Shown piece after piece: positions 1-47,757 of a DNA stretch of 47,757 nucleotides. Position 1 is the first letter of the stretch, and each line of letters starts with the position of its first letter. A program made the translations under genes and the position numbers. The notes under the pieces were generated by a model, which saw only the letters and a program-made list of their open reading frames with translations, did not search any database and had not been told where the DNA came from. Source of the DNA: Mariniflexile gromovii (GTDB taxonomy: Bacteria; Bacteroidota; Bacteroidia; Flavobacteriales; Flavobacteriaceae); assembly GCF_017814435.1 (NCBI RefSeq), contig NZ_JAGJCB010000027.1:1-47757 (forward strand). The letters run 5' to 3'.

Positions 1-7
1 AATTCAG

Positions 8-163
8 AGCCTGTCTTAGTTCACTTTATTTCCTTTCTCTTTCTTAAATTTATAAAAACAAATCTAAAGGAGCTTGTCGAAATATTTTAACTTATCGATA
101 ATCAATATCGGTTTCGACAAGCTAACTTGACAAATAAAATGTAATTTACTTTTAAGACAGCCT
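8..163. repeat. Nested inverted repeat downstream of pheS
   Basis: Two nested inverted repeats occupy the gene-free left end. The outer arms are 8-18 (AGCCTGTCTTA) and 153-163 (TAAGACAGCCT), with one mismatch. The inner arms are 71-82 (AGCTTGTCGAAA) and 112-123 (TTTCGACAAGCT), a perfect 12-base match. The AAATAAAATG and CTTTATTT stretches just inside the outer arms are also partly complementary. This looks like a non-coding palindromic element, either a REP or a MITE-like remnant. No transposase is present. It could act as a fold-back at the pheS 3' end, but the spacing does not resemble an intrinsic terminator. Confidence 0.5.
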
Positions 164-187
164 CAAAAATCGTTTAAAACGAGTGGA

Positions 188-1207
188 TTATAGGGCAGAT
201 TTAAACTGCTCTAAGAAGCGCACATCATTCTCACTTAATAAGCGGATATCACTAATTTGGTGAAGCAACATGGCAATACGGTCTATCCCTACGCCAAACG
301 CAAAACCAGAATATTCTTTAGAGTCAATGTTGCAGTTTTCCAAAACATTAGGATCTACCATTCCGCAGCCACCAATTTCCAACCAACCGGTTCCTTTGGT
401 AATGCGGTAATCCGATTCGGTTTCCAAGCCCCAATACACATCAATTTCTGCACTTGGTTCTGTAAATGGGAAGTAAGAAGGACGCAAACGTATTTTAGAT
501 TTCCCAAACATTTGGGTGGTAAAATATTGAAGCGTTTGTTTTAAATCTGCAAAACTGACATCCTTATCAATATACAAACCTTCCAATTGGTGGAAAAAAC
601 AATGCGAACGTGCCGAAATAGCTTCGTTACGATACACACGACCCGGTGAAATGGTACGGATAGGTGGTTGATTATTTTCCATATAACGCACCTGTACCGA
701 ACTGGTGTGGGTACGCAATAAAATATCGGGATTTGTTTGAATGAAAAACGTATCCTGCATATCGCGTGCCGGATGGTATTCTGGCAAGTTTAATGCGGTA
801 AAATTATGCCAATCGTCTTCAATCTCAGGGCCTTCACTTACGTTAAAACCAATGTTTGAAAAGATATCGATAATTTGATTTTTCACGATAGAAATCGGGT
901 GGCGTGCCCCTATTTGGATGGCATCCCCTGGACGCGATAAATCGCCATAAACACCTTTTACCTCTTCTTTACTTTCAAGTTCTTCCTTTAAGGCGTTTAC
1001 TTTCTCTTCGGCTGTTTTTTTAAGGGTGTTTATTACTTGTCCGAATTCCTTTTTTTGGTCGTTGGCTACGTTTTTAAACTCAGAAAAAAACTCATTAAGC
1101 AATCCTTTTTTTCCTAAGTATTTAATTCTAAAAGCTTCTACTTCCTCTTTGGTTTGTGCTTTAAAAGCATCGGCTTCGGCAATAAGTTCTTTTATCTTGT
1201 CTATCAT
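188..1207 (-). CDS. pheS: Phenylalanine--tRNA ligase alpha subunit
   Basis: Cytoplasmic class II aminoacyl-tRNA synthetase subunit that charges tRNA-Phe as an (alpha-beta)2 enzyme with PheT, which is not in this window. The 339 residues match the family length. Residues 1-85 are the charged coiled-coil tRNA-binding arm (many K/E). The catalytic domain follows, with motif 2 at about 184-195 (RTISPGRVYRNE) and motif 3 at about 301-313 (GFAFGVGIDRIAM). The ATG at 1207 gives the usual N-terminus. A candidate -7 box lies 20 bases upstream. The gene stands alone, with pheT evidently elsewhere as is common in Bacteroidota. Identification is secure. Confidence 0.97.
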   Translation of the reverse strand: MIDKIKELIAEADAFKAQTKEEVEAFRIKYLGKKGLLNEFFSEFKNVANDQKKEFGQVINTLKKTAEEKVNALKEELESKEEVKGVYGDLSRPGDAIQIGARHPISIVKNQIIDIFSNIGFNVSEGPEIEDDWHNFTALNLPEYHPARDMQDTFFIQTNPDILLRTHTSSVQVRYMENNQPPIRTISPGRVYRNEAISARSHCFFHQLEGLYIDKDVSFADLKQTLQYFTTQMFGKSKIRLRPSYFPFTEPSAEIDVYWGLETESDYRITKGTGWLEIGGCGMVDPNVLENCNIDSKEYSGFAFGVGIDRIAMLLHQISDIRLLSENDVRFLEQFKSAL

Positions 1208-1226
1208 GGTTCGTTCAAAATGATGG

Positions 1227-1234
1227 CAAATTTA
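1227..1234 (-). promoter_or_regulatory. Candidate -7 box for pheS
   Basis: On the minus strand the sequence reads TAAATTTG, a full match to the Bacteroidota -7 consensus TAnnTTTG. It sits 20 bases upstream of the pheS ATG, which would give a leader of roughly a dozen bases. I see no convincing -33 TTTG at the usual distance, so this rests on one short motif in AT-rich DNA. Confidence 0.4.
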
Positions 1235-1244
1235 ATCAAAATAT

Positions 1245-1345
1245 CGTCATTACGAGGCGAAAACCACCAAGTAATCTTTTAAAATGTAAACAGATTGCTT
1301 TGGCAAATACAAACCCAAGGGCGGTTTTTAGCAATTGAAATGACC
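1245..1345. repeat. Degenerate dispersed repeat in the pheS/1531 intergenic region
   Basis: The 323-base gap between pheS and the next gene holds, on its pheS side, the sequence CGTCATTACGAGGCG followed by an A-rich stretch with AAGTAATC. It resembles the CGTCATTGCGAGG...GCAATCT repeats scattered through many flavobacterial genomes (recollection, not searched). A related inverted remnant ends near 3263 and a weaker one near 28566. The other half of the gap holds the fold-back repeat described at 1427. No ORF or RNA gene is visible in the gap. Confidence 0.35.
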
Positions 1346-1426
1346 AAAAAGTTTTGGAAATGCAAATAGATTGTAGTATAAATAATTAAAATTTTAACGT
1401 ATTTTTTTACAGAAAATAATTTTATA

Positions 1427-1530
1427 TTTACGGGATAACAGTAGCAATAAACTTACCGTAACCAGAATTATTTTTGGGATATGAGTGATGGATGTTGTTA
1501 TGTAAGGAGTTCGCTACAATTAAACAATAA
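1427..1530 (+). repeat. Roughly 100-base repeat upstream of an orphan gene (copy A)
   Basis: This stretch aligns along its whole length with 46837-46938. Both begin with GGATAACAGTA.CAA.AAACTTAC, have a GGGATAT(G/A)AGT(G/A)AT block in the middle, and end directly at the start codon of an unrecognised AT-rich gene. The shared layout, repeat then small hypothetical gene, marks both places as accessory loci. The function is unknown. A recombination site or a common promoter/leader are the main alternatives. Confidence 0.55.
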
Positions 1531-2139
1531 ATGAGCAAAACAAAGGAAACAATAAATCTATCGGAAAAACAATTTGACCTATTTAAAAGTCTATTGATTG
1601 CAATCGTCAGTGGATTTAGTGTAGTCTTATTTCAACAAATGTTTTTTAAAAGTAATGTTGACTATGAATTACGGAAAGATATTTTAAAAGATAATTATGA
1701 ATATTATGTTGCAATTCAAAACTTTGCGGATTTAAATAATTATACCGAATATAATTTTGAAAAAGTACAAAATATCGGAACACCTAGAATACTGATTGAC
1801 GTCAATACTAATGATACTATTCAGCGAGACACTATTTATGAATACTCAAAAACGAATAAAAAAATTATAATACCAACGATATCTGTAGATAGCTTAAGGC
1901 AAAAAAAATGGATAGCTGAAAAAAATTACATCGAGACGAATAAAAACAAAATTGACCAAGATATTTATTTGGATTTTCAGGAAATAGTTAGCATTGTTGA
2001 AAATAACTCTTGGCCACAAGAAATCTCCTTTGAGTCTTTAAATAAAAATATCTGGTCTGAAAAAAAATTCGAAAATACTTGGTCTGAAAAAAATATGAAA
2101 TTACATTATAAAGCAAGTCAATACATAAAAATTAAATAA
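1531..2139 (+). CDS. Hypothetical single-pass membrane protein
   Basis: I do not recognise this 202-residue protein. Residues about 17-40 form one hydrophobic segment (SLLIAIVSGFSVVLFQQMFF), followed by a hydrophilic, lysine/asparagine-rich domain rich in charged helices that probably lies on one side of the inner membrane. No catalytic motif is visible. Codon use is markedly AT-rich compared with the neighbouring housekeeping genes. The gene sits directly behind a 100-base repeat also found at the other end of the window. It is probably part of a mobile or cassette-like accessory patch (inference). The ATG at 1531 follows the repeat immediately. Confidence 0.65.
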   Translation: MSKTKETINLSEKQFDLFKSLLIAIVSGFSVVLFQQMFFKSNVDYELRKDILKDNYEYYVAIQNFADLNNYTEYNFEKVQNIGTPRILIDVNTNDTIQRDTIYEYSKTNKKIIIPTISVDSLRQKKWIAEKNYIETNKNKIDQDIYLDFQEIVSIVENNSWPQEISFESLNKNIWSEKKFENTWSEKNMKLHYKASQYIKIK

Positions 2140-2181
2140 CTGTGGCTAACATGCTATAACAAATAAAAAGTTAAAAAGATT

Positions 2182-2302
2182 CTGAAAAGCAACAATACAC
2201 CCTTCAAAACAAAACAGAATCCCTATACCTTTTCCACAAACAAAACGAACAGCATTGGTACTTGGTAATAATTAACACATTGTCACGTCTTAAGTCCTCG
2301 CA
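2182..2302 (+). repeat. Direct repeat R1, carrying a lipoprotein-gene remnant
   Basis: About 120 bases here align with 3139-3263. The shared blocks include CTTCAAAA.AAAA.CAGAATC, CTTTTCCA..AACAAAACGAA and ATTGGTACTTGGTAAT. Read in the frame of 2175, R1 encodes QYTLQNKTESLYLFH and stays open to about 2341. R2 encodes QYSTFKIKTESLFLFH and then stops. The conserved residues suggest both copies descend from one coding sequence. The two repeats bracket the gene at 2347-3072. Confidence 0.55.
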
Positions 2303-2346
2303 CACAAATACACAACTTTTTCATGTAAATAAACTTTAGGTAAAAT

Positions 2347-3072
2347 TTGAAGAAACACTACGAAATACAGAATAAACTTTTGAGAAGATTGATTTTCGAC
2401 AATCTGAAAGTGACTTTATTGTTGGTAGTTTTATTTCCAATTTATTTTAAGTTGAAAAACGGAACAGAATTTTTCTTCGAGGAATTTATGATTTGGTTAT
2501 TAATTGGATTTACTGTTATAACAAATATTCCAGCAATTGTTATTTATTTAAATTATTATCGAGAGAATAAAAACACGAAATTTACTTTAGACTTTGAAGA
2601 GGAAAAGATAATTATAACAAAAGACGGAATTGAAAAAGAATATTTAAAAACTGAAATTATAAAATCTACTTATCACTTAGGAATTTATTATAAAAATGCC
2701 ATTGATAGAGCTGGAAGATTACCAATGCTAATTTCTGATTTTGGTTATTGGGATTTACAATTCAAAAATGGAGACAGATATTATTTAAGTAATATTCTGC
2801 ACGATTTTCTTCACGAAGCACCTCAAGTTCCAAAAACTAAATATAGATTTAGATTTTATCCTTACATCAATAAAAAGGACACCAAGCAAGCCATAAACCT
2901 AAATGAAAAACCAAAAAAAGAAAAAACCTTAACGGAAACCTTTATTGAAAAATTTAAAACCAAAAATGATAAACAATTAAGAGAAATTATAGACAATAAA
3001 AAAAGTTATCAGAAAGAAGCTGTGGAAGCTGCGGAATTTGTTCTGAAAAATAAAAACGTTGGCATCAATTAA
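2347..3072 (+). CDS. Hypothetical two-TM protein with a charged tail
   Basis: This 241-residue protein of unrecognised family starts with TTG at 2347, since no ATG fits the N-terminus. Residues about 18-36 and 48-68 are hydrophobic and probably form a membrane hairpin. Residues about 75-150 look like a small beta-rich domain, possibly PH-like (FTLDFEEEKIIITKDG; WDLQFKNGDRYYLS). This topology, two TM segments plus a cytosolic beta domain, is common in small flavobacterial proteins. The C-terminus is lysine-rich and helical. The gene is enclosed by direct repeats R1 and R2 and is AT-rich, so it may be an acquired unit. Confidence 0.6.
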   Translation: MKKHYEIQNKLLRRLIFDNLKVTLLLVVLFPIYFKLKNGTEFFFEEFMIWLLIGFTVITNIPAIVIYLNYYRENKNTKFTLDFEEEKIIITKDGIEKEYLKTEIIKSTYHLGIYYKNAIDRAGRLPMLISDFGYWDLQFKNGDRYYLSNILHDFLHEAPQVPKTKYRFRFYPYINKKDTKQAINLNEKPKKEKTLTETFIEKFKTKNDKQLREIIDNKKSYQKEAVEAAEFVLKNKNVGIN

Positions 3073-3075
3073 TAA

Positions 3076-3201
3076 ATGAAAATACTTAAACTAACTTTTT
3101 TATTTCTATTAATATCCAACATGTGTTACAAACAAAATCCTGAAAACCCACAATATTCAACCTTCAAAATAAAAACAGAATCTCTATTTCTTTTCCATTA
3201 A
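3076..3201 (+). pseudogene. 41-residue lipoprotein-like ORF, probably a truncated gene
   Basis: The ATG at 3076, four bases past the previous stop, opens a 41-codon frame. It begins with a charged start, a hydrophobic stretch (LKLTFLFLLISNM) and a cysteine, which together look like a lipoprotein signal peptide. The frame ends at TAA 3199-3201 inside repeat R2. The corresponding frame in R1 stays open beyond this point, so this copy looks cut short by a stop. It could still be a real tiny lipoprotein. No family is recognised. Confidence 0.4.
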
Positions 3202-3263
3202 CAAAACGAATAGGATTGGTACTTGGTAATGATTAACAGATTGCCGCGTTCTGCTTCCTCGCC
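3139..3263 (+). repeat. Direct repeat R2
   Basis: This is the second copy of the repeat at 2182-2302, flanking the gene at 2347-3072. Its right end (AGATTGCCGCG...TCCTCGCCATGACG) reads on the opposite strand as CGTCATGGCGAGGA...GGCAATCT, a pattern typical of dispersed flavobacterial repeats. The pair could be the footprint of a duplication or of an insertion by recombination. Confidence 0.5.
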
Positions 3264-3276
3264 ATGACGTAAAGAA

Positions 3277-3633
3277 CTACTGGATATACTCGGTTTCTAA
3301 AAAGTAGTTTACAATGGCTTCTTTCATTAAAACACTTTGCTCGCCTGCTTTTAAGTGCGGTAAGGTTTCAATGGTTTTGTAATGTGGCCAACCTTCGGCA
3401 TCCACAAAATCGAGCTCGTAATAGCCATAGGGTGCCAAAAGTTTGCAAATGGCAATGTGCATTAAATCGAGTTTGTGGTCTTTTTTAAACTCACGGTCAA
3501 ACTGCCCAAGCTCTTGCACGCCTATTAAATAAATAATGGCATCGAGGTCCAGCGTATCGCCATCGGCAAATTGATTGGATAGTTTGTTTACTACCAATTC
3601 CCAACGTTCTTTTAATTGTTCGTCTCTAGACAT
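3277..3633 (-). CDS. Conserved hypothetical protein, 118 residues
   Basis: A small soluble protein with no signal peptide or TM segment. It is rich in acidic residues and helices (LDLDAIIYLIGVQELGQ) and has a central YGYYELDFVDAEGWPHY block. I recall similar uncharacterised proteins in flavobacteria, often next to cvpA, but can assign no function. It is transcribed divergently from the CvpA-like gene at 3751, with about 117 bases between them. Codon use is like the core genes, unlike the accessory patch to its left. The start at 3633 is the only good ATG. Confidence 0.7.
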   Translation of the reverse strand: MSRDEQLKERWELVVNKLSNQFADGDTLDLDAIIYLIGVQELGQFDREFKKDHKLDLMHIAICKLLAPYGYYELDFVDAEGWPHYKTIETLPHLKAGEQSVLMKEAIVNYFLETEYIQ

Positions 3634-3726
3634 TTATTGAGTTGAAAAGTTTAAAGTTTTAAAAGTTCAAAGTTAGCAAACTTCTAGGTTCTTGCAGATA
3701 GTTATGCTTAAAATTGAAAAAAATTG

Positions 3727-3734
3727 TAGGTTTG
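3727..3734 (+). promoter_or_regulatory. Candidate -7 box for the CvpA-like gene
   Basis: TAGGTTTG matches the Bacteroidota -7 consensus TAnnTTTG. It ends 16 bases before the ATG at 3751, implying a leader of only about 10 bases. No clear -33 element is visible at 19-21 bases upstream. Confidence 0.4.
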
Positions 3735-3750
3735 TTAAAACGGATTACAC

Positions 3751-4308
3751 ATGGTGGCTTTGGATGTTGTTTTATTGGCCTTTTTGGTACTTGGATTTGT
3801 AAGAGGCTTTTGGCGTGGTTTTTTTGTTGAAATAGCATCGTTAGTGGCTTTGGTAGCGGGTGTTTATGGCGCATTTCACTTTAGTGCCTATGCCTCGGAA
3901 TTTTTAAGGGAAAAAGTAGATTGGAATGAAAACACCATAAACATTGTAGCCTCTTTTGGTACGCTGATACTGATAGTTTTGGCCATTGCTTTGGCGGGCA
4001 AAGCGTTAACAAAAATTGCCGATTTTGCCGCTTTGGGATTGTTTAACAAGCTTTTGGGAGCTCTTTTTGGTGGTTTGAAAATTGCCGTTATTTTAAGTGC
4101 AGTGCTTATTGTTTTTGAAAAGATGAACCGCCCTGTTCCTTTTACAGAAGAAGCTGATAAAGAAGTTTCGGTTTTATATGCGCCCGTAAAATCTATCATT
4201 CCGTTGATTTTCCCCAATTTAATGGTGAATGGAAAACCTATTGGTGATGATTTGGATGAAGAGGAAGAAATAAATATGCAAAGTGCCTTGCTTTTTTTGA
4301 AGGATTAA
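3751..4308 (+). CDS. cvpA: CvpA family membrane protein
   Basis: This 185-residue integral inner-membrane protein belongs to the colicin V production (CvpA) family. The N-terminus is the family hallmark: a short hydrophobic helix with VLGFVRGFWRGFF, followed by a second segment (IASLVALVAGVYGAF). Two further hydrophobic segments lie at about 63-85 and 97-122. The tail after residue 125 is soluble and ends with an acidic cluster (DDLDEEEEI). The family supports envelope homeostasis and, in Escherichia coli, colicin V export; its molecular activity is not settled. It appears monocistronic. Confidence 0.85.
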   Translation: MVALDVVLLAFLVLGFVRGFWRGFFVEIASLVALVAGVYGAFHFSAYASEFLREKVDWNENTINIVASFGTLILIVLAIALAGKALTKIADFAALGLFNKLLGALFGGLKIAVILSAVLIVFEKMNRPVPFTEEADKEVSVLYAPVKSIIPLIFPNLMVNGKPIGDDLDEEEEINMQSALLFLKD

Positions 4309-4441
4309 GAAGTTAACTGCTTATCCGAAATCAAACATTAATTACTGTCTCCTCGAGCATTGCCGAAATCAAAACATGTTTTGGTTGAAGGTCGTTCGCA
4401 AAGCGAATCGAGTGGTTATTAAACTTAACAACTTCAAAGTG

Positions 4442-4468
4442 AGGTCTCGACTGCGCTCGACCTGACAT
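4442..4468. repeat. 27-base REP-like palindrome, copy 1
   Basis: The 27 bases beginning AGGTCTCGACTGCGCTCGAC are identical to 9954-9980. The arms AGGTC.CGA and TCGACCT can fold into a short hairpin around CTGCG. The element lies in the gap between the convergent CvpA-like and carbonic anhydrase genes. Just before it, TTCGCAAAGCGAA (around 4389-4401) is another small palindrome. Both look like dispersed intergenic repeats. Confidence 0.6.
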
Positions 4469-4508
4469 GGAGAATTTTATTATGATTGATTACGGATATG
4501 CGATAAAA

Positions 4509-5135
4509 TTAATCCAAATGATAAATCTCTCGGATGCTTTCAAGGATATTTTCAAAATCTATTTTTAAATCTATCAATTCCCCTGTATGAACATCGAACA
4601 CCCAACCGTGAACTTTTAATCCGCGTTCTCTGGCTGCTTTTTGTACCGCTGCCGTTTTAATCAGGTTTACACATTGCTCTTGAACGTTAAGCTCCACAAG
4701 GCGTTCGTACTTTTTTTCTTCATCTGGAATAGCATTCAACTCGGTTTTATGGATACGGTACACATCGCGTATGTTACGCAACCATGGGTTTAGAAGACCC
4801 AAATCGGCCGATTGCATTGCTGCTTTTACACCGCCGCAAGCATAGTGCCCGCAAACCACCACATGATTTACTTTTAAATGCTCTACAGCATAATTCACTA
4901 CCGACATTACATTTAAATCGATGCTAATTACCATATTGGCGATGTTACGATGTACAAAAACCTCACCAGGACCTAAACCCATGAGTTCTTCGGCAGTAAC
5001 ACGACTATCGGAACAACCAATAAATAATAATTCTGGACTTTGACCTTCACCTAAATTTTCAAAGTATTTGGCATCGGTAGCCAATTTATCTTTAATCCAT
5101 TGTTTATTGTTCTTAAAGACTCTATCTAGGTTCAT
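4509..5135 (-). CDS. can: Beta-class carbonic anhydrase
   Basis: This 208-residue cytoplasmic zinc enzyme interconverts CO2 and bicarbonate and supplies bicarbonate for carboxylations. The zinc ligands are visible as C41 in GCSDSRV, with the catalytic D43/R45 pair next to it, and H97 and C100 in CGHYACGG. The N-terminal helix (KNNKQWIKDKLATD) and overall length fit the Can/CynT type. It stands alone on the minus strand between the CvpA-like gene and the Bat operon. Identification as a beta carbonic anhydrase is secure; physiological role is inferred from the family. Confidence 0.95.
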   Translation of the reverse strand: MNLDRVFKNNKQWIKDKLATDAKYFENLGEGQSPELLFIGCSDSRVTAEELMGLGPGEVFVHRNIANMVISIDLNVMSVVNYAVEHLKVNHVVVCGHYACGGVKAAMQSADLGLLNPWLRNIRDVYRIHKTELNAIPDEEKKYERLVELNVQEQCVNLIKTAAVQKAARERGLKVHGWVFDVHTGELIDLKIDFENILESIREIYHLD

Positions 5136-5235
5136 ATAGTATGGTGTTTGGTTAAAGATACATTAAAAATCAACCTAAGGATACGAAGTAGTTTCCAAAA
5201 AAAATATTTTTATTTTGAGGTAAGTTTCGGTGGTA

Positions 5236-5985
5236 TTAAAGTGCTTTGATGTCTTCGGCAGAAATCCAACCCGTTTTACCATCTTGAAGCTTTATTTTTT
5301 TCCAATTATCTAGCGTATCTAAAACTTGTACTTTGGTGCCTTCGTGTAACCTGAAAGATTCTTCACTTCTATTGTTCGGGGCATTTTTTACCAAACTTTC
5401 CTTTGCAAATACAATAGCTGGCTGGTCCTTTTTATCTAAGTTGTATTTATGGAAAGCAAACAACAAGGCAACACACATGATGGCCAAAGCGGTTAAACTC
5501 CCTAAAAAAGCAAGCCGTTTTCTTAATGAGGAATAGGCAAAATAATAGACCAAAAACAAGATAACAAAACAAAACACAAAAGCTATGGCGGTTTTAGCCC
5601 ACCCATCAAAAGTCATGCTGTTGGTAGCATTGTTCAAAATTTTTGATAAGCCTGCTTCTGGAACCACATCTATGGCATCAATGGTCATGTTTTGTGCAAA
5701 AGCTAGGTTATTTTTTATGTCCTCATCATTGGGCGACAACTGTAAAGCCTTTTCGTAATAATAAATACTTGGTGCTATGTTGTTTAACTTGTAATGTGCA
5801 TTTGCTAAATTGAAATACAGTTCTGCCGAATGGTTTTTAGTATCTAAAATGCTTTTGTACTTATCTATAGCTTCGCCATATTTCCCTTCGTTGTACAAGG
5901 CGTTTGCCTGTTCAAAAATAGCTTCGTTTTGGGCTAATACTGCAAAACTGAACAAAAACGATAGTATGTAGAGTAACTTTTTCAT
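5236..5985 (-). CDS. batE: BatE: TPR and SH3 domain membrane protein
   Basis: This 249-residue protein is the last gene of the Bat operon. It has a signal peptide (to about residue 18, ending VLAQ), two or three TPR repeats at about 20-100 (ALYNEGKYGEAIDKY, LYFNLANAHYKLNNI), two TM helices at about 130-152 and 158-178, and a C-terminal bacterial SH3 domain at about 195-249 ending in TGWISAEDIKAL. The TPRs are probably periplasmic and may bind partners; the SH3 domain may bind peptidoglycan (inference). Its ATG lies one base after the batD stop, so translation is likely coupled. Confidence 0.9.
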   Translation of the reverse strand: MKKLLYILSFLFSFAVLAQNEAIFEQANALYNEGKYGEAIDKYKSILDTKNHSAELYFNLANAHYKLNNIAPSIYYYEKALQLSPNDEDIKNNLAFAQNMTIDAIDVVPEAGLSKILNNATNSMTFDGWAKTAIAFVFCFVILFLVYYFAYSSLRKRLAFLGSLTALAIMCVALLFAFHKYNLDKKDQPAIVFAKESLVKNAPNNRSEESFRLHEGTKVQVLDTLDNWKKIKLQDGKTGWISAEDIKAL

Positions 5986-5986
5986 C

Positions 5987-7759
5987 TTAACGTGCTTGTT
6001 TATCTATTAATGAAATGGTTTTAGCTGCTTTCTCATAATCTTCTTGCATGGTTACAATATCTATGGGGGTGTAACGCGCTAACTCGCAGCTTTCCAAAAT
6101 ACTAAAGAAATCTTTAACCACACCTGCATCTACTTGTTTCTCGGTAAGTAAGGTATCGATGCGTTCTTTACTTAATTCGTAGGTTTCAATATGTAATTTC
6201 GCCTTTAAGTAATTATGCAGTGCTTTTTCCAAAGCAATATAAAAGGCTTCTTTTTTACCAAGCGATTTTTTGGCACTGCTTAAGTATTTTCTAGCCAGTT
6301 TATCGGCCTTTCTAATTCTATTTCCATACACATCGGCATCTCTAGTTGCTTTTTTGTTTCTTATAACAATAGCTAATGGAATGGCTAAAAAAGGCAATAG
6401 CAACAAACTCCAAAAGGTGGTAGTTTTGAAAAAAGTGGTACTGTGTACGCTTTCAAAATTGGTGCTTGTTTTAATATATGCAAACTGGTCTTTGTTTAAA
6501 ACTACGGGTTGTTTTCCATTATTGGCAACCGCTGCACTGTTAGCGTTCGCGTTATTAATGGGGCCATCCAACACATCTAAAACAATCTCATCGGAAGATA
6601 ATCGTTTATAGGTTTCGGTTTTTAAATCGAAATACGAAAAGGAAATACTCGGTATGGGATACTTGCCCTTAAATTGTGGTACAATGGTATAACTATCGGA
6701 AATGGCACCTTGCATGCCCGCTAAGGTTGTATTAACTTCTTCTTTATGTTCGGGTTCATAAACCTCCAATGAACTTGGTAGCGTTACTTTAGGAAGCTTA
6801 AAAAGTTTTAAATTCCCGTTTCCTTTAACCGCGACTTTTAACTGCAACGATTCGGATGCGCTTAATTCCTTTTTTGAAGGTGTAACATCAAAAGTAAAAT
6901 TCCCAACGGCACCAGAAAAATCTAATGGCTTGCCTTGTTCGGGCAATGGTTTTACCGTAATGGTGCTATTGCCCGCCGAAACCACTTTGTTGGTACGCGT
7001 CATTAAAACACTTCCAAAAATATCGCGTCTGTTGGATGGCACGCGCAAAGCAATGTCCAAACTTAAAGGTTCTATTTCAAGCTTTCCGGTTTTTTGAGGA
7101 TACAAAACCACTTTCTTTAAAACCAAAAAGCGGTAATCTTCACCTTTAAAAGTTCCGTTTTGTACTTTTTGACCTTGCGTATCTATATTCTGGCTCCAAA
7201 AATCGTTATAGCGTGGGCTGTCCAATTCATTCCAGTTATCTACCGCTATATTTGGAGACACGTACAATTTGTAAACTACCGTAATGGCTTCGTTTAAATA
7301 AGGATTGGTTTTTGAAATTTCAGCAATTAAATGAATGCCTTCTGAAGCTATATAATCTGGATTATTAGGGTCTTTAGGTACTTCTACTGCTGCCGTAACC
7401 TCAATGTTAATGGGTACTGTTTTATACGTTTCGCCTCCAATATTAATAGTTGCCTGTGCAATGGTGAAGTTCCCGCGGCTTTTGGGAGCTAAAAAATAAC
7501 TATAGGTTTTTTTGAAACTTCTAACCCCATTGATCCATGAATTGCTAACCGATTGATTGGGGCCACCAACGACGTTGAAATTGGAAAAATCGGGCGGATT
7601 GAAATTATCGCCATCTTGATTCATTTCAAAATCGATACGCAAACGCTCATTTACCCCAAGTTTTTGTTTACTTACTTTGGCATCAAACTTAACTTGTGCT
7701 GAAGCTATACTTGTAACAAGTACGATTAGTAGTAGGTATGTGTGTTTTATAAGTTTCAT
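5987..7759 (-). CDS. batD: BatD: oxygen-tolerance protein
   Basis: This 590-residue envelope protein has a cleavable signal peptide ending IASAQ. A long periplasmic region of beta-sandwich repeats follows (residues 25 to about 435), opening with the BatD signature KLGVNERLRIDFEMN and VVGGPNQSVS. One TM helix lies at about 448-468 (FWSLLLLPFLAIPLAIVI), and a helical cytoplasmic tail of about 120 residues closes the protein. The Bat genes were named for aerotolerance in Bacteroides fragilis; their exact activity is unknown. It lies directly upstream of batE and follows batC after an 83-base spacer full of short ATTCGTAA-type repeats. Confidence 0.9.
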   Translation of the reverse strand: MKLIKHTYLLLIVLVTSIASAQVKFDAKVSKQKLGVNERLRIDFEMNQDGDNFNPPDFSNFNVVGGPNQSVSNSWINGVRSFKKTYSYFLAPKSRGNFTIAQATINIGGETYKTVPINIEVTAAVEVPKDPNNPDYIASEGIHLIAEISKTNPYLNEAITVVYKLYVSPNIAVDNWNELDSPRYNDFWSQNIDTQGQKVQNGTFKGEDYRFLVLKKVVLYPQKTGKLEIEPLSLDIALRVPSNRRDIFGSVLMTRTNKVVSAGNSTITVKPLPEQGKPLDFSGAVGNFTFDVTPSKKELSASESLQLKVAVKGNGNLKLFKLPKVTLPSSLEVYEPEHKEEVNTTLAGMQGAISDSYTIVPQFKGKYPIPSISFSYFDLKTETYKRLSSDEIVLDVLDGPINNANANSAAVANNGKQPVVLNKDQFAYIKTSTNFESVHSTTFFKTTTFWSLLLLPFLAIPLAIVIRNKKATRDADVYGNRIRKADKLARKYLSSAKKSLGKKEAFYIALEKALHNYLKAKLHIETYELSKERIDTLLTEKQVDAGVVKDFFSILESCELARYTPIDIVTMQEDYEKAAKTISLIDKQAR

Positions 7760-7842
7760 AATGATTTACGATTTTAGAAGTACGATTTACGATTTTGAAG
7801 ATGTAGAAATCAAAACTCGTAATTCATAATTCGTAATTCGTT

Positions 7843-8664
7843 TTACCAATCTTTATCAGTTTTTACTTTTATTCCTTTTTGCTTTTCGGCATTTACTTTT
7901 TCTTGAACTTTTTGTTCTTGATTGTTCATGGCTTCTAGCAGACTTTTAACCTGTTGAGGCGACATTTGCCCTGGACGTGGTTGCTGGGGCTGTTGTTTTT
8001 CATCTCCTTTTCCTTTATCGTCCTTTTCATCTTTAGGCTTTCCTTTATCATCTTTTTTATCATCACCTTCTTTTTGGTCTTGATCGCCTTTATCCTTTTG
8101 GTCTTGGTCTTTTTTATCGTCGCCTTCTTTTTTGTCCTGATCCTTTTTATCGTCCTTTTTATCTTTATTATCCTTGTCGTCTTTCTTATCGTCTTGATTG
8201 TCTTTTTGTTGTTCAGCACATATTTTAGCTAAACCTAAATTGTAACGCGTTTCTTCATCGGTTGGATCGTTTCTCAAAGCGTTTTTGTAAGCTTCAACCG
8301 CTTCTTGGCATTTTTTGTTTTCCATAAGCACATTGCCTATGTTGTGGTACGCTTTATGTTTTTCTTCTTTTGAAGTTGCAATTTTAGCCGCTTGATCCAA
8401 TCGGTACAGCGCTTCTTCTAAATTTCCTTTTTTTATGTAAGAACTCCCTAAATTATAAATACCCGCAACGCTTGTAGCTTGCTCTGAAATGGCCTTTCTA
8501 TATTCCTTTTCAGCTGAAACAAAATCCTTTTCATTAATTAAATTATTGGCCTCGTACACATAATTATTTGCTTTTTTAGCTGCCAATAAAGCTTCCTTGT
8601 CTTTCTCTTGCGAAAAGGAAAAGGTTGCGGTTAATGTTATTATAATTAAAATTATATGCTTCAT
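7843..8664 (-). CDS. batC: BatC: TPR protein with a long K/D-rich tail
   Basis: This 273-residue secreted or periplasmic protein has a signal peptide at 1-18 (ILIIITLTATFSFSQ). TPR repeats cover about 30-150 (AGIYNLGSSYIKKGNLEEAL, AYHNIGNVLMENKKCQEAVE, TRYNLGLAKIC). Residues about 155-225 are an extraordinary low-complexity stretch of K, D, Q, E and G, followed by a Q/P segment and a conserved end (MSPQQVKSLLEAMNNQE). The tail is probably disordered. The TPRs likely scaffold the VWA proteins BatA/BatB (inference). It sits between batB and batD. Confidence 0.88.
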   Translation of the reverse strand: MKHIILIIITLTATFSFSQEKDKEALLAAKKANNYVYEANNLINEKDFVSAEKEYRKAISEQATSVAGIYNLGSSYIKKGNLEEALYRLDQAAKIATSKEEKHKAYHNIGNVLMENKKCQEAVEAYKNALRNDPTDEETRYNLGLAKICAEQQKDNQDDKKDDKDNKDKKDDKKDQDKKEGDDKKDQDQKDKGDQDQKEGDDKKDDKGKPKDEKDDKGKGDEKQQPQQPRPGQMSPQQVKSLLEAMNNQEQKVQEKVNAEKQKGIKVKTDKDW

Positions 8665-8844
8665 ATTATCATTCTTTAATCAACTTATAAATATATAAAA
8701 CCTAATAACTGCTTCTAGTTAAAGGTTTTATAAAAAATAAACATTAACGAGTAACGAATGCTGATTTTGAATTGCTGAATCACTAATTATTATTCCCATT
8801 TATGTTCCAATATCAAAAAATCGTTATTCTGAATTCGTTATTCT

Positions 8845-9882
8845 TTAGAGGTTTTCGTTAAATAAATTCAATTTTTTTAACCAAGCAGTTTTACGGTCTA
8901 ATAAGAAAATATCGAGCAGTAAAAAGAGAACAGCAAATGCTAAAAACCATTGAAATTGGTCTTTAAAATCGGCATATTCCTTCGTTTCAAACTCTTTCTT
9001 ATCCATGCCGTTTAAAATATCACCTATTTTTTTAACGACATCGTTTGTGTTTCTTCCGTTCAAATATACGCCATTGGCTTCGGCTGCAATAGTTTTAAGG
9101 GTTTCTTCATCCAAACGGGTAATAACCGTTTCGCCTTGGCTGTCTTTTTTGTAATTCAATACAATACCATTACGTTTTTCTGGGATGGGACCTCCTTTTA
9201 CATCGCCAACACCAATAGTGAAAATTCTAATACCTGCTTCCTTGGCTTCTTCGGCCACTGCTGCTGCTTCCTCGCTGTGGTCTTCACCATCAGAAATAAT
9301 GATTAGAATACGATTGGTTTGCTCTTCATCATCAAAATAGGTGGTTGCCAATTTTATGGCTTCATTTATAGCGGTTCCTTGTGATGATAACATATCGGTA
9401 TTCATACTTTGAAGGAACATTTTTGCCGAACCATAATCGGTTGTAATGGGCAACTGCGGAAATGCTTTAGCAGCATAAGCGATAATACCCACACGGTCGC
9501 TAGCCAAATTATTGATGATTTGAGTTACCAATTGTTTTGCTTTGTCTAACCTGTTTGGGGCAATATCTTCGGCAAGCATACTTTTTGATACATCGACAGC
9601 AAACACAATATCAACGCCTTCGCGTTTTATGGTTTCCAATTTCGTGCCAATTTTTGGGTTTACCAAGGCAATCGCTAAACAGGCAAATGCTAAGCTTAGC
9701 ACCACTATTTTTAATACCGATTTGAACAATGACGTATTGGGGCTTAATTTTTTAAGCAATGCTTTGTCGGCAAATTTGCGTTGGGTGCGGTGTTTCCAAA
9801 ATTGAAGCACCAAAAAGAATAGGATGATTACCGGAATAACTCCTAATGCCCAAAACCATATTTTTTCGTCTAATTGATACAT
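8845..9882 (-). CDS. batB: BatB: VWA domain membrane protein
   Basis: This 345-residue inner-membrane protein has TM helices at about 10-27 and 55-74, a von Willebrand factor A domain at about 90-285, and a C-terminal TM at about 312-330. The metal-ion-dependent adhesion site is intact, with D97-V-S99-K-S101 in FAVDVSKSM, plus a later T in SSQGTAINE and D in IISDGEDHS. It is a paralogue of BatA, the next gene upstream. VWA proteins of this type work with MoxR AAA+ ATPases, probably in assembling envelope complexes. A 106-base spacer with a REP-like palindrome separates it from batA. Confidence 0.92.
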   Translation of the reverse strand: MYQLDEKIWFWALGVIPVIILFFLVLQFWKHRTQRKFADKALLKKLSPNTSLFKSVLKIVVLSLAFACLAIALVNPKIGTKLETIKREGVDIVFAVDVSKSMLAEDIAPNRLDKAKQLVTQIINNLASDRVGIIAYAAKAFPQLPITTDYGSAKMFLQSMNTDMLSSQGTAINEAIKLATTYFDDEEQTNRILIIISDGEDHSEEAAAVAEEAKEAGIRIFTIGVGDVKGGPIPEKRNGIVLNYKKDSQGETVITRLDEETLKTIAAEANGVYLNGRNTNDVVKKIGDILNGMDKKEFETKEYADFKDQFQWFLAFAVLFLLLDIFLLDRKTAWLKKLNLFNENL

Positions 9883-9953
9883 TAATTGTTTATTTGTTTT
9901 TTGTGGATTTGTTTATTTTATAAATACAAATTCACAAAATTTTTAATAAAAGT

Positions 9954-9980
9954 AGGTCTCGACTGCGCTCGACCTGACAT
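9954..9980. repeat. 27-base REP-like palindrome, copy 2
   Basis: This is an exact copy of the 27 bases at 4442-4468, here within the batA-batB spacer of the operon. If transcribed it could form a small hairpin between the two coding regions. That might affect mRNA stability, or it may simply be a repeat insertion. Confidence 0.6.
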
Positions 9981-9988
9981 TTCAGTTT

Positions 9989-10996
9989 CTATACAAAACT
10001 TCTAAAAAGTGTGTTTCTAAGTAAAAACTCTATTAATAAAAATAAGCCCGCTAACAATACCAACGGACGGTATTTTTCCTCATAATTGTAATATTTAAAC
10101 TCTTCAACATCCGTTTTTTCAAGTTTATTTATTTCATTATATATTTCTTCAAGCTTTTTGTTGTTTGTGGCTCTAAAATATAAACCACCAGTAACTTTTG
10201 CTATGTCTTTAAGTAAGGCCTCATCAATTTCAACGGGAACACGTGCGTATTGAAACTGCCCATTTCTTGGGTCTAACGCTACGGGCGATAAGGCCATTCC
10301 GTTTGTTCCTAATCCGATTGTATAGGTTTTAATACCATATTCAACTGCCAATTCACTAGCGATTTTTGGGTCTATAAAACCTGTATTATTAACCCCGTCA
10401 GTCAATAAAATAATGACTTTACTTTTTGCTTTACTATCTTTTAATCGGTTTACTGATGTTGCCAACCCCATACCAATGGCAGTTCCTCCTTCTATAATCG
10501 TGTTATATTTTATATCTTTTAATGACCTTAATACAATTGATTTATCACTGGTAACAGGTGTTCTTGTATAGCTTTCACCTGCATATTCCACCAAACCTAT
10601 TCTGTCGTTCGGTCTGCCTTTAATAAATTCTGCCGCTACGTTTTTTAAGGCTTCCAATCGGTTTGGAGATAAATCTTTAGCCAACATACTCGCCGAAACA
10701 TCAATGGCCATTACAATATCAATACCTCTTGTTGTTTTGGTTCTTGAAGAAACATCTACCGTTTGTGGTCGTGCCAATGCTGTAATTAGTAGAGCCAATG
10801 CCAACAAACGCAGTATGAACAAACCGTGTTTTAATTTTGGCAATACCGAATGGGTAAGTTTAAACCCTTTTATGCTAGATATTCTAAGTTCGGCCGTTTG
10901 TTTTTTGTGCTTAAAAATATACCACACAATAGCCAAAGGCAAAATTAGAAGTGCCCAAAACCATTGTTTATTTAAAAAATCGATGCCTTCAAACAT
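9989..10996 (-). CDS. batA: BatA: VWA domain membrane protein
   Basis: This 335-residue protein has an N-terminal membrane segment at about 12-27 (FWALLILPLAIVWYIF), a second at about 58-76, a VWA domain at about 92-285 with an intact MIDAS (D99, S101, S103 in AIDVSASM; GGTAIGMG; LLTDGVNN), and a C-terminal TM near 308-325. It is the BatA paralogue of BatB. The start codon overlaps the stop of the upstream BatD-like gene by one base (TAATG), which indicates translational coupling. It is predicted to act with MoxR and the other Bat proteins at the inner membrane. Confidence 0.92.
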   Translation of the reverse strand: MFEGIDFLNKQWFWALLILPLAIVWYIFKHKKQTAELRISSIKGFKLTHSVLPKLKHGLFILRLLALALLITALARPQTVDVSSRTKTTRGIDIVMAIDVSASMLAKDLSPNRLEALKNVAAEFIKGRPNDRIGLVEYAGESYTRTPVTSDKSIVLRSLKDIKYNTIIEGGTAIGMGLATSVNRLKDSKAKSKVIILLTDGVNNTGFIDPKIASELAVEYGIKTYTIGLGTNGMALSPVALDPRNGQFQYARVPVEIDEALLKDIAKVTGGLYFRATNNKKLEEIYNEINKLEKTDVEEFKYYNYEEKYRPLVLLAGLFLLIEFLLRNTLFRSFV

Positions 10997-12630
10997 TATT
11001 CTTCTGCTTTTTTAAGTTCAACTGAATTTAAAATACGCGCTATCATTTGGTCTGCATACTCATCATCCAAAGGATAGGATAAAATAATTTGCTGCAACAC
11101 ATTTTCTGAAGTAAACTGCAACAACACATAATTTCCTTCTTGAACTTTCTGCGTTATTGGGTTTTTAACTTTTAATGTACCATAGGTTTTCAACCCTTCG
11201 GCGCCATTTGGTGTTATAAACTTATCTCTTAGTACCACAATGTCTTGCGCACCTTGAGCTTCAATGCCTTTAAGACTTCCTTCGGAAGCTTTTTCTAAAT
11301 CAATTTTATTTTCACCTAAATTTTTATAGGACGTAGTCGAAACCATAACACTGAACATGTCCAACAAGGTTCCGTACATAAAAGCCGTTTGCGTTACTTG
11401 GGCTTTCATTTCATCGGGTAATGGAAGCTCTACACGTGTTAGCACTTTTGGTGTTGAAATGGTAACTGGTGGGAAACCGTATTCGCTGGTTACCCATTCG
11501 CCTTCTAAAAGTTCTACGCTATCGTGACCAATAATAGTGTCTTTTACATAGTTGAAACCATATTTTAAACCAAAACCAACAAATGTTGCCATTAATAGAA
11601 ATACACCAATTACAACGGTAACAATAACTTTTTTGCGTTTCTTTTTGCGTTCTAACTCCTCGCGGTATTTTTCATCCAAAAGTTTTTCTTCCTCGGTGGG
11701 TTCTGGAAGTGCTTCTTTTACATGGTCTATTTCAATATCAATGGTTTTTCTATCTATTTTGGCAAGCTCTACATCTACCGCAGATTTTGCGAATTTTACC
11801 AAATCGGCACGTTTTAAGATGCTTTCTAAGTTTCTAATATCTTCTTTACTTAGCTCTATTTGATTGCTTTCTTTAAGGATGTTAAGTCGGGTAATCAACT
11901 CGTCCGTAGTGCTTTCCAAAGCCTTATCATAAACTTTTTCATCAAGATATTTTCTAATAATGAAGGTAAGCTCCGAATAATATTCTTTTATAGATTCGGT
12001 TTCCAAATAATGGCTTTCGTCAAGCTTTCTTAAGGCTAATTTTGCTCTGTCGTAAGGTGGTAATAAGGCTATTTGTTCTGCTTCGGTTAATGGTTTTTTT
12101 CGCCAAATGAACCAATACATTAAAAACCCAATCACACCAATTATTAAAAGCGTTATCAATAAATATTTCCACCAATCGCTGCCTTTTTTATCAACCTCTA
12201 TGATGGGTTTTATATCATAAAGCCCTTGTTTTGTAGTATCTACAACCACATTATTAACCTCAACTTTTAACGAATCGGTAAAAAATGTTTTATCGCCAAT
12301 AATTATTTTTTGCCTTGGAATGGTGTATTTTCCAGAATCGAATTGGGTTAAACCATACTTTTTTATCAGGTTGTATCTATCGTTCTTTTTGATGGTATCA
12401 ATGGCGTACGATTCAATCATTTCCAAAGGTGAAAATGTTTGCCCTTCGGGGAACACCACCAAGCTATTTGGTTTGCTTTCCACTTCAATTTTATAGGTAA
12501 TTTGTTGTCCTATTTTGATTTTTGTGGAATCGATTGACGATTTTACCTGTGCGTTTAAGACACTAGACGATAGAATCAAGAAGAAAGAAAAAAAGACCAA
12601 TGACAGATGCCTGTTGACCATGGCTTTCAT
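10996..12630 (-). CDS. BatD-like membrane protein of the Bat operon
   Basis: A protein of about 544 residues with a signal peptide (ILSSSVLNAQ), a BatD-like periplasmic beta domain (STKIKIGQQITYKIEVES), and a TM at about 153-173. A cytoplasmic helical domain follows (PPYDRAKLALRKLDES), as in DUF4381-type proteins of MoxR operons. A lysine-rich stretch leads to a second TM (VIVTVVIGVFLLMATFVGF) and a C-terminal beta domain of about 150 residues. The ATG at 12657 would add MNYELRITN, which is just translated ATTACGAAT spacer repeat, so I prefer 12630. Its last base is shared with the batA start. The C-terminal domain is unusual for this family. Confidence 0.78.
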   Translation of the reverse strand: MKAMVNRHLSLVFFSFFLILSSSVLNAQVKSSIDSTKIKIGQQITYKIEVESKPNSLVVFPEGQTFSPLEMIESYAIDTIKKNDRYNLIKKYGLTQFDSGKYTIPRQKIIIGDKTFFTDSLKVEVNNVVVDTTKQGLYDIKPIIEVDKKGSDWWKYLLITLLIIGVIGFLMYWFIWRKKPLTEAEQIALLPPYDRAKLALRKLDESHYLETESIKEYYSELTFIIRKYLDEKVYDKALESTTDELITRLNILKESNQIELSKEDIRNLESILKRADLVKFAKSAVDVELAKIDRKTIDIEIDHVKEALPEPTEEEKLLDEKYREELERKKKRKKVIVTVVIGVFLLMATFVGFGLKYGFNYVKDTIIGHDSVELLEGEWVTSEYGFPPVTISTPKVLTRVELPLPDEMKAQVTQTAFMYGTLLDMFSVMVSTTSYKNLGENKIDLEKASEGSLKGIEAQGAQDIVVLRDKFITPNGAEGLKTYGTLKVKNPITQKVQEGNYVLLQFTSENVLQQIILSYPLDDEYADQMIARILNSVELKKAEE

Positions 12631-12631
12631 A

Positions 12632-12662
12632 TTCGTAATTCGTAATTCGTAATTCATAATTT
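12632..12662. repeat. Tandem ATTCGTA short repeats in an operon spacer
   Basis: Three near-perfect copies of ATTCGTA/ATTCATA follow one another between the DUF58 gene and the BatD-like gene. Similar words recur in the spacers at 7800-7840, 8815-8845 and 13555-13612. They create a spurious upstream ATG frame for the BatD-like gene. The role is unknown; these are probably slippage-prone or dispersed AT-rich spacer repeats. Confidence 0.55.
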
Positions 12663-12664
12663 GT

Positions 12665-13531
12665 TTATCCTCTTCTTTTAAAATACCCCAACATTTTTTT
12701 TACATAACTCTCGTCCACACGGCAATCGATGGTACCTGCGCCCGATTTTGTAAAACTCTCTCTGTAATAATCTACTTTTTCTTGGTAGAACTTAGCGTAA
12801 TTTAAACGCACCTTTTTTGATGATGTGTTAACCAGCATATACTCGCCCGATTCTTCGTCTTGCATCTGGACCACACCCAAATTTGGTATGTCTTCTTCAC
12901 GTTTATCGTATACTCGAATACCTGTTACATCGTGTTTACCAGAAACAATTTTCATGGTTTGATTGTAATCATCCGCAATAAAATCAGATAGTACAAACAC
13001 GATGGCTTTCTTTTTCATAACGTTTTGCATGAATTTTAAAGCTTCGGCTAAATTGGTTTGTTTGCTTTCCGGTTCAAACTCAATCAATTCTCTAATGATA
13101 CGCAATACGTGGGAGCGTCCTTTTTTTGGCGGGATGTAAAGCTCCACTTTATCTGAAAATAATATCAGCCCTATTTTATCGTTATTCTGGGTTGCCGAAA
13201 ACGCCAAAGTAGCGGCAATTTCAGTAACCACTTCATTTTTAAATTGGGTATCGGTACCAAACATTTCAGAGCCCGAAACATCTACCATAAGCATCATGGT
13301 AAGTTCGCGCTCCTCTTCAAAAACTTTTACAAAAGGTTCATTGTAACGTGCTGTAACGTTCCAATCGATATTTCTAACATCATCACCAAATTGGTACTGG
13401 CGAACTTCGCTGAAAGTCATACCTTTCCCCTTGAAGGTAGAATGGTATTCACCTCCAAAAATATGATCGGACAAACGGCGTGTCTTAATCTCTATTTTCC
13501 GTACTTTTTTTAGTAATTCTTTAGTATCCAT
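12665..13531 (-). CDS. DUF58 domain protein of the MoxR/Bat operon
   Basis: This 288-residue soluble protein carries the DUF58 signature at residues 46-62 (YQFGDDVRNIDWNVTAR), followed by a VWA-like fold with D84-V-S86-G-S88 (MVDVSGSEM). DUF58 proteins are the usual partners encoded directly after MoxR ATPases. Here the gene follows moxR by 91 bases and precedes the BatD-like gene. It is thought to link the cytosolic AAA+ ATPase to membrane VWA proteins (inference from family context). There is no TM segment, unlike longer DUF58 proteins that have two. Confidence 0.9.
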   Translation of the reverse strand: MDTKELLKKVRKIEIKTRRLSDHIFGGEYHSTFKGKGMTFSEVRQYQFGDDVRNIDWNVTARYNEPFVKVFEEERELTMMLMVDVSGSEMFGTDTQFKNEVVTEIAATLAFSATQNNDKIGLILFSDKVELYIPPKKGRSHVLRIIRELIEFEPESKQTNLAEALKFMQNVMKKKAIVFVLSDFIADDYNQTMKIVSGKHDVTGIRVYDKREEDIPNLGVVQMQDEESGEYMLVNTSSKKVRLNYAKFYQEKVDYYRESFTKSGAGTIDCRVDESYVKKMLGYFKRRG

Positions 13532-13622
13532 TTTTTAATTTACGATTGTAGATTTTTGATTTACGACTTCATACATTACTGAAAATCATAAATCGTCATT
13601 CGTTATTCTAAAATCTGAAATC

Positions 13623-14627
13623 CTATGGTACTTCTATTTCGTTTACTATTTTGTTGATGATGTCTACCGACGTTACATTTTCAGCTTCCGCTTCGTAAGT
13701 AATGCCAATTCTGTGTCTTAGCACATCATAAACTACGGCACGTACATCTTCAGGAATTACATAACCACGACGTTTGATGAAAGCATAACATTTTGCTGCG
13801 GTAGCTAAATTGATACTTCCACGAGGTGATGCTCCAAACGAAATAAGTGGTTTTAAATCGGCAAGTTTATATTTTTCTGGGTAACGCGTAGCGAAAATAA
13901 TATCAAGAATGTATTTTTCAATTTTCTCGTCCATGTACACATCACGAACTGCTACCTGCGCTTTTAAAATTTGTTCTACGGAAACTACGGGGTTTACTTT
14001 ATCCCAAGCACCTTTCATGTTGGCGCGCATAATTAGTTGCTCTTCAGCAATTTTTGGGTAGTCAATCACTGTTTTAAGCATGAAACGGTCTACTTGCGCT
14101 TCTGGTAATGGATAGGTTCCTTCTTGCTCAACAGGGTTTTGGGTTGCCATTACTAAAAATGGTTTGTCTAACTTAAAGGTTTCATCTCCAATGGTTACTT
14201 GTTTTTCCTGCATCGCCTCAAGTAATGCCGATTGCACTTTTGCAGGTGCACGGTTAATCTCATCTGCCAATACGAAGTTTGCAAAAATAGGTCCTTTCTT
14301 GATGGAGAAGTCGTTAACCTTCATGTTGTAAATTAAAGTACCGGTAACATCGGCAGGTAATAAATCTGGGGTAAACTGTATTCTGCTAAAGCTACCATGA
14401 ACAGCCTGTGCCAAGGTATTAATGGCCAAGGTTTTCGCCAATCCGGGAACACCTTCAAGCAAAATATGTCCTTGCCCTAGCAAACCAATAAGCAAACGTT
14501 CAACCATATGCTTTTGCCCTACTATGACCTTGTTCATCTCTAGCATCAGTAAATCAACAAAAGCACTTTCCTTTTCAATTTTTTCGTTAATTGTCTTAAT
14601 ATCAATAGTACCTGTTTCTTCCATCAT
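13623..14627 (-). CDS. moxR: MoxR family AAA+ ATPase
   Basis: This 334-residue cytosolic AAA+ ATPase of the MoxR family is the first gene of the Bat operon. Walker A is at 59-66 (GVPGLAKT), Walker B at about 119-123 (VLADE), and the conserved NPVEQEGTYPLPEAQ (sensor 1 and beyond) and ASPRGSINLATAAK (sensor 2) are all present. MoxR proteins act as chaperone-like remodelers for VWA-containing complexes. It is preceded by an intrinsic terminator at 14751-14788, so the operon probably starts in the 120 bases before the gene. The start may be either of two adjacent ATGs. Confidence 0.95.
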   Translation of the reverse strand: MMEETGTIDIKTINEKIEKESAFVDLLMLEMNKVIVGQKHMVERLLIGLLGQGHILLEGVPGLAKTLAINTLAQAVHGSFSRIQFTPDLLPADVTGTLIYNMKVNDFSIKKGPIFANFVLADEINRAPAKVQSALLEAMQEKQVTIGDETFKLDKPFLVMATQNPVEQEGTYPLPEAQVDRFMLKTVIDYPKIAEEQLIMRANMKGAWDKVNPVVSVEQILKAQVAVRDVYMDEKIEKYILDIIFATRYPEKYKLADLKPLISFGASPRGSINLATAAKCYAFIKRRGYVIPEDVRAVVYDVLRHRIGITYEAEAENVTSVDIINKIVNEIEVP

Positions 14628-14750
14628 TTATATTTTTTTTAACGCCCGAATATACTAAGCTTATTTGAGCAGTGCAAATTGTTAAAATTTTTCTTTGAAC
14701 GCTGTTAAATATTGGTTAAAATAATTGGGGTACAGCGTTAATACTAGGTT

Positions 14751-14788
14751 AAAATAAAAAGAGCAGCTTCCTTAAGAAACTGCTCTTT
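14751..14788 (-). terminator. Intrinsic terminator after the DUF4382 gene
   Basis: Arms 14758-14766 and 14780-14788 (AAAGAGCAG / CTGCTCTTT) form a perfect 9-base stem. The intervening bases can extend it, and on the minus strand it is followed by TTATTTT. It lies 22 bases past the stop at 14810 and separates that gene from moxR. Confidence 0.75.
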
Positions 14789-14809
14789 AACTATTTGATA
14801 TTGTTTAAT

Positions 14810-15916
14810 TTATTGAGCCACCAATGTAATATCTGCTAAAGTAGTTAGCATATTAGCTGTTACTATAGCTTCTATATCTTGCGATACATATCCTGCAGCA
14901 CCAACCGTTACTGTGTAAGTTCCGGCTGGAAGATTTTCAATTAAGAATTCACCATTAGCATTAGAATCAACCGTTGCCAGAACTTCAACCGAGCCTTTTA
15001 ATTTTACAGTTACTGCAACAACGATATCATTTGTTACATCTCCACTAATAGAACCTGGCTTTAATTGTAATTCAATAGGGTTTGAAATAGTAGTCGTTTC
15101 TCCATTAACAACGGTTGCCATCGCGCTTCCAGAACCGTAATTAGAAGTTTCATCTAAAGGTGTAACAACAACCTCATAAGTTCCGGCAGGAACTCCCCAT
15201 AAGGCAAAAGCACCATTTTCATCTGTATTTGCTGAAATAATAAAATCATCATCCGTTTCTGGCGTTCCTTTATCATCTACCAATACGGATGCTACCGCAG
15301 GTACATCTGACGGACTTACTGTACCTTGAATAATCCCTGAACTAACTTCTGCACTCGCATAAAGCACAGGCTTTAAGATAATGTTGCCTGAATTTCCGGC
15401 CATTACAATAGATTTTTCCACATCAAAATCTAACACAAAATCATAAGTAAATCCTTCTTCTAAAACCGTGTTTATTTTCACCTTCAAACCAGATTGTTGC
15501 GCACTTGGTGTTTTAAGTTCGTACTCCGCATCCCCAGTCTCACCTTCTATAACGATGGTATTTCCATTGCCCAATACCAAACGCATTTGGCTTAATGTTC
15601 CAGCAGGTATTGGAAAACGATCTACCAGAACCTTACTAAACCCGCCAGTAAAATCTAATAAATTAACCGTTCCGTTTTCTGCGTTTAAAGATATCCATCC
15701 ACTATCGCTGTCTGAATCATCATCCATTTTGACCATAACATCTACAATCTCTACATTAACAGCTTTATAATCGCCCGGAGCATCCACAAGTCTTACTGAT
15801 ATGGTTGGATCCGATTTGTCAATACTATTAGAATCTGAATCTGTACAAGAAAAAACAAACGCTAATAATAGTAAAGAGAATAAAAGTTTTAATTTTTTTA
15901 GAGTTTTCATAAACAT
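14810..15916 (-). CDS. DUF4382 lipoprotein with two carboxypeptidase-regulatory-like domains
   Basis: This 368-residue protein has a lipoprotein signal (LLLLAFVFSC, Cys near residue 24), so it is probably membrane anchored and exported. Residues about 35-185 are a DUF4382 domain (ISVRLVDAPGDYKAVNVEI ... GWISLN). Two carboxypeptidase-regulatory-like beta sandwiches follow at about 190-280 (AFALWGVPAGTYEVVV) and 285-368 (FLIENLPAGTYTVTVGAAGY). Function is unknown, possibly surface adhesion or ligand binding. An in-frame second ATG at 15910 is an equally good start. The gene is a single transcription unit ended by the hairpin at 14758. Confidence 0.85.
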   Translation of the reverse strand: MFMKTLKKLKLLFSLLLLAFVFSCTDSDSNSIDKSDPTISVRLVDAPGDYKAVNVEIVDVMVKMDDDSDSDSGWISLNAENGTVNLLDFTGGFSKVLVDRFPIPAGTLSQMRLVLGNGNTIVIEGETGDAEYELKTPSAQQSGLKVKINTVLEEGFTYDFVLDFDVEKSIVMAGNSGNIILKPVLYASAEVSSGIIQGTVSPSDVPAVASVLVDDKGTPETDDDFIISANTDENGAFALWGVPAGTYEVVVTPLDETSNYGSGSAMATVVNGETTTISNPIELQLKPGSISGDVTNDIVVAVTVKLKGSVEVLATVDSNANGEFLIENLPAGTYTVTVGAAGYVSQDIEAIVTANMLTTLADITLVAQ

Positions 15917-16144
15917 GCTATTTTTTAAATTTACACTATAGTTTTATATACGCACATCTTTGTTGATTTGGATGCTTTAAACTATTTCAACCAAAATTTA
16001 ACGCTTGTTTTTAAAGGTCAACATTTTAATACCCATGGTACAATCTACTAAAAATCAATCATAAAGAACATTTAAAAAGTAAAATCAAAATATTAAATAC
16101 AATTTAAGTATTTTTATAAATGTATTAAAAAACAACATTAACAA

Positions 16145-16896
16145 ATGGCAAAAACAGCCTTAATAACGGGTGCAACAAGTGGTATTGGATTTGCAACTGC
16201 CTGCGAATTTGCAAAACATGGCATGCGCTTAATTTTATGCGGAAGACGTTTGGAACGCCTACATGCCTTACAAGAAGCACTTAGCAAGCTCACCAATGTG
16301 CATATTTTAAATTTTGATGTGAGGGATAAAACCGAAACTTTTAAAGCCATTGAGTCGCTACCCGAAAATTTTAAACAGATAGATATTTTAATTAATAATG
16401 CAGGAAACGCCCATGGTTTAGACCCCATTGATGCCGGGAGTTTGGACGATTGGGATGCCATGATGGATATAAACGTAAAAGGTTTATTGTATGTAAGCAA
16501 AGCCATTATACCACAGATGACGGCAAGAAAATCAGGGCATATCATCAATATTGGTTCATCGGCAGGAAAAGAAGTGTATCCAAAAGGCAATGTATATTGT
16601 GGGAGTAAACATGCTGTTTTGGCCATTACGGAAGGTATGCGTATTGATTTGAATCCATATGGCATAAAAGAGGTGCTATTAATCCAGGCTTGGTAGAAAC
16701 CGAATTTTCTCAAGTACGTTTTAAAGGTGATAAAATTGCCGATACCGTTTACAAAGGGTTTAAAGCACTACAAGCCGAGGATGTTGCTGAAGTTATCTAT
16801 TTTGCCATATCACGACCGCCTCATGTGAACATTGCCGATGTATTGATGTTTTGTACGGCACAGGCAAATAGTGTTACAGTAAATAAAGAACTTTAA
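16145..16896 (+). pseudogene. SDR family NAD(P)-dependent oxidoreductase, frameshifted
   Basis: The N-terminal 175 residues are an intact classical SDR fold, with cofactor motif TGATSGIG near residue 8, NNAG near 85 and the catalytic YCGSK near 150. It is closest to YdfG-type 3-hydroxy acid dehydrogenases. After GIK (codon ending 16669) the frame runs to a stop at 16694-16696. One frame over, from 16672, the sequence continues exactly as the family expects (GAINPGLVETEFSQVRFKGD) to 16896. One missing base between AAAG and AGGTGC explains it, since a T there restores GIKVGAINPG. The restored protein would have about 250 residues, the normal length. It is either a recent pseudogene or a base-call error. 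Confidence 0.85.
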
Positions 16897-16907
16897 ACTA
16901 AATACAT

Positions 16908-16935
16908 GAGATTTCCGCCTGCGCGGGAATGACAA
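16908..16935. repeat. REP-like palindrome TTCCGCCTGCGCGGGAA
   Basis: A GC-rich imperfect palindrome with arms TTCCGC and GCGGGAA, followed by TGACAAG, lies in the 42-base gap between the SDR pseudogene and the AlbA_2 gene. It stands out against the AT-rich surroundings. Very similar words (ATTCCCGCGCAGGCGGGAAT) are widespread intergenic repeats in bacteria, from recollection. Confidence 0.5.
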
Positions 16936-16938
16936 GAG

Positions 16939-18072
16939 ATGATCAACAAACGCCTACTTATAAAAAACCTATTATCGCATAACGATGAAAATAGCTTTTA
17001 CGACAAAAAGCGCAAAATTGATATTAGTTTTAAAGAAGGTAAAGCGAAGTTTTTAAAACATATTTGTGCACTTTCAAATAGCAACCCAAAAAACAACTCC
17101 TATATTGTTATTGGTGTTGAAGATGTCGACAACGATATTGTTGGTGTCGATTTTTTTGATGATAGTAAAATACAAAACCTCATCAATGCCTATTTAACAA
17201 ACCCACCTATTGTTCAATACGAGAACATCCCATTTCCGCACTTACCAGACCACAAAGTAGTGGGTTTGGTTACCATTCGCCCAACCGGAAAATTAACCTC
17301 ATTAAGAAAAAACATTTGGAAATATTACGGTGGCTCGGTGTTTTTTAGAGATGGCAGCATGAGCATGCCCAAAGTGTTTGATATTGAAGTTAAAGATGTT
17401 AATTCTAAAATTGTAGAGTCTATTGAAAACAACTCACAAAACAACATAGAACACACCTTAAATGGTGTTTTCGATTTTTTAAAAAAACGCAAAGATTACA
17501 ATCCGCAATACAAGGTTTTTAAAGAATATTTTGTGGTTTGTTGGGCAGGTCAAAAAAAAATAATTAAAAATGAAACTTTTTTCTCTAGAGTTGATATTGA
17601 ATTAATAAACGAGCAAGTACGATTGTTTTTTTCGGCTTTAGATGAAGTTGCCATTTTTATTGATGAAGATTCTTTTAAAATTATTGAATACGTTAATCTT
17701 GGATTTCAAAATTCCAATAAATACTATCAATTGGAAGAAACACTCATCAATTTTGAGCATAATGCAAATTACACTATCGAAACAAAATTATTGTTTGAAG
17801 CTCCTCAATATGATAAAAAAGTGCTTCATCATATTTACAATACCACAAATGCCCTTTTGGAAAAACTAAAAAAGGGGCTTTCTTTTACAAAATCGGAAGA
17901 AATGGATTTAAAAAACTTGCCCGTAACCTATCTTATCTGTTACCTTAATCTGTTTCATGAAGCCATAGATAAATTGGAGGAAGCAAAACCATATTTAAGA
18001 GCATATAGTGACGAATTATACCATCTATACAAAGAGTCAATGCGTGTTTTAAGAAAGGTAAAATACAGTTAA
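16939..18072 (+). CDS. AlbA_2 (Schlafen-type) domain protein
   Basis: This 377-residue cytosolic protein has an AlbA_2-like domain at about residues 25-130, recognised by the FKEGKAKFLKHICALSNS segment, IVIGVEDVDNDIVGVD and a conserved end (KVVGLVTIRPTG). The domain occurs in putative transcription regulators and divergent AAA-4 proteins and is thought to bind nucleic acid or nucleotide. The remaining 240 residues are helical with no recognised domain. The winged-helix region typical of AlbA_2 regulators is not evident. It starts at the ATG after a REP palindrome and stands alone. The function cannot be named. Confidence 0.72.
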   Translation: MINKRLLIKNLLSHNDENSFYDKKRKIDISFKEGKAKFLKHICALSNSNPKNNSYIVIGVEDVDNDIVGVDFFDDSKIQNLINAYLTNPPIVQYENIPFPHLPDHKVVGLVTIRPTGKLTSLRKNIWKYYGGSVFFRDGSMSMPKVFDIEVKDVNSKIVESIENNSQNNIEHTLNGVFDFLKKRKDYNPQYKVFKEYFVVCWAGQKKIIKNETFFSRVDIELINEQVRLFFSALDEVAIFIDEDSFKIIEYVNLGFQNSNKYYQLEETLINFEHNANYTIETKLLFEAPQYDKKVLHHIYNTTNALLEKLKKGLSFTKSEEMDLKNLPVTYLICYLNLFHEAIDKLEEAKPYLRAYSDELYHLYKESMRVLRKVKYS

Positions 18073-18135
18073 TCGAATTTAAATTAACTTAACCTAAAAT
18101 TAACTTTGGTGCTTTTTTTCTCACGAAATAAAACT

Positions 18136-18218
18136 TATATTTGTCCCGCTATTAATCTTTTTAAGATACAACCTTGTTCCTCCCGATATAGTTTCGGCAT
18201 TGGAGCAAGGTTTTTTTT
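18136..18218 (+). ncRNA. Candidate small RNA or structured terminator
   Basis: TATATTTG at 18136-18143 is a perfect -7 box. About 25 bases later begins a hairpin with arms 18170-18180 (AACCTTGTTCC) and 18202-18212 (GGAGCAAGGTT), allowing one G-U pair. Its loop holds a second mini-stem (CCGA...TCGG), and eight T residues follow (18211-18218). The simplest reading is the terminator of the gene ending at 18072, but the promoter-like box 98 bases downstream of that stop also fits an independent transcript of about 70 bases. No clear -33 box is seen. Confidence 0.4.
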
Positions 18219-18219
18219 A

Positions 18220-19410
18220 TTAGATAAAATTCATTTGGTTAAACGACCTGTTTAGAATTTTGCTATCATCTACTACCAACCATTTGTTTAATACCGTAGC
18301 ATAAATAGTTCTAAAATCTATTTCGAATTTTAAATCGCCGTTATCGTCTAAATCACTTAAACTGGCCATGTTGTTATAAACGCCTTGCTTTTTCAAGTTA
18401 TCGCCAATTACAAACACATTGTTTGCTGTCCCATGGTCGGTCCCTACACTGGCATTTTGATTTACACGACGTCCAAATTCTGAAAACGTTAGCACCAAAG
18501 TATCTTTAAACGTGTTGTTTGCTTTTAAATCTTCAACAAAAGCCTCAACAGATTCGGCATAAATTTTTAAAAGTCTTTTTTGGGCATTTAACTGATTTAC
18601 ATGCGTATCAAATCCGCTTAACGATGTGTAAAACACTTTGGTTTCCAAACCGGAATTGATAAACTGCGCTGTTGTTTTAAGTTGATTCCCGAATTTATTA
18701 TTTGGATACTCTTTTTTTGAAGTAACCGTTTTACTGGTTTCGTAAATATACTTTGCCGATGATTGTGCTTCAATCATGGTTTTATACAAGTAGCCTAAAT
18801 TATGTTCGCTTAAATGCGCATCGTTTTGGTGTTTCCCTAGATTTTTAAAGTAAGGGTCTCGCAAGAGATTAAACAAGCTTTTAGCATCTTGTGTGGCAAT
18901 GCCATTTATATTTTCACCTTTTAAAGCTAATGATAACGTATCATCTACCTCAATAACATTATAAGGCTGTTTGCCATAATTATCTAAATAACGCCCTAAC
19001 CAACCTGTTTGCGAAAATTTATTGGAATCGGTTGCTGTTTGCCAAATATCCATAGACCTGAAATGTGAACGCACCGGATTTGGATAGCCTACATTATTGA
19101 TGATGGATAAATAGCCATTATCGTATAACCTTTTTAAAGGCATTAAACTGCTATGCAACCCCAGTTCATCATTTAGATTTATAACCTCGTTTTTTGGAAT
19201 CCCTAAGGTGGGACGTTCTTTATAATATAAATCGTTTCTAAAAGGAATAACGGTATTTAACCCATCGTTTCCTCCAGATAGTTGAATAATAACCAAACGT
19301 TTATACCCCAAGCTGCTACTTGCAACTTGCTCAAAAGCTTTTACAAAACTTGGCACAAAAAATAAGCTACTAGCTAAAGATGACTGTTTTAAAAATTTTC
19401 TTCTGTCCAT
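18220..19410 (-). CDS. DUF1501 family secreted protein
   Basis: This 396-residue protein belongs to the DUF1501 family of the alkaline-phosphatase/sulfatase-like superfamily. The N-terminus MDRRKFLKQSSLASSLFFVP resembles a Tat-type signal with a single arginine pair followed by a hydrophobic stretch. The core has the usual QLSGGNDGLNTVIP, the NPVRSHFRSMDIWQTA block and a C-terminal LTFSEFGRRVNQN ... GTDHGTAN segment with likely metal ligands. A GTG at 19419 would overlap the upstream stop; the ATG at 19410, two bases past it, gives the normal N-terminus. It is nearly always encoded with a DUF1800 gene, as here. The substrate is unknown. Confidence 0.88.
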   Translation of the reverse strand: MDRRKFLKQSSLASSLFFVPSFVKAFEQVASSSLGYKRLVIIQLSGGNDGLNTVIPFRNDLYYKERPTLGIPKNEVINLNDELGLHSSLMPLKRLYDNGYLSIINNVGYPNPVRSHFRSMDIWQTATDSNKFSQTGWLGRYLDNYGKQPYNVIEVDDTLSLALKGENINGIATQDAKSLFNLLRDPYFKNLGKHQNDAHLSEHNLGYLYKTMIEAQSSAKYIYETSKTVTSKKEYPNNKFGNQLKTTAQFINSGLETKVFYTSLSGFDTHVNQLNAQKRLLKIYAESVEAFVEDLKANNTFKDTLVLTFSEFGRRVNQNASVGTDHGTANNVFVIGDNLKKQGVYNNMASLSDLDDNGDLKFEIDFRTIYATVLNKWLVVDDSKILNRSFNQMNFI

Positions 19411-19412
19411 AA

Positions 19413-20792
19413 TTAACACATTTGGTATTCTGGCAACGACATAAGTTGTATACCATACTCTTTTTTAGACACCTTGCTTAATGAATTTAAATAACTACTG
19501 GCCTCAGGGTTTAATTCGCTTAACAAAATATAATCTTGCAAGTCTTTTACATTTACATCTTTGAAATTTTTATTGAAGGTTTCCCAATCATGCTGTATTT
19601 TGAATTTCCTTCCGTAGGTGTTTTTAAATGCAGATTTTTTTACCGCCATCATATCGTCAGATTCGCCCAATTCAGTTTTAGAAATATAGGCATCGTTTAA
19701 AAGAATGGATGGCAATTTTAAACGCAGTACAATGGTGTTGCTATCTATCCAACTTTTTCCACCTTTCCAACCTGCCACATTGGGAGGGTCCAATAAGGTT
19801 TGTCCTAATTGCTTTTGAATGTATAAAAGTTGTCTTGGATTGTTGAATTGCACAGGAACCAAAACATTCAACCCCACTAAAAACTCTATGGGCGATTTTA
19901 TTTTTGTTCCAATATTTTCTGGGTTGTAAAACCAATCGGAACTAAACACAAAACGCATCAAAGTTTCAATATTATAGTCTTTATAAAACACATCGACCAT
20001 TTGTTTTATATGTGTTTCATTTAAAGCATCGTTTACAAAATAGCGGTATATTTTTTCGCAAATAAATTTAGCACATTGCTTTTGTTCTAAAATAATATCA
20101 ATAATATCCTCTCCATTAAAATTACCTGTTTTTCCAAAAAAAGTTTTGATGGAGGCATCGTGGGTATAGCGCCTAAAAACAAATTCACCATTAAAATTAT
20201 GGCTATAACCCGTAAAAGCTTTGGCGCTTTCTTTAATATCATTTTCGGTATAATGGCCTTCACCTAAAGTGAACAATTCCATAAGCTCGCGCGCAAAATT
20301 TTCATTGGGCTTTTGCTTTTTATTTTGCTTCGTATTTAAATACTTTGTCATGGCAGCTTCTTTTGAAACGGCGTTTACAAATTCTTTAAAATTGCCCAAA
20401 GCATGTTGGCGCAACATATTGTTAAACTGCTGAATGTACACCACGTTGTTATCTTCGCAAACAAAAACATTTGCCCAAAACAACGTCATTTTTTCTCGTA
20501 AAAGTTCCGATGGGTTGATAAGTCGGTTTACCCAAGCTACATTTAGATCTATGGTTTTTTCGCGACTTAATTGTTGAAGCCTTTTTTGATTTTCTGAAGA
20601 TATTTTGGTTTCTCCACTTAAGATACTATCTATTTCAGCAGTATCTATTTTTAAAGGCGTTGTTTTTTTCGAGTTTTCGAAAAGACCATCAATAACTTCT
20701 TCCTTTTTCTTTTTAGCTAAAGCATGCAATTGGTTTGGTAAAATACCAAAACCTGCACGCCAATATAGATGTTGTATATAATTGACTTTCAT
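19413..20792 (-). CDS. DUF1800 family protein
   Basis: This 459-residue protein of the DUF1800 family is translationally adjacent to DUF1501. Family features include an N-terminal HLYWRAGFGI segment, LREKMTLFWANVFVCE, the NENFARELMELFTLGEGHYTE block, the AKAFTGY motif and DPPNVAGWKGGKSWIDS near the C-terminus. I see no signal peptide, although many members carry one. DUF1800/DUF1501 pairs are widespread and are suspected to act in the envelope on an unknown substrate (inference). Adjacency without a gap suggests a two-gene operon, DUF1800 first. Confidence 0.88.
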   Translation of the reverse strand: MKVNYIQHLYWRAGFGILPNQLHALAKKKKEEVIDGLFENSKKTTPLKIDTAEIDSILSGETKISSENQKRLQQLSREKTIDLNVAWVNRLINPSELLREKMTLFWANVFVCEDNNVVYIQQFNNMLRQHALGNFKEFVNAVSKEAAMTKYLNTKQNKKQKPNENFARELMELFTLGEGHYTENDIKESAKAFTGYSHNFNGEFVFRRYTHDASIKTFFGKTGNFNGEDIIDIILEQKQCAKFICEKIYRYFVNDALNETHIKQMVDVFYKDYNIETLMRFVFSSDWFYNPENIGTKIKSPIEFLVGLNVLVPVQFNNPRQLLYIQKQLGQTLLDPPNVAGWKGGKSWIDSNTIVLRLKLPSILLNDAYISKTELGESDDMMAVKKSAFKNTYGRKFKIQHDWETFNKNFKDVNVKDLQDYILLSELNPEASSYLNSLSKVSKKEYGIQLMSLPEYQMC

Positions 20793-20906
20793 AAGAAAAA
20801 AGAATAAAGTTATATAACCCTTTAGACTTGAATAGTTTAGAAAGGTTTAATTACTAGTAATTATTATATAAAAACGGTTTTATTCTTTTTTATATTGTTG
20901 ACTCAA

Positions 20907-22460
20907 CTACAAATCAAACTTAATACCTTGTGCCAAAGGCAATTCGGTGGTATAATTGATGGTATTGGTTTGGCGACGCATATATACTTTCCAAGCATCA
21001 CTACCAGATTCACGGCCGCCACCTGTTTCCTTTTCACCACCAAAAGCACCGCCAATTTCAGCCCCTGAAGTTCCTATGTTCACGTTGGCAATACCACAAT
21101 CGGATCCAGAAACCGATAGAAAACGTTCTGCTTCACGTAAGTTGTTCGTCATAATAGCCGAAGACAATCCTTGAGCAACATTGTTTTGAATTTCAATGGC
21201 ATTGTCAACATCACCCGAATATTTTAAAAGGTATAAAACCGGCGCAAAGGTTTCATGCTGCACAATTTTAAATTCGGGTTTTGCCTCGGCAATGGCTGGT
21301 TTAACGTAACAGCCACTTTCGTAACCTGCTCCACGCAATACGCCACCTTCAACAATAACAGTTCCGCCGTCTTCAACCACTTTTGTTAAAGCATTTTGAT
21401 ACATCTTTACAGCATCAGTATCAATCAAAGGTCCCACATGGTTTTTTTCGTCTAGAGGATTGCCTATTCGAAGTTGTTTGTATGCATCGGAAACTGCGGT
21501 TTTCACCTTGTCATAAATAGACTCATGAATAATTAATCTACGTGTAGAAGTACAACGTTGTCCGCAGGTACCAACGGCACCAAAAACAGCACCTATAACC
21601 GTCATTTTTATATCGGCATCGGGCGTTACAATAATGGCATTGTTTCCGCCTAATTCTAATAAACTTTTACCTAAACGAGCCGCCACTTCTTGCGCCACCA
21701 TTTTACCCATACGTGTAGAACCTGTTGCTGAAATTAATGGAATTCGGGTGTCTTTAGTCATAAATTCACCAACTTTAGAATCGCCATTTATCAAACATGA
21801 AATACCTTCGGGCAAGTTATTTGCTTTAAAAACCTCGGCAGCTATATTTTGGCAAGCTATTCCACAAAGTGGTGTTTTTTCGCTGGGTTTCCAAACGGTA
21901 ACATCGCCACAAACCCAAGCCAATGCTGTATTCCACGCCCAAACAGCTACGGGAAAATTGAATGCCGAAATAATACCAACAACACCCAAAGGATGGTATT
22001 GCTCGTACATACGGTGCCCTGGACGCTCTGAATGCATGGTCAACCCATGAAGCTGACGCGAGAGACCAACGGCAAAATCGCAGATATCTATCATTTCTCG
22101 AACCTCGCCCAACCCTTCTTGGTACGATTTTCCCATTTCATAGGAAACCAGTTTCCCTAAGGCTTCTTTTTTTTCTCGGAGTTTATCACCAAACTGTCGT
22201 ACAATTTCTCCGCGTTGTGGCGCAGGCATCAGTCTCCAAATTTTAAAAGCCTTGGTAGCGGCATCCATTACTTTTTCATAATCATCTTTGGTGGTGGTGG
22301 CCACTTTTCCAATTAATTGTCCGTCCACCGGTGAATAGGATTCTAAAACATCTCCAGCCGAAAAATTATTAAGACCTGTAGATGTGCCTTCGTTTATATT
22401 CTTAACACCTAATAGGTTTAAAGCTTTTTCAATTCCGAAATTTGCAGAAATTGTACTCAT
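20907..22460 (-). CDS. amaB: ALDH7-type aldehyde dehydrogenase
   Basis: This 517-residue cytosolic NAD-dependent aldehyde dehydrogenase is close to the ALDH7 group (alpha-aminoadipic semialdehyde / piperideine-6-carboxylate dehydrogenase), which acts in lysine breakdown. The catalytic residues are the glutamate in SLLELGGNNA and the cysteine in TCGQRCTSTRRL. The NAD-binding SATGSTRMGKMVAQ and the closing GGAFGGEKETGGGRESGSDAW block are typical of ALDH7. It is a single minus-strand gene. The family assignment is strong; the exact substrate and the symbol are inference. Confidence 0.88.
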   Translation of the reverse strand: MSTISANFGIEKALNLLGVKNINEGTSTGLNNFSAGDVLESYSPVDGQLIGKVATTTKDDYEKVMDAATKAFKIWRLMPAPQRGEIVRQFGDKLREKKEALGKLVSYEMGKSYQEGLGEVREMIDICDFAVGLSRQLHGLTMHSERPGHRMYEQYHPLGVVGIISAFNFPVAVWAWNTALAWVCGDVTVWKPSEKTPLCGIACQNIAAEVFKANNLPEGISCLINGDSKVGEFMTKDTRIPLISATGSTRMGKMVAQEVAARLGKSLLELGGNNAIIVTPDADIKMTVIGAVFGAVGTCGQRCTSTRRLIIHESIYDKVKTAVSDAYKQLRIGNPLDEKNHVGPLIDTDAVKMYQNALTKVVEDGGTVIVEGGVLRGAGYESGCYVKPAIAEAKPEFKIVQHETFAPVLYLLKYSGDVDNAIEIQNNVAQGLSSAIMTNNLREAERFLSVSGSDCGIANVNIGTSGAEIGGAFGGEKETGGGRESGSDAWKVYMRRQTNTINYTTELPLAQGIKFDL

Positions 22461-22678
22461 ATATATTGATTATTTACGAATTATTTAATAAAAAGTAAAG
22501 ATACTAATATATAATCACTTTTTTTTAAATTGACCAAGCTTATAAAAAACGTAACTTTAAGAACAATTTAACCCTAAACCAAAATCTTATTTCATAAAAT
22601 ATTCCATACTTTTCTTAACAAGAAACAAACTACGCTTTCTTTTCGTAAATTTCATCGTTCAAAAAAAATCAGCATTCT

Positions 22679-25600
22679 ATGTCGTTCAAAAAGCTTTTCA
22701 CTTTCACAATGTTAATCTTCTTAGTGGTATCCTGCAAAAAGAAAGAAGTTGAAACCGATAATTTATTCAAGTTTAGAGAGTATATAAGCTATACAACATC
22801 TGGGTTGGTATCGGTTGCAGACCCTATCGAAATTAATTTAGCGAAGGAAGTTAATGGTTGGGAAATGGGCAAAGAATTAACCGAAAACCTCATTACCATT
22901 ACGCCCCATGTTCAAGGAAAATTAACAGTAGCAAACAACCATGCACTCCTTTTTATACCTGATGAGCATTTGGAATCTTCAACAGAATATACTGTTAGTG
23001 TAAAATTAGAAGACATCTATAAAAACATACCCAAAGACTTTGAAACTTACACCTTTCAATTTAAAACCATTACACCAAACTTTAGCATAGTTACCAATAA
23101 TTTACAATCGTACAGTAAAAATTGGCAGTATTTGGAAGCAGTGCTTCGTTCGGCAGATGTGATATCGCTTAACGATGCAAAAAAATTGGTTGAAGCTTAT
23201 CAAGCAGACAAAAAACTGTCCATCGCATTCAACGAAGCAAACCAACATTCAAGAATATTCGAATTTAAAATTGATAGCATCCATAGAAAAATTGAAGACA
23301 GTGAAGTCCTTATAAAATGGAATGGTGCTGCTATAAAAGCTGATAACAAGGGTGAAAATAAAGTATTTATTCCAGGGATTAATAATTTCACAATTGTAAA
23401 TGTAGAAGTGATTCAAGCTCCCGAACAATGTTTATCGATTAACTTTTCCGACCCTTTAAAAAGGCAACAAAATTTTGATGGCTTGGTAACGCTTCAAGGT
23501 GTGAAAAACCCAAAGTATGTTGTTGATGGTAATGTTTTAAAGGTATATCCGGATACTAAATTGGTTGGAAATATTCAGGTTGATGTATTTCAAGGCATTG
23601 CAAATACCGATGGTTATAAACTAAAAAAACCTTTTTCTGAACTTATTGCTTTTGAAGAATTAAAGCCCCAAGTACGCTTGTTGACCAGTGGTACTATTCT
23701 ACCAAATTCGCAAGAACTTAAATTCAATTTTGAAGCGGTTAATTTAAAAGCAGTTGACGTTAGAATCATCAAAATTTTTGAAGACAATATACTCCAGTTT
23801 TTACAGGATAATGATTTGAATAATGCCAATTCATACAATGTTAGGCAGGTAGGGCGCCGTATTGCCAAACAAACCATTCAATTGCAATCTGAAGCAGAAA
23901 ACACTGGAAAATGGAAAGCCTATAGCATTGATTTATCCAAATTTTTTAAAGCAGATCCGGGTGCTATTTATCGTGTAGAGGTAAGTTTTAACAAAAACTA
24001 TTCTTTATATAATTGTGATGGAAACACAACCGTTTCAAACACTGAAAATGAAGAAGAAGGCTATTATGAAGATGAATACTACGAAGAAGATTATACTGAA
24101 AGTACCACACCTGAAGATGAGGAATTGCGTGAAGAAGCCTATTGGGACAACTTAACATATCGCTACAAAAATTACAATTATAATTGGCGTGAAGAAAACA
24201 ACCCTTGCCATGATGCGTACTACAACGAATCTAAAGTAGTATCTCAAAATTTATTAGCTTCAAATATTGGGGTCATAGCAAAACAAGGGGCAAACAACTC
24301 ATACTATTTTGCGGTTACCAATATTTTAACTACCAGTCCAGAAGCGGGCGCTACGGTGAAACTTTATAATTTTCAGCAACAAGAATTAGCAAGCACCATA
24401 ACTGATAATGAAGGGTTAACGTTGGTTGATTTAAACAAAAACGCTGCATTCGCCATTGTTTCCAAAGGGAAAAACAAAACCTACATCAAACTTGCAGATG
24501 GCAACTCGCTATCGTTAAGTAAATTTGATGTTTCTGGCAACAAAATACAACGCGGACTTAAAGGCTACATTTATGGTGAACGTGGTGTTTGGCGACCTGG
24601 AGATACGTTGCACTTAACGTTTATGCTTAACGATTTTACAAATCCATTACCAAAAGGGCATCCTGTTAAAATGGAAATTACCGATCCTTACGGCAAATTA
24701 GTATTTAAAAATGTAACTACTAACAACGTAAACAACTTCTACAAATTTACGGTACCAACCGCTACCGAAGATAAAACAGGAAACTACAAAGCCAAAGTAT
24801 CGCTTGGTGGTGCGGTATTTTACAAAGATTTAAAAATTGAAACCGTTAAACCCAATCGCTTAAAAATAAAAATAGATTTTGAAAATGAGATTCTTACCAA
24901 AAAAGAGCCATTAAAGGGAACTCTTGATGTAAAATGGCTTCACGGTGCACCCGGTAAAAACTTAAAAGCCGAAATTAAAGCAAAATTTAGTAGTGCAACT
25001 ACATCATTCAAAAACTACAAAGGCTATGTTTTTAACGACCCAACCAAACAATTTGAGACCGAAGAAATCACGGTATTTGAAGGTGCTGTTGATACTGATG
25101 GATTGGCAAAAATCAATAAAAAACTAGAAATTAGCAAAAATGCTCCGGGCATGTTGAATGTTCAGTTTTTAGCCAGAGCTTTCGAAAACGGTGGTGATTT
25201 TTCTATGGATGCTTTCACCAAACAATACGCACCATACGAATCGTTTGTTGGGTTACATGCCCCTAAAGGAAATGATTACGGTGCCTTTTCTACCAACGAA
25301 AATCAAATGTTTGATGTGGTCGTTGTAAATGCCAACGGCAAACCCGTAAAACGCAGTAATGTGGAAGTAAAAGTGTATAAAATTGAATGGCGTTGGTGGT
25401 GGAATTCATCATATGATAATTTGTCCAGTTACGTATCAAGCAGCTACCATAAACCGTTTTACGATACCAAAATTAATACAGATACCAATGGAAAAGCCAG
25501 TTTCAAATTAAATATTCCTGATAACGAACGTGGGCGTTATTTAATAAGAGTTACAGATCCTGAAAGTGGTCATTCTACAGGTGAAACCGCCTATTTTTAT

Positions 25601-28243
25601 AAAAATTGGTATGTGCCCGCAGGTGATAAAGAAGCGGCAAAAATGTTGGTTTTTTCAGCAGATAAAGAACAGTATCAAGTTGGTGAAACAGCTAAAATTA
25701 AATTCAAATCGGGCAGTGAAGGGCGCGCCTTGGTAAGTGTTGAAAATGGCACTGAAGTTTTAAATTTCAAATGGATAAAAACAAAACAAGGTGAAACTAC
25801 GGTTGAAATTCCTGTAACTTCAGAAATGGCACCAAACGTATTTATCAATATTTCATTATTACAACCACATGCCATAACAGCAAACGATTTACCTATTCGT
25901 ATGTATGGCATTATTCCATTAATGGTTGAAGACCCAAGCACCATATTACAACCACAAATAAAAATGCCTGAAGTATTACGTCCAGAACAGGCTTTTGATG
26001 TGTATGTTTCAGAAAAAAACAAAAAAGCCATGACCTATACAGTTGCGGTTGTTGAAGAAGGTTTATTGGATTTAACACGTTTTAAAACACCAAATGCGTG
26101 GGATGCATTTTATGCACGTGAAGCATTGGGTGTAAAAACTTGGGATATTTTTGATGATGTTATTGGAGCGTATTCCGGTAGCATAGACCAAGTATTTGCA
26201 ATTGGTGGCGATGGCAATGCCGCAGCAGGAAAAAACAAAAAAGCAAACCGTTTTAAACCCGTTGTAACCTATTTGGGTCCGTTTACATTAAAAGCAGGCG
26301 AAACCAAAAAGCACAACATCAAATTACCCAACTATATTGGTGCGGTAAGAACCATGGTTATTGCTGGAAACCATACCACCAAAGCCTATGGAAGCACAGA
26401 CAAATCGGTTGAAGTAAAAAAACCATTAATGGTATTGGCTACGCTTCCGCGGAAATTAAGCCCCGGTGAAAAAGTAACACTGCCAGTAACTGTTTTTGCT
26501 ATAGAAAACAAAGTGAAAAATGTAACGATTAGTCTTAAATTAAGCAACGGCATTTCGGTAGTTGGGGAGAAAACAAAAAATCTATCGTTTTCAAAACCCG
26601 ATGAACAAATGACCTATTTTGAATTGGATGTTAGCAAAGCAAAAGGCATCAATACAGTGGAAGTTATTGCGACCGGAAATGGTGAAAAATCAACTTATAA
26701 AGTAGAATTGGATGTGGTGAATCCTAACCCCATCACATCCAAATCACTTGATGAAACATTAAATGCCAATGCAAACGAAACACTTGATTTTTCAACCTTT
26801 GGTGTTACAGGAACCAATTCGGCAACCATCGAATTTTCAACCTTACCTCCCATGGATTTTTCACGCCGATTGGATTATCTAATTCAATATCCTCATGGAT
26901 GTGCAGAACAAACAACATCGAGTGTGTTTCCGCAGTTATTCTTAAACGATATTTTCGATTTAACGTATGATAAAAAACAAGCCATTGAAAGTAATATTAA
27001 AAACGGCATTACCAGATTAGGACATTTTCAACAACCCAACGGCGGTATGAGTTATTGGATGGGTGAAACAACGGTTGATGATTGGTCTACAAGTTACATT
27101 GGTCATTTTATGTTGGAAGCCGAAAAGAAAGGTTTTGTGTTACCATTAACGTTTAAAACCAATTGGTTGCGTTACCAAAAGCAAGCGGCTAGAGATTGGC
27201 GCCCAAGTTATAGAAGTTATAATTCCGATTTGGCACAAGCTTACAGATTATATACCTTGGCTTTAGCTGGAAATGCCGATTTAGCAGCCATGAACCGATT
27301 ACGTGAGTTTACAGAAATATCCAACGAAGGCAAATGGCGACTGGCAGCAGCCTATGCTTTGGCAGGACAAAAAGAAGCTAGTTCTCAAATTTCTAGCACT
27401 GCCAATATTAATTTTCAACCACAAAAATATAATTATTACACGTATGGATCGGTTGATAGAAACAGAGCGATGGCTTTAGAAACGATGGTGCTTACCAAAA
27501 GTTCTAAAATGCGCGGACTTGCAGAAACCATTGCAAAAGACTTATCGAGCGATATCTGGATGAGTACACAAACCACAGCCTACAGTTTACTAGCTATGGC
27601 TAAAATGGTGAAAGCAAACGGCGGCAAAGCATTGCATGTAAGCTATACCTTGAATGGAAAAACAGAAACCATAAGGTCTAAAAGTGCTATCGCACAGCGT
27701 ACTTTAAAAATTGTTGAAGGCAATAATGCATTATCATTAACTAACCATAAAGACAATGTGGTGTATGTACGTGTTCTAAACGCTGGCAAATTACCCTTAG
27801 GAGAAGAAATAGCCGAACAACGTGGTTTGAGTGTGTCTGTAATTTACAAGAACTTAAAAGGTAATAAAATGGATATTTCAAAATTACAGCAAGGGCAAGA
27901 TTTTATAGCTTCAGTAAGTGTAAGCAACCTTAAAGATTATAACATTCAAAATGTGGCTTTAACTCAAATTTTCCCTTCAGGATGGGAAATTGTAAACACC
28001 CGTTTTACAGATTTTGGCGATACCGTTACAAGTCAAGCACGTTATACCGATATACGCGACGACCGAGTGAATTTCTATTTCGATTTATCCCAAAAAGGAA
28101 AACACAGTACAAAAACGTTTAATGTAATGTTGAATGCTTCGTATTTAGGAACCTATTATTTACCTGGTATTCAAGCGGAAGCGATGTATGATAACGGCTT
28201 TTTGGTAAGAACAAAAGGGCAATGGATAACTGTTGAAAAATAA
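22679..28243 (+). CDS. Bacterial alpha-2-macroglobulin lipoprotein
   Basis: This 1854-residue lipoprotein (LIFLVVSC, lipid-anchored Cys19) is predicted to lie in the periplasm. The order is N-terminal macroglobulin/Ig-like domains, an acidic tyrosine-rich insert at about 453-497, an MG2 domain with GLKGYIYGERGVWRPGDTLH near residue 620, the A2M domain, then the thioester-domain helices. A CAEQ thioester motif sits at 1408-1411 in YPHGCAEQTTSS, so this copy probably keeps a reactive thioester able to trap proteases. Such proteins are classically paired with PBP1C, found here 470 bases downstream. The ATG at 22679 gives the signal peptide. Confidence 0.93.
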   Translation: MSFKKLFTFTMLIFLVVSCKKKEVETDNLFKFREYISYTTSGLVSVADPIEINLAKEVNGWEMGKELTENLITITPHVQGKLTVANNHALLFIPDEHLESSTEYTVSVKLEDIYKNIPKDFETYTFQFKTITPNFSIVTNNLQSYSKNWQYLEAVLRSADVISLNDAKKLVEAYQADKKLSIAFNEANQHSRIFEFKIDSIHRKIEDSEVLIKWNGAAIKADNKGENKVFIPGINNFTIVNVEVIQAPEQCLSINFSDPLKRQQNFDGLVTLQGVKNPKYVVDGNVLKVYPDTKLVGNIQVDVFQGIANTDGYKLKKPFSELIAFEELKPQVRLLTSGTILPNSQELKFNFEAVNLKAVDVRIIKIFEDNILQFLQDNDLNNANSYNVRQVGRRIAKQTIQLQSEAENTGKWKAYSIDLSKFFKADPGAIYRVEVSFNKNYSLYNCDGNTTVSNTENEEEGYYEDEYYEEDYTESTTPEDEELREEAYWDNLTYRYKNYNYNWREENNPCHDAYYNESKVVSQNLLASNIGVIAKQGANNSYYFAVTNILTTSPEAGATVKLYNFQQQELASTITDNEGLTLVDLNKNAAFAIVSKGKNKTYIKLADGNSLSLSKFDVSGNKIQRGLKGYIYGERGVWRPGDTLHLTFMLNDFTNPLPKGHPVKMEITDPYGKLVFKNVTTNNVNNFYKFTVPTATEDKTGNYKAKVSLGGAVFYKDLKIETVKPNRLKIKIDFENEILTKKEPLKGTLDVKWLHGAPGKNLKAEIKAKFSSATTSFKNYKGYVFNDPTKQFETEEITVFEGAVDTDGLAKINKKLEISKNAPGMLNVQFLARAFENGGDFSMDAFTKQYAPYESFVGLHAPKGNDYGAFSTNENQMFDVVVVNANGKPVKRSNVEVKVYKIEWRWWWNSSYDNLSSYVSSSYHKPFYDTKINTDTNGKASFKLNIPDNERGRYLIRVTDPESGHSTGETAYFYKNWYVPAGDKEAAKMLVFSADKEQYQVGETAKIKFKSGSEGRALVSVENGTEVLNFKWIKTKQGETTVEIPVTSEMAPNVFINISLLQPHAITANDLPIRMYGIIPLMVEDPSTILQPQIKMPEVLRPEQAFDVYVSEKNKKAMTYTVAVVEEGLLDLTRFKTPNAWDAFYAREALGVKTWDIFDDVIGAYSGSIDQVFAIGGDGNAAAGKNKKANRFKPVVTYLGPFTLKAGETKKHNIKLPNYIGAVRTMVIAGNHTTKAYGSTDKSVEVKKPLMVLATLPRKLSPGEKVTLPVTVFAIENKVKNVTISLKLSNGISVVGEKTKNLSFSKPDEQMTYFELDVSKAKGINTVEVIATGNGEKSTYKVELDVVNPNPITSKSLDETLNANANETLDFSTFGVTGTNSATIEFSTLPPMDFSRRLDYLIQYPHGCAEQTTSSVFPQLFLNDIFDLTYDKKQAIESNIKNGITRLGHFQQPNGGMSYWMGETTVDDWSTSYIGHFMLEAEKKGFVLPLTFKTNWLRYQKQAARDWRPSYRSYNSDLAQAYRLYTLALAGNADLAAMNRLREFTEISNEGKWRLAAAYALAGQKEASSQISSTANINFQPQKYNYYTYGSVDRNRAMALETMVLTKSSKMRGLAETIAKDLSSDIWMSTQTTAYSLLAMAKMVKANGGKALHVSYTLNGKTETIRSKSAIAQRTLKIVEGNNALSLTNHKDNVVYVRVLNAGKLPLGEEIAEQRGLSVSVIYKNLKGNKMDISKLQQGQDFIASVSVSNLKDYNIQNVALTQIFPSGWEIVNTRFTDFGDTVTSQARYTDIRDDRVNFYFDLSQKGKHSTKTFNVMLNASYLGTYYLPGIQAEAMYDNGFLVRTKGQWITVEK

Positions 28244-28246
28244 AAA

Positions 28247-28558
28247 ATGAAAGAAGATTTCAAACCCTACTACGCAGTCATTTTCACTTCAACCCAAAAT
28301 GAAAACGTTGAAGGATATAATGATATGGCAGATAAAATGGAAACTTTAGCAAAACAACAAAAGGGCTTTTTGGGTATGGACAGCGCCAGAAATGCTGTGG
28401 GTATTACCGTGAGCTATTGGGAAAGTTTAGAAGCTATAAAGAATTGGAAACAACATACGGACCATTTGGTGGCACAACAAAAAGGACGAGAAGATTGGTA
28501 CAGTTGGTACAACGTGAGAATTTGCAAGGTTGAACGTGAGTATGAGTTTAATAAATAA
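28247..28558 (+). CDS. ABM (antibiotic biosynthesis monooxygenase-like) domain protein
   Basis: A 103-residue dimeric ferredoxin-like fold protein of the ABM family, recognised by YYAVIFTSTQN, MADKMETLAKQQKGFLGMDS and ITVSYWESLEAIKNWKQHTDH. Members include YgiN-like quinol monooxygenases, heme-degrading enzymes and many of unknown activity. I see no specific heme or substrate signature, so no reaction is assigned. It starts three bases after the A2M stop and is therefore probably co-transcribed with A2M, wedged between A2M and PBP1C. Confidence 0.85.
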   Translation: MKEDFKPYYAVIFTSTQNENVEGYNDMADKMETLAKQQKGFLGMDSARNAVGITVSYWESLEAIKNWKQHTDHLVAQQKGREDWYSWYNVRICKVEREYEFNK

Positions 28559-28673
28559 AACAAGTAACGTCATTATGAAGGAAGCATGGCTGAAGTTATC
28601 TTTATAATTGAATATTTACATGTAAATAAAGAGGTTGCGATATCGTTTTAATTGCAATGATATTCTAAAATTT

Positions 28674-28706
28674 AGACCTCACAGGTTTTAAAAACCTGTG
28701 AGGTCT
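28674..28706. repeat. Perfect 16-base-arm palindrome upstream of pbpC
   Basis: Arms 28674-28689 (AGACCTCACAGGTTTT) and 28691-28706 (its reverse complement) flank a single A. The same word is a familiar high-copy intergenic palindrome in flavobacteria (recollection). It sits ten bases before the pbpC ATG. The GTG inside the right arm (28698) would add six residues to PBP1C but is repeat sequence, so it is not used as the start. The hairpin could act as an mRNA 3' stabiliser for the A2M-ABM transcript. Confidence 0.75.
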
Positions 28707-28715
28707 TCCAATACC

Positions 28716-31067
28716 ATGAACAAAATAATAGTCTATATAAAACGCAATAAAATTAAATCGACAGTCATTCTGGCTGTTTTAATTGCCTATTACTTTTGTT
28801 TGCCTTGGCAGCTTTTTAAAGACCCAACTGCTACTGTAATTACCAGTAAAAACAAAGAACTTTTAGGAGCCCAAATAGCAAAAGATGGCCAATGGCGATT
28901 TCCGCAAAACGACACCGTTCCTAAAAAATTTGAAACCTGTATTATTCAATTTGAAGATGAATACTTTTATAAACATCCCGGTTTTAATCCTATCTCCATT
29001 TTTAAGGCATTACGAGACAACCTTAAATCTGGCAATGTAAAACGTGGTGGCAGTACGATAACGCAACAAGTAATTCGTTTGTCACGAAAAAATAAAAAGC
29101 GCACCTATTTTGAAAAAGGTATTGAAATTCTGCTGGCTACCCGATTAGAACTTCGAGCTTCAAAAAACCGAATATTAGCTTATTACACCAGTAACGCGCC
29201 TTTTGGCGGTAATGTCGTTGGGCTAGATGCCGCTTCATGGCGCTATTTTAATAGAAGTGCCAATCAACTTTCGTGGGCAGAAAGCGCTTTACTTGCTGTG
29301 TTGCCAAATGCTCCAAGCCTCATTTATCCAGGGAAAAATCATGAGCAGTTAATAAAAAAACGAAATAGGCTTCTTAAAAAGCTTTTTCAAAAAGGTGTGA
29401 TTGATAAGTTAACCTATCAACTATCCATTGCAGAAGATATTCCAGAAAAGCCATATCCATTGCCTCAAATAGCACCACATTTGCTTCAAAAAGTTTCAAA
29501 AACTTATAACGGAAAACGCATTCAAACTTCTATAGATGTGCGCTTGCAAGAACGTATTAATGGAATCGTTCAAAGCCATTACAAGCAATTGAGTCAAAAC
29601 GAAATTTACAACGCCGCTGTTTTAGTTTTAGATGTAAAAACCCGAAAAGTTTTAGCGTATGTTGGAAATACACCTACCGATAAAGCGCACCAAAAAGATG
29701 TAGATGTTATAGATAAACCACGCAGTACGGGCAGTATTTTAAAACCTTTTTTATATGCAGCCATGTTGGATGCGGGTGATGTGTTGCAAAACACCTTGGT
29801 GGCCGATGTACCCACGCAATTTGGGAGTTACAACCCCGAAAATTATAACCAAACCTATGACGGTGCTGTACCTGCAAGCAGCGCTTTGTCGCGCTCGTTA
29901 AATGTGCCTTCGGTAAGAATGCTTCAAGAATTTGGTTTGGATCGATTTCATCATTATTTAAAAACATTGCGACTCAAAGATTTAAAATACGACGCCAATC
30001 ATTATGGCTTATCGCTTATTTTAGGTGGTGCCGAAAGTAATTTATGGGATTTATGTAAAAGTTATGCAGCACTATCTTCCACTTTAAATCATTTTTCTGA
30101 AACTTCTAGTGAATATTTTTCCAATGAATTTTGTGAACCCATATTTTTAGCTTCAGAAACAATTGATTTCGGGAAAAAATCAACCGAAAAAACACTTTTT
30201 GATGCTGCTTCCATTTATTTGACTTATGAGAGTCTAAAAGAAGTAAACCGTCCCGAAGGTGATGAAAATTGGGAATTTTTTGACGGGTCCAAGCAAATAG
30301 CATGGAAAACAGGTACCAGTTTTGGGTTTCGTGATGCTTGGGCCATTGGTACCACTAAAGATTACGTGGTAGGGGTTTGGGTTGGAAATGCCGATGGCGA
30401 AGGCAGACCTGGTTTGGTGGGTGTGCAAGCTGCGGCTCCCATGTTGTTTGATGTTTTTGATGTGCTACCCAAAACCGATTGGTTTTCAAAACCTTTTGAT
30501 GAAATGCAGGAAGTTGAAATCTGCAAAAAAAGCGGTTACAGGGCATCTCAAAATTGTGATGAAGTTGAAACAAAATTTATTCAATTAAGTGGATTAAAAA
30601 CGAAACCTTGTCCGTTTCACATCTTGATTCATTTAGATAATACGGAAACATTTCAAGTAAATACCTCATGTGAAAATTTAAGTAACATTCACAACAAATC
30701 GTGGTTTGTATTGCCACCTTTAATAGCGCATTATTATAAAACCAAAAATCCATTTTACAAACCGCTGCCAAAATTTAGAAGTGATTGTTTGAGCGAAAGT
30801 GCTATCACCATGGAATTTATTTATCCGAAGGAAAACAACCATATATTTTTAGCAAAAGATTTTGATGAAAAAGCGAATGATTTAATCCTGAAAATAGCCC
30901 ATTCCAAACCCGAATCTACGTTGTTTTGGTATATGGATGATGCCTTTGTAGGAAGTACTAAAGACATTCACGAATTATCAGTCGTTCCCAAACAAGGCGA
31001 CCACATGATAACCGTTGTTGATGAATTTGGAAATGAAGCAAAAAGAAAGATGACTATCTCAAAATAA
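28716..31067 (+). CDS. pbpC: Penicillin-binding protein 1C
   Basis: This bifunctional peptidoglycan synthase of 783 residues is anchored by one N-terminal TM (about 15-31). The glycosyltransferase domain (about 45-215) has the catalytic FEDEYFYKHPGF and GGSTITQQVIRLSRKNKKR motifs. The transpeptidase domain has SxxK in RSTGSILKPF, and KTGTS near residue 531. A C-terminal biPBP_C domain covers the last 90 residues or so (SESAITMEFIYPKENNHIFL). PBP1C is the usual partner of A2M, together suggested to trap attacking proteases and repair the wall. The ATG at 28716 is chosen over the upstream GTG that lies in a palindrome. Confidence 0.95.
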   Translation: MNKIIVYIKRNKIKSTVILAVLIAYYFCLPWQLFKDPTATVITSKNKELLGAQIAKDGQWRFPQNDTVPKKFETCIIQFEDEYFYKHPGFNPISIFKALRDNLKSGNVKRGGSTITQQVIRLSRKNKKRTYFEKGIEILLATRLELRASKNRILAYYTSNAPFGGNVVGLDAASWRYFNRSANQLSWAESALLAVLPNAPSLIYPGKNHEQLIKKRNRLLKKLFQKGVIDKLTYQLSIAEDIPEKPYPLPQIAPHLLQKVSKTYNGKRIQTSIDVRLQERINGIVQSHYKQLSQNEIYNAAVLVLDVKTRKVLAYVGNTPTDKAHQKDVDVIDKPRSTGSILKPFLYAAMLDAGDVLQNTLVADVPTQFGSYNPENYNQTYDGAVPASSALSRSLNVPSVRMLQEFGLDRFHHYLKTLRLKDLKYDANHYGLSLILGGAESNLWDLCKSYAALSSTLNHFSETSSEYFSNEFCEPIFLASETIDFGKKSTEKTLFDAASIYLTYESLKEVNRPEGDENWEFFDGSKQIAWKTGTSFGFRDAWAIGTTKDYVVGVWVGNADGEGRPGLVGVQAAAPMLFDVFDVLPKTDWFSKPFDEMQEVEICKKSGYRASQNCDEVETKFIQLSGLKTKPCPFHILIHLDNTETFQVNTSCENLSNIHNKSWFVLPPLIAHYYKTKNPFYKPLPKFRSDCLSESAITMEFIYPKENNHIFLAKDFDEKANDLILKIAHSKPESTLFWYMDDAFVGSTKDIHELSVVPKQGDHMITVVDEFGNEAKRKMTISK

Positions 31068-31100
31068 TTCATAACTTTATGTAAACCAAACCATTATAAC

Positions 31101-32039
31101 ATGCCAGCGTTTCCTAAACCAAATTTTGTATATAATTTTGACATTCATGCCGAGATTCAAAATCTAAAAAAACACAAAAACAAACGTCATATTCCTGAAA
31201 AGACAGACGGTAAACTTTTAATTGCCACTTGGAATATTGCCAACCTAGGATTACAAAAACGTTGGAACGAGCATTATAAACTCATTGCTGAAATTATTAG
31301 CTGGTTTGATATTATTGCCATTCAAGAAACCAATGACAACCTAGAAGGACTGTATAATATAGAACTGGAATTGCCAAATCATTATGATTTGATTTTTTCG
31401 GACGCCGGTGGCAATAATGAACGTTTTGCTTTTATATTCGACAATCAAAAAATAGATAGATTACAATTGGTTGCTGAAATATCCATTCCGCCAAAAGACC
31501 ATAGACACATAAAGTTGAAAGGTGTAAAATCAAAATTTACCGGTTTTGATAGAACGCCTTACCTATGCTCCTTTCAATGGAAAAATCACAAGCTTATTTT
31601 TATAACGGTACATTCCTATTTTGGAAGCGAGAGAAAGGCAGATGTAGAGAGACGTTCTTTAGAAGCGTATGCTATTTCGCGTTATGCGGATTTACGGAAA
31701 AATTCAAAATATGCTTTTTCAAAAAAGATTATTACTATGGGCGATTTCAATATTCCTAAAATTGAACAAGGCGACCAAACGTATGATGCCTTGATGGAAA
31801 GGGGTCTAAAATTGCCCGACCATTCCACTCAAATTTACTCGAACATTAATGATGATAAACAGTATGACCAAATAGCATTTTTACCTTCGTTAAAATCTAA
31901 AATTACAGCTAATGGGGTTTTTGATTTTGACACGGCTATTTTTCCAGATTTATGGGAATCTAACGTTTCGAACTTTAAAAAATATTTGAAATACTACATG
32001 TCCGATCACAGACCTATGTGGATTCAACTGAAATTATAA
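31101..32039 (+). CDS. Endonuclease/exonuclease/phosphatase (EEP) family protein
   Basis: This 312-residue protein has the complete EEP superfamily motif set: LLIATWNIANLG, the catalytic glutamate in IAIQETND, GDFNIPK, and SDHRPMW at the C-terminus. The fold is shared by DNase I, exonuclease III, inositol phosphatases and sphingomyelinases, so the substrate (nucleic acid or phosphoester) cannot be decided here. No signal peptide or TM is seen, which suggests a cytosolic enzyme. It begins 33 bases after pbpC and may share its transcript. It converges on another EEP gene, with their stops two bases apart. Confidence 0.85.
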   Translation: MPAFPKPNFVYNFDIHAEIQNLKKHKNKRHIPEKTDGKLLIATWNIANLGLQKRWNEHYKLIAEIISWFDIIAIQETNDNLEGLYNIELELPNHYDLIFSDAGGNNERFAFIFDNQKIDRLQLVAEISIPPKDHRHIKLKGVKSKFTGFDRTPYLCSFQWKNHKLIFITVHSYFGSERKADVERRSLEAYAISRYADLRKNSKYAFSKKIITMGDFNIPKIEQGDQTYDALMERGLKLPDHSTQIYSNINDDKQYDQIAFLPSLKSKITANGVFDFDTAIFPDLWESNVSNFKKYLKYYMSDHRPMWIQLKL

Positions 32040-32041
32040 AA

Positions 32042-32911
32042 TTAATTCCTTACATAGGTTTTCAACATCGTATGGTCCGATTTAAACGTATTGATTTTTT
32101 GTGTCTTTAAAATTTCCAAATCTTTAGAAACCCATATATGATCGAGCGAAAGTAACGGCAAATTCCAAAACCAGGTTTCTCTAAAACCATTGCCTTTTTC
32201 ATTAAATGCATGATTAAACTCTGATTTCATTTTGTTTAAATATTTAGATTCAAAAGGTAGATTAAAATCACCTAAAACAATGGTTTTCTGGTTTTTTGAA
32301 ATTAATTTGTTTACAAAATTTAATTCCCAATTACGTGGTACATCGGTACTACCAGTTACATCAACTACATAAAAGTTAATCCCTTTTGAATTGAAGTTGA
32401 TAACAGAAGTGCTGTAATTGGATACCGTCTCATTTACTACATTTACTTGCGTTTTAGAAAAAATATATATGCCTCGCCTCAATTCATAAAAAAAATATTT
32501 TGGGTATTTTAATTGAAGCTTCTCTAGATTGTTTTTTTTAGACTCTACCAAAACCATCATATCTGGTATTCCTGTATTCAAATTAAAAGCATCTTCAAAA
32601 CCACTATCACGAGAAGCGTTCCAAAAAACAATTTCAAAATCGGTGTCTTTTATTGTTTCTGGGATATGAATTTTAAAACTTCTACCCAACCAAACAATCA
32701 ATAACATTACAGCTAATATTAAATGGCACCTTCTCTTTCTAAGAAAAACAGATAATAATAAAACCACTATTATTATTATCGGAAGCGGAAGTGAATAGTA
32801 AAGCAACGATTCTTGATAATTACGTTCTTTTAGTAGAAAATGCACCATTAATAACGCCGTAATTATTGCAACATTTACAACCCAATAAAGAATTTTTATT
32901 ATCTTAAACAT
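32042..32911 (-). CDS. Membrane-anchored EEP family protein
   Basis: A protein of about 289 residues with two or three N-terminal TM helices (IIKILYWVVNVAIITALLMV, SLPLPIIIIVVLLLSVFL, LAVMLLIVWLG) and an extracytoplasmic EEP domain. The motifs are FWNASRDSG, a glutamate in MVLVESKKNN, GDFNLP and SDHTML. This resembles the EndA/YafD-like membrane subgroup; the substrate is unknown. The ATG at 32911 shares its first base with the stop of the upstream gene (TAATG), a clear coupling signal. The in-frame codon at 32944 would overlap that gene by 34 bases and is less likely. Confidence 0.82.
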   Translation of the reverse strand: MFKIIKILYWVVNVAIITALLMVHFLLKERNYQESLLYYSLPLPIIIIVVLLLSVFLRKRRCHLILAVMLLIVWLGRSFKIHIPETIKDTDFEIVFWNASRDSGFEDAFNLNTGIPDMMVLVESKKNNLEKLQLKYPKYFFYELRRGIYIFSKTQVNVVNETVSNYSTSVINFNSKGINFYVVDVTGSTDVPRNWELNFVNKLISKNQKTIVLGDFNLPFESKYLNKMKSEFNHAFNEKGNGFRETWFWNLPLLSLDHIWVSKDLEILKTQKINTFKSDHTMLKTYVRN

Positions 32912-33435
32912 TACCTTAGTGGAAGGCCTTTTCCTGCCCACCAAGGGTGTATTTCTATAACCAAACGTCCCGCTTTTACCATAGGATCTGCATTGGCTAA
33001 ACTATCAGCCATTTTCAGGGTTGGTACATTATAAATCGTGATACCGCGTATGTCTCCTTTATCTCCAAAAGGGCCAGAAATATCGGCATACCCCAACTCG
33101 TACATTTTCTTTAAATGGGCTAAATGCTCTTTTTGTAAAATCTCTACATCTTCTTCATTTTGCGATCGAATGGTGCCATTTTTTAAAAAAGCTATAAAAT
33201 ATTGCTGCATTAAAATAGTGTCTTTTGTTTGTTCATCAATATAATCGAAGGTTTGATATCCTTCAGCAGCAAGTTCTTTTTTAATTTGTTTGATTGATTT
33301 TTTTATAGGTTTTTCCCTAACATCAACAACAACGGTATCCTTGACGACTTCTTCTGTTACCATTTCTTCTTTTTCTACTTTTCTGCAAGACACCAATGCA
33401 AAAATTGTTAAACATATTACTGCTACTTTTTTCAT
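32911..33435 (-). CDS. YCII-like domain lipoprotein
   Basis: A 174-residue protein with a lipoprotein signal (VICLTIFALVSC, Cys17), an acidic/basic linker, and a C-terminal domain of about 90 residues. That domain resembles the YCII family: QQYFIAFLKNGTIRSQ, the HLAHLKKMYELGYADISGPF block and DPMVKAGRLVIEIHPWW. YCII domains are small ferredoxin-like folds with proposed enzymatic roles. Placing one on an exported lipoprotein is unusual, although common in flavobacteria as I recall. The start at 33435 gives a clean signal; 33465 would add ten residues over the CYTH stop. It is co-transcribed with the CYTH gene and the membrane EEP gene. Confidence 0.78.
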   Translation of the reverse strand: MKKVAVICLTIFALVSCRKVEKEEMVTEEVVKDTVVVDVREKPIKKSIKQIKKELAAEGYQTFDYIDEQTKDTILMQQYFIAFLKNGTIRSQNEEDVEILQKEHLAHLKKMYELGYADISGPFGDKGDIRGITIYNVPTLKMADSLANADPMVKAGRLVIEIHPWWAGKGLPLR

Positions 33436-33458
33436 TTGTTCTGTTTTTATAATGTACG

Positions 33459-33926
33459 TTACCATGTTTTATAAGGATGCTTACTTAACTGTGAATTGTA
33501 ATATTTTATAATACCCGTAACTTCTTCACCTAGCCAATTGGGTTTTTCAAACATCTCATTTTCGCTTTTTAACTCCACTTCTGCAACTACCAACCCTTCA
33601 TTATCTCCATAAAATTCATCTATTTCAAAGATATGGTTTCCTACGTTTACTTCGTACCTAGTTTTATCAATTACTCCTGGCTCACAAAGATTTAAAAGCG
33701 CTTTAGCTTCTTCCTTAGAAATGGGTTTTTCCCATTCAAACCGTGTTAACCCATCAGAAGTCGATACCCCTTTAACAGTTAAAAAACCCATATCTTCTTT
33801 TAGTCGAATTCGTACGGTGCGTTCTTTATGTGTATTTAAAAAACCCTGAATAATTCTGGTACTTTTAAAAGCTTCCTTTTTATATAAAATTGAATTTACC
33901 AAAAACTTACGTTCAATTTCTACCAT
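33459..33926 (-). CDS. CYTH domain protein
   Basis: This 155-residue cytosolic protein of the CYTH superfamily (adenylate cyclase type IV / thiamine triphosphatase-like) has the signature ExExK at residues 3-7 (EIERK). Further conserved basic and acidic strands are RTVRIRLKEDMGFLTVKG, IDKTRYEV and the EIDEFYGDNEGLVVAEVE block. The tunnel fold binds triphosphates with divalent metal. Most bacterial members hydrolyse inorganic triphosphate, so tripolyphosphatase activity is the likely but unproven role. It is the first gene of a three-gene minus-strand operon, divergent from dinB. Confidence 0.9.
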   Translation of the reverse strand: MVEIERKFLVNSILYKKEAFKSTRIIQGFLNTHKERTVRIRLKEDMGFLTVKGVSTSDGLTRFEWEKPISKEEAKALLNLCEPGVIDKTRYEVNVGNHIFEIDEFYGDNEGLVVAEVELKSENEMFEKPNWLGEEVTGIIKYYNSQLSKHPYKTW

Positions 33927-34007
33927 GAGATAAACTACCTATTTTTAATTAAATTACTTATTAAAAGTGCCTATACAAAAATGGCATTTAATGCCTAAAT
34001 TTACGGT

Positions 34008-35105
34008 ATGTTGAGCGATTTACCAATACGAAAAATTATTCATGTTGATATGGATGCCTTTTACGCCTCTGTAGAACAAATGGACAACCCTGATTTGAAA
34101 GGAAAACCCGTTGCTGTTGGTGGAAGCGAAAAACGTGGTGTAATAAGTGCTGCCAGTTATGAAGCCAGGAAATTTGGCGTAAAAAGTGCCATGGCTGGAA
34201 ATTTGGCCATAAAATTGTGTCCTGAACTTATTTTTGTAAGACCAAATTTTGAACGTTATACTGAAATTTCAAAAAAAATTAGAAAAATATTTCTTGATTA
34301 TACCGATTTGGTGGAGCCATTATCATTAGATGAAGCTTATTTAGATGTTACCAAAAACAAGAAAGGAAACCCGAGCGCCTCTTTAATTGCACAAGAAATT
34401 AGAACACGTATTTTTAATGAAGTGGGCTTAACGGCATCGGCAGGCATTTCCATAAACAAATTTATAGCGAAAGTTGCCAGTGATTATAACAAACCTAACG
34501 GACAAAAAACTGTAAACCCTGAAGAAGTTATTGGCTTTTTAGAGGCACTAGACATTAGGAAGTTTTATGGTGTTGGTAAAGTAACAGCCGAAAAAATGTA
34601 TCAATTAGGCATTTTTACTGGTAATGATTTAAAGCAAAAATCTTTTGAATATTTAGATGAACATTTTGGAAAATCTGGTCGCTATTATTATTACGTGGTA
34701 AGGGGTATTCATACTAGTGAAGTGAAACCCAACCGCATTAGAAAAAGTTTAGCAGCCGAACGTACGTTTAGTGAAAATTTACCGAGTGAAGTGTTTATGC
34801 TTGAAAAACTGGAACACATTGCAAAAGAAGTGTCTAGAAGGTTGGAAAAAAGTAAAGTTTCTGGAAAAACAGTTACTTTAAAAATAAAGTATAGTGACTT
34901 TTCCTTGCAAACCAGAAGCAAGACCTTGCATTATTTTATTAGCGACAAAGCATTAATATTAGATACCGCTAAAGATTTATTATATCAGGAAAAATTAAGC
35001 AATTCTGTGCGACTACTAGGTATATCAATGTCTAACCTCAATACCGAAACAAAAAAACCACAAGAACAAAAAAGTGTGAGCGTTCAATTGAAATTTGATT
35101 TTTAA
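34008..35105 (+). CDS. dinB: DNA polymerase IV (Y-family)
   Basis: This 365-residue translesion polymerase has all Y-family motifs: catalytic carboxylates in HVDMDAFYASVEQ (residues 12-24) and in SLDEAYLDV near 105, the palm AGISINKFIAKVASDYNKPNG, the thumb helix-hairpin-helix (YGVGKVTAEKMYQLG), and the little-finger domain after about 240. The last residues (QLKFDF) resemble a beta-clamp-binding peptide. A 13-base palindrome at 33983-33995 lies just upstream and might be an operator. The last four bases overlap the convergent acyltransferase gene. Confidence 0.95.
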   Translation: MLSDLPIRKIIHVDMDAFYASVEQMDNPDLKGKPVAVGGSEKRGVISAASYEARKFGVKSAMAGNLAIKLCPELIFVRPNFERYTEISKKIRKIFLDYTDLVEPLSLDEAYLDVTKNKKGNPSASLIAQEIRTRIFNEVGLTASAGISINKFIAKVASDYNKPNGQKTVNPEEVIGFLEALDIRKFYGVGKVTAEKMYQLGIFTGNDLKQKSFEYLDEHFGKSGRYYYYVVRGIHTSEVKPNRIRKSLAAERTFSENLPSEVFMLEKLEHIAKEVSRRLEKSKVSGKTVTLKIKYSDFSLQTRSKTLHYFISDKALILDTAKDLLYQEKLSNSVRLLGISMSNLNTETKKPQEQKSVSVQLKFDF

Positions 35106-36139
35106 CTTATTGAAATTAATTCTTTTTGTCTCCTTTTTCTGCTCTTTGAAAGGAATCTTAATTCTAGAAAGTGCCAAGATAAAATGGCCAATACAAGTGT
35201 TATGAATAAAACGCAGATACTCACTACAATTGGATTATAAAAATTAAATAAACCAAAAAAAACGAATAGTTGAATTATTGGATAATGATAAATATAAATA
35301 CCATATGTGAAATCTCCATATTTACCAAAAGTATTTAACCACTTAAAACTATAAGCAAAATAAAAGACCATAAAACCATAAGCTAAAGGTTTCAAATATT
35401 GGGTTTCTAACACATATTGCTCAACTAAAAACAATGTTAAACATGGTAATATTATATGATTCTTATACTTTAATAAGAATGAGAAATTTCTATAAAACAT
35501 AATTCCAACTACAAAAAAAGCTAATGCACCTGGCAACTGTTTAGCGATGCGGTAACTATCTATAGATACAAAATAATTAAAATAAACTACAGATACCATA
35601 TAAACCAGAGCGCTTAACACATAAATATTAATCTTTTTACGCCTAATTAACCAGTAAAAAACAGGCACTAATAGATAAAAAGCTTCCTCTATTTTAATGG
35701 TCCACAAAGCTCCATTTACCGAACAATCTAAATTGGAAACAAACACACCAGGTAGACAGGGGCAAAAATAATTTTGAAATGTTAAGTTGGCTGCTAAATA
35801 CTTCCAAAACCCACTACTTAAAAAATAATTAGTAATGGAATACGTTGAAATTAATGAAAAAAGTATGGCAGAAAGCATAATTACAAAAAAATAAGCAGGT
35901 ACAATCCTTTTTATTCTTTTGGTAATATATTCTTTAATAGTATTAGATTTTTCAAAACTTTTTGCAATTAAAAAACCACTGATAACAAAAAACCCGTCTA
36001 TTGCTAAACGGGTATTAAAAAAAACTTTATAAGGTTGAAATATTTCAATTCCACTTAATTCTATTATGTGTGCAATTGCTACAGTTGTTGCAAAAACAAC
36101 TCTTAAGAAATCGAAATTGTTAATATTAATTTTATTCAA
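35102..36139 (-). CDS. Acyltransferase 3 family membrane protein
   Basis: This 345-residue polytopic inner-membrane protein has about ten TM helices. It shows the acyltransferase 3 (AT3) features: N-terminal NFDFLRVVFATTVAIAHI with the catalytic-site histidine, the DGFFVISGFLIAKSFEKS motif, and KRIKRIVPAYF. AT3 proteins O-acetylate surface polysaccharides, lipid A or antibiotics, and the acceptor here is unknown. It is AT-rich with leucine/phenylalanine-heavy helices. It lies 32 bases downstream of pyk on the same strand, an arrangement that is not part of the conserved block, so it may have inserted locally. Confidence 0.88.
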   Translation of the reverse strand: MNKININNFDFLRVVFATTVAIAHIIELSGIEIFQPYKVFFNTRLAIDGFFVISGFLIAKSFEKSNTIKEYITKRIKRIVPAYFFVIMLSAILFSLISTYSITNYFLSSGFWKYLAANLTFQNYFCPCLPGVFVSNLDCSVNGALWTIKIEEAFYLLVPVFYWLIRRKKINIYVLSALVYMVSVVYFNYFVSIDSYRIAKQLPGALAFFVVGIMFYRNFSFLLKYKNHIILPCLTLFLVEQYVLETQYLKPLAYGFMVFYFAYSFKWLNTFGKYGDFTYGIYIYHYPIIQLFVFFGLFNFYNPIVVSICVLFITLVLAILSWHFLELRFLSKSRKRRQKELISIS

Positions 36140-36171
36140 AAGACGTCTTAAGATTATTAAAATTAAAAACC

Positions 36172-37605
36172 TTAATGTGAAATCTCTCTCACCCTCAAGG
36201 TGTTCACCATACCTTTTTCAGCTATTGGCATTGAGGCTAAACTAATTACCATATCGCCTTTCTTTACTAAATTATGGGCTTTGGCTATGCGGTTAATATC
36301 TACAACCGTATCATCGGTAGATACAAATCGGTCATAGAAAAATGCTTGAACACCCCAAAGTAAACTTAATTGGGTCAAGATACGTTTGTTTGATGTAAAT
36401 ACTAAAATGTGACATGATGGTCTCCAAGCAGAAATTTGAAACGCCGTATATCCACTATTCGTTAATGTTGAAATGGCCTGAGCATCAATTTCGTTCGCCA
36501 TAATAGCAGCATGATAACAAATAGACTTTGTAATGAAACGATTGGTACGAATATGAGGAGGCAATTGCGGTACTTTAATTAATGGTGAATCTTCAACATT
36601 TTTTAAAATATTTGCCATTTGTCTAATAACTTGAACTGGATAGCTACCAACCGATGTTTCTCCCGAAAGCATTACCGCATCGGCTCCATCCATAACCGAA
36701 TTGGCAACATCGTTTACTTCAGCTCTGGTTGGTGTTAAACTGGTAATCATAGTTTCCATCATTTGAGTTGCTATAATTACTGGTATTCTAGCTTTCTTAG
36801 CTCTTAAAACCAATTGTTTTTGGATTAACGGTACTTCTTCAGCAGGAACTTCTACACCCAGATCACCACGTGCCACCATTAAACCATCACAATGTGCTAC
36901 AATAGCATCAATATTCTTTACTGCTTCTGGTTTTTCAATTTTAGCTATAATTGGGATTTTATGGTCACTATGTTTTTCTATTAATTCACGAAGCTGCATT
37001 AAATCTTCTGCATGACGTACAAAAGATAATGCCATCCAATCTACATTTTGACTTATAGCAAACAGAGCATCTTCAATATCTTTTTCGGTTAATGCAGGTT
37101 GTGATATATTGGTGTTTGGTAAGTTTACCCCTTTTTTAGATTTTAAAGGGCCTCCTTGAATTACCTTAGCTTTAACTTCAGATTTTCCATCGGTTGAAAC
37201 CACTTCAAAAATTAATTTTCCATCATCTAAAAGAATACGTTCTCCTGGCTTTGCGTCTTGGGGAAACCTATCATAAGTCATGTATACCCTATCCTTTGTG
37301 CCTTCAAATCGTTTTCCTGTAGCAAAAATGATTTCATCATCTGGGTTTACCACTACTTCCTCTTTCATAACGCCCACACGAAGTTTAGGGCCTTGTAAAT
37401 CGGCGAGTATAGAGGCGTTAAAACCAAATTCTTCATTTAGTTCACGTATCATTTTAATACGTTCTGCTACATCATTATAATCGGCATGGGAAAAGTTGAT
37501 TCTAAATACATTGGCACCTTCTTCAAGCATTCCTTTTAATACTTCTTTAGTGCTTGTGGCTGGACCTAAGGTGGCTACTATTTTGGTTTTTTTTCTTAAT
37601 GGCAT
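36172..37605 (-). CDS. pyk: Pyruvate kinase
   Basis: This 477-residue glycolytic enzyme transfers phosphate from phosphoenolpyruvate to ADP, with divalent metal and usually K+. The characteristic segments are KIVATLGPAT at the start, RINFSHAD, the active-site IPIIAKIEKPEAVKNIDAI, MVARGDLGVEVP and IATQMMETMI near the middle, and MLSGETSVGSYPV. The C-terminal regulatory domain (about 350-477) is present but short. The start codon shares one base with the stop of the IPExxxVDY gene, so the two are coupled. Confidence 0.97.
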   Translation of the reverse strand: MPLRKKTKIVATLGPATSTKEVLKGMLEEGANVFRINFSHADYNDVAERIKMIRELNEEFGFNASILADLQGPKLRVGVMKEEVVVNPDDEIIFATGKRFEGTKDRVYMTYDRFPQDAKPGERILLDDGKLIFEVVSTDGKSEVKAKVIQGGPLKSKKGVNLPNTNISQPALTEKDIEDALFAISQNVDWMALSFVRHAEDLMQLRELIEKHSDHKIPIIAKIEKPEAVKNIDAIVAHCDGLMVARGDLGVEVPAEEVPLIQKQLVLRAKKARIPVIIATQMMETMITSLTPTRAEVNDVANSVMDGADAVMLSGETSVGSYPVQVIRQMANILKNVEDSPLIKVPQLPPHIRTNRFITKSICYHAAIMANEIDAQAISTLTNSGYTAFQISAWRPSCHILVFTSNKRILTQLSLLWGVQAFFYDRFVSTDDTVVDINRIAKAHNLVKKGDMVISLASMPIAEKGMVNTLRVREISH

Positions 37606-38090
37606 TAGCTAAAAATTAAATTATCTTTTGATTTTAATTGATTTATATCAATACTATAAGCAGTTGCTACTTGTTGTACTTCTAAAATCTTCTTTAAAAT
37701 ATTGTTTTCTTTACTTAAACTGAATTCGTTATCTATTTTTAAAAAATAGTTGACAGCTTTATATTCGGGTACCAAATACGTTGTTTGTATTACTTTTTCT
37801 TCTGCACTAAACAGTGAATTAAAATTATGTTTTTTTAAAATCTCTGTTTTACAAATATTAGACACTAAACTCCAATTGATCAATTGTTTGGAATCTTCCC
37901 ATTCAAAAATTGAATACGTAGCATTATTAAAACTAAAATCTAAATTTGACCTTCTTCGAGCTAGATTGGTACTCAAATTTTTATTTAGAAGATATGCCAA
38001 ACGATAATCTTCAATGGTGCAATGAATTGCAATTAAAGTGCAATCTACCTCATCAAAAATATCATCAAGAATAAGTTTGTGTACTGCCAT
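37605..38090 (-). CDS. IPExxxVDY family protein
   Basis: This 161-residue protein belongs to a small Bacteroidota family named for an IPExxxVDY motif. Here the motif appears in a relaxed form, VPEYKAVNY, near residue 117, followed by FLKIDNE. N-terminal features are HKLILDDIFDEVDCTLIAIH and YRLAYLLNKNL. The family has no known function but is typically found between rnc and pyk, exactly as here, which supports the assignment. It lacks a signal peptide. It shares a base with the pyk start and probably shares its transcript. Confidence 0.85.
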   Translation of the reverse strand: MAVHKLILDDIFDEVDCTLIAIHCTIEDYRLAYLLNKNLSTNLARRRSNLDFSFNNATYSIFEWEDSKQLINWSLVSNICKTEILKKHNFNSLFSAEEKVIQTTYLVPEYKAVNYFLKIDNEFSLSKENNILKKILEVQQVATAYSIDINQLKSKDNLIFS

Positions 38091-38193
38091 AACCTATATT
38101 AAACGTTGTAAATATAGTATTTAAAAACATTCAATTGTAAAAGTTATGTGAATCTTAACATGTAAAACAACTAAAACGTTATAGTTAAATGGT

Positions 38194-38201
38194 CAAATTT
38201 A
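38194..38201 (-). promoter_or_regulatory. Candidate -7 box for the IPExxxVDY-pyk unit
   Basis: On the minus strand this reads TAAATTTG, a full TAnnTTTG match, placed about 105 bases before the start codon at 38090 and just after the rnc stop. It would allow pyk transcription independent of acpP-fabF-rnc. No -33 box is apparent. Confidence 0.3.
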
Positions 38202-38207
38202 AACGTT

Positions 38208-38948
38208 CTAAAGCATTTTGGACATTTTGTTTTGGAATACAAAAAAAGCACGTTTTGAAGCTTTTTCTTCGGCCTTTTTTTTAGAAGTAGCTCTTGCTTT
38301 TGCAACAACTTTATTGTCTATAGATAGTTTAACCGAAAAGTGCCTTACTTCATCATTTCCAGTATCTTCATAAACATGGTACCCAAAGGTTCTTTTCTCT
38401 TTTTGGCACCATTCTATTAATAAGCTTTTGTAGCTTATTACTTTCCCTTCTAAAGTTTCAATATCTACATAAGGGGTAATAACGCGCTTATAAATAAATT
38501 TTTCGCAATAATTGTAGCCTCTATCCAAAAAAATAGCGCCTACTAAAGCTTCAAAAAGATTACCATGTATATTGTCTCCAAACTGCCCAGGAGGTATTTT
38601 ACTTTCTACTAGACTAATTAATTTCAGTTCCTTTCCAAGCTCATTTAGATGCTCTCTACTTACTACTTTAGATCGCATTTTGGTAAGATAGCCCTCATCA
38701 CCAGCTGGTACTTCAAGATATAAATGAGAAGCGATAACGGCACTTAACATGGCATCACCTAAAAACTCTAATCGTTCATAATTAATAGCGTTTCCTTTGC
38801 TATCTTTTATGTTCATAGAACGATGTGTGAAGGCTTTTTTATAGAATTGGATATCTTTAGGCTTAAACCCTAGAATTTTAACTATTTCCATAAAAAAATT
38901 CCCGTTGCGTTTAAAACGGGAATTTAATATGTTACGAATGTTTTTCAT
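38208..38948 (-). CDS. rnc: Ribonuclease III
   Basis: This 246-residue double-strand-specific endoribonuclease matures rRNA and mRNAs. The nuclease domain includes the signature NYERLEFLGDAMLSAVIAS near residue 55 with metal-binding Glu/Asp, and the second acidic cluster in NLFEALVGAIFLDRG. A C-terminal dsRNA-binding domain covers about 170-240 (AKARATSKKKAEEKASKRAF). The start at 38948 lies 7 bases after fabF. Codons 8-19 encode a perfect 11-base-stem hairpin followed by T residues. A second ATG (38891, MEIVKILG) comes directly after it. I keep the long form because the N-terminal NSR...NGNFF segment resembles relatives as I recall them. Confidence 0.95.
   Translation of the reverse strand: MKNIRNILNSRFKRNGNFFMEIVKILGFKPKDIQFYKKAFTHRSMNIKDSKGNAINYERLEFLGDAMLSAVIASHLYLEVPAGDEGYLTKMRSKVVSREHLNELGKELKLISLVESKIPPGQFGDNIHGNLFEALVGAIFLDRGYNYCEKFIYKRVITPYVDIETLEGKVISYKSLLIEWCQKEKRTFGYHVYEDTGNDEVRHFSVKLSIDNKVVAKARATSKKKAEEKASKRAFFVFQNKMSKML
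38891..38925 (-). terminator. Terminator-like hairpin inside the rnc start region
   Basis: On the minus strand the sense RNA reads AAATTCCCGTT, an 8-base loop, then AACGGGAATTT and four more T residues before ATG. The arms are 38915-38925 and 38896-38906, a perfect 11-base stem. This has the form of an intrinsic terminator or attenuator but lies within codons 8-19 of rnc. It could end transcripts after fabF, or serve as an RNase III target for self-control (inference). Confidence 0.5.
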
Positions 38949-38955
38949 TCGGGAT

Positions 38956-40206
38956 TTAGTCTAATTTTTTGAATAATACACAAGCGTTATGTCCGCCAAA
39001 TCCAAATGTATTACTCATTACTACTTTAATATCACGCTTTTGGGCTTGGTTTAAAGTTAAATTTAATTCTGGATCAATGTTTTCGTCAACAGTAGTGTGG
39101 TTAATAGTTGGCGGAACAATACCATGTTGCATTGCCAATATAGCCGAAATAGCTTCAATAGCCCCTGCTGCACCTAATAAGTGCCCAGTCATTGATTTTG
39201 TTGAATTAATATTTATATGCTTTGCATGATTTCCGAAAACTTCTGAAATTGCTTTCAATTCTGCAACATCTCCTAATGGTGTAGAAGTTCCATGTGTATT
39301 AATATGGTCTACATCTTCTGGTTTTAGGCCTGCATTTTCTAGGCAATTTTTCATTACGGCAACAACACCTCTTCCTTCCGGGTGTGGTGCTGTCATGTGG
39401 TAAGCATCAGAAGATAAACCTCCTCCAACAAACTCAGCATAAATTTTAGCTCCTCTAGCCTTTGCAAACTCGTATTCTTCTAAAACAAGTGCACCAGCAC
39501 CTTCCCCAAGTACAAAACCATCTCTGGTAGCATCAAATGGTCTTGATGCTGTTTCTGGACTTTCGTTTCTAGTTGAAAGCGCATGCATTGCGTTAAAGCC
39601 ACCCATTCCAGCAATAGTAACTGCTGCTTCACTACCTCCTGTAACAACCACATCGCAATGCCCTAAACGTATAGAGTTTAGTGCATCAAACATAGCGTTT
39701 GCTGAAGAAGCACAAGCAGAAACTGTTGTGTAATTTGGCCCCATAAATCCATATTTGATGGATATATTACCGGGCGCAATATCTGCAATCATTTTAGGAA
39801 TAAAGAACGGATTAAATCTGGGCGTTCCATCACCTTTAGCAAAGTTTAAAACTTCTTCTTGAAAGGTTTCTAAACCTCCAATACCTGCTCCCCATATAAC
39901 ACCAACTCGTAGTTTATTAATGGTTTCTAAATCTAACTTTGCATCGGCTATTGCCTCATCAGCAGCTACCATAGCATACTGTGTAAATTTATCCATTCTA
40001 CTGGCCAGCTTTCTGTCAATAAAATCGGTAGCATTAAAGTTTTTCAATTCGCAAGCGAATTTCGTTTTAAACTTTTCGGTATCGTAATATGTTATAGGCG
40101 CAGCACCACTTTTTCCACTTATTAAGCCTTCCCAATATTCATCTTTGGTATTGCCAATAGGTGTTAAAGCCCCTAAACCCGTGACTACAACTCGCTTTAA
40201 TTCCAT
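38956..40206 (-). CDS. fabF: Beta-ketoacyl-ACP synthase II
   Basis: This 416-residue condensing enzyme of type II fatty-acid synthesis elongates acyl-ACP with malonyl-ACP. The catalytic cysteine lies in TVSACASSANAM near residue 165, with the two histidines in HINTHGTSTPLGD and SMTGHLLGAAGAIEA. The C-terminal FGFGGHNACVLFKK is the normal end of the thiolase fold. The length is standard. It follows acpP after an 11-base gap and precedes rnc by 7 bases, forming the conserved acpP-fabF-rnc operon. Confidence 0.97.
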   Translation of the reverse strand: MELKRVVVTGLGALTPIGNTKDEYWEGLISGKSGAAPITYYDTEKFKTKFACELKNFNATDFIDRKLASRMDKFTQYAMVAADEAIADAKLDLETINKLRVGVIWGAGIGGLETFQEEVLNFAKGDGTPRFNPFFIPKMIADIAPGNISIKYGFMGPNYTTVSACASSANAMFDALNSIRLGHCDVVVTGGSEAAVTIAGMGGFNAMHALSTRNESPETASRPFDATRDGFVLGEGAGALVLEEYEFAKARGAKIYAEFVGGGLSSDAYHMTAPHPEGRGVVAVMKNCLENAGLKPEDVDHINTHGTSTPLGDVAELKAISEVFGNHAKHININSTKSMTGHLLGAAGAIEAISAILAMQHGIVPPTINHTTVDENIDPELNLTLNQAQKRDIKVVMSNTFGFGGHNACVLFKKLD

Positions 40207-40217
40207 AAATGTTTTGC

Positions 40218-40451
40218 TTATTTTGCAGCTTCTATATAAGAAATAGCTTGACCAACTGTTGCTATATTTTCAGCTTGATCGTCTGGAATTTGGATATCGA
40301 ATTCTTTTTCAAATTCCATAATTAATTCTACAGTGTCTAAAGAGTCTGCTCCTAAATCGTTTGTGAAGCTTGCTTCAGTTACAACTTCGTTCTCATCAAC
40401 TCCTAATTTGTCCACGATAATCGCTTTTACTCTTGATGCAATGTCTGACAT
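40218..40451 (-). CDS. acpP: Acyl carrier protein
   Basis: This 77-residue acidic four-helix carrier protein of fatty-acid synthesis carries acyl chains on phosphopantetheine attached to the serine in [17 protein letters not shown]. The N-terminal helix ([20 protein letters not shown]) and the final [10 protein letters not shown] are typical. It is the first gene of the acpP-fabF-rnc operon. A strong -7 box lies about 32 bases before the start codon. Confidence 0.97.
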
Positions 40452-40482
40452 AATTTTTTAATTTTAAGTTTTAATTAAGTCG

Positions 40483-40490
40483 CAAAAATA
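40483..40490 (-). promoter_or_regulatory. Candidate -7 box for acpP-fabF-rnc
   Basis: The minus strand reads TATTTTTG, a perfect TAnnTTTG match, about 32 bases before the acpP ATG. That gives a plausible leader of about 25 bases. The region upstream is AT-rich and I cannot single out a -33 TTTG at the expected distance. Confidence 0.45.
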
Positions 40491-40723
40491 AAAAACTTTA
40501 TTTTATAATTTGCTATTCTGTTAAAAATGTATTGGTAATTTACTAAAATTACTTTTAAGTATTTCAAATTTAACTCTTAATTGTTAATATTTATTCTTTT
40601 TTTTGTTAGAATATTTAAACATTCTTGTCTGTGATATGAAATGAGGATGAAATTTATAAGTCATTCTATGAATTTTAATTACGAATTGCATCAGACAATA
40701 ATTTAAAAAATAAAAGAGAGTTG

Positions 40724-41296
40724 ATGAAACGTATAGTAATTTTTGCTTCCGGAAGTGGAACTAATGCTGAAAATTTAATTAAGTTTTTTCACAACAGAGA
40801 AAATGCGTCTGTTATTCAGGTACTTACTAACAATCCCCATGCCAAAGTTTTAGACCGCTGCAAAACTCTTGAGGTTAGCGCATTGTCTTTCAACAAAATA
40901 GCACTCGCAAAAACAAATGATGTGCTTAATATTTTAAAAGCCTCAAAACCCGATTTAATTGTTTTAGCTGGGTTTTTGTGGAAATTTCCAGAGTTTATTC
41001 TCAATGAATTTCCTAATAAAGTAATTAATATTCACCCCGCATTATTACCTAAATATGGAGGCAAAGGCATGTATGGCATGCACGTTCATGAAGCTATTGT
41101 AGCAAACAAAGAACCCGAAACTGGTATTACTATACATTATGTAAATGAACATTATGATGAAGGCGCCATCATTTTTCAGGCTAAATGCAAAGTAAACGCA
41201 TCAGATTCTGCTGAAGATGTTGCTGCAAAAATTCATGAATTAGAGATGGAACATTTCCCTAAAGTGGTGGAACAACTTTTAAATTCCAAAAACTAA
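40724..41296 (+). CDS. purN: Phosphoribosylglycinamide formyltransferase
   Basis: This 190-residue enzyme uses 10-formyl-tetrahydrofolate to formylate GAR in step 3 of purine synthesis. It starts with the phosphate-binding IVIFASGSGTNAENLI and contains the folate and catalytic segments LAGFLWKFPEFIL, the IHPALLPKYGGKGMYG block (Asn-His pair in INIHPALL), ETGITIHYVNEHYDEG with the catalytic aspartate, and an EMEHFPKVV tail. The ATG at 40724 is preferred over the TTG immediately before it. It is divergent from acpP and followed by rnhA after 24 bases. Confidence 0.95.
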   Translation: MKRIVIFASGSGTNAENLIKFFHNRENASVIQVLTNNPHAKVLDRCKTLEVSALSFNKIALAKTNDVLNILKASKPDLIVLAGFLWKFPEFILNEFPNKVINIHPALLPKYGGKGMYGMHVHEAIVANKEPETGITIHYVNEHYDEGAIIFQAKCKVNASDSAEDVAAKIHELEMEHFPKVVEQLLNSKN

Positions 41297-41320
41297 ATTC
41301 CAAAACCCAAGTAAAAATCT

Positions 41321-41962
41321 GTGTCTAAGAAGAAAAAAAAATACTATACCGTTTGGAAAGGGCACAAAACAGGTGTTTTCGAAACTTGGAACGATTGTAA
41401 AGCTCAAATTACCAATTTTGAGGGCGCACAATACAAATCGTTTGATAGTTTTGATGCCGCCAAAGAAGCTTCAAAAGGTAATTACTTTAATTATATAGGT
41501 AAGAAAAGTGATTTTAAAAGCGAATTATCTTCCATTCAACTAAAAAAAATAGGGCAACCTAATTACAATTCCATATCGGTTGATGCCGCTTCTAGCGGAA
41601 ACCCAGGCGTTATGGAATACCGCGGCGTAGATACTAAAACTAAAAAACAACTATTTATTCAAGGCCCTTTTGAAGAAGGCACTAATAATATTGGGGAGTT
41701 TTTAGCTATAGTCCATGGGTTAGCATTATTAAAAAAAAACAATAGCGACCGAATTTTATACACCGATAGCAAAACTGCTATAAGTTGGGTAAAAAAGAAA
41801 AACTGCAATACTAAATTAGAACGCAACGCTAAGAACAAAGCATTATTTGAATTGGTAGATAGAGCTATAAATTGGTTGAAAACGAACACATATCAAACCA
41901 CTATTGTAAAGTGGGAAACCAAAGCATGGGGCGAAATTCCTGCGGATTTTGGTAGAAAATAA
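41321..41962 (+). CDS. rnhA: Ribonuclease H with viroplasmin domain
   Basis: This 213-residue type 1 RNase H cleaves RNA in RNA-DNA hybrids. Residues 1-50 form a Caulimovirus viroplasmin/HBD-like hybrid-binding domain (KYYTVWKGHKTGVFETWNDC, GAQYKSFDSFDAAKEA). The C-terminal RNase H domain (about 85-213) has the acidic catalytic residues in ISVDAASSGNPG, IGEFLAIVHGLAL and ILYTDSKTAI, with a final aspartate in EIPADFGRK. The start codon is GTG at 41321, which is the only one that gives the intact N-terminal domain. It follows purN closely and may be co-transcribed. Confidence 0.92.
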   Translation: MSKKKKKYYTVWKGHKTGVFETWNDCKAQITNFEGAQYKSFDSFDAAKEASKGNYFNYIGKKSDFKSELSSIQLKKIGQPNYNSISVDAASSGNPGVMEYRGVDTKTKKQLFIQGPFEEGTNNIGEFLAIVHGLALLKKNNSDRILYTDSKTAISWVKKKNCNTKLERNAKNKALFELVDRAINWLKTNTYQTTIVKWETKAWGEIPADFGRK

Positions 41963-42009
41963 TTCCAATAATCAAAACTTATTCTAAATTATTCAGTCTA
42001 AAAAAATCT

Positions 42010-42017
42010 TACATTTG
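42010..42017 (+). promoter_or_regulatory. Candidate -7 box for the ThrE-type exporter genes
   Basis: TACATTTG matches TAnnTTTG exactly. It lies 31 bases before the ATG at 42048, implying a leader of roughly 24 bases. No -33 TTTG is found at the normal distance, so the call rests on position and one motif. Confidence 0.45.
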
Positions 42018-42047
42018 TAACTCATTAAAAAAGTTTTTCCATAAAAA

Positions 42048-42812
42048 ATGCATAAAAATCAGCCTTCCGAGATTGGTGCATTACTTTTAGACATTGGCGC
42101 TATGCTAATGAGTTCTGGAGCAAATACCAACCGCATACGCCTAACCATACAGCGCATAGGTAAAAGTTACAACTATAAAACCGATTTTTTAATTACGCAT
42201 AGAGCCATTATACTTACCTTAAAAGATTCTAGTGGCAATGTGTCTTTTAATGAATTAAAACAAACTTATGCACACATCCCTAATTTTAAAATAGTTAGTG
42301 GTTTAAGCAAATTAAGTTGGCGAATTGTAGAAGAAAAATTTTCTGTAAAAAAAGCAAGAAAGGAGGTTAAAAGACTAAAGGCGCTTCCACATTATCCACG
42401 TTTCCTAGTATTATCGGTTGTTGCATTTGCTTGTAGCTCCTTTTGTCGCTTAAACGGCGGCTCTTTTATAGAGATGGCAATCGTTTTTATTGCCGCTTTT
42501 TTAGGCCTTTTTTTAAAGCAAGAATTAGCTAAAAAAAAGGTTAACCCATTCTTCAATATTTTTATCGCTTCATTTTTTTCTGCTATGCTAGCTGGTGCCA
42601 TGGGTCAATTATTACCCTACGGGCATGACCGTATCATTTTTATAACCTCCATATTATACTTAATACCGGGCATACAATTAATTAACTCCATCACAGACAT
42701 TCTAGATGGAAACACACTTAATGGCATAGTTCGTGCTTTTATTGGTCTTGTTGTATCATTTTCTATTTCAACAGGGTTGCTATTAGCAATACTAATTTTT
42801 AATACAAATTAA
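42048..42812 (+). CDS. Threonine/serine exporter, ThrE N-half
   Basis: This 254-residue inner-membrane protein corresponds to the N-terminal half of ThrE (DUF1212). A soluble start (IGALLLDIGAMLMSSGANTNRIR) resembles the amphipathic cytosolic region, followed by four or five TM helices from about residue 115 (YPRFLVLSVVAFACSSFC; MAIVFIAAFLGLFL; GIVRAFIGLVVSFSISTGL). The conserved YLIPGIQLINSITDILDGN is the ThrE signature. Known members export threonine and serine with proton antiport. The partner half is encoded one base downstream. Confidence 0.88.
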   Translation: MHKNQPSEIGALLLDIGAMLMSSGANTNRIRLTIQRIGKSYNYKTDFLITHRAIILTLKDSSGNVSFNELKQTYAHIPNFKIVSGLSKLSWRIVEEKFSVKKARKEVKRLKALPHYPRFLVLSVVAFACSSFCRLNGGSFIEMAIVFIAAFLGLFLKQELAKKKVNPFFNIFIASFFSAMLAGAMGQLLPYGHDRIIFITSILYLIPGIQLINSITDILDGNTLNGIVRAFIGLVVSFSISTGLLLAILIFNTN

Positions 42813-42813
42813 A

Positions 42814-43314
42814 ATGGATATAACTATTTTTATTGAAAAATGGATATGGTTTGGAAGTGCTGCAGTTGGTTTTGCCATTTTATTTAATGTTCCTGTTAGA
42901 ACGCTGATTCCTATTTTTTTAATGGCTGCTCTAGGAGGCATAATAAAGTTGCTCTTTTTACCTTATATAGGTATTGTATTTAGTTCTTTACTGGGCTGTA
43001 TATTAATTGGACTCCTAAGCATTTTCGCTGCACATTTTAAGCATTCACCACCTTTCATATTTGCAATTCCTGCCGTTATACCTATGGTACCGGGCACTTT
43101 TGCCTATTTTACCATGAAAGGTTTTATTAAGCTTGCTTATAATACGAATCCTAATGAGTTTGAGCAAATATTATATGACACCGTTACCAACGGAAGTAAA
43201 ACATTATTTGTGCTGATGGCCATTACAATTGGGGTTTATGCACCAATGTTGTTAACCAGAAAAGAGTCGGCAAAACAAATTAAAATCCCTTTGTTAAAGT
43301 TAGGCAAAAAATAA
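42814..43314 (+). CDS. Threonine/serine exporter, ThrE_2 C-half
   Basis: This 166-residue polytopic protein (about five TM helices) is homologous to the C-terminal half of ThrE (DUF3815/ThrE_2). The ThrE-type segment AIPAVIPMVPGTFAYFTMKG near residue 92 is conserved with the repeat in the N-half. It begins one base after the stop of the preceding gene, so the two halves are almost certainly made together and assemble as one transporter. Split ThrE genes are the common form in Bacteroidota and Firmicutes. Confidence 0.88.
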   Translation: MDITIFIEKWIWFGSAAVGFAILFNVPVRTLIPIFLMAALGGIIKLLFLPYIGIVFSSLLGCILIGLLSIFAAHFKHSPPFIFAIPAVIPMVPGTFAYFTMKGFIKLAYNTNPNEFEQILYDTVTNGSKTLFVLMAITIGVYAPMLLTRKESAKQIKIPLLKLGKK

Positions 43315-43367
43315 AATTGCTGTATAAATCGAATACCAAAATAGCTGCCAATTTTAAAGTTTAATAG

Positions 43368-43375
43368 TATATTTG
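43368..43375 (+). promoter_or_regulatory. Candidate -7 box for the PfkB-family gene
   Basis: TATATTTG is an exact TAnnTTTG match ending 23 bases before the ATG at 43399. It fits a short leader of about 16 bases. The gene also has its own terminator, supporting a single-gene unit. Confidence 0.45.
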
Positions 43376-43398
43376 CACAAAATTATCAAACAACTTTA

Positions 43399-44325
43399 AT
43401 GAGTAAATTAGTAATTGTTGGCACTGTAGCTTTTGATGCTATTGAAACGCCTTTCGGTAAAACCGATAAAATTCTTGGTGGTGCTGCAACATTTATTGGT
43501 TTGGCTGCTTCGCATTTTGATATTGATGCTGCTGCAGTTTCTGTTGTTGGCGGCGATTTTCCGCAAAAATATTTAGATCTTTTATCAAATAGAAATATTG
43601 ACATTTCGGGTATTGAAATTGTTAAAGAAGGAAAAACATTCTTTTGGAGTGGTCGTTATCACAACGATATGAATTCTAGAGATACTTTGGTTACTGAATT
43701 AAACACTCTTGCAGATTTTAAACCTGTAGTACCAGAGAATTATCGCGATGCCGAAATAGTTATGTTAGGAAACTTGCATCCTAACGTCCAATCTAGTGTG
43801 TTGGACCAAATGGTTAATAAACCAAAATTGGTTATTTTAGATACCATGAATTTCTGGATGGATATTGCTTTAGATGACTTGCACAACGTTATGAAACGCG
43901 TAGATGTTATAACCATAAACGACGAAGAAGCTAGACAGCTTACTGGAGAGTATTCTTTGGTTGTTGCGGCTAGAAAAATTCATACAATGGGCCCAAAATA
44001 CGTGGTAATTAAAAAAGGCGAACATGGCGCTTTATTATTCTATAATGACGATGTGTTTTACGCACCAGCATTACCTTTAGAAGAAGTGTTTGACCCAACA
44101 GGAGCTGGTGATACCTTTGCAGGAGGATTTGCAGGGTATATTGCTAAAACAGGAGATACATCTTTTGATAACATGAAAAATGCTGTCATTTTCGGATCAA
44201 CATTGGCATCATTTTGTGTTGAAAAATTCGGAACCGAGCGCATGGAAACTTTAAAAAACGAAGAAGTTCATAAACGATTGTTGCAATTTAAACAATTAAC
44301 ACAATTCGATATAAAATTAGCATAA
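43399..44325 (+). CDS. PfkB family sugar/nucleoside kinase
   Basis: This 308-residue cytosolic ribokinase-superfamily kinase begins with the conserved IVGTVAFDAIETP and GGAATFIGLAA (substrate-binding Gly-Gly) and ends with the family signature DPTGAGDTFAGG near residue 232, where the aspartate of GAGD is the catalytic base. Family members phosphorylate ribose, fructose, adenosine and other substrates. The specific substrate is not evident, but the position directly ahead of the PurF-like gene hints at a nucleoside or ribose-related role (inference). It has its own promoter-like box and terminator. Confidence 0.9.
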   Translation: MSKLVIVGTVAFDAIETPFGKTDKILGGAATFIGLAASHFDIDAAAVSVVGGDFPQKYLDLLSNRNIDISGIEIVKEGKTFFWSGRYHNDMNSRDTLVTELNTLADFKPVVPENYRDAEIVMLGNLHPNVQSSVLDQMVNKPKLVILDTMNFWMDIALDDLHNVMKRVDVITINDEEARQLTGEYSLVVAARKIHTMGPKYVVIKKGEHGALLFYNDDVFYAPALPLEEVFDPTGAGDTFAGGFAGYIAKTGDTSFDNMKNAVIFGSTLASFCVEKFGTERMETLKNEEVHKRLLQFKQLTQFDIKLA

Positions 44326-44328
44326 ACC

Positions 44329-44356
44329 AACGCGCTCAAAAATAGAGCGCGTTTTT
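44329..44356 (+). terminator. Intrinsic terminator after the PfkB gene
   Basis: Arms 44329-44337 (AACGCGCTC) and 44345-44353 (GAGCGCGTT) form a perfect GC-rich 9-base stem with a 7-base loop, followed by a T run to 44356. It starts three bases after the PfkB stop, so the next gene likely has its own promoter. Confidence 0.85.
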
Positions 44357-44451
44357 AATTTAAGTAATAATTTATCATTTCTGCGAAATCAAAGATTCAC
44401 GAATTCAACGATATGAAATAAATTTAATAAGTAAAGCGAAAATCTTTAAAA

Positions 44452-46350
44452 ATGAGTGATTCAATAAAACACGAATGTGGTATAGCAGTTTTAAGACTTT
44501 TAAAACCGCTTGAATTTTATAAAGAAAAATATGGCACTGCTTTTTATGGGGTAAACAAAATGTACCTTATGATGGAAAAGCAGCACAACCGTGGGCAAGA
44601 CGGTGCTGGTTTTGCAAGCATTAAGTTAGACGTAAAACCAGGGGAACGCTATATTAGTAGGGTGCGTTCCATTGCCCAACAACCCATTCAAGACATATTT
44701 GCTCAAATAAACGATCGTGTTAATAAAGAGTTTATAGAGCATCCTGAATATGCTGATGATATAGCGCTACAAAAAAAACACATCCCCTATATTGGCGAGG
44801 TGTTTTTAGGACACGTGCGTTATGGTACTTTCGGGAAAAACAGTGTGGAAAGTGTACACCCGTTTTTAAGACAGAATAACTGGATGCACCGTAATTTAAT
44901 TATGGCTGGAAACTTTAACATGACCAATGTTAAAGAGTTATTTGCAAATCTTATTAGGTTAGGGCAACACCCAAAAGAGTATACCGATACCATTACCATC
45001 ATGGAAAAAATTGGTCACTTTTTAGATGATGCGGTTAGTAAAATTTACAAAGATGTAAAAAAGGAAGGTTACAGCAAAAATCAAGCATCTCCATTAATAG
45101 CCGAACGATTAAACGTTGCTAAAGTTTTAAAAAAAGCTGCTAAAGATTGGGATGGCGGTTATGCTATGGCAGGATTAATTGGCCATGGTGACTCTTTTGT
45201 ATTGAGAGATCCTGCTGGCATTAGGCCAACATACTATTATATAGATGATGAAGTTGTAGCCATAGCTTCAGAACGTCCTGTAATTCAAACGGTTTTTAAC
45301 GTAAAATTTGAAGACGTAAAAGAATTGGAACCAGGACATGCTATTATTACAAAAAAATCCGGGAAAGTTATCATCAAAAAAATATTACAACCACTGGAAC
45401 GTAAATCATGTTCTTTTGAACGCATTTATTTTTCTCGAGGAAGTGATGCCGAAATTTACCAAGAACGAAAAATGCTTGGTAAATTATTAATGCCTAAAGT
45501 TTTGGAGGCTATTGATAATGATACGAAAAACACCGTGTTTTCTTATATTCCAAATACTGCCGAAACATCCTTTTTTGGGATGATCGAAACAGCCGAAGCT
45601 GCATTGAACAAAAAGAAAACAGCTGCTATTTTAGAAGGTCAGCGCTCGCTTTCTGCCGAAAAAGTTACCGATGTGCTATCTGAGCGTATTCGCGTAGAAA
45701 AAATAGCGATTAAAGATGTGAAGCTAAGAACTTTTATTACTGAAGACAGTAGTAGAGATGATTTGGTGGCACACGTTTACGACGTAACTTACGGCGTTAT
45801 AAAACCAAATGACAATTTGGTGATTATTGATGATAGTATTGTAAGAGGCACAACTTTAAAAAAGAGTATTTTAAAGATACTGGACCGTTTAAGCCCTAAG
45901 AAAATTATAGTGGTTTCATCGGCACCACAAATACGTTACCCAGATTGTTATGGCATCGATATGGCAAACCTTGAAAGTTTAGTTGCTTTTAGAGCTGCAT
46001 TGGAATTATTAAAAGAAGCCGATCAATATCATATTGTAAAAGAAGTTTATGATAAATGTGTAGAACAGACGGAATTGGAAGATGTTTATGTACAAAATTT
46101 TGTAAAGGAAATATACGACCCATTTACAGATGAACAAATCTCTGATAAAATAGCCGAACTTTTAAGTCCTGATAACATAAATGCCGAAGTTAAAATTATT
46201 TTCCAGTCTGTTGAAAATTTACATAAGGCATGCCCTGAACATTTAGGCGATTGGTATTTTACAGGCAACTATCCAACCGTTGGTGGTAACCGCGTTGTAA
46301 ACCGTGCTTTTATTAATTTTTATGAAGGTAATAAAGAACGTGCCTATTAA
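44452..46350 (+). CDS. Amidophosphoribosyltransferase-like protein (PurF family)
   Basis: This 632-residue protein has an N-terminal class II glutamine amidotransferase domain and a C-terminal phosphoribosyltransferase domain. The nucleophilic cysteine appears to be C9 in KHECGIAVL, so an 8-residue propeptide would have to be removed. Other amidotransferase motifs are HNRGQDGAGFAS and FLGHVRYGTFGK. The PRPP motif VIIDDSIVRGTT lies near 457-469. It is about 130 residues longer than classical PurF, with inserts in the glutaminase half and a longer C-terminus. This is a Bacteroidota variant of the first committed purine enzyme, or a paralogue of it. Confidence 0.88.
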   Translation: MSDSIKHECGIAVLRLLKPLEFYKEKYGTAFYGVNKMYLMMEKQHNRGQDGAGFASIKLDVKPGERYISRVRSIAQQPIQDIFAQINDRVNKEFIEHPEYADDIALQKKHIPYIGEVFLGHVRYGTFGKNSVESVHPFLRQNNWMHRNLIMAGNFNMTNVKELFANLIRLGQHPKEYTDTITIMEKIGHFLDDAVSKIYKDVKKEGYSKNQASPLIAERLNVAKVLKKAAKDWDGGYAMAGLIGHGDSFVLRDPAGIRPTYYYIDDEVVAIASERPVIQTVFNVKFEDVKELEPGHAIITKKSGKVIIKKILQPLERKSCSFERIYFSRGSDAEIYQERKMLGKLLMPKVLEAIDNDTKNTVFSYIPNTAETSFFGMIETAEAALNKKKTAAILEGQRSLSAEKVTDVLSERIRVEKIAIKDVKLRTFITEDSSRDDLVAHVYDVTYGVIKPNDNLVIIDDSIVRGTTLKKSILKILDRLSPKKIIVVSSAPQIRYPDCYGIDMANLESLVAFRAALELLKEADQYHIVKEVYDKCVEQTELEDVYVQNFVKEIYDPFTDEQISDKIAELLSPDNINAEVKIIFQSVENLHKACPEHLGDWYFTGNYPTVGGNRVVNRAFINFYEGNKERAY

Positions 46351-46452
46351 TTATTATTAATTAATTTATAACCGTAAATAATACAAAAATCACATTTAAA
46401 CAGAATTAATTACCGTTCATCTAAAAAATATTAAGATTATCTAAAATACATA

Positions 46453-46460
46453 TAAATTAG
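46453..46460 (+). promoter_or_regulatory. Candidate -7 box of small-RNA copy 1
   Basis: TAAATTAG, one mismatch to TAnnTTTG, ends two bases before the identical core of copy 1. The corresponding position of copy 2 holds a perfect box at the same spacing. Confidence 0.45.
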
Positions 46461-46462
46461 AA

Positions 46463-46537
46463 TCACCATAACATAAGTAGGTTAAGTTCATGGTAGATTT
46501 GGGGCAAAAAAAGGTGAACTTCTGTTCGCCTTTTTTT
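46463..46537 (+). ncRNA. Tandem small RNA, copy 1
   Basis: A candidate non-coding RNA of about 75 bases. Bases 46463-46510 are identical to 46654-46701. The 5' part can fold as ACCAT-AAC with GTT-C-ATGG (8 pairs, one bulged C, loop ATAAGTAGGTTAA). A single-stranded linker (TAGATTTGGGGC) leads to a terminator with stem GGTGAAC/GTTCGCC, loop TTCT and seven T residues (46531-46537). The stem differs from copy 2 at one position, where a G-U pair replaces A-U. No open reading frame of useful length is present. The RNA family is not known to me; Rfam models for Bacteroidota such as Flavo-1 should be compared. Confidence 0.7.
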
Positions 46538-46583
46538 ATGCGTTCTAGTTTTTAAATAGCCCTTTTAAATAATTTAATAAAAT

Positions 46584-46640
46584 CGCTTAAGCCAATAAAT
46601 TAGCCGTTTAACTAAAATATTTTCCACAACGCTTAAGCCA
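46584..46640 (+). promoter_or_regulatory. Two GCTTAAGC palindromes ahead of small-RNA copy 2
   Basis: The 11-base word CGCTTAAGCCA, containing the perfect palindrome GCTTAAGC, occurs at 46584-46594 and 46630-46640, starts 46 bases apart. The second copy ends three bases before the -7 box of small-RNA copy 2. It could be an operator pair, but the word is short. Confidence 0.35.
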
Positions 46641-46643
46641 TCA

Positions 46644-46651
46644 TACATTTG
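46644..46651 (+). promoter_or_regulatory. Candidate -7 box of small-RNA copy 2
   Basis: TACATTTG is a perfect match to the Bacteroidota -7 consensus. It ends two bases before the conserved core, the same distance as in copy 1, which supports a shared transcription start near 46656. Confidence 0.55.
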
Positions 46652-46653
46652 CC

Positions 46654-46730
46654 TCACCATAACATAAGTAGGTTAAGTTCATGGTAGATTTGGGGCAAAA
46701 AGGTGAACTCTCGTTCACCTTTTTCATTTT
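46654..46730 (+). ncRNA. Tandem small RNA, copy 2
   Basis: The second copy of the roughly 75-base RNA has a 48-base core identical to copy 1. The 5' stem-loop and the linker are unchanged. The terminator is now a perfect 12-base stem, 46697-46708 (AAAAAGGTGAAC) with 46713-46724 (GTTCACCTTTTT), with a four-base TCTC loop and T-rich tail. The loop and tail sequences outside the pairs differ from copy 1 while pairing is kept, which favours a functional structure. It lies about 210 bases ahead of the next gene and so is not an obvious leader. Confidence 0.7.
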
Positions 46731-46836
46731 ATATAATTCCCATAAAAATGATAATTTCTTTTTTCTTTTCTATCTCATTTTTAAAAAAAATACAATAGAT
46801 AAAAACTCCTTTATATAATATTCTAAAAAAAATTAT

Positions 46837-46938
46837 CTTTACTGGATAACAGTAACAAGAAACTTACTATATCCCGACATATTTACGGGATATAAGTAAT
46901 AAAAGTTACTATATAACACGTTGTGCACTATTTGAGAA
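46837..46938 (+). repeat. Fold-back repeat upstream of the cassette-like unit (copy B)
   Basis: This is homologous to 1427-1530. It contains a two-tier inverted repeat. The outer arms are AGTAAC 46851-46856 and GTTACT 46905-46910. The inner arms run from TTACTATATCCCG (46864-46876) to CGGGATATAAGTAA (46886-46899), 13 pairs with one bulge. Just beyond the fold is GTTGTGC (46920-46926), near the integron R' box GTTRRRY with one mismatch, 13 bases before the ATG. This completes the 588-base gap that also holds the two small RNAs. Confidence 0.5.
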
Positions 46939-47295
46939 ATGACCGAACTAACAGACAAAATATACTACGCTGATAAAAATATTCTCGAAATTATTGAGTC
47001 GGAATTTGAATTAATTGACCGAAAAAGTTGGTACAGATTATATAGGAATAAAACTGACAAATCTTATTGGCGACTTGACGAATGGGACAAGTATCAGGAA
47101 CAGTTTTTTGTCAATCTTGAATCAACTGAAAAATGGTCTGAATTTAATGACAAAACTTTAAGAATTGAACTTTTAAAAAAGTCAAGAGGTTTATCAGACG
47201 AAAAATGTATTTGGAAAGATTGCGAAAAAAACGCTTTGAATAAAATTGTTTATTGCGAGAACCACGCATACAACGAAATGGGAATAAGAAAATGA
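46939..47295 (+). CDS. Hypothetical protein with a possible zinc knuckle
   Basis: This 118-residue protein of unrecognised family begins with the ATG at 46939. The N-terminal part is rich in aromatic and charged residues (SYWRLDEWDKYQEQFFVNLE), reminiscent of small immunity-type proteins. The C-terminus has KCIWKDCEKNAL...VYCENHAY, where two C and a C/H pair could bind zinc as a small treble-clef knuckle. It overlaps the next gene by four bases (ATGA), so the two form a coupled pair. It is AT-rich and sits in a cassette-like context. Confidence 0.65.
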   Translation: MTELTDKIYYADKNILEIIESEFELIDRKSWYRLYRNKTDKSYWRLDEWDKYQEQFFVNLESTEKWSEFNDKTLRIELLKKSRGLSDEKCIWKDCEKNALNKIVYCENHAYNEMGIRK

Positions 47296-47594
47296 ATTTC
47301 GAAAATTTTAGAAAAGACATAGAAAGTAAACTCAATAAGATTGCAGAATTCGAACTTCAGGAATTTCATTTTGAACCTCATAGTTTTGGAAATGGAATTC
47401 TTGCATACCGAATTAAAGGACGAATTCACAAGTTTATTTTTGATGGACGAGAAAGTGAATTAACTTGGTTAATAAGCAAATCTCATCAAAAATATTTCGG
47501 AGCGGATTTGACTGAATTTAAGAAATTAGATGGACTTGAAATTAGTTCGGAACAATTAAAAAACGGAATAAAAACAGTGCACAACACCGCATAA
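47292..47594 (+). CDS. Hypothetical protein, 100 residues
   Basis: The start is placed at 47292, where ATGA overlaps the preceding stop; the upstream in-frame codon at 47253 would overlap the previous gene by 43 bases. The protein is soluble and alpha/beta (MNFENFRKDIESKL, HEFHFEPH-like FELQEFHFEPHSFGNGILA, RIHKFIFDGRESELTWLIS). The last five residues (VHNTA) are encoded by the flanking repeat GTGCACAACACCGCA. The family is not recognised. An antitoxin/immunity or accessory role is possible, but only by context. Confidence 0.62.
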   Translation: MNFENFRKDIESKLNKIAEFELQEFHFEPHSFGNGILAYRIKGRIHKFIFDGRESELTWLISKSHQKYFGADLTEFKKLDGLEISSEQLKNGIKTVHNTA

Positions 47595-47641
47595 AATTAA
47601 TTGCTAGTGCAAGCCTACTTACGAAAATCCTCGCGGATTTT
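47577..47641 (+). repeat. Cassette 3' repeat, interrupted by an IS element
   Basis: GTGCACAAC (47577-47585) is the reverse complement of GTTGTGCAC at 46920-46928, so the two genes are enclosed by a 9-base inverted repeat. After it come ACCGCATAAAATTAATTGC and a small palindrome AAAATCC.CGCGGATTTT (ending 47641). GCACAAC resembles the integron R'' box RYYYAAC with one mismatch. The repeat breaks off where the IS element begins. Confidence 0.5.
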
Positions 47642-47757
47642 GAACTGCCCCCAAAAAGTTAGACACTATTTGAGGGTATTTTTATGGAAAGAAAAGTCAA
47701 GTACAATTACGATTTTAAACTTCGTTGCGTAAAGGAGGTATTGAAAAATCATCAAAC
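47641..47757 (+). mobile_element. IS3-family element, left end
   Basis: TGAACTGCCCCCAAAAAGTT, continuing AGACA, at the left end looks like the terminal inverted repeat of IS3-family (IS150-like) elements in Bacteroidota. A transposase OrfA start follows within 45 bases. The remainder lies outside the window, so the right end and target duplication cannot be seen. Confidence 0.7.
47684..47757 (+). CDS. IS3-family transposase OrfA, partial
   Basis: The window ends after 24 codons. The visible part begins with ATG and reads MERKVKYNYDFKLRCVKEVL, which fits the N-terminal helix-turn-helix of an IS150-type OrfA that binds the inverted repeats. The upstream TIR-like sequence and orientation agree. 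OrfB, expected to follow by frameshift, is not in the window. Confidence 0.75.
   Translation, partial: MERKVKYNYDFKLRCVKEVLKNHQ

Follow-up and report, generated by a model that had tools for sequence, protein, structure and literature searches.

Two tandem copies of a predicted small RNA follow purF

The window analyzed here is the whole stretch of 47,757 nucleotides from Mariniflexile gromovii. Two tandem copies of a short element lie in it at 46452-46541 and 46643-46728, with a start-to-start distance of 191 bp. This is the arrangement described by a first-pass annotation made from the letters of the window, and the 48 identical bases that it counted are 46463-46510 and 46654-46701. The gene upstream of the array is presumably purF, and the predicted start of copy 1 is 114 nt 3' of it. 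According to the annotation, two bases separate a -7 box from the core of each copy, and both boxes were found to end at that distance; the box of copy 1 is the poorer fit to the TAnnTTTG consensus. Both RNA ends are predicted, and the starts were inferred from the -7 box position relative to the start in Flavobacterium, as given in the available part of the source (PMC9723704). The features of the array are as follows.

44452-46350, plus strand, putative purF (amidophosphoribosyltransferase), the usual upstream neighbor of the sRNA array
46453-46460, plus strand, -7 box of copy 1, TAAATTAG
46464-46537, plus strand, predicted sRNA copy 1, about 74 nt, starting at the C/A of CACCAT and ending in the T7 run
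46472-46483, plus strand, candidate seed 1 of copy 1, CATAAGTAGGTT, apical part of the hairpin, complementing AACCTACTTATG at start codons
46496-46507, plus strand, candidate seed 2 of copy 1, linker GATTTGGGGCAA, complementing TTGCCCCAAATC in leaders
46513-46537, plus strand, predicted intrinsic terminator of copy 1, stem GGTGAAC/GTTCGCC, T7
46644-46651, plus strand, -7 box of copy 2, TACATTTG
46655-46724, plus strand, predicted sRNA copy 2, about 70 nt, ends predicted as for copy 1
46663-46674, plus strand, candidate seed 1 of copy 2, same basis as in copy 1
46687-46698, plus strand, candidate seed 2 of copy 2, same basis as in copy 1
46702-46724, plus strand, predicted intrinsic terminator of copy 2, stem GGTGAAC/GTTCACC, T5

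Folding of the whole RNA gave z = -4.18 for copy 1 and -3.94 for copy 2, and 0 of 200 shuffles folded as well. Both proposed structures, the intrinsic terminator and a 5' hairpin carrying a single bulged C, were recovered. The 5' part folded alone had z = -0.80 and was matched by 37 of 200 shuffles, which gives the hairpin no significance by itself. Its loop had been drawn with 13 bases; the predicted fold retains a loop at the apex, but of 5 nt and closed by a weak 3-bp helix. One base of the terminator stem differs between the copies with pairing kept (U-G in copy 1, U-A in copy 2), as had been noticed, and this change argues for a terminator, not for function. The pattern WAGTAGGTTAAGTTYATGGTA with up to 3 mismatches matches twice in the 47.7-kb window and not once in 100 shuffles. 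A DNA search of the 52 contigs of the same genome (E ≤ 0.001) detected no copies beyond these two.

The element was also described as free of open reading frames and apparently new, and both statements hold in the window. No open reading frame of at least 60 amino acids overlaps either copy, and a coding reading was rejected because indels in relatives disrupt the frame that follows the internal ATG. An sRNA gene is expected to have its own promoter, an intrinsic terminator, and no conserved frame, and all three are predicted here. A search of the window with 4227 Rfam families returned 0 matches at the gathering score, and a permissive search (E up to 10) returned 18 local matches, all below it. 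Among the models, MicX reached 21.4 bits against a gathering score of 75, and FopS (RF04319) reached 20.6 bits against 56. The Flavo-1 model, which we take to belong to the library searched, had no match in the window at the gathering score and is absent from the 18 weak ones. A phage origin was rejected, the core pattern being without an exact match in viral contigs. No earlier report of the purF-adjacent RNA was found in the literature on flavobacterial sRNAs, LytTR regulators, FopS, or feed-forward loops, and core stretches looked up letter for letter in the literature gave no match.

Directly after the array, an inverted repeat, GTTGTGCACT / AGTGCACAAC, is found at 46920-46929 and 47576-47585. 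Between its arms lie an open reading frame at 46939-47295 and an overlapping one that ends at 47594, as if the stretch were a small mobile insert. The letters at the end of the contig (47645-47757) look like the beginning of an insertion sequence whose open reading frame starts near 47684.

The RNA is conserved through much of one family

A DNA search at E ≤ 1e-3 found matches in 240 of 299 genomes of the family, a count that takes in a few weak matches such as that in G178 (covariance model E 0.003), and in 213 of the 249 good genomes. All six genomes of the genus, the window's own included, carry the RNA. We assign the family to Flavobacteriaceae on the basis of a scan for the exact pattern in named genomes, which yielded at least 118 stretches (titles for 80). 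We take the genus-named records with the core pattern to be Flavobacteriaceae; five records among the matches listed are labelled only Bacteroidetes or Bacteroidota. The covariance-model search suggested by the first-pass annotation was run on 246 order-drawn genomes, and scores of at least 60 bits were confined to one family. The best match outside it reached 41.4 bits, in a search that used stricter filters and can lose weak matches. Accepted members score at least 53 bits, with one exception, a contig-edge fragment at 40.9 bits (L100). Homologs beyond the family were rejected, and their matches of at most 41.4 bits were judged, as a group and not by individual inspection, to be chance or terminator-driven.

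The number of copies per stretch ranges from 1 to 6. Pairing was analyzed in 112 matches from diverse loci, with identical rows counted once (111 of 112), in an alignment that leans towards structure because it was fitted to the covariance model. The terminator has two-sided changes in 12/12 pairs and 99.2% of its cells paired. The 5' stem varies little (97.9% paired), with a two-sided change in 1/8 pairs; pairing in the short upper helix is 89.2%. The core, ACCATAAC-ATAAGTAGGTTAAGTT-ATGGTA-GATTTGGGG, about 40 nt long, is nearly unchanged letter by letter among relatives, and the -7 box keeps a fixed place. Such near-invariance points to recognition by sequence. The putative functional part is marked by this core and not by compensatory change in the 5' stem (1/8 pairs).

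The best family hits (L005, L006, L017, L021, L022, L029, L043) have a C at the bulge in their first copies and often a T in the last, and terminator lengths differ between the paralogues. These differences make the two paralogues look old and separately kept.

Among the matches listed (118 stretches, 12 of them too short to judge), 98 of 106 assessable arrays are preceded by purF in the same orientation, 92 of them within 200 nt, and such a single chromosomal position would suit a conserved DNA element or a duplicated remnant 3' of purF that encodes no RNA. This reading is opposed by the terminator covariation in all 12 pairs, by the fixed distance of the -7 box, and by the remaining 8 of the 106 assessable arrays among the matches listed, which have no purF upstream, and we consider it very improbable. 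Conservation within one family, the predicted promoter and hairpin, the covarying terminator, and the lack of an Rfam family support the original reading of the two copies as a functional sRNA.

The sRNA promoters carry a direct repeat that tracks a LytTR regulator

Upstream of the copies is a direct repeat, gcnTTTcAtC, with a 20-bp period and half-sites at about -70 and -50, which puts its center near position -57 relative to the predicted start. Counting exact TTnAnC pairs spaced by 20 bp gave 91, versus 0.53 per shuffle. The promoter set was limited to copies matching the core pattern with 75 bases available upstream, 221 in all; 169 of these have both half-sites, versus 0.25% in shuffles. 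A second set of 107 rows overlaps the first and is not fully independent, since it contains both window copies and one or more rows that do not represent a copy start; 81 of its rows have both half-sites. A site matrix was trained on the 221 promoters, that of Arcticimaribacter forsetii (G534) included, and in the 47.7-kb window every site above 16 bits falls at one of the two sRNA promoters. The half-sites there, and the candidate regulator in the same genome, are the following.

46392-46405, plus strand, upstream half-site of copy 1, 7.6 bits
46412-46425, plus strand, downstream half-site of copy 1, 12.6 bits
46583-46596, plus strand, upstream half-site of copy 2, 6.3 bits
46603-46616, plus strand, downstream half-site of copy 2, 13.0 bits
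G000:C49:3621-4313, orphan REC-LytTR response regulator, 231 amino acids, same genome as the window, between the putative priA and rpsF

The repeat is present in 26 of 57 last copies of multi-copy arrays. The last copies of several such arrays (L103, L108, L113, L124, and others) share another promoter, CACAATACCAGTAnTTTAG, in which the direct repeat is missing, and this suggests that the copy is controlled separately.

The direct repeat resembles LytTR sites, and LytTR genes were therefore counted across genomes. The candidate regulator is one REC-LytTR group located between genes that we take to be priA and rpsF-rpsR-rplI. This neighborhood was read fully in G000 and G051, and neither has a kinase gene beside the regulator. 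BLAST was used for the loci in the regulator table; in G272, G128, G197, G299, G097, G534, G104, and G048 the context comes from gene lengths and order only. A. forsetii, G051, G097, and G299 have exactly one LytTR gene together with the repeat, and G191 and G070 have no LytTR gene and no repeat. The regulator table holds the 27 genomes in which the regulator was verified or excluded, with others left out, such as G146 (one half-site); G092 failed a narrower repeat scan and passed the one behind the table. Repeats occur in 17 of the 22 genomes with the rpsF-linked regulator and in 0 of 5 without it (Fisher 0.003, relatedness not corrected). The G051 regulator (L284 4528-5232) has E at the position of the likely REC phosphoacceptor D of the window genome's regulator (L283) (FLEVD versus FLDIE), and phosphorylation may not be needed there.

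A scan of 2.0 of the 2.034 Mb of A. forsetii ranks the sRNA promoter as the top site with 22.6 bits. The second-best site, at 17.3 bits, is inside a called gene, and among the 7 sites above 15 bits the sRNA promoter is the only intergenic one by crude gene calls. Direct repeats of about 20 bp also suit other regulator families, and the same kind of sRNA could be driven by one of these, for example of the AraC type, the LytTR link being a coincidence of relatedness or of incomplete genomes. Five genomes (G165, G171, G058, G277, G170) keep the LytTR gene with absent or partial repeats. The five regulator-less genomes are 95 (G191), 86 (G143), 88 (G070), 89 (G169), and 78% (G196) complete, and regulator absence may be missing data because only G191 is above 90%. 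Control by another regulator would leave unaccounted for the 0 of 5 regulator-less genomes that keep the repeats and the similar repeats that 4 of 12 genomes have upstream of the regulator gene itself (8 of the 12 regulator promoters have none). A LytTR site is expected to be a direct repeat of about two helical turns near -60, and the predicted promoter has this form; in the available part of its source, the LytTR protein AgrA acts on direct repeats centered near -60 of the P2 and P3 promoters (PMC4227749), which the center near -57 resembles. We regard control by another regulator as unlikely and favor the orphan LytTR protein.

Loop and linker are complementary to start codons and leaders

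Target searches in A. forsetii that used energy or word matches alone gave no signal. Energy-only prediction returned best duplex energies within the range of six shuffled RNAs; k-mer complementarity returned 15 ten-mers, inside the shuffled range (mean 5.2, maximum 16); and linker matches of ≥7 nt showed no enrichment by themselves (25 versus 18.25). In the same genome, CCTACTTATG lies across the start codon of two genes, with 0.07 expected from base frequencies, and 2.4% of permuted seeds do as well as this start seed (2 genes, ≥7 nt). The seed pattern ACCTACTTATGV was chosen after these two genes had been seen.

The occurrence of ACCTACTTATGV was compared between 15 sRNA-bearing genomes and 15 genomes without a convincing copy. 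Two of 29 original hits in the former were the sRNA's own antisense and were dropped, and 10 of the other 27 lie at start codons of open reading frames of at least 60 amino acids, versus 1 of 13 in the controls. The difference is borderline as a table (P = 0.053) and has P = 0.0013 per Mb. For four control genomes (G021, G046, G304, G306) the absence of the sRNA comes from earlier searches, three (G015, G052, G136) have weak covariance-model matches, and the sole control start hit is in G008, which is 80% complete. A start hit was an open reading frame of at least 60 amino acids from ATG with fewer than 35 open codons upstream, a rule written down only at the fresh set described below; frames open far upstream (L456, L457, L488, L493) were left out. 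A linker complement of at least 6 nt lies upstream in 6 of the 10 start hits versus a background of 9.1% (P = 9e-5), and 0.25% of shuffled linkers reach that count. The linker test was fixed after the ten leaders had been inspected; the linker complement played no part in the seed pattern, and the linker had been named beforehand in the first-pass annotation. The loop and the linker that it picked as target-binding candidates are the stretches that match the candidate mRNAs.

A fresh set of 16 genomes gave 6 start hits among 23, and four of the six are a CAP-domain lipoprotein already hit twice. The fresh set alone is not significant (6/23 versus 1/13, P = 0.19; 0.087 per Mb). With gene families counted once, the start hits number 11 versus 1 (P = 0.044). 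Half-sites paired at 18-22 bp are found upstream of 3 of 16 start-seed genes versus 0.6% of A. forsetii genes. Target candidates other than the CAP lipoprotein come from one genome each and are weaker. Linker complementarity before the start codon was also seen in a DUF2851 gene in L459 (G141; Pfam) and in its A. forsetii look-alike, matched by eye (G534 1659487-1659972).

A CAP-domain lipoprotein mRNA is the candidate target

In six genomes from five genera, G000 and G002 from the first set and four more from the fresh one, loop and linker complement the start codon and leader of the CAP-domain lipoprotein mRNA. The CAP domain was assigned by Pfam on the G000 and G213 copies. The complementarity covers the start codon and the last 17-26 leader bases, and in 6/6 genomes the leader would pair with RNA nucleotides 8 to about 40, spanning both seeds. 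Duplex energies of the six leaders are -21.6 to -30.3 kcal/mol, and 0-1 of 300 shuffled leaders does as well in each case. An sRNA is expected to show conserved complementarity to the initiation region of a distant target, and by sequence this is found for the CAP gene in the six genomes. In all six it follows a putative pdxH-like gene, and in all six its promoter has half-sites exactly 42 bp apart, the weaker half scoring 7.3-11.8 bits; as background, 0.35% of A. forsetii genes reach 6 bits at spacings of 40-44. No CAP gene was found in A. forsetii.

The near-invariance of the core, both stem strands included, goes beyond the needs of pairing, and it could instead reflect a protein-binding RNA, either a sponge or 6S/CsrB-like, whose hairpin and G-rich linker are recognized by a protein, for example of the RRM type, with the mRNA matches incidental. 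The multicopy arrays, the empty result of the energy-only target prediction, and the binding of Bacteroides FopS sRNAs to RbpB, described in the available part of that report (PMC11697453), would fit such a role. Incidental matches are at odds with a seed complement located at start codons, a linker complement on the right side of it, and six extended CAP leaders, and we think a protein-binding function quite improbable. Target pairing, the reading that we prefer, may be compatible with an additional chaperone.

Proposed circuit

The orphan REC-LytTR regulator would bind the direct repeat of 20-bp period and drive the sRNA copies, a step with support from the promoter comparisons. The apical loop CAUAAGUAGGUU would then pair with AACCUACUUAUG across the target start codon, and immediately before that codon the leader would pair with the linker GAUUUGGGGCAA; each pairing has support from the complementarities described above. 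With start codon and leader covered, translation initiation would be blocked. In this scheme the covering sRNA would prevent initiation on the CAP lipoprotein mRNA and perhaps on further mRNAs; transcription, pairing, and repression are all predicted steps. The CAP promoter carries the same half-sites, so the regulator, the RNA, and the target would form a feed-forward loop.

We consider it probable that the two copies belong to a new, widespread family of trans-acting sRNAs, driven by a LytTR regulator, pairing through two seeds, and acting on the CAP target in a feed-forward loop. That the orphan LytTR regulator and the tandem sRNA form a module kept through much of the family, with a mixed feed-forward loop on the CAP lipoprotein, is a proposal for which we see even chances. 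If it is true, the sRNA is the only recognizable intergenic output of the regulator in A. forsetii, the one streamlined genome scanned, as if making that RNA were the regulator's purpose. New in this analysis are the direct repeat that tracks the LytTR regulator and the complementarity of loop and linker to the CAP mRNA.

Flavobacteriaceae are a major group in the sea, in soil, and in fish disease, and their sRNA control is little mapped. The sRNA described here is widespread and has defined seeds; together with its candidate regulator and its conserved candidate target it offers a concrete, testable circuit, and the covariance model provides an annotation model for the 240 matched genomes and their kin.

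Comparison with known systems

Qrr and similar redundant sRNAs are present in several near-identical copies, are controlled by one response regulator, and act on translation starts. The purF-adjacent RNA resembles them in its near-identical copies under one candidate response regulator and in its proposed action at translation starts; it differs in regulator class and in phylum. In the agr system of Staphylococcus, too, a regulatory RNA is preceded by direct repeats on which a LytTR regulator acts, as proposed here. Its P3 promoter makes RNAIII, a regulatory RNA that pairs with mRNAs and is long, single copy, and located within the agr locus. The RNA described here is, by contrast, short and tandem, lies far from an orphan regulator, and has no Rfam match.

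Among sRNAs of Flavobacteriaceae species, the Rfp RNAs of Flavobacterium psychrophilum include one shown to affect target mRNA levels, and Rfp18 pairs through its third stem-loop, according to the available part of the report (PMC9723704). The purF-adjacent RNA shares this family setting and differs from Rfp18 in having two predicted stems; of the Rfp1-89 set, the comparison was made with Rfp18. FopS RNAs are described, in the available part of their report, as single-stranded over a 5' stretch and as having 14 paralogues in B. thetaiotaomicron (PMC11697453). Unlike FopS (RF04319), the RNA studied here has a predicted 5' hairpin, a tandem arrangement usually after purF, and strong matches only in the family of the window. 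What it has in common with FopS, a multicopy short sRNA of Bacteroidota with a seed and an intrinsic terminator (PMC11697453), is this same predicted architecture in the same phylum.
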